Shown: positions 1 to 32,609 of the stretch, in pieces
Layout: each line of letters begins with the position of its first letter
How positions within the stretch are numbered: position 1 is the stretch's first letter
DNA from: Bacillota bacterium
GTDB lineage: Bacteria; Bacillota; UBA4882; UBA10575
Assembly (NCBI GenBank): GCA_012837715.1
Contig: DUQR01000024.1
Location: 1-32,609, forward strand
Direction: 5' to 3'
DNA length: 32,609 bases
Notes under the pieces: generated by a model
The model's database searches: none
Told to the model about the DNA's origin: nothing
The model's input: only the letters and a program-made list of their open reading frames with translations
Position numbers and translations under genes: made by a program

Positions 1-1
1 C

Positions 2-127
2 AGCAAGGAAAAGGGTGAGAAATACTTTGTGAAGGCCGGTCAAGCCCTGGCCAACTTCCTTGAAGAAGTCAAGAAGTTCGAGATCGTGGTGCCCGACGAG
101 AAGCGGCTTTTCACCAATAGAGCCTAA
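2..127 (+). CDS. C-terminal end of an unidentified protein (partial)
   Basis: An open frame enters from the left edge and ends at TAA 125-127, giving the last 41 residues of a protein. The piece is mostly one amphipathic helix (QALANFLEEVKKFE) followed by a short charged tail ending FTNRA. It is too short to assign to a family. It points the same way as the sugar-phosphate genes that follow and may be the preceding gene of that operon, although about 400 bases of non-coding sequence separate them. Confidence 0.6.
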   Translation, partial: SKEKGEKYFVKAGQALANFLEEVKKFEIVVPDEKRLFTNRA

Positions 128-130
128 GAA

Positions 131-500
131 GTCGCTCACGCTGGCTACCGCCCGCACCACGAAGTGGTGAAAACAGAGCTGTGACAATCTCCGCCGGGGC
201 CGGCTGGTATTTCCTTCTTCCGGTGAATTTTTTGGCGTATTCTAACACTCAGTTCCGCTTGAAAGCGGGCAAACGCTTCATGGTTCTTCCTGAACCGAAG
301 CGGCCCACGACTTCCTGTCGCTCGGCCCGCTTTCAACCTCTATTTCACGAAGAATACAATGCCAAGAAATTCAAGTCATACCGAGAACACCATCCAGCCC
401 CGGCTGGGTAAAGACTGGTCAAGGTAATCTTGCATGAAATTTTGAAGCCAGGTGGGCGACAAGCCCCAGCGGCGCGATGTATGCCCAATAAAGTCGAACC
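131..500 (+). repeat. Intercistronic structured repeat, copy A (interrupted)
   Basis: This gene-free stretch begins three bases after the stop of the upstream partial gene. Its head (GCTGGC-tacc-GCCCGC, 140-155, then hairpin CACCAC-gaa-GTGGTG at 155-169 and TGGTGAAAA) matches the head of copy C at 27461-27501. Its tail, 445-475, matches copy B 3890-3920 at about 25 of 31 positions and folds into a small GGGC/GCCC hairpin. Between head and tail lies a long palindrome (193-404) absent from the other copies. The final stem of copies B and C is not recognisable here; the sequence diverges before the ribosome binding site of the transketolase gene. Confidence 0.55.
193..404. repeat. Long nested palindrome inside copy A
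   Basis: Four nested inverted-repeat tiers share one centre: GCCGGGGC at 193-200 with CCAGCCCCGGC 394-404; 225-243 with 351-372 (GAATTT..TTGGC..TATTCT against its near complement, with a 2-3 base bulge); TTGAAAGCGGGC 259-270 with GCCCGCTTTCAA 325-336 (perfect 12 bp); CGCTTC-at-GGTTC 274-286 with GAACCGAAGCG 292-302 around a 5-base loop. No convincing reading frame lies within it. It could be a MITE-like insertion or a structured RNA; the sequence alone does not decide. Confidence 0.6.
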
Positions 501-535
501 AGAATTTACGACGGATTGAGGAAGGGGGTATTCCA

Positions 536-1489
536 ATGGCTATCGATCTAACCAGTGACCTTTCAACCAGAAAAGCCTTTAGTGAAGCTATGACTGAGTT
601 TGGGCTGAGAGATAAGCGGGTTTTTTCGGTCGCCGCTGATTCCGAGTCCCGGTTCGGCGCCTTCCGCAAGGAGGCGTCTGACCGCGCGCTTAATCTTGGG
701 ATTGCGGAACAGAATGCAATGAGTATTGCCGCCGGTTTAGCTTTTTGCGGCAAGATACCTTTTGTTTCAACCTACGCGACCTTTTTGACGATGCGCGCCT
801 GTGAGCAGATCCGGACGGACATCGCTTTTGCCAATTTAAATGTACGCATTGTCGGAACGAACGTTGGCTTTAGCTCTGACTGGCTGGGAATGACCCACCA
901 AGCCCTGGAAGATGTGGCTTTAATGCGGTCGATTCCCAATATGACAGTGTTGGTTCCCGCCGACGGAGCAGCGACCTACCGGTTGGTGGAAGCCTTAATC
1001 AATTATGAAGGACCTGCTTATTTACGGATCCGGGGCACGGCAAAGGAACCGCATGTCTCTTGCCCGGAGCCGGTTGTGATCGGGAAAGCCCGGAAGATCA
1101 GAGATGGTACTGACTTAACGATTATTGCATGCGGCCGTTTGGTCTACGAAGCAATGGTGGCGGCCGACCGGTTGGCACAGGAAGGGATCAAAGTCCGGGT
1201 TTTGGATATGCATACGGTGAAACCCCTTGATGAGGAATCAGTCCTGAAGGCCGCCAAGGAAACAAAGAGGATTTTAACTGTAGAAGAACACAATGTGGTC
1301 GGTGGTTTAGGGAGCGCCGTTGCTGAAGTTACTAGTGCTCAATGGCCGGTTCCCGTCCGCCGGATGGGCGTGGAAGATCGTTTTGGCCTTCCCGGTAAGG
1401 AAGAGGATCTCTTCACGTTTTTTAATTTAACTTCCGAACACATCATCAGTGAAGCCCGCAAGCTTTACGAAAGGGAGGCGTCATCATGA
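536..1489 (+). CDS. Transketolase, C-terminal subunit (pyrimidine-binding half)
   Basis: This 317-residue protein is the C-terminal half of a split transketolase. It carries the Pyr domain, with the glutamate that activates thiamine diphosphate in GIAEQNA and the following AAGLAFCGKIPFVSTYATF-like stretch, and then the transketolase C-terminal domain (LTIIACGRLVYEA, VEEHNVVGGLGSAV). It should act as a heteromer with the N-terminal subunit encoded at 3020-3859, exchanging two-carbon ketol units between sugar phosphates in the cytosol. The start chosen is ATG 536, 7-8 bases after GGAAGGGGG; the frame is open back to 452 but that part is repeat sequence. It overlaps the next gene by four bases. 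The order is unusual: the C-half precedes the N-half, with two genes between them. DXS or another 2-oxo acid enzyme is less likely because the companion half is typical transketolase. Confidence 0.9.
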   Translation: MAIDLTSDLSTRKAFSEAMTEFGLRDKRVFSVAADSESRFGAFRKEASDRALNLGIAEQNAMSIAAGLAFCGKIPFVSTYATFLTMRACEQIRTDIAFANLNVRIVGTNVGFSSDWLGMTHQALEDVALMRSIPNMTVLVPADGAATYRLVEALINYEGPAYLRIRGTAKEPHVSCPEPVVIGKARKIRDGTDLTIIACGRLVYEAMVAADRLAQEGIKVRVLDMHTVKPLDEESVLKAAKETKRILTVEEHNVVGGLGSAVAEVTSAQWPVPVRRMGVEDRFGLPGKEEDLFTFFNLTSEHIISEARKLYEREASS

Positions 1490-1938
1490 GAATTGCCATT
1501 GGATGCGATGAGAACGCTTACGAAATGAAAGAGGCGATCAAAGCTCATTTAAAAGAGCGTGGTGTGGAATTCGAGGATATGGGCTGTAATCAAGGGGAAA
1601 CGGTCTTATATCCGGAGATTGCCCGTCGGGTCGCGGTCAGCATTATGGAAGGGAAAAACGACCGGGGTATTCTCGTCTGTGGAACCGGCTTGGGGATGGC
1701 GATTGTCGCCAATAAAATACCTGGTGTACGGGCCGCAACCTGTCATGATGTTCATTCGGCTGAACGGGCGAGAAAAAGTAATAACGCCCAGATCATAACC
1801 TTTGGGGCGCAGGTGATCGGAACCGTACTTGCCAACAAGCTGGTTGATGTTTGGTTGGAATCGGAATTTGCCGGTGGCCGCTCCCAACCGAAAGTGGATT
1901 TGATCGACGAAATCGATCGTCAGTACCGTAAGGCTTAA
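1486..1938 (+). CDS. RpiB/LacA/LacB-family sugar-phosphate isomerase, atypical active site
   Basis: At 150 residues this is the usual RpiB length, and the fold signature is clear: GCDEN at 6-10, the catalytic-cysteine motif VCGTGLGMAIVANK with Cys65, and GGR at 130-132. It would interconvert an aldose and a ketose phosphate by an enediol mechanism. By alignment from memory with Escherichia coli RpiB, the Asp-His pair at positions 8-9 is Asp-Glu, the ring-opening His99 is Ser98, and a phosphate-binding Arg is Lys136. Loss of the ring-opening histidine suggests an open-chain substrate, for example a tetrose phosphate, rather than ribose 5-phosphate; this is inference. ATG overlaps the transketolase stop (ATGA), so translation is coupled. 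No gene symbol is given because the substrate is unsure. Confidence 0.85.
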   Translation: MRIAIGCDENAYEMKEAIKAHLKERGVEFEDMGCNQGETVLYPEIARRVAVSIMEGKNDRGILVCGTGLGMAIVANKIPGVRAATCHDVHSAERARKSNNAQIITFGAQVIGTVLANKLVDVWLESEFAGGRSQPKVDLIDEIDRQYRKA

Positions 1939-1965
1939 CCTAGTTGAAAAAGGAGGAGTGTTGTC

Positions 1966-2928
1966 ATGAAGAACGGGCGACCGGACCGGTATGAATGCGA
2001 TTTGCATTGCCACACCAATCGTTCCGACGGTAATAACACTCCCAAGGAATTAATTGACCGCGCCGCTTCTTTAGGCATGAAAGCCATCGCCATTACCGAC
2101 CATGATATTGTTCCCCCGGAGACGGTTGAGGTCGCTGGTGAAGAGGTTAATATTTGTGCCTATGCCCAGCGGCAAGGGCTGGTTCTGCTCCGGGGTTATG
2201 AGTTTTCCACCGATACCGATGTGAATGATGTTCACATCCTCGGGTACGGGCTGGATTGGTCGGCTCCAGCGGTCCACCAAGAAATGGAGCGGGCCAAACT
2301 TAGTAAGAGCGAGGCCTACCGAAAACTCTGCGTTATGCTGACGGGCAAAGGGATACCCATCGATTTTGATCGTGAAATATTACGTTTTACTGACCAAAAC
2401 GGAGTGGTCCACCAACGGGATCCCGACGAGGTACAGCGCAAGTTTATCTTTGAAAAAATAGCCGAAAAAGGCTATGCGGAAAGTTGGGGGGGCGCCAAAA
2501 TCCTGGTGCAGAGTGATCCGGAGTTAAATGTGCGTCGAGAAAAAATCCACCCTTTCCGGGCGATTGAGTTGATTCACGATTGTGGGGGAATGGCTTTTCT
2601 CGCCCACCCCTACCTAATCGACGAAGTTGTCGAAGTACCGGGTTTAGGAAAAATGACAAGAGCCGAGTATATTGAGGGCCTAATCGACCATGGGCTGGAC
2701 GGAATCGAAGCCAGGTATACCTACAATAAAACCAGCTATAAAGGGCAAAAAACCGTTGACGAGATTGAACGGGAAATTAAAGCCCGGTATGGACAGCGGC
2801 TCCATATCTCCGGCGGTTCTGACTATCATGGCAGTAAAAAAGGAACGATCGATCCCCGCGAGATTGGTGAAGCCGGAATTAGTTATGAAGAGTTTGTCCA
2901 GATTTTTGCGTCCCTTATCCAGATTTAA
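1966..2928 (+). CDS. PHP-domain metal-dependent phosphoesterase
   Basis: This 320-residue PHP-fold hydrolase shows the metal-binding motifs in order: HCHTNRSDG (His14, His16, Asp21), ITDHD (Asp45, His46), the glutamate in RGYEFSTD, AHPY, and SGGSDYHG near the C terminus. PHP proteins outside DNA polymerases remove phosphate from small substrates such as nucleoside 3',5'-bisphosphates or histidinol phosphate; some act on sugar phosphates. The substrate cannot be read from sequence. Its place between rpiB-like and transketolase genes favours a sugar-phosphate or related metabolite role. ATG 1966 follows AAAAAGGAGGAG at good spacing. The gene lies 27 bases after the isomerase and is probably in the same transcript. 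Confidence 0.8.
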   Translation: MKNGRPDRYECDLHCHTNRSDGNNTPKELIDRAASLGMKAIAITDHDIVPPETVEVAGEEVNICAYAQRQGLVLLRGYEFSTDTDVNDVHILGYGLDWSAPAVHQEMERAKLSKSEAYRKLCVMLTGKGIPIDFDREILRFTDQNGVVHQRDPDEVQRKFIFEKIAEKGYAESWGGAKILVQSDPELNVRREKIHPFRAIELIHDCGGMAFLAHPYLIDEVVEVPGLGKMTRAEYIEGLIDHGLDGIEARYTYNKTSYKGQKTVDEIEREIKARYGQRLHISGGSDYHGSKKGTIDPREIGEAGISYEEFVQIFASLIQI

Positions 2929-3019
2929 GGATTGGGTACCCCATTTTAATGATGACTTGTTAAGACCCGTCAGTTTCCAGGCTTGTTGAACTTGCGATAA
3001 AAAACGGGGAGGGTTGTTA

Positions 3020-3859
3020 ATGTTAGCGGCAGAGGATTTAAACCGACTCCAAACGGAAGCCACTGCAGTTCGGAAGGAAGCCATTAAGATGGCGACTAGG
3101 GCCGGAACCGGACATTTAGGACCAGCCTTAGGGATTGTCGATGTGATGTGGACCCTTTATTCCCGCCATTTGAAGTATGATCCGAAGAATCCTTCCTGGC
3201 CGGAGCGGGATCGCTTGATCTTAAGTAAAGGCCACAGTTGTCTGGCCCTCTATGCTACTTTGGCAAAGAAAGGTTTCTTCGCTGAGGAGTTGCTGAAGAC
3301 TTATTGTCGAGAATTGGGCACCAAACTTGGTGGTCACCCCGAACGAAACTTACCGGGAGTGGAAGCGAATACCGGTTCCCTGGGACATGGTTTTAATATT
3401 GGGATCGGTATGGCCCTGGCGGCCAAAGCCGACCATAAAGAGTATAAAGTATATACCATTCTGGGTGATGGTGAGACCCAGGAAGGTTCAATATGGGAAG
3501 GAGCGATGGCGGCGGCCCATTATAAATTGGACAACTTAGTGGCGATTGTTGACCGGAACAATCTGCAGGTCAGTAATTATGTGGATCAGGTCATGAATAT
3601 TGAACCATTAGCCGAAAAATGGGCCAGTTTTGGGTGGGAGGTCCGCGAGATTGATGGTCATGACTATCATCAGATTGATGAGGCTTTAAGAAGTATTCCC
3701 TTTACCCCTGGCAAACCATCGGTTATTATTGCGAAAACCATCAAGGGTAAAGGATTGCCGATCGCCGAGAACAAAGTGGAGTGGCATCATAAGGTTCCAA
3801 ACGAAAGGGAGTATCAAGAGATGGATAAACTGCTCGGATTAGGTAGTTGCACACCCTAG
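3020..3859 (+). CDS. Transketolase, N-terminal subunit (thiamine diphosphate-binding half)
   Basis: This 279-residue protein is the N-terminal PP domain of a split transketolase. Evidence is GTGHLGPALGIVDVMWTLY near the start (the family's GHxG..S/G region), SKGHSCLALYA, LGGHPE, TGSLGHG, and the thiamine-diphosphate/Mg motif GDGETQEGSIWEGA ending in DRNNLQ. It pairs with the C-subunit encoded at 536-1489. ATG 3020 is preferred because GGGGAGGG ends six bases upstream; TTG 3014 is in frame but too close to that site. The gene ends directly before intercistronic repeat copy B. Length matches other stand-alone N subunits (about 270-280 residues). Confidence 0.92.
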   Translation: MLAAEDLNRLQTEATAVRKEAIKMATRAGTGHLGPALGIVDVMWTLYSRHLKYDPKNPSWPERDRLILSKGHSCLALYATLAKKGFFAEELLKTYCRELGTKLGGHPERNLPGVEANTGSLGHGFNIGIGMALAAKADHKEYKVYTILGDGETQEGSIWEGAMAAAHYKLDNLVAIVDRNNLQVSNYVDQVMNIEPLAEKWASFGWEVREIDGHDYHQIDEALRSIPFTPGKPSVIIAKTIKGKGLPIAENKVEWHHKVPNEREYQEMDKLLGLGSCTP

Positions 3860-3888
3860 CTAGCAAGGACAACGGAGTGATTAAAATC

Positions 3889-4009
3889 AAAGCCAGGGTC
3901 GGGACAAGCCCGAGCAGCGCTTGAATTGGTTGTTCATGCCGACTACCGACAGTATAGATCAGTAATTTGATCAAAGTCGGGTGAACAACTCTAGCTCTTT
4001 TCTAAGTAG
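3889..4009 (+). repeat. Intercistronic structured repeat, copy B
   Basis: The 95 bases at 3915-4009 match 27561-27654 with only about a dozen differences plus a one-base gap. The core is a long stem: GTTGTTCATGCCGACT (3929-3944) pairs with AGTCGGGTGAACAAC (3975-3989), 14 Watson-Crick pairs plus one G-U and one bulged G. The loop carries a second hairpin, GATCA-gtaatt-TGATC, not conserved in copy C. Upstream, CGGG-acaag-CCCG replaces the GGGC-gacaa-GCCC hairpin of copy A, so pairing is kept while bases differ. The element begins about 30 bases after the transketolase stop and ends 33 bases before the transaldolase start. No T-run follows the stem, so a simple terminator is unlikely. Confidence 0.75.
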
Positions 4010-4041
4010 TCGATAACGAAACAGCTGAAGGAGGAAATTTT

Positions 4042-5226
4042 ATGGCATTCGACAAGAGTCCTCTCGAAAGATTACAGGCGATCAGTGATGATTTTGAGGT
4101 TTGGTGGGACGCTTCCCCATTGGTTTATTCGGCATGGAAAGAGAAATATTTAAAGGAGATTCCTGCCGAAAAACGCGACAAGTTTGCCGGGTGGGTGGAA
4201 AAACTTTATAATGAGCAAAAACCGGAAGATTCGGTCTTTCGTGGTGTAACTACCAATCCGCGGTTAACAAGGGAAACCCTGGATTGGATCCCGGAAGCAT
4301 GCAAACCCTGGATCAAAGAGATTAAAGAGAAACATGCGGGCGCTTCCTTAGAGGAACAGGCCTGGATGACCTATACCAAGATTACGGAAGAAGGCGTTAA
4401 GAAATACCTGCCGATCTTTGAAAAATCAAATTATAAATACGGTCATGTCAGTGCCCAAGTGGACCCCAGGCTGATCACTGATACACGGGAGATGTTAAGG
4501 CAAGGAATTGGTCTGAAAGCGCTTTCCCCCAACATTATGGTTAAATCCCCCGCGACCAAACAAGGGGTGTATAACATTATGCTCCTGACAGCTTTGGGCA
4601 TTCCGACCAATGCTACCGTCTGCTTCACCGTGCCCCAGATTTTAGCGGTGGCCAATGCAGTCCGGATCGGTAAAGAACTTGGGGAAGCCAATGGCGTGGA
4701 CTACAGTCAATGGCGTTCGGTGATTACCATGATGCTCGGTCGTTTTGAAGAAGCAAAAGAATTTAAAGAACAAGCGGCGGCTGTCGGTGTTGACCTGGAT
4801 GATCTGGCCATTCGACACTGGGCCGGTTTGGCGGTCTGCAAAAAGGCCATTAAAATCCTGGAGCAAGAAGGTTTCGAAAGCAAACTGCTACTCTGTTCGG
4901 CCAGGCCCGGTCCGGAGGTTGACGGTAAGGTTAAGGTCTGGCATATTGAGAAGATGGCCGGTGAACCCATCGTTTATACCATGAATCCGGATATGGTCGG
5001 TGACTTTTTGAAACTTTATGAAGAAGAGCCGCTGGAGAATCAGCAAGACGAGGATATTCCCGATGAGATCCTGGCCCAGTTGATCAAAGTTCCCTATTTC
5101 CGCCAGGGCTATTCTGCCTACGGAATAGCTGGGACGGATTTCGTTAACTATCCACCGTCGGTCACTACGGCGAAGGGTTTTGCCGGTGATATGCGTCTTT
5201 TGGAAGAGTTTGTTGAAAAGGTCTGA
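4042..5226 (+). CDS. Transaldolase-family protein (long form)
   Basis: This 394-residue class I aldolase-type protein has the family marks: GVTTNPRLT near residue 75, the Schiff-base lysine in IMVKSPATKQG (Lys168), and NATVCFTVPQ. Transaldolases move a dihydroxyacetone unit between sugar phosphates; with the split transketolase and class II aldolase here it would complete a non-oxidative pentose phosphate loop. It is clearly longer than the usual 215- or 320-residue enzymes, with an extra N-terminal segment (EVWWDASPLVYSAWKEKY) and a C-terminal extension (IPDEILAQLIKVPYFRQGY and beyond). Its exact acceptor is therefore open. ATG 4042 follows GAAGGAGG at ideal spacing. Confidence 0.8.
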   Translation: MAFDKSPLERLQAISDDFEVWWDASPLVYSAWKEKYLKEIPAEKRDKFAGWVEKLYNEQKPEDSVFRGVTTNPRLTRETLDWIPEACKPWIKEIKEKHAGASLEEQAWMTYTKITEEGVKKYLPIFEKSNYKYGHVSAQVDPRLITDTREMLRQGIGLKALSPNIMVKSPATKQGVYNIMLLTALGIPTNATVCFTVPQILAVANAVRIGKELGEANGVDYSQWRSVITMMLGRFEEAKEFKEQAAAVGVDLDDLAIRHWAGLAVCKKAIKILEQEGFESKLLLCSARPGPEVDGKVKVWHIEKMAGEPIVYTMNPDMVGDFLKLYEEEPLENQQDEDIPDEILAQLIKVPYFRQGYSAYGIAGTDFVNYPPSVTTAKGFAGDMRLLEEFVEKV

Positions 5227-5253
5227 ACGGACCGGAATAACTATTTGAGCTTA

Positions 5254-5322
5254 CCTTTTCGCTCCCTTTACCCTAAGTGCAACTAAAGCTTAGTATTTAT
5301 TGATAAAGGAACTAGGAAAAGG
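5254..5322 (+). promoter_or_regulatory. Possible structured leader upstream of the first class II aldolase
   Basis: Three co-centred inverted repeats lie in the gap before the aldolase: CCTTTTC 5254-5260 with GAAAAGG 5316-5322, CCTTTA 5265-5270 with TAAAGG 5304-5309, and CTAAG 5273-5277 with CTTAG 5289-5293. No T-run follows, so it is not an intrinsic terminator. It may be a folded mRNA leader or processing site. The arms are short and partly low complexity, so chance pairing is possible. Confidence 0.3.
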
Positions 5323-5351
5323 CGAAGTCAAGATAAGGAAGGGATCGGAGA

Positions 5352-6266
5352 ATGCCTTTATTTAGCACCAAGGGTATGTTACTCGACGCCCAAAGTAAAG
5401 GATATGCCGTCGGCGCCTTTAACGCCAATAATTTAGAAATGGCGCAAGGCATTGTGATGGCTGCCGAGAAAGAAAATGCTCCAGTTATTGTTCAAGTGAG
5501 CCAAGGGGGCGCTGAACATGGTGGCGTAGAGGAGATGGCGGCCATTATTCGGAGTCTGGCGGTGAAAGCCTCGGTTCCGGTGGCCTTACATCTGGATCAT
5601 GGCGTGGATTTTGTTTATAATATCCGCTGTCTGCGGGCAGGCTTTACTTCCCTAATGTATGACGGATCAAATCTGGATTTTGCTGAGAATGTCCGGATTA
5701 CCAGAGATGTGGTGAGAGCGGCGCATGCCGTTGGGGTTCCGGTTGAAGCGGAGCTGGGAAAAGTACCGAAGGATCCAACCGGCATTACCTTGGGGGAACT
5801 GCAAAAATATTTGACCTGTCCGGAGGAAGCCAAGGCCTTTGTGGAACAGACCGGAGTGGATGCATTGGCGATCGCGGTTGGTAATATGCACAAGATGAAG
5901 ATTAAAGAGGCCAAAATAGATCTCGAGCGGATTAAAGCCATCCGACAAGTGGTCGCTGTTCCCCTGGTTTTACACGGCGCCTCCGGTGTTCCGGATGAAG
6001 CGGTAACCGCCGCTGTCAAGGCGGGGATCTGTAAGATTAATGTCCATACCCAACTGAGCAAGAGATTTACTGAGAAAATCCGGGAAATCTTCCAGGCAGA
6101 TCCGTATACGGTTGATCTCCGGAAATATCTGGGGGAAGCCCGTGAAGCCCTTATGGAAGAAGTGCGTGCCAAGATTCGTTTGTTCGGGGCCAATGGAAAA
6201 GCTCCCGGTGTCCGGGAGGTTGCCATCGAGCCGGAAGAATATACTAAACAGGAGATTGTTGAATAA
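5352..6266 (+). CDS. Class II (zinc) fructose-bisphosphate/ketose-bisphosphate aldolase, short form
   Basis: This 304-residue class II aldolase splits fructose 1,6-bisphosphate, or a related ketose bisphosphate, into two trioses. The motif LHLDHG places catalytic Asp82 and zinc ligand His83; EAELGKV is the second metal region, VLHGASGVPDE holds another zinc histidine, and INVHTQL binds phosphate. It is the shorter GatY/FbaA-like type, unlike the longer second copy at 28233-29240, so substrate may differ (fructose, tagatose or sedoheptulose bisphosphate). Context with transketolase and transaldolase suggests it drains or feeds the pentose phosphate loop. It is the last gene before a strong terminator. 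Confidence 0.88.
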   Translation: MPLFSTKGMLLDAQSKGYAVGAFNANNLEMAQGIVMAAEKENAPVIVQVSQGGAEHGGVEEMAAIIRSLAVKASVPVALHLDHGVDFVYNIRCLRAGFTSLMYDGSNLDFAENVRITRDVVRAAHAVGVPVEAELGKVPKDPTGITLGELQKYLTCPEEAKAFVEQTGVDALAIAVGNMHKMKIKEAKIDLERIKAIRQVVAVPLVLHGASGVPDEAVTAAVKAGICKINVHTQLSKRFTEKIREIFQADPYTVDLRKYLGEAREALMEEVRAKIRLFGANGKAPGVREVAIEPEEYTKQEIVE

Positions 6267-6278
6267 GAGTTTCTGCGT

Positions 6279-6315
6279 AAAGCCCTTTCTTGTTAACCAA
6301 GAAAGGGCTTTTGCG
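6279..6315 (+). terminator. Intrinsic terminator of the sugar-phosphate operon
   Basis: A perfect 14-bp stem, AAAGCCCTTTCTTG (6279-6292) with CAAGAAAGGGCTTT (6298-6311), around loop TTAAC starts 13 bases after the aldolase stop and is followed by a short T-rich tail. The T-run is short, but the stem is strong, and the A-run before it could make it work in both directions. Confidence 0.85.
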
Positions 6316-6421
6316 ATCTGGCGTCAGCTTAGCCCATTGGGAAAAGCAGGAAATTAAGGAAGAAACGCGAAGACTAAAGAGGGAAAGAATTACGGAAAAA
6401 GCGGCAGTGGGGGTGAGTTCT

Positions 6422-7537
6422 TTGCTACCGCGGAAATGCCAAGCATTGGCCTTTCTTTTTTTCCTGATTCTGACTTTACCTTTAGTTGCGTCGGCCCAAT
6501 GGCGGTTTGATCCGGTCTCAACCAAACTGAAATGGAATGATCAAGAAACTCTCTTCCTGGCGGGTGGCGGCTGGGGTTATTATACCTCCGGTTTGCGGTG
6601 GACACATGATTTGCGCTGGCGAAATCACCCTTCCCCCAGTACGCCGCTTTATTACAAAAGCGAACTACGGAGAAGAATTGAACAGGATTGGTGGTTAGGA
6701 GCGGCCGGGCGATATGCGCTTGCTCCAACCTGTGATTTCCGTTGGTTCCAAGTTGAACTAGAAAAGACCCAGACTAAGCCGGTGGCTTTATCCCTTTGGG
6801 GGGAAGGAGAATGGCGCCGGGTAACCGCTGGGACCACGCTGGAAGATTATGACCAACAAATTGTGGGGGCGCGTCTACGCTGGCGACTGGTTCCACGGTT
6901 GTATTGGAAAGGAGAATGGAACCGAGAATGGAAAACCTATCCCACGCACCGGAAATCATCAATGAAAACAGCCCTCAGTAATGAGCTGACCTGGCAAGTT
7001 TCTCCCCATACCTTTTTGGGTCGGTGGGCGGAGAGCACCCGGATTTATCCGGACAATGCTTGGGAAAACTATTACCATCGGTCTTTCCGGTTGGAATGGA
7101 ACTGGAATATAAGCCAAAAGGCTTTATGGACCGCTAATTGTAGGTATAACTGGCAAAGCCGGGGAAGCGGAAAAGAGGGGAGACAAGTTAGTTTCACCGG
7201 TAGTTTGGAGTATCCTTATCCTTCCAACACCAAATGGATCTGGCTGGTCTCCGCTGCGAAAGCGACCGATTCCTATGTTCTTTTGCCGGAAGAAGAAACA
7301 GAACAGCCCCCGGTCGATTGCCGGTTGGGCTTACGCTTTCAGGGTTTTTCCCCACCATTGATCATCCGGGCGGAACTTTTTTGCGCCTGGGAGGAACAAG
7401 TAACCGGCGGGTGGTTGTTGCGCCTCCAAAGTAGAACCGGTCCAATTGGTTGGACATTGGGTTTAGCGCCCCGGGGAGGATTCTACCCGACCGAAGAGAA
7501 AGGATATTGGATAGAAGCAAAGTATTATTTGGATTAG
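6422..7537 (+). CDS. Secreted protein, probable outer-membrane beta-barrel
   Basis: I do not recognise a named family. The mature part shows many short strands of alternating hydrophobic and polar residues rich in Trp, Tyr and Arg, with turns of Gly, Asn and Pro (for example LRWRLVPRLYWKGEWNREW and FRLEWNWNISQKALWTANC). It ends WIEAKYYLD, an aromatic-ended last strand as in barrel proteins. A signal peptide is clear: LLPRK, then a hydrophobic core, then VASA before QWRFDP. The frame is open from 6290, inside the terminator, so I chose TTG 6422, five bases after GGGGGTGAG; GTG 6413 is an alternative. An 11-base gap and shared direction link it to the MEMO-AMMECR1 gene. Confidence 0.6.
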   Translation: MLPRKCQALAFLFFLILTLPLVASAQWRFDPVSTKLKWNDQETLFLAGGGWGYYTSGLRWTHDLRWRNHPSPSTPLYYKSELRRRIEQDWWLGAAGRYALAPTCDFRWFQVELEKTQTKPVALSLWGEGEWRRVTAGTTLEDYDQQIVGARLRWRLVPRLYWKGEWNREWKTYPTHRKSSMKTALSNELTWQVSPHTFLGRWAESTRIYPDNAWENYYHRSFRLEWNWNISQKALWTANCRYNWQSRGSGKEGRQVSFTGSLEYPYPSNTKWIWLVSAAKATDSYVLLPEEETEQPPVDCRLGLRFQGFSPPLIIRAELFCAWEEQVTGGWLLRLQSRTGPIGWTLGLAPRGGFYPTEEKGYWIEAKYYLD

Positions 7538-7550
7538 AGGGGGGAATGTC

Positions 7551-8969
7551 ATGCTCGCATACGGTGCTTTTGTACCACACCCACCGATTATTCTTGAGGA
7601 TATTGGGGGAACCCAGCGCAAAAAAGCCCTTAAAACGGTGGAGGCCATGGAAAACATAGCCCAGCGTTTGGCCGCAACCAATCCAGAGACGATCTTGATC
7701 TTCTCCCCACACGGGCCGGTTTTTCAAGACGGATTGGCGATTTGGGGCGGCAGGTGTTTGCAAGGGGATTTATCCCGGTTTGGTTCGCGCCGGACTTGGC
7801 AGTGGGAAGTGGATCGGGAATTAATCGACGCCATTATTGAAGAAGGGAGCAAGGAGAATTTACCCTGTCTGGAACTGACGGATGATCATTTTTTCCGTTA
7901 TGGGATTGAACCGCAGTTGGATCATGGCGTGTTGGTTCCTTTATCTTTTTTGGCCGATGATCGCGTCCGGTTGGTGGCTACCGGTATGTCTCTGCTACCT
8001 TGGTTGGAACAATATACTTTAGGGGTGGCGATCGGACGGGCGGTGCATAAATCAACCCGGCGGATTGCGGTGATCGCCAGCGGGGATCTTTCCCATTGTC
8101 TCCAACCCGGTGGGTCAACGCCTTATGATCCACGGGGGAAGGAATTTGACGAAACCCTCATGGCGTTATTGCGGGCGCAAAAAAGAGAAGCCCTTTTTGA
8201 TCTTGATCCGATCCTGGTGGAAAAAGCGGCCGAATGTGGTTTCCGTACTCTCCTCATGCTGTTGGGGGTCTTTGACGGTTTAAAAGTGGAAATTGAGGTA
8301 TTAAATTACGAAGGACCATACGGCGTCGGCTATGGGGTGGTTAGTTTTCAGCCCCGAGGAAAGGAGCAAACCAAAGACAGCCTCTTGACTATGCTCCGCC
8401 GTCGTCGCGGGGAAGCCATGCGGAAGCTTCGGGCTGAGGAATCGCCCTTTGTCCGGTTGGCCCGGCTAACGGTGGAAAACTATTTGCTTGGAAAAGAATT
8501 ACCGGATGCGCTTGCTTTTTTACAAGGGAGCGGTGGGGAAACCGCCTATGTGGAAGGTAAACAACAGGCGGGAGCTTTCGTTTCCATCAAAAAAAATGGT
8601 CAGCTCCGCGGCTGTATCGGAACGATCTTTCCCACCCAACCCAACTTCGCCGAGGAGGTTAAACATAATGCGATCGCAGCCGCCGTTCAGGATCCCCGCT
8701 TTGATCCGATCCAAGCCCCGGAGTTGTCCGCTTTGACCTATTCCGTGGACCGACTGGGTCTTCCCCAGCCGGTGGCCGACCCGGAGGTTTTAGATCCCCA
8801 AAAGTACGGGGTAATTGTACGCCGTGCCGGAAAGACCGGTTTGCTCCTGCCGAACTTGGATGGGATCGAAACGGTGGAAGAGCAAGTGGCGATCGCCAAA
8901 CAAAAAGCGGGGATTGGTCGGAACGAGGAGGTACAGTTGGAACGCTTTGAGGTGATCCGCTATTTCTAA
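7551..8969 (+). CDS. AmmeMemoRadiSam proteins B and A fused (MEMO + AMMECR1)
   Basis: This 472-residue protein joins two domains. Residues about 1-265 are the MEMO domain (class III extradiol dioxygenase-like fold): AYGAFVPHPPIIL, FSPHGPV, LDHGVLVPLSFL and ASGDLSHC. Residues about 290-472 are AMMECR1, identified by its hallmark LRGCIGT and the flanking FVSIKKNGQ and EVKHNAIAAAVQDPRF. These proteins occur with a dedicated radical SAM enzyme, encoded next, and the overall reaction is poorly known. ATG 7551 follows GAGGGGGGA. Fusion of A and B in one chain occurs in other Firmicutes and implies that the two act in one complex. Confidence 0.92.
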   Translation: MLAYGAFVPHPPIILEDIGGTQRKKALKTVEAMENIAQRLAATNPETILIFSPHGPVFQDGLAIWGGRCLQGDLSRFGSRRTWQWEVDRELIDAIIEEGSKENLPCLELTDDHFFRYGIEPQLDHGVLVPLSFLADDRVRLVATGMSLLPWLEQYTLGVAIGRAVHKSTRRIAVIASGDLSHCLQPGGSTPYDPRGKEFDETLMALLRAQKREALFDLDPILVEKAAECGFRTLLMLLGVFDGLKVEIEVLNYEGPYGVGYGVVSFQPRGKEQTKDSLLTMLRRRRGEAMRKLRAEESPFVRLARLTVENYLLGKELPDALAFLQGSGGETAYVEGKQQAGAFVSIKKNGQLRGCIGTIFPTQPNFAEEVKHNAIAAAVQDPRFDPIQAPELSALTYSVDRLGLPQPVADPEVLDPQKYGVIVRRAGKTGLLLPNLDGIETVEEQVAIAKQKAGIGRNEEVQLERFEVIRYF

Positions 8970-8979
8970 GGAGGGAAGA

Positions 8980-9975
8980 ATGACCGCCCGCGAAGCTACT
9001 TACTATCATGTTTTGCCCGATGGGAAAGTCCTCTGCACCCTTTGCCCCCAGGCCTGTCACCTGGCAGAAGGGGAAACCGGTCGTTGTCGCGGCCGGATGG
9101 CGCGGGGGAAGAAATTGTATGCGGCCAACTACGGCCGGATCTCCGCTTTAGCCCTTGATCCCATTGAGAAAAAACCCTTCTACCACTTATATCCCGGGAC
9201 GAAGATTCTATCGGTCGGGACGGTCGGCTGTAATCTCCATTGTCAATTCTGTCAAAACTGGCAGATTGCCCAGGCCGATGCAGAAACCGAGGAGCTTTCC
9301 CCGGAAGAACTGGTGGATCTGGCTGTCCGTCTGCAAGCGAAAGGCAATATCGGCTTGGCCTATACCTATTCCGAACCTTTGGTCTGGTTCGATTATCTTC
9401 TGGATACAGCCCGGCTGGCGCAAAAGCGGGGCTTGAAAAACGTCCTCGTCACGAACGGTTATCTCAACCCCCAACCGTTAGCGGCTTTACTACCTTATAT
9501 TGATGGGGTTAATCTGGACCTGAAAGGGCCGGATACTTTCTACCGAAAGTACTGTGCAGCCCAATTAGCTCCAGTGCTTAAGACCGCCCGGCGGCTCGCG
9601 GGCTCCGTGCACCTGGAAGTGACCAGTCTATTAATTCCGGGGGAGAATGATCGCCATGAAGACATCAAAGCCTTGGTTCATTTTCTAGCTGGCCTTGACC
9701 GTAAGATTCCCCTTCATTTTTCGAAGTATTTCCCCCAATACCGTATGGAAAATCCCCCTACGCCCCTAGCCACGCTAAAGGAGGCTTACCAGATCGCCCG
9801 GAAAGAACTGCGCTATGTCTATCTAGGGAACATTGCCGATTTTCAGTATAGTACGACCTATTGTCCCCGGTGTAAGGCGGTGCTGGTAGAGCGGCAAGCG
9901 TATGGGGTGAAGCTGGAAGGAATAAAAGACGGTCATTGTGGCAAATGTGGAGAAGAGGTTGATTTCATCTTATGA
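8980..9975 (+). CDS. amrS: AmmeMemoRadiSam system radical SAM enzyme
   Basis: This 331-residue radical SAM protein is the third member of the AmmeMemoRadiSam set. The [4Fe-4S] cluster cysteines are in CNLHCQFC (Cys84, Cys88, Cys91), preceded by an N-terminal cysteine group (LCTLCPQACHL, RC; residues 19-36) and followed by a C-terminal zinc-ribbon-like set (CPRC and CGKC). The motif AYTYSEPLVW is typical of the PflA-like subgroup. It begins 10 bases after the MEMO-AMMECR1 stop with GGAGGG spaced well, and overlaps the next gene by ATGA. Its substrate is not known from sequence; neighbouring MEMO and AMMECR1 domains are its likely partners. Confidence 0.92.
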   Translation: MTAREATYYHVLPDGKVLCTLCPQACHLAEGETGRCRGRMARGKKLYAANYGRISALALDPIEKKPFYHLYPGTKILSVGTVGCNLHCQFCQNWQIAQADAETEELSPEELVDLAVRLQAKGNIGLAYTYSEPLVWFDYLLDTARLAQKRGLKNVLVTNGYLNPQPLAALLPYIDGVNLDLKGPDTFYRKYCAAQLAPVLKTARRLAGSVHLEVTSLLIPGENDRHEDIKALVHFLAGLDRKIPLHFSKYFPQYRMENPPTPLATLKEAYQIARKELRYVYLGNIADFQYSTTYCPRCKAVLVERQAYGVKLEGIKDGHCGKCGEEVDFIL

Positions 9976-10475
9976 TTCAAATCTATACCGGTAATGGCAA
10001 AGGGAAGACCACGGCGGCGGTGGGTTTAGCGGTACGCGCACATGGCCATGGTCTTCGCGTTGCCGTTTTTCAGTTTTTAAAGACCGAAGGGGAGAATGGC
10101 GAGGCACAAAGCTTGGGCCAGTTAGGGATCTTTTGTCGGCAATACGGCTCCGGCCGCTGGCTGGTAAACCGGGAGCCCGATCCGGAGGAACTGGCGCTAG
10201 CGGCTAAAGGCTGGACCGAAATCCAAACCGCGATCCATTCCGGCTACCAAATAATAGTCTTAGATGAGATCAGCCATGCCGTAAACTTGGGCTTACTCTC
10301 GGTGACCCAAGTCTGTTCCTTGGTGGCGAACCTGCCCGCTGACGTCGAACTAATCCTAACTGGCCGTGAGATGCCGGAACAATTGATCAACCTGGCGGAC
10401 TTGGTCACCGAAATGCAGGCCGTAAAGCACCCCTACACCCGGGGGATCGGTGCCCGGCGTGGGATTGAATTCTAG
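9972..10475 (+). CDS. cobO: Corrinoid adenosyltransferase, CobO/BtuR type
   Basis: This 167-residue P-loop protein has IYTGNGKGKTTAAVGLA at its N terminus (Walker A, residues 7-14), FQFLKT and DEISHAV (Walker B-like), matching the CobA/CobO/BtuR family that transfers adenosyl from ATP to cob(I)alamin. It is slightly short for the family but complete. The start overlaps the radical SAM stop (ATGA), so it is translationally coupled to it. No other cobalamin biosynthesis gene is in the window, so this coupling is the odd point. A distinct role within the AmmeMemoRadiSam cluster is possible but unsupported by motif changes that I can see. Confidence 0.85.
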   Translation: MIQIYTGNGKGKTTAAVGLAVRAHGHGLRVAVFQFLKTEGENGEAQSLGQLGIFCRQYGSGRWLVNREPDPEELALAAKGWTEIQTAIHSGYQIIVLDEISHAVNLGLLSVTQVCSLVANLPADVELILTGREMPEQLINLADLVTEMQAVKHPYTRGIGARRGIEF

Positions 10476-10575
10476 TTATTAACAGGCTTTTCCGGAAGGA
10501 AATTGTCGCTTCTAGCATAATATAGAATTAGTTATTACTTTTGACAAAAAAGGAGATTAAAGGAGTATTTGCCCA

Positions 10576-11196
10576 ATGAAAAGACGACATTTTCCATTAA
10601 TTCTATTGGTAGTTCTTGTTTTAATGTTGGGGACCGGACGGACGGTGGTGGCAAAAGGGATTTTCGGTGGATCCGACTTCATCAACAGTCCGACCAACCG
10701 GGTTATCCCTTCGGGTGGGTATACCTTGGGCGCCCATATCGCTGAAGATCGCCGCGGTCGGATTCAGTTAGATTACGGCCTGGTGACCGATTTCGAACTG
10801 GGAGCCGCCATTGATCTGAGCCGGAAGGATCATGAATTTTCAGTCCGTTTCAAGTACCAGTTCATCCCCGAGACCCAAAAGAACTTTGGTTTAGCCTTAG
10901 GCATCCAGGATATCGGCAAGGATCGATTCTCTCCGTATGTGGTTTTCGGCCATGTCCTTGCCCCGCATCATCTCCGCTGGAATTTTGGCTTGGGCGGGGG
11001 TGAACTGGGTGGTCTCTTCTTTGGAATAAGCAAAGTCTTTTACCCGGACGAATTTCCACAGGTCACGTTAGTTGGGGAATACGACGCTTACAGTTTAAAT
11101 TTGGGTGCGAAAATCCTGCTGAAGAAAGGTATCCTCTTGAATGTGGCCGTTATTGATATGCAAGATTTTCTGGTCGGCTTGACCATCTCCAACTAG
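10576..11196 (+). CDS. YjbH-like outer-membrane beta-barrel protein
   Basis: This 206-residue protein has a signal peptide (MKRRHFPLILL core, cut near VVA-KG) and then a repetitive strand pattern. The early NSPTNRVIPSGGYTLGAH segment, followed by GLVTDFELGAAIDLS and FSVRFKYQF, resembles the YjbH/GfcD barrel domain linked to exopolysaccharide export. It is much shorter than proteobacterial YjbH, so it would be a single small barrel. No polysaccharide genes adjoin it. ATG 10576 lies about 11 bases after AAAGGAG. Presence of such a protein argues for an outer membrane in this organism. Function in the cell is not known. Confidence 0.65.
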   Translation: MKRRHFPLILLVVLVLMLGTGRTVVAKGIFGGSDFINSPTNRVIPSGGYTLGAHIAEDRRGRIQLDYGLVTDFELGAAIDLSRKDHEFSVRFKYQFIPETQKNFGLALGIQDIGKDRFSPYVVFGHVLAPHHLRWNFGLGGGELGGLFFGISKVFYPDEFPQVTLVGEYDAYSLNLGAKILLKKGILLNVAVIDMQDFLVGLTISN

Positions 11197-11274
11197 CGAT
11201 GATTTGGGAAAATAGATCATTTGGTGCAGCCCTGAAAAGAGAGGCCCCTAGGCTCTCACGTATGGGGAGGAACA

Positions 11275-13326
11275 ATGGACAATATACAGCAAGTCGTCAA
11301 GCTTCTAAAAAGTAGGGAAGGGAAGCGGGAACGGGATTTCTTTATCCCGGAAGCCTGGAACTATTTTGGTTACACAGCTTATGTAAAAGATCCGGGGCGT
11401 CCCGGGGAGATCCGGGTGTGCCCGGAACATTTTTACCGTTCTTGTCTGGAAAGAATAATCCGGGCCGGACAGGAAGGCTCTTCTTCCCGTACGGCGCCGA
11501 AAGGAACCGTTGGGCTCCTGGAGGACGGGGCGGTGATCTACGGGATGTTTCCCCGCACCTTTACGGCTTGGCCCCATCACGAGGACAACCGGCCGAATCC
11601 CGGCACTTTCTTGAAGTCCATGGCTTTATTGCCGTTCTTAAAAGAGCTGGGAGTGGGCATTATTTATCTTCTGCCCGTTTTTGCCTCCGGGGCTAAATAT
11701 TGCAAAGGTGAGTTGGGGAGTCCTTATGCGATTAAGAACCATTATCGCTTGGCTTCCGAGTTACATGATCCCCTCTTGAAGGGGGAGACTATTGGTGTCG
11801 AAGAAGAATTTAAAGCTTTTATCGAGGCCTGCCACCTTTTGGGGATGAAGGTCATGGTGGATTTCGTCTTCCGGACGGTTGCCCGGGATCATGATTTGAT
11901 TCTTGACCACCCCGACTGGTTTTACTGGATAAAAATCCGGACGGAGACCGGATTTTCCCTGCCACCGGCAGAGAAGACACCGCCGCTGACTTACCCCCGG
12001 GGGAAAGCCCTCCGTCGACTCTACCGTACTAAAGAGCTCCGCGCCTATCTACAGCAATTTACTTGTCCCCCATCGGAGTTGGACCCCAAAGGTTGGGCGG
12101 AAATTAAAGCCCGGCACCACCGGACCGGAGAGAATATTCTCTCCTTGATCGAGGAGACCTTTGGGATCACGACGGCGCCCGGTTTTTCCAATATGTTGAA
12201 TGATCCGCAGCCACCTTGGTTTGATGTCACCTATTTAAAGCTTTTCTTTGATTTACACCGGGAAGCCCGCATCTATCTGGGAAAGCCCGGGCCGGTTCCG
12301 GACCGCTCTTTCCATGGGTTCGCCCCTTTTATTCTTCAAGACGGGGCTTGTGCCAACCTCTATCAAGGAGAAGCGCCCAATTATGAATTATGGGCCTATC
12401 TGTCCGACGTTATCCCGTATTACCAGAAGGTTTATGGGATTGATGGCGCCCGAATCGATATGGGACATGCGCTTCCACCGACCTTACTCCGGAGCTTGAT
12501 TCAAGCGGTGAAGGAGGTCAACCCGGCTTTTCTGTTGTGGTCGGAGGAATTTCACCCGCGCAATGCGGCGGCGATGAAACGAAACGGCTTCCATTTTATT
12601 ACCGGCGGTTTATGGACTCTCTATAAACGCTGGTTGGATCCGGACTTCCCAGTGGAAATGGTTCGGCAGACTTTCCACTCGGCTTTGCCGGTGACCGCCG
12701 CGTTGGAAATGCCGGATACTCCCCGTTTGGCCTATTATTATCAGGACAAACGGCCGATCGAAATCTTAATGCTCTTGAATTATCTTTTGCCGAATTCGAT
12801 CCCCTATATCAATAACGGACTGGAATTACTTGAACGCCAGCCAATGAATTTAGGGCTGGATAATACGGAGGAAGGCCGGTATGTGCTCGAACCGGATGAT
12901 CCGATGTACGGTAAGCTCGCCTTTTTTGACAATTACTGTTTGCATTGGCGGAACGATGATTTTGCATGGATGAGCGCTTTATTGCGCACAGCTAACGATG
13001 TACGCATCCGCTATTTCGGTTTAATTAAGGACCAACGAAACTTTTTGTGGTCTTATAACCGGCGCAAACGGAAAAAACTGCTTTGCCTGGGTTATTACTC
13101 CACAGCGGAACAAAGGGGTTTTGTTTTCTTGGCCAATAAGGATCTCCGGCAAGCGACCGAAATTTGGTGGGAAAAAGTGTTACCCCGGCCTTTCCGGGCT
13201 CACCCGGGGGTCCGCTTGGTTTATCCGGCGGGAAAAGAACAATTGGTTTGGCCGGTGACGGAAAAGTGGGAGTTAGCGCCGGGAGAAGTGATCATCTTAG
13301 AGACTGGGGAAGAGGAGGCTTATTAA
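11275..13326 (+). CDS. GH13 enzyme, maltosyltransferase-like
   Basis: This 683-residue alpha-amylase-superfamily protein has a TIM barrel with conserved regions in order: MVDFVFRTVARDHD, GARIDMGHALP (nucleophile Asp395, Arg393), LLWSEEFHP (acid/base Glu424) and LEMPDTPR (Asp481). The usual His-Asp of region IV is Pro-Asp. That change, with GHALP, PNSIPYINNG and QPMNLGLD, recalls the Thermotoga maltosyltransferase rather than a hydrolase, so I infer transfer of maltosyl units between maltodextrins. No signal peptide is seen, so it acts in the cytosol. A small GAGAG/CTCTC hairpin sits just before its ribosome binding site (GGGGAGG). Its TAA overlaps the ATG of the phosphorylase gene by one base, so the two are coupled. 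Confidence 0.8.
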   Translation: MDNIQQVVKLLKSREGKRERDFFIPEAWNYFGYTAYVKDPGRPGEIRVCPEHFYRSCLERIIRAGQEGSSSRTAPKGTVGLLEDGAVIYGMFPRTFTAWPHHEDNRPNPGTFLKSMALLPFLKELGVGIIYLLPVFASGAKYCKGELGSPYAIKNHYRLASELHDPLLKGETIGVEEEFKAFIEACHLLGMKVMVDFVFRTVARDHDLILDHPDWFYWIKIRTETGFSLPPAEKTPPLTYPRGKALRRLYRTKELRAYLQQFTCPPSELDPKGWAEIKARHHRTGENILSLIEETFGITTAPGFSNMLNDPQPPWFDVTYLKLFFDLHREARIYLGKPGPVPDRSFHGFAPFILQDGACANLYQGEAPNYELWAYLSDVIPYYQKVYGIDGARIDMGHALPPTLLRSLIQAVKEVNPAFLLWSEEFHPRNAAAMKRNGFHFITGGLWTLYKRWLDPDFPVEMVRQTFHSALPVTAALEMPDTPRLAYYYQDKRPIEILMLLNYLLPNSIPYINNGLELLERQPMNLGLDNTEEGRYVLEPDDPMYGKLAFFDNYCLHWRNDDFAWMSALLRTANDVRIRYFGLIKDQRNFLWSYNRRKRKKLLCLGYYSTAEQRGFVFLANKDLRQATEIWWEKVLPRPFRAHPGVRLVYPAGKEQLVWPVTEKWELAPGEVIILETGEEEAY

Positions 13327-14936
13327 TGGGGAAAAAGCAGAATGCTGTACCCACCATCGCTTATTTTTGTATGGAATTTGGGTTAGACGAAAGTTTTCCC
13401 ATTTATTCGGGGGGACTGGGCATTTTAGCCGGTGATATTCTTAAGGAAGCCAAAGCCGGTGGTTACCCCATGGTCGGGGTCGGCATTTTATGGCGTCAAG
13501 GCTATACTTCCCAACGGATTGATCCTCAGGGCTACCCCTATGATTCCTATTATGAGCGACGCTATGATTTTCTTGAAGATACCGGAATCACGGTTCGGAT
13601 CCGCGTCCGGGGGCGGCAGATTAAGTGTAAGGTCTGGAAGTGTACCCAGTTTGATCATGTCCCTCTTTACCTCTTGGATGCAAATTTACCGGAGAATGAG
13701 GACCGCTTGATTACCGGTCAATTGTATGGCTGGTTTTCGGAAGAGCGGATTGCCCAGGAGATGATCCTAGGGATCGGCGGGGTTAAAGCCCTCCGCGCTT
13801 TAAACCTTCCGGTATCCATCTACCATTTTAACGATAGCCATCCGGTTTTTGCCGGGGTGGAATTAATCCGGGCCATGATGGACGAAGAGGGCCTAAGCTT
13901 TGAGGAATCCTGGGCCAAGGCGAAAAGAAAAATTGTCTTTACCACCCATACCCCGGTAAAAGCGGGAAATGAAGTCCATGATCACGAGCTGTTAAGGTAC
14001 ATGGGCGCCTATAATGGGTTGACTTTTGGGCAAATGCTCCGTTTGGGGGGCGAACCCTTTTCGATGACCGTTGCCGGGTTGCGCCTGGCGAGGAAAGCCA
14101 ATGCCGTGGCTCAGTTGCATGGGGAAACCGCCCGGCGGATGTGGGGGGATGTGCCGGGCGCGGCTAAGATCATTGCCATTACCAATGGCGTCTTTCGTGG
14201 GACCTGGCAAGACCAACGTATGGCCAAAGCTTTTGCGTGCAAAGAAGACTTATGGGCCCCGCACCAACAGGCAAAGCGGGAAATGATTACCGAGATTTAC
14301 CGGCGCAGTGGTGTCCGGCTGGACGAGGATGTTTTAACTTTTGGCTTTGCCCGCCGGGTGGCCCCCTACAAACGGGGGAATTTAATCTTTAGCAAACCGG
14401 AAATAATCGGGGAATACCTGGAAAAAGGCCGGCTCCAGCTGGTTTTTGCCGGTAAAGCCCACCCCAACGATTTAGCCGGGAAGGAGATTGTTGCCGATTT
14501 ATACCGGATGAGCAAAAGATATCCGCAGAGTGTGGTCTTTTTGGAAGACTACGATATGGAGTTGGGGCGGCTCCTGACCCGGGGATGTGATGTCTGGTTG
14601 AACAACCCCCGGCGTCCCCAGGAAGCCAGTGGAACTTCGGGGATGAAGGCGGCGATGAACGGGGTCTTAAACTTTAGCACCTTGGACGGCTGGTGGCCGG
14701 AAGGTTGTGTCCACGGGGTGAACGGCTGGCAGTTCGGGGATGGGTACGAAGGAAAAGACCAGGATACCCACGACCGGGACGCCCTCTACCGGGTTCTCCG
14801 GACGGAAGTGATTCCCACCTATTATCAACAACGGAGCAAATGGCTGGCAATGATGGGCGCTTCGATCGAAATGGCGCAGGAGCAATTTTCCACAGCCCGG
14901 ATGTTAAAAGAGTATTTTGCCCAGTTGTATCGTTAA
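13326..14936 (+). CDS. glgP: Alpha-glucan phosphorylase (GT35, short form)
   Basis: This 536-residue protein is the short type of glucan phosphorylase that releases glucose 1-phosphate from maltodextrin or glycogen. Key parts are YFCMEFGL and SGGLGILAGD at the N terminus, FTTHTPVKAGNE, AITNGV, the phosphate-site region FARRVAPYKR, and the pyridoxal phosphate lysine in SGTSGMKAAMNG (Lys441). I chose ATG 13326 because it overlaps the stop of the GH13 gene and starts the conserved MGKK..IAYFCMEFG segment; the frame is open upstream to 13164 but only as an overlap with the GH13 gene. Together the pair would remodel and then phosphorolyse linear dextrins. A strong terminator follows. Confidence 0.93.
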   Translation: MGKKQNAVPTIAYFCMEFGLDESFPIYSGGLGILAGDILKEAKAGGYPMVGVGILWRQGYTSQRIDPQGYPYDSYYERRYDFLEDTGITVRIRVRGRQIKCKVWKCTQFDHVPLYLLDANLPENEDRLITGQLYGWFSEERIAQEMILGIGGVKALRALNLPVSIYHFNDSHPVFAGVELIRAMMDEEGLSFEESWAKAKRKIVFTTHTPVKAGNEVHDHELLRYMGAYNGLTFGQMLRLGGEPFSMTVAGLRLARKANAVAQLHGETARRMWGDVPGAAKIIAITNGVFRGTWQDQRMAKAFACKEDLWAPHQQAKREMITEIYRRSGVRLDEDVLTFGFARRVAPYKRGNLIFSKPEIIGEYLEKGRLQLVFAGKAHPNDLAGKEIVADLYRMSKRYPQSVVFLEDYDMELGRLLTRGCDVWLNNPRRPQEASGTSGMKAAMNGVLNFSTLDGWWPEGCVHGVNGWQFGDGYEGKDQDTHDRDALYRVLRTEVIPTYYQQRSKWLAMMGASIEMAQEQFSTARMLKEYFAQLYR

Positions 14937-14943
14937 GAGAAGG

Positions 14944-14975
14944 GGCGGTTACGCGCACACGTAACCGCCTTTTTT
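14944..14975 (+). terminator. Intrinsic terminator after the glucan phosphorylase
   Basis: GGCGGTTACG (14944-14953) pairs perfectly with CGTAACCGCC (14960-14969) around CGCACA and is followed by six T. It lies eight bases after the phosphorylase stop and closes the two-gene glucan operon. Confidence 0.95.
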
Positions 14976-15060
14976 AATAAAGCTTATTGCCGAACAACAA
15001 AAGAGCCTTTTATAAGCCAAAGTAAGCGTCTGCCGTTTTTGGTCGATCTGCCTTTACCGG

Positions 15061-15157
15061 GCTTTTTGCGTTGTTCTGCGATTTTACAATTCCAATGTAA
15101 TATATTGATAGCCAATATTGTAATGGAAACCTTTTGGTTGAATAAAACGCAAAAAGC
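15061..15157. promoter_or_regulatory. Upstream inverted-repeat module, copy 1 (before the lipoprotein)
   Basis: The 300-base gap before the lipoprotein holds a perfect 12-bp inverted repeat, GCTTTTTGCGTT at 15061-15072 and AACGCAAAAAGC at 15146-15157, with a second inside it (TTACAAT 15084-15090, ATTGTAA 15117-15123). A similar GCTTTTTGTGTTG occurs upstream of the BTAD gene (19423), also with an inverted partner, and GCTATTTGCGTTG upstream of the kinase gene (21422). A TATAAT box at 15197-15202 could be the lipoprotein promoter, but no good -35 is seen. The role of the module is not known. Confidence 0.4.
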
Positions 15158-15236
15158 TTTTACCTTGTTGTTTAGAATTTATTTATAGCCATTTTTTATA
15201 ATAGAGTAAGAAATTTTAAAAGAGGAATCGTTTGAA

Positions 15237-15851
15237 ATGTTACGTCGAAAGTTATTTTCTGCCCGGGCAGGCAAGTTGTTCTGTATTATACTGGTCTTGG
15301 TTGTTTTGGCGTTAGCTGTTACCGGGTGCGGCGGCGGAGGCGGGAAAACTGGTAACGGCGGAAACGGCGGAAACGGTGGAAACGGTGGAAACGGTGGAAA
15401 CGGCGGCAGCGCCGATTTTAGTGCCTTTAAAGGGGTATGGAAGAGTGAGAACGTGTCGCCTACGGTTGAAATTACAGTCAGTGAAGTGATTGCGGGTGAC
15501 GATCAAAGTGATTTTCTTCGATATTTTACAGGGAAGGTTACTTGTAATGTTTTTAAGGGGGGACATCTGGATATTACCGCCTCGGATAACTTTATATTGG
15601 GTGATAATTACATTTTGGCAAGCCTCGTCAAAGCTGGCCAGCAGACAATGAAAACTATCATAATCAGGGCAAGGGAAGAAGTTGAGGATGAATTCGGAAG
15701 CAGTGTTGCCAACGAGCTTCAATTGGAAGGGTATTTGCCGGATGCTAATACTTTAAAAGCTTCGCGGATGGAAATTACCAGTAAAAATGAAATGATATAC
15801 GAATTTGATCCTGAAGATGGTACTGTGTTTCTAACCTTCAAAAAACAGTAA
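15237..15851 (+). CDS. Lipoprotein with Gly-Asn repeat linker, unknown function
   Basis: This 204-residue protein starts with a lipoprotein signal: MLRRK, a hydrophobic core, and the lipobox AVTGC with Cys31 as the lipid-modified residue. A flexible linker of repeated Gly-Asn-Gly units follows (residues about 37-57), then a domain of about 145 residues beginning ADFSAFKGVWKSENVS. The GVWKS opening and alternating strands suggest a small beta-barrel of the kind often found in surface lipoproteins, but I recognise no named family. The ribosome binding site AGAGGAA is eight bases before ATG 15237. It stands alone between the glucan terminator and the convergent sensory operon. Confidence 0.75.
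   Translation: MLRRKLFSARAGKLFCIILVLVVLALAVTGCGGGGGKTGNGGNGGNGGNGGNGGNGGSADFSAFKGVWKSENVSPTVEITVSEVIAGDDQSDFLRYFTGKVTCNVFKGGHLDITASDNFILGDNYILASLVKAGQQTMKTIIIRAREEVEDEFGSSVANELQLEGYLPDANTLKASRMEITSKNEMIYEFDPEDGTVFLTFKKQ
15351..15404 (+). repeat. 9-nt tandem repeat (minisatellite) in the lipoprotein gene
   Basis: Six near-identical 9-base units of form GGWAACGGY encode (Gly-Asn-Gly) repeats just after the lipobox cysteine. Units differ only at the third positions and in the first unit. Because units are multiples of three, gain or loss changes linker length without a frameshift. Confidence 0.9.
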
Positions 15852-15993
15852 CCAGCAAAAAGCTTTCTTGTCGCATGGGCAAAAAGGGCTGTCTTGGAAG
15901 TAAATTTTGAAAAAACATAAGCCGCAAAATAGTTGAGAGTTTACTGATGACTATTTGCACCGCTTTGCTATTAGGGTATTTACGTGCGGATTC

Positions 15994-17661
15994 TTATTGT
16001 TTTTGTCGAACATCCGGTTTACCGTCGACCTCTTGCATCATCTTAACATAAACCAGCAATTCTTTTCTGGAGGAAACGTTAAGCTTTGTATAGATCCTTT
16101 TGTTATGGGTTTTAATGGTGTTAATGGATAGGCACAAAATCTTGGCGATTTCTTGGGCCGTATATCCCTCCATATAGAGGTTGAAGACCGCCCGTTCGGC
16201 AGGGGAAAGGGTCTTGATATTTTTCACAAAGGCGCTGAATAAGGCGGAGGACTCGATCGGTTCTTTCGACGGTCCGGGAAGATCGTCGTTGGTCGCGTCT
16301 TGGGCGGCTAAAAAAGCAATCAGATCGTCGATCTCTTGAATGTTGGTTTTCATATCCCCGGAAACCTTGCGTTCTTTAACCATTTCCAGAGCGCCAAGCA
16401 CCGGAGCCACGGATTTACGGCTGATCAGCAAGGCTGTACCCACACTAAAGATGAACAGCGCAAAAAGGAGAACTAGAAACAGTTGGTTTTGGCGCCTTAT
16501 ATTTGCCCTTAGATCTTGATTTGGGATCAAGACGGCCAGAGCCCATTCCTCTTCCGAAAAGGCGGCATTCTTCGGATAAAGGTTTATTTTTTGGTGGAGG
16601 CCGAAATAAATCGACCCGTCCGCCGATGACAAATAACTTGAAATTCCTTTTCTCGGCGACATAATTGATAAAACACCGCCGCTTTGCAAGGGGAGGGCGC
16701 TGTAATTCCCGGCGTACATCGCTTTAGAGGTGTTAAGAACATCCCCATACAAAGGCGCGAAGATGGTAAAAGCCCGTGTGTAGGTGGAGTTGTTGGGCGT
16801 GTTCTTGAGCTTGAACAACATGGCGCTGACCTCGAATCCGCAAACGCCGATCACTGTACCGTCGGAGGTTCTGAGCGGTACGCACAACAACATGGCTTTT
16901 TCGTAATTGCCGACCAATGCGGAACAGGGGTTCCAGTAATATAAGCGTGACAGGGGAAGAACACTGCCGGTCGCGGCGTTTATGGTTTTAAAAAAAAAGT
17001 CGCCCGGCGTTACCTGGAATTCCATTTGCCATTGGGGCAGTAAATTAAGATGCAGTTGCCGGGCAATGGCAAAGGAGCCCCGTAAAAAGCGGATCGTCGG
17101 AAAAGTAAGATTGATCACGTTGGGTTCCATGTTTTTAAGGAAAAGCCCGGCCCGGGAGTTTTCCGCGGTGGGCAGCGCCGGATTGACGGTGGCGTCCAGG
17201 ATTAGGAAGACACCGCTGCATTTGTTCTTTTGCAAAGCCGTGAGCAACCGGTCGGCCGCTTCGCTCAAGATTGGCTCTAACAGATGGGGATGGTTTTTTA
17301 GCCCGGAAGGGTTTACACCGGCGGTTTTTAGCTTTCTTTCAATTTGCTCAGCCAAACTTTCAGCCAGAGCCACCCCTTCTACAGAGAGGGCGCCAAATTC
17401 CTGTGCTACATTCCCGGTAATATGTTCAAGCTCGTTTTTTAAAAAAACATGACACTCCTTAAAGCCAACGGAAAAACCTCCGGTGGAGAAAAGGAGCAAA
17501 AATAATCCCGACATCACGGCCAACAAAAAGAGGATAAAATAAACAAATGTATGCCATCGTAAAGAAAGCCGGGGTTCTTTAAACAAGCCGATTTTTCTCT
17601 GGATTTTTTGTAATGAGATTGATTTTAACATGCTTGCCGCACCTGCCAACGGATTTTTCAT
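15994..17661 (-). CDS. Membrane-anchored LuxR-type transcriptional regulator
   Basis: This 555-residue protein has a short cytoplasmic N terminus, a transmembrane helix at about 38-60, and a large outside domain of about 340 residues with Cache-like features. A second helix follows at about 400-422, then a short linker, then a LuxR/GerE helix-turn-helix at about 478-540 (LSPAERAVFNLYMEGYTAQEIAKIL, NTIKTHNKRIYTKL). There is no kinase or receiver domain, so it is a one-component receptor that would bind DNA while in the membrane. Its ATG overlaps the stop of the solute-binding gene (ATGA), so both are made together, and the binding protein is its likely ligand-presenting partner (inference). 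Downstream, 15927-15956 holds only a weak AAATAGT/ACTATTT inverted repeat; no clear terminator was seen. Confidence 0.85.
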   Translation of the reverse strand: MKNPLAGAASMLKSISLQKIQRKIGLFKEPRLSLRWHTFVYFILFLLAVMSGLFLLLFSTGGFSVGFKECHVFLKNELEHITGNVAQEFGALSVEGVALAESLAEQIERKLKTAGVNPSGLKNHPHLLEPILSEAADRLLTALQKNKCSGVFLILDATVNPALPTAENSRAGLFLKNMEPNVINLTFPTIRFLRGSFAIARQLHLNLLPQWQMEFQVTPGDFFFKTINAATGSVLPLSRLYYWNPCSALVGNYEKAMLLCVPLRTSDGTVIGVCGFEVSAMLFKLKNTPNNSTYTRAFTIFAPLYGDVLNTSKAMYAGNYSALPLQSGGVLSIMSPRKGISSYLSSADGSIYFGLHQKINLYPKNAAFSEEEWALAVLIPNQDLRANIRRQNQLFLVLLFALFIFSVGTALLISRKSVAPVLGALEMVKERKVSGDMKTNIQEIDDLIAFLAAQDATNDDLPGPSKEPIESSALFSAFVKNIKTLSPAERAVFNLYMEGYTAQEIAKILCLSINTIKTHNKRIYTKLNVSSRKELLVYVKMMQEVDGKPDVRQKQ

Positions 17662-19019
17662 AGATTGATAAAGGCGCTGTAAAGTTCTTCGCTGACAATG
17701 GACGGGGCTTTATTATCCTGGAGAACGCTCTTCCTTCCTGTCAACATTAGTTGTTTCAACCTAAGCTCGTATTCTTTACTTAACCTGTCAAATTGTTCGT
17801 AGTTTGGTGGAATCATGAAGGTGTATTCCTCGTACATGTGCGTGGTCGCTTCCAGCAATTTCTGGAGATTTGGCGTTTTCGCCGCATAAATCTCCTGTTT
17901 CATATTGTTTTCAAAGGCTTCTTTGGTTACCGGCAAATAACCGGTGGAATAAACAAAACGCATATTCTGCTCAGGTTGGGTGAACCATTTCAAAAACAAG
18001 GCAGCGGCGTATTCCTTTTTGGGTGAAGAGCGTTTGACGCACATCCCCCCGCCCCGCTGGATCGCGATATTTTTACCGCCCCGAAAGACCGGATAAGGCA
18101 AGATACTATAGGTGACCGCCTCAGTGGTATTATCGGGATAAGTAATACTGTCGCCGTAAAAAAGGATTCCAGCTGTAGAACCGATTGAGCAGACGATCTC
18201 ACCGGTTTTGGCCAGGTCGGAGGAATAACCGTCGGTCACAGCATAACCGCCGGTAAGCGCGGGAAGAACACTAAAGTCCCAAATGGGCTTAAAGAGATCC
18301 AAAGTAACATTCAGCTGATCCGGAAAGACAAATTCCCCACCCAATTGGGCGACGCCGACTTGAGCAATGTTGAACCAGGAATCGGCGACAAAGAATGTCT
18401 TGCCGTCATTGACGATATTGGGTGTCAGCGAATCTGTCCATTCATAATACTTAACCGCAGCTTCAGCAATCCCCTCAAAAGTTGCGAGGCTCCCAAGCTG
18501 AACACCGGTGGCCGCAGAAAAACGATCAAACAAGGTCTGATTAACGAACAAAACCTCGGTCGATTTAGCGATCGGAAAAACATAAAGTTTACCGTCGGAC
18601 AGCCGGCCTTCTTTGACAAATTGGGGCAGATAAGCATCCAGTTCCTTCGTGGTGAATTGTTCGTCCAAAGGGGCCAAAAGTCCTTGTTCACACAGAATGA
18701 GGGCGGTTTTCGGATAAGTTGTCACAATATCGGGCATCTCCGGCGCTCCGGGATCGCCCGCAGCAAGCATGAACAGTTTTTCTTGGATATCTTTTGAAGC
18801 CGAAATGGAGGTAACACTGATTATAATGCCTTTTTTCCGCCCAATCGTACTGTTGAACTTGTCGATCAGTTCGTCCATTACGCTTTGCATCTGACCGCCA
18901 TAGTTATGCCACATTGTGATTATTACCGGGTTTTTGGGATCCAGTCTTTCACCAATACACCCAATGATCGAAACAAATAACGTTAGACAGAAAGTCGTAA
19001 AGACTATCTTTCTCTTCAA
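17658..19019 (-). CDS. Solute-binding lipoprotein, extracellular family 1, without permease
   Basis: This roughly 453-residue protein belongs to the sugar-type ABC binding proteins: ITMWHNYGGQ at the mature N terminus, FNSTIG, a central DIVTTYPK, LFVNQTLFDRF, and C-terminal EYAAALFLKWFTQPEQN with GYLPVTKEAF. A lipobox (SIIGC, Cys21) shows that it is anchored outside the inner membrane. I chose TTG 19019 (MKRKIVF), because GGAGG lies eight bases upstream; ATG 19034 is a real alternative and the frame is open to 19067. There are no permease or ATPase genes within the window; the only partner is the overlapping membrane LuxR regulator. That makes a sensing rather than transport role likely, as an inference. 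Confidence 0.88.
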   Translation of the reverse strand: MKRKIVFTTFCLTLFVSIIGCIGERLDPKNPVIITMWHNYGGQMQSVMDELIDKFNSTIGRKKGIIISVTSISASKDIQEKLFMLAAGDPGAPEMPDIVTTYPKTALILCEQGLLAPLDEQFTTKELDAYLPQFVKEGRLSDGKLYVFPIAKSTEVLFVNQTLFDRFSAATGVQLGSLATFEGIAEAAVKYYEWTDSLTPNIVNDGKTFFVADSWFNIAQVGVAQLGGEFVFPDQLNVTLDLFKPIWDFSVLPALTGGYAVTDGYSSDLAKTGEIVCSIGSTAGILFYGDSITYPDNTTEAVTYSILPYPVFRGGKNIAIQRGGGMCVKRSSPKKEYAAALFLKWFTQPEQNMRFVYSTGYLPVTKEAFENNMKQEIYAAKTPNLQKLLEATTHMYEEYTFMIPPNYEQFDRLSKEYELRLKQLMLTGRKSVLQDNKAPSIVSEELYSAFINL

Positions 19020-19049
19020 TTGAAACGCCTCCATTTTACCACCGTTGAT

Positions 19050-19143
19050 CTTCGTGTGCGCGGGCAAAAGAAATTACAACTCTGGTAATAGCTTCTTCTT
19101 TCCCCTCGCGTTGCTCTTCGTGTGCCTGCGGGTAAAAGAAATT
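19050..19143. repeat. Imperfect direct repeat upstream of the solute-binding gene
   Basis: CTTCGTGTGC..GGGCAAAAGAAATT at 19050-19075 recurs as CTTCGTGTGC..CGGGTAAAAGAAATT at 19116-19143, a 66-base offset with a two-base insertion. It lies between the operator cluster and the gene start, in the 5' leader of the minus-strand operon. It may be a degenerate tandem duplication or a small dispersed repeat. Confidence 0.6.
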
Positions 19144-19196
19144 GGAACCTCCTCCAGAATTCCCCAAATGGCCTCTGTTGATTTTCACACTTGCGC

Positions 19197-19261
19197 GGTG
19201 ATCAAGAAAATCACCCCAAAAATCACCCTTTTTAAGGGCCGTAATCACCCTTGGGGTGATT
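19197..19261. promoter_or_regulatory. Cluster of ATCACC half-sites, probable operator
   Basis: Five copies of one six-base word occur in 65 bases: GGTGAT 19197-19202, ATCACC 19210-19215, ATCACC 19222-19227, ATCACC 19244-19249 and GGTGAT 19255-19260. The outer pairs form dyads; the right one is a perfect AATCACCC-ttg-GGGTGATT palindrome (19243-19261). Direct copies are 12 and 22 bases apart, near one and two helical turns. The cluster lies between the divergent sensory operon and BTAD regulator, about 180 bases from the former start and 300 from the latter. It is a likely binding site for one of these regulators or for a shared one. Confidence 0.65.
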
Positions 19262-19560
19262 ACTAGAAATGGAATATGCAGTATAGTAAAGAAGAAAGCC
19301 CTAGAATAATCCGCGTGAATAAAAGTAAAAAAATCGTAAACAAAATCCCATTCTTTATTTTATCAATAATATGCGACAAGTCAATAATGGAAAGGGTAGC
19401 TTTGCCAATAATTTTATTGCTCGCTTTTTGTGTTGCAATCGATAAAACAGATTCAAATCCATATATGGTTCTTAACTCAATTTTGGCGATCAATATTTTG
19501 TATTTGAAGCGATCAATCTAAGGTCAACGCAAAAAGCCATGTTGGGAGGAAAATGCACAA
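19262..19560 (+). promoter_or_regulatory. AT-rich leader of the BTAD gene with motif copy 2
   Basis: This stretch is clearly more AT-rich than its surroundings. It holds GCTTTTTGTGTTG at 19423-19435 and an inverted partner CAACGCAAAAAGC at 19525-19537, the same arrangement as before the lipoprotein gene. The bases following the first arm (TTGCAATCGATAAAACA) match the copy at 21422 (TTGCAACCAATAAAATA). An 81-codon open frame (19276-19521) crosses it but has no ribosome binding site and I do not support it. No clear -35/-10 pair was found. Confidence 0.4.
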
Positions 19561-20823
19561 ATGCATTTTGAGGGAGACTCCGGACAAAAAAAGTTAGAAC
19601 AGAAAAACACCGGCTGTTTGCATAAAAATCCTCTTAACCCTAATACTTTAGCAGAACATCTGCTGTGCTATGGGGATGAAATCTTGCGGCAAATGGAAGG
19701 TGCTCAGTATATCGGGATAATTAACCGTTCCCTTCGGGCCTTGAGCTATTTAAAGAAAGGGGAGCGGGATGAAGCACTGACGATCGGAGAAAACGCTTAT
19801 CAGGATGCGCTCTTACATGGAGGAATAGTAACACCCATCTGTGAAATGATTCTCGGTCTGATCTTACTGGAAATGGGAAAGGATAAGGAAGCGGGAGAAA
19901 GATGGAAAAATTCGGCGGCCTTACTGATCAAGATGGCCAGGCAAATCACGCCCGAGAATAGTAGTCGGGGGAAGCTACGGCCTATTAATTTGGAGGGTAG
20001 GGGCAGTAATCGTCTGGTCAAGATCGAACCTGGAAACTACTCCGAAGCGAGAAGCGAGGATGGTTCCTATCTTTTCCGAATCCAAATGTTCGGGTCGTTC
20101 CGGGTTTTTCATCGCCAGGAAGAAATCAAGGCCAACTGGCGGACGGTTAAATCCCGTGACCTTTTAGCCTATCTTGCCCATTGGGGTAAACCGGTAAGTA
20201 CCGGCCAAATTTTGGAGGATTTATGGCCGGATCTTGATGCGGATAAAGCCTCCGCTGTGTTTCACACTACACTTTATTATTTACGCCAGCTTATACAGCG
20301 GTATACGAAGGAAGAGATAATCATTTACGGTTCTAGACGTTATCAACTCCGCCCCGGAAGTGTTTTGATTGATAGATATCAATTTGAAGAAGCAATGCAA
20401 AGAGCCCTGGGCAAAACCATGACGGAGACTTTGGCGAATGAACTGGAAACCACGGCTGCTCTTTATCGTGGCGATTATCTTGAGGATCTAGACTACCAAT
20501 GGGTGATTCCGGTTCAAGAAAAACTGAAAAATATCAACATCAGTTTAAAGCAAGAACTGGCCGGCTATTATTTGAAAAACAAGATGTATTCACGGGCTCT
20601 GGTCCATATCAGACAGCTCAGGGCGGAGGACCCGTATTCCGAAGAAGTGTTGCGTTTATTATTGGCAACCCTTGCCGGAAAGGGAGATCTATTGGCTGTA
20701 AAAAAAGAATATACAGCCTTCGCTAAAACCCTCTTTGAAGAATTGGGTATCCAGCCGTCTTACGAGACAAAGGCTTTTTTCAAAGAATTATGCCAGGTCA
20801 AATCAGCAATAATGTATGCTTGA
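19561..20823 (+). CDS. Transcriptional regulator with TPR-like, winged-helix and BTAD domains
   Basis: This 420-residue protein belongs to the SARP/BTAD class of activators. Residues about 55-125 are helical repeats of TPR type (RALSYLKKGERDEALTIGE). Residues about 172-265 form an OmpR-like winged helix (IQMFGSFRVFHRQEEI, KSRDLLAYLAHWGK, ILEDLWPDLD), and about 270-412 a bacterial transcriptional activation domain (LYRGDYLEDLDYQW, RALVHIRQLRAEDPYSEE). It lacks the large NTPase module of longer MalT-like relatives, so it may be a stand-alone form or a trimmed one. ATG 19561 follows GGGAGGA by about 10 bases; ATG 19553 is out of frame. Placed divergently to the solute-binding/LuxR operon, it may act in the same circuit. 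Confidence 0.85.
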   Translation: MHFEGDSGQKKLEQKNTGCLHKNPLNPNTLAEHLLCYGDEILRQMEGAQYIGIINRSLRALSYLKKGERDEALTIGENAYQDALLHGGIVTPICEMILGLILLEMGKDKEAGERWKNSAALLIKMARQITPENSSRGKLRPINLEGRGSNRLVKIEPGNYSEARSEDGSYLFRIQMFGSFRVFHRQEEIKANWRTVKSRDLLAYLAHWGKPVSTGQILEDLWPDLDADKASAVFHTTLYYLRQLIQRYTKEEIIIYGSRRYQLRPGSVLIDRYQFEEAMQRALGKTMTETLANELETTAALYRGDYLEDLDYQWVIPVQEKLKNINISLKQELAGYYLKNKMYSRALVHIRQLRAEDPYSEEVLRLLLATLAGKGDLLAVKKEYTAFAKTLFEELGIQPSYETKAFFKELCQVKSAIMYA

Positions 20824-21184
20824 AAAGGAAATTGGCCTGCGCCTACTTGATAAAGGTAAAGACGGCCCCGGTTTCCCCTGCCCCACCTCTAGGACAATAA
20901 CCTCTGTCCACTCTATCCCCGCGCTGTCACGGCGATTAGTTTGGAAATTCCCACCCGTACCCCATAGCCAAGTACAGGAGAATACCATTTTTCCGCGGAA
21001 AGATATTGATTAGTTGTTTGTTCAGGGGCGCCACCAGGTAATAACTGCCGGAAGCCCCTAATTTATTCTGGTCTGCGCGGTCGCTTGACCTTACCTAAGC
21101 TTTCCTTTGTGTTGACAATAAGGAAGAGAAAAAGGTAAGATAAGATTATCGCACCAGTTCCCACAGGGGATGAGACCGAGAAAG
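20824..21184. other. Intergenic stretch without a supported gene
   Basis: No start with ribosome binding site or convincing frame was found here. The minus strand shows short fragments resembling strands of a secreted barrel protein (GSYYLVAPLNKQL in one frame, VLGYGVRVGISKLIAVT in another), separated by a frame change and bounded by stops. AGGGGC (21024-21029 region) and GCCCCT about 30 bases later can pair, but no T-run follows. The tRNA terminator begins at 21185. Confidence 0.35.
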
Positions 21185-21213
21185 AGAAAAAACCTTCCGG
21201 TAGGCGGAAGGTT
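21185..21213 (-). terminator. Intrinsic terminator of the tRNA-Arg gene
   Basis: AACCTTCCG (21191-21199) and CGGAAGGTT (21205-21213) form a 9-bp stem; on the minus strand it is followed by a run of six T. It lies about 80 bases beyond the 3' end of the tRNA gene. Confidence 0.85.
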
Positions 21214-21290
21214 AGGTTTAAAGGTGCTGATTTTATCCCAAAAATCTGGGTATTTCTAATCAAGGGTTGAAAGATTGGAACAAATCTAAC

Positions 21291-21367
21291 TGGCGCGTCT
21301 GGCAGGATTCGAACCTGCGACCTATGGATTAGAAGTCCATTGCTCTATCCAACTGAGCTACAGACGC
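21291..21367 (-). tRNA. tRNA-Arg, anticodon UCU
   Basis: The minus strand shows a full cloverleaf: acceptor GCGTCTG/CAGACGC, the D-arm TAGCTCAGTTGGATAGAGC, an anticodon arm ATGGACTTCTAATCCAT with anticodon TCT (loop CTTCTAA), and a T-arm GCAGGTTCGAATCCTGC. Discriminator base G and CCA are encoded (21291-21294). It reads AGA codons. It has its own promoter and terminator. Confidence 0.97.
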
Positions 21368-21379
21368 GGACCAATAATT

Positions 21380-21408
21380 ATATTACCATATTCAGTTCCA
21401 AAGTTCAA
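21380..21408 (-). promoter_or_regulatory. Sigma-A-type promoter of tRNA-Arg
   Basis: On the minus strand TTGAAC (21408-21403), a 17-base gap, and TAATAT (21385-21380) form a good housekeeping promoter ending about 12 bases before the mature tRNA 5' end. Confidence 0.8.
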
Positions 21409-21421
21409 TGCTTTCATTCAA

Positions 21422-21474
21422 GCTATTTGCGTTGCAACCAATAAAATAATCAGGACTCCAGTACAATATATAGT
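21422..21474 (+). promoter_or_regulatory. Upstream motif, copy 3 (before the nucleoside kinase)
   Basis: GCTATTTGCGTTGCAACCAATAAAATA is closely similar to the 19423 copy (about five differences in 27), and the first 13 bases also match 15061. A TACAATATATAG stretch follows at 21462-21473, matching the AT-rich part after copy 1. It sits about 170 bases before the kinase start and directly upstream of the divergent tRNA promoter. No inverted partner is seen here. Confidence 0.4.
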
Positions 21475-21593
21475 GCTGATAAGCCTTCGCCGTCTACCGC
21501 TTTTAGTTTGGAAAATTAGCCAATTCCTCAGGTCTGGATTGAAAGAGAAAGAGAACCCAATGAAGATAAAGGGAGTTTAGAAGGAGGATTACT

Positions 21594-23249
21594 ATGGAAA
21601 TGATCAGAATACAACTGGCCGGAGAGACGAAGGTCGTGACCAAAGGAGTCACCGTCCAGGAGGTCTTGGAGGCATGGCCTGGACAGAGTCATCCTCAAAT
21701 CGTGGCGGCAATCGTCGGGAAAGATCTGCGGGAGCTCTCTTTTTGCTTAACTGAGGATACAACCATTATGCCGGTGGATCTAACCCATGTGGACGGAGTG
21801 CGGATCTATAGCCGGAGTTTAATGATGGTCTTTATTCGCGCGGCCAAAGAAATTTTCCCCCATTGTCAGGTCAGGATCATGTATTCGCTGAGTAAAGGCC
21901 TCTATGGGGAGCTTTACATTGGCCGGTCTCTGCTGGAAAAGGATCTTCGGCAGATCGAACAAAGAATGCGGACGATTATCGCCGCTGATGAAAAAATTGA
22001 GAAACTACGAATGCCAGTGGAAGAAGCGATTAAAATTTTCGAAGAGGAAGGTTTAACCGACAAAGTAAAATTAATGGGCTACAAGCAAACTAAAGAAATC
22101 TCCGTTTACCGTTGCGGCGATTATTATGATTACTATTTCGGTTATATGCTACCCAGCACCGGGTTTTTAAAGGAATTTGAGTTACTATTTCATCTTCCCG
22201 GTTTCATCCTCCGGTTCCCGTCGCAAGCTTCGCCGGAAAAAGTCCCCCCCTATGTCGAACAGCGCAAACTCTCCCAGGTGTTTTATGAATATGAAAAATG
22301 GGGTGAAGTTTTAGGGGTTAGTGATCTTGCTTCTCTGAATCGGTTGATTGAGGCCAAGAAGGGAGAAGAATTAATTCGTTTGGCCGAAGCGCTCCAGGAA
22401 AAGAAGATTGCCCAGATTGCCGATGAGATAACCCGGGACCGGGAAAGGGTACGGTTGGTGATGATCGCCGGCCCGTCCTCTTCCGGTAAAACCACCTTTA
22501 CCCAACGTCTGGCCATTCAACTTCGGGTCAATGGGGTGCGTCCGGTCTCCTTGTCTTTAGACGATTATTTTGTCAGCCGGGAATTTACGCCCCGCAACGA
22601 AAAAGGAGAACCGGATTTTGAAGCCCTGGAAGCGATTGATCTTGACCTTTTTAACGAACAGTTAGCCGATCTGATTATGGGGGAAAAGGTGGAGATTCCC
22701 CGGTTCAACTTCATGAAGGGGGAACGGGAATATCGAGGCGAAGTCCTGCAGATTAAACCGGACCAACCAATTTTAATCGAGGGTATCCACGGATTAAACG
22801 AACGGTTGACCCAAACGGTGCCGAAGGACCGGAAATTCAAGGTTTATATCAGCGCCTTGACCCAATTGAATATGGATAACCATAACCGGATCCCGACAAC
22901 GGATAACCGTCTGATCCGGCGGATCGTCCGGGACAGCCAGTTCCGTTCCCACGATGCTCTAACTACCTTGCGGCTTTGGACGGCGGTCCGGGCCGGGGAA
23001 GAAAAGAATATCTTTCCCTTCCAGGAGGAAGCTGATCTTATGTTTAATTCAGCCCTCACTTATGAACTGGCCATTCTCAAAAAGTATGTAGAACCGCTCT
23101 TAAAAGCCATCCCACCGGATGTTCCTGAATATGCGGAGGCTAAACGGCTGTTGAAGTTCACTGCTTACTTTTTACCCCTGGACGAGAAGGAAGTGCCGAC
23201 CAACTCGATTCTGCGGGAATTTATCGGCGGAAGTTGTTTCGAGTGTTAA
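21594..23249 (+). CDS. Nucleoside (uridine-type) kinase with N-terminal TGS and ThrRS-like domains
   Basis: This 551-residue protein has three parts. Residues about 1-70 are a TGS domain. Residues about 75-265 resemble the second additional (editing) domain of threonyl-tRNA synthetase. Residues about 285-500 are a uridine kinase/phosphoribulokinase domain with Walker A GPSSSGKTTF (Lys299), then SLDDYFVSREFTPRNEKGEPDF and LIEGIHGLN. It phosphorylates a nucleoside, likely uridine or cytidine. The histidine pair (HxxxH) of the editing domain is replaced by Arg and Met, so editing is unlikely and the region may bind RNA or ligand. Such fusions are widespread in Clostridia. GAAGGAGG precedes ATG 21594. 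Confidence 0.85.
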   Translation: MEMIRIQLAGETKVVTKGVTVQEVLEAWPGQSHPQIVAAIVGKDLRELSFCLTEDTTIMPVDLTHVDGVRIYSRSLMMVFIRAAKEIFPHCQVRIMYSLSKGLYGELYIGRSLLEKDLRQIEQRMRTIIAADEKIEKLRMPVEEAIKIFEEEGLTDKVKLMGYKQTKEISVYRCGDYYDYYFGYMLPSTGFLKEFELLFHLPGFILRFPSQASPEKVPPYVEQRKLSQVFYEYEKWGEVLGVSDLASLNRLIEAKKGEELIRLAEALQEKKIAQIADEITRDRERVRLVMIAGPSSSGKTTFTQRLAIQLRVNGVRPVSLSLDDYFVSREFTPRNEKGEPDFEALEAIDLDLFNEQLADLIMGEKVEIPRFNFMKGEREYRGEVLQIKPDQPILIEGIHGLNERLTQTVPKDRKFKVYISALTQLNMDNHNRIPTTDNRLIRRIVRDSQFRSHDALTTLRLWTAVRAGEEKNIFPFQEEADLMFNSALTYELAILKKYVEPLLKAIPPDVPEYAEAKRLLKFTAYFLPLDEKEVPTNSILREFIGGSCFEC

Positions 23250-23270
23250 TGGTTTTTAACGAAAGGATTC

Positions 23271-23300
23271 TTGACTTCAAGTTCCCCATGATGCTAGAAT
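23271..23300 (+). promoter_or_regulatory. Promoter upstream of lysA
   Basis: TTGACT (23271-23276), an 18-base gap and TAGAAT (23295-23300) form a housekeeping promoter 74 bases before the ATG of the interrupted lysA frame. It shows that the lysA locus has its own transcription start, beginning 22 bases after the kinase stop. Confidence 0.75.
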
Positions 23301-23373
23301 AAGTAAAATATAAATAAAAGTATTTTTTCTTTTAACCGGGCGGTCGCGGTAATCGTTGTTGAGGAGGAATAAG

Positions 23374-23490
23374 ATGCTGGCTAGCGAAGTTTTTCAACGT
23401 AATTTTACCATCAACTCCTAAGGACATTTAGAAATTGGCGGGTGTGATCTAGTTCAACTGGCCCGTTCTTTTGGCACCCCCCTCTATGTC
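23374..23490 (+). other. lysA: 5' end of lysA with in-frame TAA
   Basis: ATG 23374 follows GAGGAGGAATAAG, the best ribosome binding site in the region. It reads MLASEVFQRNFTINS, then TAA at 23419-23421, and then continues in the same frame as GHLEIGGCDLVQLARSFGTPLYV, which is the normal N-terminal segment of diaminopimelate decarboxylase, directly into the intact part. A glutamine codon (CAA) changed by one base to TAA would explain it. AAGGA overlaps the stop, but no ATG/GTG follows at suitable spacing. Confidence 0.8.
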
Positions 23491-24729
23491 TTGGATGAGA
23501 AAAAAATAAGAGCTAATTGTAGGGAATATATGGAAAGCCTCCAAGATGTTTATCCCGACGCTGAGGTGGTTTATGCCGGTAAGGCTTTTTTGACCAAAGC
23601 CATGTGTTGTTTAGTATATCAGGAAGGCCTTGGTTTGGATGTGGTTTCCGGCGGGGAACTTTATACGGCTTTAGAAGCCGGGTTTCCGGCGGAACGTATT
23701 TATTTCCATGGGAACAATAAATCCCGCGCCGAACTAATGATGGCCCTGCGCCACGGTGTCGGCCAGATTGTCGTTGATGGTCTCATGGAACTGGAAACCC
23801 TGATTCAATTGGCGATTGAAACCAGGACCCGGCCCCGGGTCCTTCTGCGGTTAAGACCGGGAATTGAAGCCCAGACCCATACTTATGATCAGACCGGACA
23901 GGAAGATTCCAAATTTGGGCTGGGGGTAGGGGATGGCAGTGCTTTAGAAGCGGTTAAGATGGCTTTGGCTTCGCCCCAGATTAAACTGGTGGGTTTTCAT
24001 TCCCACATCGGATCCCAGATTTTTGCGGTGGCTCCTTTTAAAGCAGCCATTGAAGTTTTAGCCACCTTTATGGTTGAGGTTCAAGCGCAAACCGGTTATG
24101 TGGCGCCCATCTTGGACCTGGGGGGAGGCTTTGGCATAGCCTACAATAAGTCAGAAGAACCGGAACCGCTCCGGAAGATTGTCCGTGAAATCGGCCACCA
24201 TACACGGGTCCGATTAACTGCGCTTCAGTATCCCCTTCCGAAGTTGGTTTTGGAACCAGGCCGTTCCATTGTGGGGGACGCAGGGACGACCCTTTATACG
24301 GTGGGAAATATCAAAACCATCCCCGGAGTGCGAACCTATCTGTCGGTCGACGGTGGAATGGCGGATAACCCACGGGTTGCCATTTACCAAGCCGTTTACG
24401 AAGGGGTGTTGGCGAATAAGATGAATGAACCTCTGACTGAAGTCGTAACGGTAACCGGGAAATGCTGTGAATCCGGGGATATGTTGATTTGGGATTTACC
24501 GATCGCCCCGCCCGCGCCCGGGGACCTTTTGGCGGTCTTTGGGACCGGGGCGTATAATTATTCGATGGCTAGTAATTATAACCGGTTACCGCGGCCCGCG
24601 ATGGTTCTGGTGGCCAATGGGGAAGCCGAGTTAATTGTCGCCCGGGAGACCTATGCGCAGATCGTTCAGAACGACCTTGTTCCGGCCCGGTTAAGGCTGA
24701 AAGCCCCGGAAGAAAGGATTGCCAAATAA
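23491..24729 (+). CDS. lysA: Diaminopimelate decarboxylase, intact part
   Basis: Fold-type III PLP enzyme making L-lysine from meso-diaminopimelate. Family motifs are present in order: the PLP lysine in VVYAGKAFLTKAM (codon 23581), VSGGELYTAL, FHGNNKS, FHSHIGSQI, LDLGGGFGI, PKLVLEPGRSIV, the partner-subunit cysteine in CCESGDM, and the C-terminal GAYNYSMASNYN. From the in-frame stop to 24729 the frame codes for about 436 residues, near full family length. TTG 23491 is only the first usual start codon after that TAA; it has no ribosome binding site and would drop the conserved GGCDLVQLARSFGTPLYV stretch. The gene may be a recent pseudogene, be read through or reinitiated, or contain a sequencing error. 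A terminator follows. Confidence 0.8.
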   Translation: MDEKKIRANCREYMESLQDVYPDAEVVYAGKAFLTKAMCCLVYQEGLGLDVVSGGELYTALEAGFPAERIYFHGNNKSRAELMMALRHGVGQIVVDGLMELETLIQLAIETRTRPRVLLRLRPGIEAQTHTYDQTGQEDSKFGLGVGDGSALEAVKMALASPQIKLVGFHSHIGSQIFAVAPFKAAIEVLATFMVEVQAQTGYVAPILDLGGGFGIAYNKSEEPEPLRKIVREIGHHTRVRLTALQYPLPKLVLEPGRSIVGDAGTTLYTVGNIKTIPGVRTYLSVDGGMADNPRVAIYQAVYEGVLANKMNEPLTEVVTVTGKCCESGDMLIWDLPIAPPAPGDLLAVFGTGAYNYSMASNYNRLPRPAMVLVANGEAELIVARETYAQIVQNDLVPARLRLKAPEERIAK

Positions 24730-24758
24730 ACCCCGAAACAGGTGGGCTTGGTGGTAGG

Positions 24759-24787
24759 TAAAACAGACGGGATCCCGTCTGTTTTTT
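24759..24787. terminator. Terminator after lysA, possibly bidirectional
   Basis: AAACAGACGGGA and TCCCGTCTGTTT form a perfect loop-closed palindrome centred at 24772/24773, followed by six T and preceded by a run of four A, 30 bases after the lysA stop. Confidence 0.9.
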
Positions 24788-24846
24788 ACCGCCGGGTATG
24801 GAAGCGGGGAGAAACTTCAGTTTAGTGGTACCGGTAGCCAATTTAT

Positions 24847-24854
24847 GCTATAAT
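24847..24854 (+). promoter_or_regulatory. Extended -10 promoter upstream of the site-2 protease gene
   Basis: TG-C-TATAAT (TATAAT at 24849-24854) is an extended -10 element; the -35 region is weak. It lies about 60 bases before the protease ATG and after the lysA terminator, where a new transcript is expected. Confidence 0.55.
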
Positions 24855-24915
24855 AATTTGAGGGTTACTCGCAGGTGGGGCTTCTTGCGTTCCGCTTTGC
24901 GGTGGAGGTTGTTTA

Positions 24916-25560
24916 ATGACCGATCTTTACATATTGATTATGTCTATACCGTTGATCTTACTCTCTTTGGTTGTGCATGAATTTGCCCATGGGATGGTTT
25001 CTTACCGGTTAGGTGATCCCACCCCGAAACTGACGGGGCGCTTAACCCTAAATCCATTAGCCCATTTAGATCCCTTTGGCACTTTGATGTTGATTATCAG
25101 CATCCTGAAGGGTTTTGGTTTTGGATGGGCGAAGCCGGTCCTGATTGACCCGCGTTACTATAAAAATCCACTGAAAGGCAGTGTGCTCGTGGCCCTGGCC
25201 GGTCCGGCCGCCAATATCGGGTTGGCCTTCTGTTTTGGCTTACCGTTAAGATTCTTCAATCAGGGTTGGTGGCCGCTGGCGCTCACTCCTAAACTAGCCT
25301 CTTTACTGATAGATTTTCTTTATATCGGTCTCTTATTGAATTTGGGTTTGGCTTTTTTTAATTTATTGCCTATCCCGCCATTGGATGGATCGCGGCTGGT
25401 CCGCTATTTTCTCCGGGGACAAGCTGTGCTTCTTTATGACCGGCTTGAACCTTATGGTTTTCTCCTGTTGTTTGCGCTACTTTTCTTTTTTGGTGATGCT
25501 TTTAACCGTTTTTTCTCCTTTGTCTTGTCCTTTGGTGTCTCCTTGATCACCGGGTTTTAG
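24916..25560 (+). CDS. Site-2 protease family (M50) membrane metalloprotease
   Basis: This 214-residue membrane protein has the zinc motif HEFAHG in its first transmembrane helix (His21, Glu22, His25) and the third ligand region NLLPIPPLDGSRL near residue 155. Four to five hydrophobic segments are visible. Short stand-alone M50 proteins of this kind are common in Firmicutes, next to the scpAB genes as here; their substrates are mostly unknown. No PDZ domain is present. GGTGGAGG precedes ATG 24916. All following genes to scpB are close-packed, so this is probably the first gene of that transcript. Confidence 0.88.
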   Translation: MTDLYILIMSIPLILLSLVVHEFAHGMVSYRLGDPTPKLTGRLTLNPLAHLDPFGTLMLIISILKGFGFGWAKPVLIDPRYYKNPLKGSVLVALAGPAANIGLAFCFGLPLRFFNQGWWPLALTPKLASLLIDFLYIGLLLNLGLAFFNLLPIPPLDGSRLVRYFLRGQAVLLYDRLEPYGFLLLFALLFFFGDAFNRFFSFVLSFGVSLITGF

Positions 25561-25631
25561 GTGGTGTTTTTAAGTAAACCAACTCCCTTGGTACCGGCCT
25601 CATGTGAGGCAATAAGGAAGGAGGGTTGCTG

Positions 25632-26144
25632 TTGGCTGTTGGACAAAGGGTTATAAATCTTTTCCGTCGCAAACTAAATAAAGTCGATCGTGAACTGGTC
25701 GAAAGTTATCTGGATGAAGCCGGTCTTTTTCTCTTTAATCAAATGAGTTTTTCCGACCAAAAGCATGCTGTTACTGTCGCACGGTATCTTTTGTCCGAAA
25801 AGGTCGACACACAAGGGGCGAATTTACGGCCTTTGATCAAAGGGGCTTTACTCCATGATGTGGGGAAAGTTAAGGGGGAAATCGCTTGGTGGAACCGGAT
25901 TCTGGTCGGTTTGATCCGCCGTTTTTTTCCACGCTTACGTACGAAGTGGGGAAAACGGGGGGAAGGCGGGTTAAACCATGCACTTTATGTTGACTTACAT
26001 CATCCGTCCCGTGGCGCCTATATGGCGGAGAGTTTAGGAATTGACCCGACCGTGGTTTCCTTAATCAAACATCACCATGATGAACCTAATGAGCGGACCA
26101 ACTTGGAACTGGCCCTCCTCCAAAACGCCGATGCCAAAAATTAA
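25632..26144 (+). CDS. HD-domain protein, predicted phosphohydrolase
   Basis: This roughly 170-residue single-domain HD protein has a first histidine in DQKHAVTVARYL, the His-Asp pair in ALLHDVGKVKGE, a middle HHPSRGAYMA and a late IKHHHDEPN, which are the usual metal ligands. The substrate is unknown; HD proteins act on nucleotides or signalling molecules. TTG 25632 is chosen because GGAGG lies eight bases upstream; TTG 25626 is only two bases from it. The 3' end overlaps the ScpA start by 14 bases, indicating coupled translation. Confidence 0.82.
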   Translation: MAVGQRVINLFRRKLNKVDRELVESYLDEAGLFLFNQMSFSDQKHAVTVARYLLSEKVDTQGANLRPLIKGALLHDVGKVKGEIAWWNRILVGLIRRFFPRLRTKWGKRGEGGLNHALYVDLHHPSRGAYMAESLGIDPTVVSLIKHHHDEPNERTNLELALLQNADAKN

Positions 26145-26901
26145 GACCGAAATAAATGAACAGGGTACTTACCAGGTAACCCTGGAGGTGTTTAGTGGTC
26201 CCCTCGACCTTTTATTGCACTTAATTAAGCGCGCGGAGATAGATATCTACAATATTCCAATTGTTGAAATTACCGACCAGTTTTTGGCTTATCTGCACAA
26301 CATGGAGTTTTTAGACTTGCAGGTGGCTGCTGATTTTTTGTTAATGGCGGCCACTCTAATGCAGATTAAAGCCCGTATGCTTTTACCCCGTCCGGTGGTG
26401 GAGACGGAAGAGGAAACCATGGAAGAAGAGGATCCCCGGATGGAACTGGTGGAAAGGCTGTTGGAATATAAGAGAGTAAAAGAAGTTGCCGCTCAACTTC
26501 AAGATCGAGAAAGGCAATCCAGTCAATTCTTTACGCGGACGGGTGGTTCTTTCCCTGACTTAGAGGTAGCGGCAGCGGCCGAACCAGTCGGACAGGTTAC
26601 GCTTTGGGACTTGATCCAAGCCTTCAGTGCCCTTCTGGAAAGTTTAGTTCCCCGTCTCGAACTGGAAGGAATGCCGGAGGAACAATATTCGATCCAAGAC
26701 AAAATGGAAGAAATTATCCAACATTTAGCTAGAGCACCCCGGGTTATGTTTAGTGCTTTGTTTGGAGGATTGACTTCAAAAAAGGCGGTTGTCACCTCCT
26801 TCTTGGCTCTCTTAGAATTGATCCGGATGCGTAAAATCTATGTGGAGCAGGATAGGACCTTCGGCGAGATTGTCATTGCGCGCTGGGAGGAGAAGACGTG
26901 A
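26131..26901 (+). CDS. scpA: Segregation and condensation protein A
   Basis: This 256-residue kleisin bridges the Smc heads in the bacterial condensin with ScpB. Marks are VFSGPLDLLLHLIKRAEIDIYNIPI at the N terminus, LLMAATLMQIKARMLLPRP, an acidic middle linker, and a C-terminal winged helix (KKAVVTSFLALLELIRMRKIYVEQ). ATG 26131 (MPKIKTEIN) is chosen since conservation begins just after it; the frame is open to 26077 inside the HD gene. The ribosome binding site is weak, consistent with coupling to the overlapping HD gene. It overlaps scpB by four bases. Confidence 0.93.
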   Translation: MPKIKTEINEQGTYQVTLEVFSGPLDLLLHLIKRAEIDIYNIPIVEITDQFLAYLHNMEFLDLQVAADFLLMAATLMQIKARMLLPRPVVETEEETMEEEDPRMELVERLLEYKRVKEVAAQLQDRERQSSQFFTRTGGSFPDLEVAAAAEPVGQVTLWDLIQAFSALLESLVPRLELEGMPEEQYSIQDKMEEIIQHLARAPRVMFSALFGGLTSKKAVVTSFLALLELIRMRKIYVEQDRTFGEIVIARWEEKT

Positions 26902-27449
26902 ATTGGCGTGAAGCAAAAGCGGTGTTAGAGGCGTTGATTTTTGCTTCTTCCGAACCGGTCACCGTGAAAGAAATGAGTATGATTACCGTGCTGAACGAAG
27001 AGACCATAGCCAGCCTTTTAGCGGACTTGGCCCAAGAATATAATGACCAGCAACGGGGGATTCAAATCAAGGAGATAGCCGGTGGTTACCAATTCGTGAC
27101 AAAGCCGGAGCTGGCGGTTTATTTAGAGAAATTAAAGAAGGTTCCCCGACAAGTACCCCTCTCCCAAGCCGCGTTGGAAACACTGGCGATTATTGCTTAT
27201 AAACAACCGATTACCAGGGCGGAAATAGAAACCATCCGCGGAGTGCGGGTTGATAGTTCCCTCTCGACTTTGTTAGAAAGAGGGCTAATTGAAGAGACCG
27301 GGCGGAAAGAAGGCCCCGGCCGCCCCATTCTGTACGGGACAACCAAAGGATTTCTGAAGTATTTTGGTCTTAATAGTTTAGATGAATTACCCATCGTCGA
27401 CGACTGGATCATTAATCAACAAATACAGATTGATTTGACCGCCGATTGA
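26898..27449 (+). CDS. scpB: Segregation and condensation protein B
   Basis: This 183-residue protein has two winged-helix domains (residues about 5-80 and 90-165). Typical motifs are ALIFASSEPVT, GGYQFVTKPE, LSQAALETLAIIAYKQPITRAEIE and GVRVDSSLSTLLERGLIEETGRKEGPGRPILYGTT. It binds ScpA in the Smc condensin. GTG 26898 overlaps the scpA stop (GTGA) and is preceded by GGGAGGAG. Intercistronic repeat copy C begins within a few bases of its stop. Confidence 0.95.
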   Translation: MNWREAKAVLEALIFASSEPVTVKEMSMITVLNEETIASLLADLAQEYNDQQRGIQIKEIAGGYQFVTKPELAVYLEKLKKVPRQVPLSQAALETLAIIAYKQPITRAEIETIRGVRVDSSLSTLLERGLIEETGRKEGPGRPILYGTTKGFLKYFGLNSLDELPIVDDWIINQQIQIDLTAD

Positions 27450-27454
27450 GGATA

Positions 27455-27654
27455 GGTGGTCGCGCACGCTGGCTTCCGCCAGCCGGAGCCCAATGGTGAA
27501 AATTCGAGGCCAGGTCCAGTCGAGAAGCATCGAAGACGGACAGAAGCTGGCCGTGCACAGCGGCGCTTGAATTGGTTGTTCATGCCGACTACCAACAGCA
27601 TACCTCAGTAATTTAATCAAAGTCGGGTGAACAACGCAAGCTATTTTTAAGTAG
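27455..27654 (+). repeat. Intercistronic structured repeat, copy C (most complete)
   Basis: Starting six bases after the scpB stop, this copy has a head hairpin GCTGGC-ttcc-GCCAGC (27468-27483), then TGGTGAAAATT, then a variable hairpin GGCCAGGTCC..GGAC..CTGGCC (27508-27552). The conserved block 27561-27654 ends it, with stem GTTGTTCATGCCGACT (27575-27590) against AGTCGGGTGAACAAC (27621-27635). The head matches copy A, the tail copy B. The element ends at TAAGTAG and its last bases run into the GGAGGG ribosome binding site of the next gene. Confidence 0.75.
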
Positions 27655-27665
27655 GAGGGTAAAAA

Positions 27666-28100
27666 ATGAGGTTCAACTTCAAATTCGACCGGGATGGTAA
27701 TTATTATTTTGGCTTGGTCCTCCTGGTGATCGCCTCAGCCTCGATTATTTGGGCTTTTTTCTTTGACGGATTCGATCCTGAGGATTTTTTGGTTTATTTT
27801 TTGGTTTACGCCTGGGGGTTTACTTTACTGTTAAAAAGCGACACCGAATACCGCTTTAATCGGTTGGAGAAGGTTGTCACCACTTTACAAGCGAAGTTGG
27901 ACCAAATCGTGGCCGATGCTCTACACGAAAACAAGGACGGACAAGAAGAAACAATAGAAGTAGAAGATGCAGTGGGGATCGAGCAGACGGAAACGTTTGA
28001 GAATGACAACGCGGAGCAGATGGATCCTCTAGAAACAGAAGCAGAAAGGGCAGCGAACGCCGAATCAGAAATATCCGACGAGAAAAGCGATGAAGCATGA
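27666..28100 (+). CDS. Small membrane protein with acidic tail, unknown function
   Basis: This 144-residue protein has two hydrophobic segments (about 14-33 and 40-57), a short helical, possibly coiled-coil stretch (YRFNRLEKVVTTLQAKLDQIVADAL, about 62-86), and a 55-residue tail rich in Glu and Asp with little order. I recognise no family. GGAGGG precedes ATG 27666, the site lying at the end of repeat copy C. Both ends are predicted to face the cytoplasm, so the helix and acidic tail would be inside. It stands between scpB and the second aldolase gene without clear functional link to either. Confidence 0.7.
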   Translation: MRFNFKFDRDGNYYFGLVLLVIASASIIWAFFFDGFDPEDFLVYFLVYAWGFTLLLKSDTEYRFNRLEKVVTTLQAKLDQIVADALHENKDGQEETIEVEDAVGIEQTETFENDNAEQMDPLETEAERAANAESEISDEKSDEA

Positions 28101-28232
28101 TAAAGGTAAAACTAGGATTTCCGCTTTGTAAAGGTGGGTGGTGTCACGGACGATTGAGGAAGAATAATTGGTAGTTGCTCACGTCTTGGTCGACGGAGTA
28201 AAACTAGATTATGAAAAAGAGGAGAGATAAAA

Positions 28233-29240
28233 ATGATCGTTACTTCAAAGGCTATTTTAGAAACCAGTTTACAAGCCTATAAAAAGGGGAATCCCTTTGC
28301 CATTGGCGCCTTTAATGTCAATAATATGGAGCAGATGCAAGGGATTATGATGGCGGCAAAGGAAACGAATTCCCCCGTCATCGTTCAGGTGAGTAGAGGG
28401 GCTTTAAAATATGCCCAGGATTTGTATCTGGTTAATATTATCAAGGCTGGCGCCGAACTGAATCCGGAAGTTCCTTTGGCTATTCATCTAGACCACGGGA
28501 ATAGTTTTGAGACGGTGAAACGGGCAATTGATCTAGGCTTTACTTCCGTGATGATCGATGGTTCGTTAATGGAAGACTCTAAAACTCCGTCCACCTTTGA
28601 GTATAATGTAAAGGTCACGGCGGAAGTGGTTAAATACGCTCATGACCTTGGCGTTTCTGTCGAAGGAGAACTGGGCACCCTTGGCGGAATTGAAGACGGA
28701 GTTGGTTCCGGTCAAACCCACTTGACCGATCCGGACCAGGCGGTTGAGTTTGTGGAAAGAACCGGTGTTGACGCTTTGGCCATTTCAATCGGTACTTCCC
28801 ATGGGGCTTACAAATTTAAAAACGAGCCGAAATTAGCCTTTGATATTATTGAAAAGATCCGGAAATATTTACCCGATACTTATTTGGTGGCCCATGGTTC
28901 CTCCAGTGTCCCCCAAGAATTACTGGATATCATTAACCAATATGGTGGTGACATGGAGACCGCGAAAGGGGTGCCTTTAACCGCTTTACAGAAAGCGATT
29001 GTCTGCGGGATTAATAAGATTAATGTAGATACCGATATCCGTTTAGCAGCCACGGGGGCAATTCGCCAATTCTTTGTGGAGAATCCAAAAGCTTTTGACC
29101 CCAGAGAATATAATACGGTGGCGCGGAAAGCCATTGCCGCCGAGGTGAAGAAGAGGATGGAGGTTTTTGGCACCGCCGGACATCGGGACGAAGTGCCCAA
29201 TTGGGGTCTGGCGGAAATGAAAAAACAGTATAACTCTTGA
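28233..29240 (+). CDS. fba: Class II fructose-1,6-bisphosphate aldolase, long form
   Basis: This 335-residue zinc aldolase shows FAIGAFNVNNMEQMQGI, IHLDHG (Asp87 catalytic, His88 zinc ligand), VEGELGTLGG, SIGTSHGAYKF, YLVAHGSSSVPQE and INKINVDTDIR. Its length and the insertion QYGGDMETAKGVPL place it in the longer class II subtype described for autotrophs and many Firmicutes, distinct from the 304-residue copy at 5352. It most likely serves glycolysis and gluconeogenesis. AGAGGAGAG precedes ATG 28233. Its stop overlaps the -35 box of the valS promoter, so the two transcripts are tightly packed. Confidence 0.92.
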   Translation: MIVTSKAILETSLQAYKKGNPFAIGAFNVNNMEQMQGIMMAAKETNSPVIVQVSRGALKYAQDLYLVNIIKAGAELNPEVPLAIHLDHGNSFETVKRAIDLGFTSVMIDGSLMEDSKTPSTFEYNVKVTAEVVKYAHDLGVSVEGELGTLGGIEDGVGSGQTHLTDPDQAVEFVERTGVDALAISIGTSHGAYKFKNEPKLAFDIIEKIRKYLPDTYLVAHGSSSVPQELLDIINQYGGDMETAKGVPLTALQKAIVCGINKINVDTDIRLAATGAIRQFFVENPKAFDPREYNTVARKAIAAEVKKRMEVFGTAGHRDEVPNWGLAEMKKQYNS

Positions 29241-29266
29241 CAAAGCCGAAAGTCAACATGTATTAT
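29237..29266 (+). promoter_or_regulatory. Promoter of the valS leader
   Basis: TTGACA (29237-29242, perfect consensus, sharing bases with the aldolase stop), an 18-base gap and TATTAT (29261-29266). It should start the T-box leader near 29273. Confidence 0.85.
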
Positions 29267-29274
29267 ATTTAAAA

Positions 29275-29541
29275 GTGTACGTGAACAACGATGAACGGAA
29301 GGAGTAACCTTGGTCCACCGACAGAGAAGGGGTTCTCAGGCTGGAAGACCCCGCGGCCCTGCCATGGTGAAGTCGTCCCGGAGTTCTTCGGTTGAAAAGC
29401 TTGTCTTGAGGGGAGTAAACCGGAGCGGTCAGCCCGTTAATGCTGTTAAAGCGCCTCTACTTTTCTGATAAGGGTAGGGGAACTAAGGTGGTACCACGAA
29501 ACTGAACCTTTCGTCCTTAAGGATGAAAGGTTTTTCTTTTT
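29275..29541 (+). promoter_or_regulatory. T-box riboswitch controlling valS
   Basis: The leader shows the T-box sequence AACTAAGGTGGTACCACG (29481-29498), whose GGTG bulge pairs with the uncharged tRNA acceptor end, followed by an intrinsic terminator (29505-29541). Upstream, GATGAACGGAAGGAGTAAC opens stem I and AGAGAA with GGCTGGAAG fit its AG and distal motifs. GTC at 29372-29374 (after GTGAA) is a possible valine specifier; I am not certain of that assignment. Uncharged tRNA-Val would switch the terminator to the antiterminator and allow valS expression. Confidence 0.93.
29505..29541 (+). terminator. Regulated terminator of the valS T-box
   Basis: AACCTTTC-g-TCC (29505 onward) pairs with GGA-t-GAAAGGTT around loop TTAA, followed by TTTTTCTTTTT. 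The 5' arm follows the T-box sequence directly, as needed for the competing antiterminator fold. Confidence 0.93.
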
Positions 29542-29575
29542 AGAAAGAATGAACTATTTAAGGGGAGGAATGGAC

Positions 29576-32227
29576 ATGGACCGGCTATTGCCGAAGGTTT
29601 ATGACCCGAAAACAGTAGAGGAGAAATGGTACCGTTTTTGGCTTGAGTACGATTATTTCCATGCGGAGGTTGACGCCAAGGCGAAACCTTACGCTTTAGT
29701 GATTCCGCCGCCGAACGTCACGGGTAAACTCCATTTAGGCCACGCTTTAAACAATACGCTCCAGGATATTCTCGTCCGTTACCACCGGATGAAAGGGGAG
29801 AATGCCATGTGGATTCCTGGGACCGACCACGCCGGCATTGCTACCCAGGTGAAAGTGGAGGAAGAGTTGGCCAAAGAAGGGACTAACCGGCAGGAAATCG
29901 GGCGCGAGAAGTTTTTGGAACGGGTGTGGCAGTGGAAAGAGGAGTACGGGGGTACTATTATCCGGCAACTGAAAAAGCTTGGGTCCTCTTGTGACTGGTC
30001 ACGGGAACGTTTTACTATGGATGAGGGTTGTTCCCGGGCCGTGCGGGAAGTCTTTATCCGTCTTTACGAAAAAGGCTTGATTTACCGGGGAAGTTATTTG
30101 ATTAATTGGTGTCCCAAGTGTGCGACTACCCTTTCCGATATTGAGGTGGAACACCAAGACCAAGCCGGCCGTCTCTGGCATTTACGTTATCCGCTGGCGG
30201 AAGGGGAGGGCTACATCGAAGTCGCAACCACCCGTCCGGAGACAATGCTTGGTGACACGGCGGTGGCTGTCCACCCGGCCGATGAACGTTACCGGCGTCT
30301 CGTGGGGAAAAAGGTGATTCTTCCCATTGTGAACCGGGAGATCCCGATCGTGGCTGACGAGATGGTTGATCCGGAGTTCGGCACCGGTGCGGTGAAAGTC
30401 ACTCCTGCCCATGATATTAACGACTTTGAAGTCGGTTTACGCCATAATTTGCCCCAGATCACTGTGGTTGGTTTTGATGCGCGGATGACGGAAGCCGCCG
30501 GTAAATACGCCGGTTTGGACCGGGATGACTGCCGGAAGAAGCTGCTTGCCGATCTGGAAGCCGGTGGTTATCTAGTCGGGGAAGAGCCCCTTTCCCATGC
30601 GGTGGGGACTTGCTACCGTTGCGAGACGGTGATCGAACCTCTCATCTCCAAACAATGGTTTGTCAAGATGAAACCTCTGGCCGCACCGGCGATTAAGGCG
30701 GTCCAAGACGGACGGATCCGTTTTGTGCCCGAACGGTTTACCAAGATTTATCTGAACTGGATGGAGAATATTCGGGATTGGTGTATCTCCCGGCAACTTT
30801 GGTGGGGACACCGGATTCCCATTTGGTACTGCCAGGACTGTGGGGCGGAGATTGCTGCCCGCGAAGAACCGGAGGCCTGTCCTAAATGTGGCCAGACCAG
30901 CCTCGAACAGGATCCGGATGTCCTGGATACCTGGTTTTCTTCCGCCTTGTGGCCTTTTTCCACGATGGGCTGGCCGGAGGAGACGGCTGAACTAAAACAC
31001 TTTTATCCTACGGCAGTGTTGGTGACAGCCCGGGATATAATCTTCTTCTGGGTTGCCCGGATGATCTTCATGGGTTTAGAGTTTATGGAGGAGATCCCCT
31101 TCCATGAGGTGTTAATCCACGGACTGGTCTTGGATAAGGACGGGAAGAAGATGAGTAAATCCCGGCCGGAGACGAATATTGATCCCTTGGATGTGATCGA
31201 AAAATATGGGGCAGATACTTTACGCTTTACACTAGCGACCGGAACCACCCTTGGGCAGGATCAGCGGTTCCAAATGGAGAAGATAGACGGGATCCGTAAT
31301 TTTTCTAATAAGATCTGGAACGCCGCTCGTTTTGTCCTGATGAATCTGGAGGATTATCCGGAGAAAGTGGAGGAAAGGGTCGATCCTTCCGCCCTTTCTT
31401 TGGCCGACCGTTACATCTTATCCCGACTGCAACGGGTAACTGCTGAAGCCGAGGGGATGCTTAACCGGTATGACCTAGGAGGATTTGCCAATCTGCTCTA
31501 TGAATTTATCTGGAGTGAATTCTGCGATTGGTATATTGAGATGGCCAAACCTGCTCTCCGCTTAGAAGGAGAAGCGAAACAGAGGACCCAAACGGTCCTG
31601 GTGACCGTGCTCCGGCAGATCATGGTCTTGCTCCACCCCTATATGCCATTTATAACGGAAGAAATCTGGCAGACCCTGCCCCACCAGGGAGAGACACTGA
31701 TGTGTGCCCCTTGGCCCACGCCGGACCAACGGTTCATTGACGAACAGGCGGAAGCAGAAATGGGTCTCATCATGAATATCACCCGCGCGATCCGGAATAT
31801 CCGGGCCGAAGCTGGGGTCGATCCTGGCCGGAAAGTGGAAGCGATCTTTTTGACGCCTCCGGCGAAGCAATCCATCCTCACCGCAAATCAACTCTATCTT
31901 CAGACCCTGGCCGGTTTGAGCAAGATGGAAGTAAGAGACAGTGATACTGTTAAGCCGGCAAAAGCTATGACCGCGGTGGTGGAAGGGGTTGAGATCTATT
32001 TACCCTTAGCCGGAATGGTTGATTTGGAATTAGAGTTGAAACGGTTACAGAAGGAACAAGCGACTTTAGAAACGGAAAGAAGAAGGCTCAGCGGGAAGCT
32101 GGCCAATGAGCAGTTTGTGGCCAAAGCCCCCCCCGCGGTGGTCGAGAAGGAACGGAAGAAACTGGCCACCCTGGAAATTGACTACGCAAAAATCAAAGCC
32201 CGCTTGGCTGAGCTTTCCCAAGACTAA
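29576..32227 (+). CDS. valS: Valyl-tRNA synthetase
   Basis: This 883-residue class I synthetase charges tRNA-Val. It has the HIGH motif as HLGH (53-56, within PPPNVTGKLHLGHALN), the CP1 editing domain (VATTRPETMLGDTAVAVHP), a zinc knuckle (CQDCGAEI and CPKCGQ), KMSKS at 525-529, and the C-terminal coiled coil (LELELKRLQKEQATLETERRRL) that binds tRNA. ATG 29576 is chosen because GGGGAGG lies seven bases upstream; ATG 29570 and 29549 are in frame but less well spaced. Expression is set by the upstream T-box. Confidence 0.97.
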   Translation: MDRLLPKVYDPKTVEEKWYRFWLEYDYFHAEVDAKAKPYALVIPPPNVTGKLHLGHALNNTLQDILVRYHRMKGENAMWIPGTDHAGIATQVKVEEELAKEGTNRQEIGREKFLERVWQWKEEYGGTIIRQLKKLGSSCDWSRERFTMDEGCSRAVREVFIRLYEKGLIYRGSYLINWCPKCATTLSDIEVEHQDQAGRLWHLRYPLAEGEGYIEVATTRPETMLGDTAVAVHPADERYRRLVGKKVILPIVNREIPIVADEMVDPEFGTGAVKVTPAHDINDFEVGLRHNLPQITVVGFDARMTEAAGKYAGLDRDDCRKKLLADLEAGGYLVGEEPLSHAVGTCYRCETVIEPLISKQWFVKMKPLAAPAIKAVQDGRIRFVPERFTKIYLNWMENIRDWCISRQLWWGHRIPIWYCQDCGAEIAAREEPEACPKCGQTSLEQDPDVLDTWFSSALWPFSTMGWPEETAELKHFYPTAVLVTARDIIFFWVARMIFMGLEFMEEIPFHEVLIHGLVLDKDGKKMSKSRPETNIDPLDVIEKYGADTLRFTLATGTTLGQDQRFQMEKIDGIRNFSNKIWNAARFVLMNLEDYPEKVEERVDPSALSLADRYILSRLQRVTAEAEGMLNRYDLGGFANLLYEFIWSEFCDWYIEMAKPALRLEGEAKQRTQTVLVTVLRQIMVLLHPYMPFITEEIWQTLPHQGETLMCAPWPTPDQRFIDEQAEAEMGLIMNITRAIRNIRAEAGVDPGRKVEAIFLTPPAKQSILTANQLYLQTLAGLSKMEVRDSDTVKPAKAMTAVVEGVEIYLPLAGMVDLELELKRLQKEQATLETERRRLSGKLANEQFVAKAPPAVVEKERKKLATLEIDYAKIKARLAELSQD

Positions 32228-32250
32228 TTCTTGCTTTAAGGAGGAGGAAG

Positions 32251-32609
32251 ATGCCGGATTTTACGGAAGACCAAGAAGTCCTATCCGCTTATACGGCGGA
32301 GACTTCCGATTTATTGCTTAGCTTAGCGCTGATCTTGAGGGAATTGGACCGGAATCCACAGAGCGCCGCCCAATACCATGAGCGCTTAGACCAGATTATC
32401 CATACAATCCAAGGCTCATCAGCGGTCATGGGGGCGGAAACCATCAGTTTGCTCATAAGCGAAGTGGAGCAATACCTTCATTTCGTCCGGCAGGGGGCAC
32501 GGGAACTGGATTCTTCCGCTCTCCATCTCCTTTTAGACTTAACGCTTGAACTTTCCACTTATTTGGAAGAAACCTTTCCTGCCCCCTTCGCCGGGGAAGA
32601 ATGGCGGGC
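32251..32609 (+). CDS. Hpt-domain protein, CheA-like N terminus (partial)
   Basis: The frame runs off the right edge after 119 residues. It begins MPDFTEDQEVL and contains the histidine-phosphotransfer motif IIHTIQGSSAVMGAETIS, where His51 would be phosphorylated. CheA proteins and other Hpt-bearing chemotaxis or signalling proteins start this way; which one cannot be told without the rest. Two GAGGAGG-type ribosome binding sites precede ATG 32251, 23 bases after valS. Confidence 0.75.
   Translation, partial: MPDFTEDQEVLSAYTAETSDLLLSLALILRELDRNPQSAAQYHERLDQIIHTIQGSSAVMGAETISLLISEVEQYLHFVRQGARELDSSALHLLLDLTLELSTYLEETFPAPFAGEEWR

Follow-up and report, generated by a model that had tools for sequence, protein, structure and literature searches.

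Introduction

The closest described systems pair a solute-binding protein (SBP) with a membrane receptor that signals through a kinase. In CuaDSR of Ruminiclostridium cellulolyticum, CuaD binds CuaS and triggers the neighbouring operon (PMC10384115), and XylFII-LytS, as outlined where that system is cited in PMC9769921, likewise couples a dedicated SBP to a receptor kinase. Both resemble the pair described here in that the gene for a dedicated sensing SBP lipoprotein lies beside a membrane receptor gene, but both signal via a histidine kinase and a response regulator, whereas in our locus the receptor carries the DNA-binding domain; because kinase and response regulator are absent, the pair is no member of these three-component systems. 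In the GlnH-GlnX-PknG system of Corynebacterium glutamicum, a periplasmic binding protein likewise signals via a transmembrane partner, but the output is a Ser/Thr kinase instead of DNA binding and the GlnX ectodomains are four-helix bundles (PMC9769921). DadR, HcdR, and CadR of Eggerthella lenta share with our receptor a C-terminal LuxR-type helix-turn-helix (HTH) on a membrane protein and activate nearby genes, but they have 10–12 transmembrane (TM) helices and no binding protein (PMC9734109), whereas our receptor combines two TM segments and a large domain outside the cell with an SBP as its obligate neighbour.

A literature search, which covered few subscription journals, found no description of an SBP–LuxR membrane pair. 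Classical LuxR, acting at the lux box, shares with our receptor a GerE HTH and an inverted-repeat site at the class II position, but it is soluble and binds an autoinducer, whereas the receptor is membrane-embedded. Activators of the ToxR/TcpP type turn on the AraC regulator ToxT; as proposed for our receptor, a membrane one-component activator there acts on the gene for a soluble transcription factor, but these proteins use an OmpR-type winged helix and no SBP.

Here we analyse a 32,609-nucleotide stretch from a Bacillota bacterium (the window), among whose relatives is a metagenome-assembled genome labelled Hydrogenispora. A first-pass annotation had proposed that an SBP lipoprotein, a membrane LuxR-type protein, and a BTAD-domain regulator possibly form a new extracellular sensing system. 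Our analysis narrows that claim: within binding-protein-assisted sensing, it is the type of output that is new.

Results

Genes and protein domains of the locus

The open reading frames lie as the first-pass annotation had read them, with a real ATGA overlap and with the BTAD gene divergent from the SBP and receptor genes (Table 1), and Pfam searches found no kinase, receiver, permease, or ATPase in any of the three proteins.

Table 1. Positions of the main features in the window; residue numbers refer to the receptor.
Feature	Position	Strand	Basis or remark
Membrane-bound receptor and regulator (555 aa; 27 relatives aligned), running TM1, outside domain, TM2, HAMP-like linker, LuxR/GerE HTH	15994..17661	-	
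LuxR/GerE HTH, residues 484-538	16048..16212	-	PF00196; recognition helix nearly invariant
Receptor outside domain (PDC/Cache-like), residues 61-392	16486..17481	-	Homologues
ATGA overlap: SBP stop 17658-17660, receptor ATG 17659-17661	17658..17661	-	
SBP lipoprotein gene, SBP_bac_8 (MalE/UgpB fold class)	17658..19019 or 19034	-	Pfam, fold model, lipobox
Two further ATCACCC half-sites, 19210-19216 and 19222-19228	19210..19228	+	Spacing as in relatives
Candidate operator palindrome ATCACCCTTGGGGTGAT, 7-3-7 (ATCACCC-NNN-GGGTGAT)	19244..19260		Only exact copy in the source genome
TATAGT, -10 box of the divergent BTAD promoter; begins 30 bp past the palindrome centre	19282..19287	+	
Likely SBP-receptor operon promoter, TTGACT-N16-TAAAAT, toward the SBP	19357..19384	-	Consensus only
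BTAD-domain transcription regulator, likely target gene	19561..20823	+	Pfam BTAD 6.7e-13

The SBP matched SBP_bac_8 in Pfam (8.7e-29), and its presumed lipoprotein status was upheld by an IIGC lipobox whose cysteine, C26, is invariant in 19 relatives. TTG at 19019 is the more likely start, because ATG at 19034 overlaps a conserved GGAGGCG ribosome site that serves TTG, GTG, or ATG starts in relatives. The fold model of the SBP (pLDDT 84.5) matched sugar-, dinucleotide-, and UgpB-class binding proteins in the PDB; the top match was a dinucleotide-binding protein, a match that does not fix the ligand. The sugar-like ligand suggested in the first-pass annotation found no support.

That the second gene encodes a membrane LuxR protein with a large outside domain was likewise borne out. 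Two hydrophobic segments (residues about 36–68 and 391–417) are separated by ~330 aa, 8 K/R versus 1 D/E precede the first of them, and PF00196 (GerE) matched the C-terminus with an E value of 2e-14 (about 53.4–57.6 bits, cut-off 23.5). GerE was the sole Pfam match in the receptor: no histidine kinase or receiver (HisKA, HATPase) was found, nor was an autoinducer-binding domain, the N-terminus consisting of the TM segment and the outside domain. A conserved P...EIDDL segment after TM2 resembles a shortened HAMP linker, a likeness seen by sequence inspection and matched by no profile.

The AlphaFold model of the receptor was poor (mean pLDDT 63, with no significant PDB match outside the HTH), so we argue the fold of its ectodomain from homologues. 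A Pfam search of the LuxR-branch outside domain gave no match above threshold, and hhalign gave a weak collinear match to dCache_1 proteins (E 0.0016, probability 16%). Homologous ectodomains with other outputs (see below) scored 26.7 and 35.7 bits against PF22673 (MCP-like_PDC_1; cut-off 27), and these matches point to the PDC/Cache class for the ectodomain, the LuxR branch itself lying below threshold.

For the divergent gene, read earlier as encoding a 'TPR-wHTH-BTAD' regulator, the BTAD is secure (49.7 bits, cut-off 22.1), the winged HTH (Trans_reg_C) scored 20.9 bits, below its cut-off of 26.2, and no significant TPR was found by Pfam at the N-terminus. The BTAD is common to AfsR/SARP-type regulators, but here it occurs in a short 420-aa form; a BTAD paralogue in the source genome is a >1100-aa protein.

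Other genes flank the three. A small lipoprotein of no known family (15237–15851, + strand), convergent with the receptor gene, is kept in place in five loci (the window, L023, L025, L026, and L028). At 21594–23249 the window encodes a PRK-domain protein resembling uridine kinases; its N-terminal region is matched by an NCBIfam model for threonyl-tRNA synthetase. In six loci (L023–L027 and L034), the BTAD gene is accompanied by genes for a CsgG-family protein and a 366–383-aa protein without a Pfam match, which could be surface genes under BTAD control.

The SBP and receptor are inherited together

Receptor loci were collected from the genome collection (17 loci) and, for the remainder, by a phylum search. 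The SBP gene lies directly upstream of the receptor gene in 27 of 28 receptor loci, the exception (G170) having its genes on contig edges; the pair is thus strictly kept, and loss of conservation, which would have told against a joint function, was not seen. Across 61 related genomes, the 15 that have the receptor are also those that have the SBP, apart from one additional SBP (32% identical). More widely, the receptor is present in about 5% of sampled Bacillota genomes, scattered over families (22/398, a count that takes in three genomes with an HTH remnant or fragment only). Within the window's family, the BTAD orthologue accompanies the pair in 12/12 pair-positive genomes and occurs in 0/4 pair-negative ones, and close BTAD orthologues are found there only alongside the pair.

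Traces of decay were also seen. The window's own genome holds a fragment of a broken second receptor gene (L128, G000:C52, 2926–3065), with 19 residues at 89% identity followed by 32 at 62% in another frame. Lone receptor-type HTH remnants adjoin an iron-type alcohol dehydrogenase gene in two genomes (L071, ~5750–5980, in G043; L072, ~5985–6240, in G159); both are without an SBP of the pair's family near the remnant and without an exact palindrome genome-wide.

A conserved palindrome at class II distance from a divergent -10 box

The first-pass annotation had noted a cluster of half-sites between the divergent genes. A single palindrome in the window alone is unsurprising at 3 mismatches; compared with relatives, the cluster is far beyond chance and constitutes a conserved candidate operator. 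In the window the additional half-sites are separated from the palindrome arm by 34 and 22 bp, and in nearly all relatives the palindrome is upstream of the SBP gene and accompanied by one or two half-sites at about 22–23 and 34–35 bp. An exact copy is present in 21/26 genomes that have the receptor and in 1/48 that lack it (Fisher P about 1e-12, uncorrected for kinship and optimistic to that extent, with the receptor positives spanning many families), and the lone copy in a receptor-negative genome has no -10 at the expected distance. Each tested pair-carrying genome of the window's family, the source included, has exactly one exact copy. No recognisable palindrome was found at L064 (G156) or in G170, both receptor-positive.

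In 23 of 24 loci, the target strand bears a -10-like hexamer (at least 5/6 matches to TATAAT) whose first base is 30–31 bp from the palindrome centre, against a background of 1.3% per offset in the same sequences; for L066, which has two palindromes, the promoter-proximal one was counted. A -10 at this distance places the palindrome centre at about -42 from the expected start, which is the position of the lux box, where classical LuxR acts, and of other class II sites. From this geometry and distribution, we infer that ATCACCC-NNN-GGGTGAT is the operator read by the receptor HTH. The BTAD gene, proposed earlier as a possible target, is a stronger candidate for two reasons: the conserved operator stands at class II distance from its promoter, and its orthologues are limited to carriers of the pair.

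The site is tied to the likely target gene

Almost every locus of the BTAD clade keeps a likely SBP-facing promoter of the form TTGACT-N16-TAAAAT, which suggests basal expression of the sensor by transcripts that would cross the operator; feedback on the SBP operon by this route is possible. One could then hold that the receptor represses from the site, the palindrome in the SBP-operon leader serving as a roadblock for autoregulation, since the promoter lies upstream of the palindrome and the SBP transcript crosses it. The strictly kept distance, however, is to the divergent -10 and not to the SBP promoter. Moreover, in L036 and L037 the region upstream of the SBP gene has no palindrome, which stands instead before a zinc-ribbon gene located downstream of the receptor gene, and unlinked copies of the palindrome have no SBP downstream either. 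We therefore regard repression from the site as unlikely and have demoted autoregulation from the main role, although a roadblock may operate in addition to activation.

The arrangement in L036 and L037 and the unlinked copies assign the site, on genomic distribution, to the target gene and not to the SBP. The linked target varies by lineage, being a BTAD, AraC-type (in L061, HTH_18 at 88.5 bits), zinc-ribbon, DUF4870-like, or lipoprotein gene. The unlinked copies, found in genomes with more than one palindrome, precede genes for lipoprotein, beta-helix, PAS-AraC, and small DUF4870-like membrane proteins, the last being of the same kind as the linked neighbour in other lineages. For 10/11 of these copies, one orientation shows a -10 at +29 to +31. 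A candidate regulon list comprises L186, L187, L188, and L189 (G403), L194 (G405), and L192 and L193 (G368). The presence of two unrelated transcription factors, BTAD and AraC, in the same slot suggests a recurring design in which a membrane switch activates a soluble regulator.

The pair lacks dedicated permeases

The SBP is of the MalE/UgpB class used by CUT1 ABC importers, and it could be an ordinary importer component with unlinked permeases, the membrane LuxR protein sensing the ligand directly and regulating uptake. Besides the fold, this reading can draw on the 32%-identical relative, which belongs to an SBP-ATPase-permease-permease operon (L103), and on a similar case (L173). The cognate permeases of a CUT1 importer, however, were found neither linked to the pair nor, as judged by MalF/MalG type, in the genome of the 98%-complete carrier G037, whose ten permease-domain genes are of oligopeptide type, with one SsuC-like and one amino-acid type. 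A Pfam scan of 133 neighbour proteins found no recurrent BPD_transp_1, and a profile search found MalF/MalG-type permeases in only 2/29 loci: a separate permease operon with its own SBP about 4 kb off in L021, and one match at the far locus edge in L031. Regular adjacency of permeases, which the first-pass annotation had named as grounds for abandoning its proposal, is thus not what we observed. The SBP is, in addition, never separated from the receptor and always upstream of it, and exact sites stand at genes for regulators, lipoproteins, and small membrane proteins, not at transport operons. A role for the SBP in ordinary import is accordingly quite improbable.

Genes for a 683-aa GH13-like protein and a glycogen-phosphorylase-like protein adjoin the locus in the window (11275–14936) and in L021 (5384–9052), where they come after the ABC operon with its own SBP; we dropped them as a functional clue, as they are common to one close relative only. 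The MtnA-like and class II aldolase-like genes beside the transporter SBP of L103 were too weak a ligand hint.

The sensing module occurs with other outputs

A profile search with the outside domain alone recovered, besides the receptors, a single divergent protein, encoded in G383. It is 992 aa long, joins the same ectodomain to GGDEF-EAL domains, and comes after a second SBP of the family (L144, 3129–7666). In G253, the gene after another SBP of the family encodes a PDC-PAS-GGDEF-hybrid histidine kinase-receiver protein of 1317 aa, again with the ectodomain (L172, 2419–7849). By their domain content, the former is a predicted c-di-GMP version of the system and the latter a predicted third output type. 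The palindrome is absent at both loci, as expected if the LuxR HTH reads it; SBP and ectodomain would therefore make up the sensing module, with the palindrome tied to the LuxR output.

Binding of the palindrome by the BTAD protein or another soluble regulator, with the LuxR receptor acting elsewhere, would fit the window's family, in which the BTAD gene adjoins the site. The site is nevertheless kept without BTAD in L032, L033, L061–L063, and L066–L070, and the receptor is the sole regulator common to all those lineages; we reject BTAD as the binder on the persistence of the site without it, and consider the broader reading very unlikely, although the palindrome may yet be bound by a second, cryptic regulator that is encoded at another place in the genome and inherited along with the receptor. 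An action of the inverted repeat as RNA (a leader hairpin or attenuator) is scarcely credible: its arms are complementary, but they lack covariation, the repeat lies upstream of the inferred divergent start, the additional half-sites fall at roughly 11–12-bp multiples, and copies precede unlinked genes.

Discussion

Comparison across genomes establishes the pair, the lack of a dedicated permease, the candidate operator with its promoter geometry, and the link of that site to the receptor and the target gene. We think it likely, with good confidence, that the pair is a two-protein, kinase-free extracellular sensor, in which the SBP, once it has bound its ligand, acts on a LuxR-type activator in the membrane, and this activator switches on a cytoplasmic regulator, in our locus the BTAD protein. 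In such a mechanism, the membrane-tethered SBP would bind its ligand outside and, once liganded, dock on the PDC/Cache-like outside domain of the receptor; the signal would pass via TM2 and the HAMP-like linker to the LuxR HTH. The HTH would bind ATCACCC-NNN-GGGTGAT, as the comparative genomics supports, and the bound receptor would activate, instead of repress, the promoter whose -10 lies 30–31 bp from the palindrome centre. Given that the site is nearly confined to carriers of the pair, a membrane DNA-binding protein probably turns on the neighbouring regulator gene straight from the membrane. Because the only exact site in the source genome faces the BTAD gene, the circuit there would run from ligand to SBP to membrane LuxR protein to BTAD regulator and on to BTAD targets, with the BTAD protein as a relay.

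On balance, we lean toward regarding the orphan SBP and PDC-type receptor as an undescribed class: a class II activator acting in the membrane, through a single operator in the genome of most carriers and often upon a further, soluble regulator, and built on a module that evolution has re-coupled to c-di-GMP enzymes and hybrid kinases.

If this account is true, the pair would be binding-protein-assisted sensing at its simplest, needing a lipoprotein and an activator embedded in the membrane but neither kinase nor phosphorelay. With an operator known to the base and unique in most carriers, the long-standing question of how a regulator held in the membrane locates a single DNA site and drives RNA polymerase would be directly testable, and the three outputs on one sensing module would provide a natural domain-swap series for studying how SBP docking is read.
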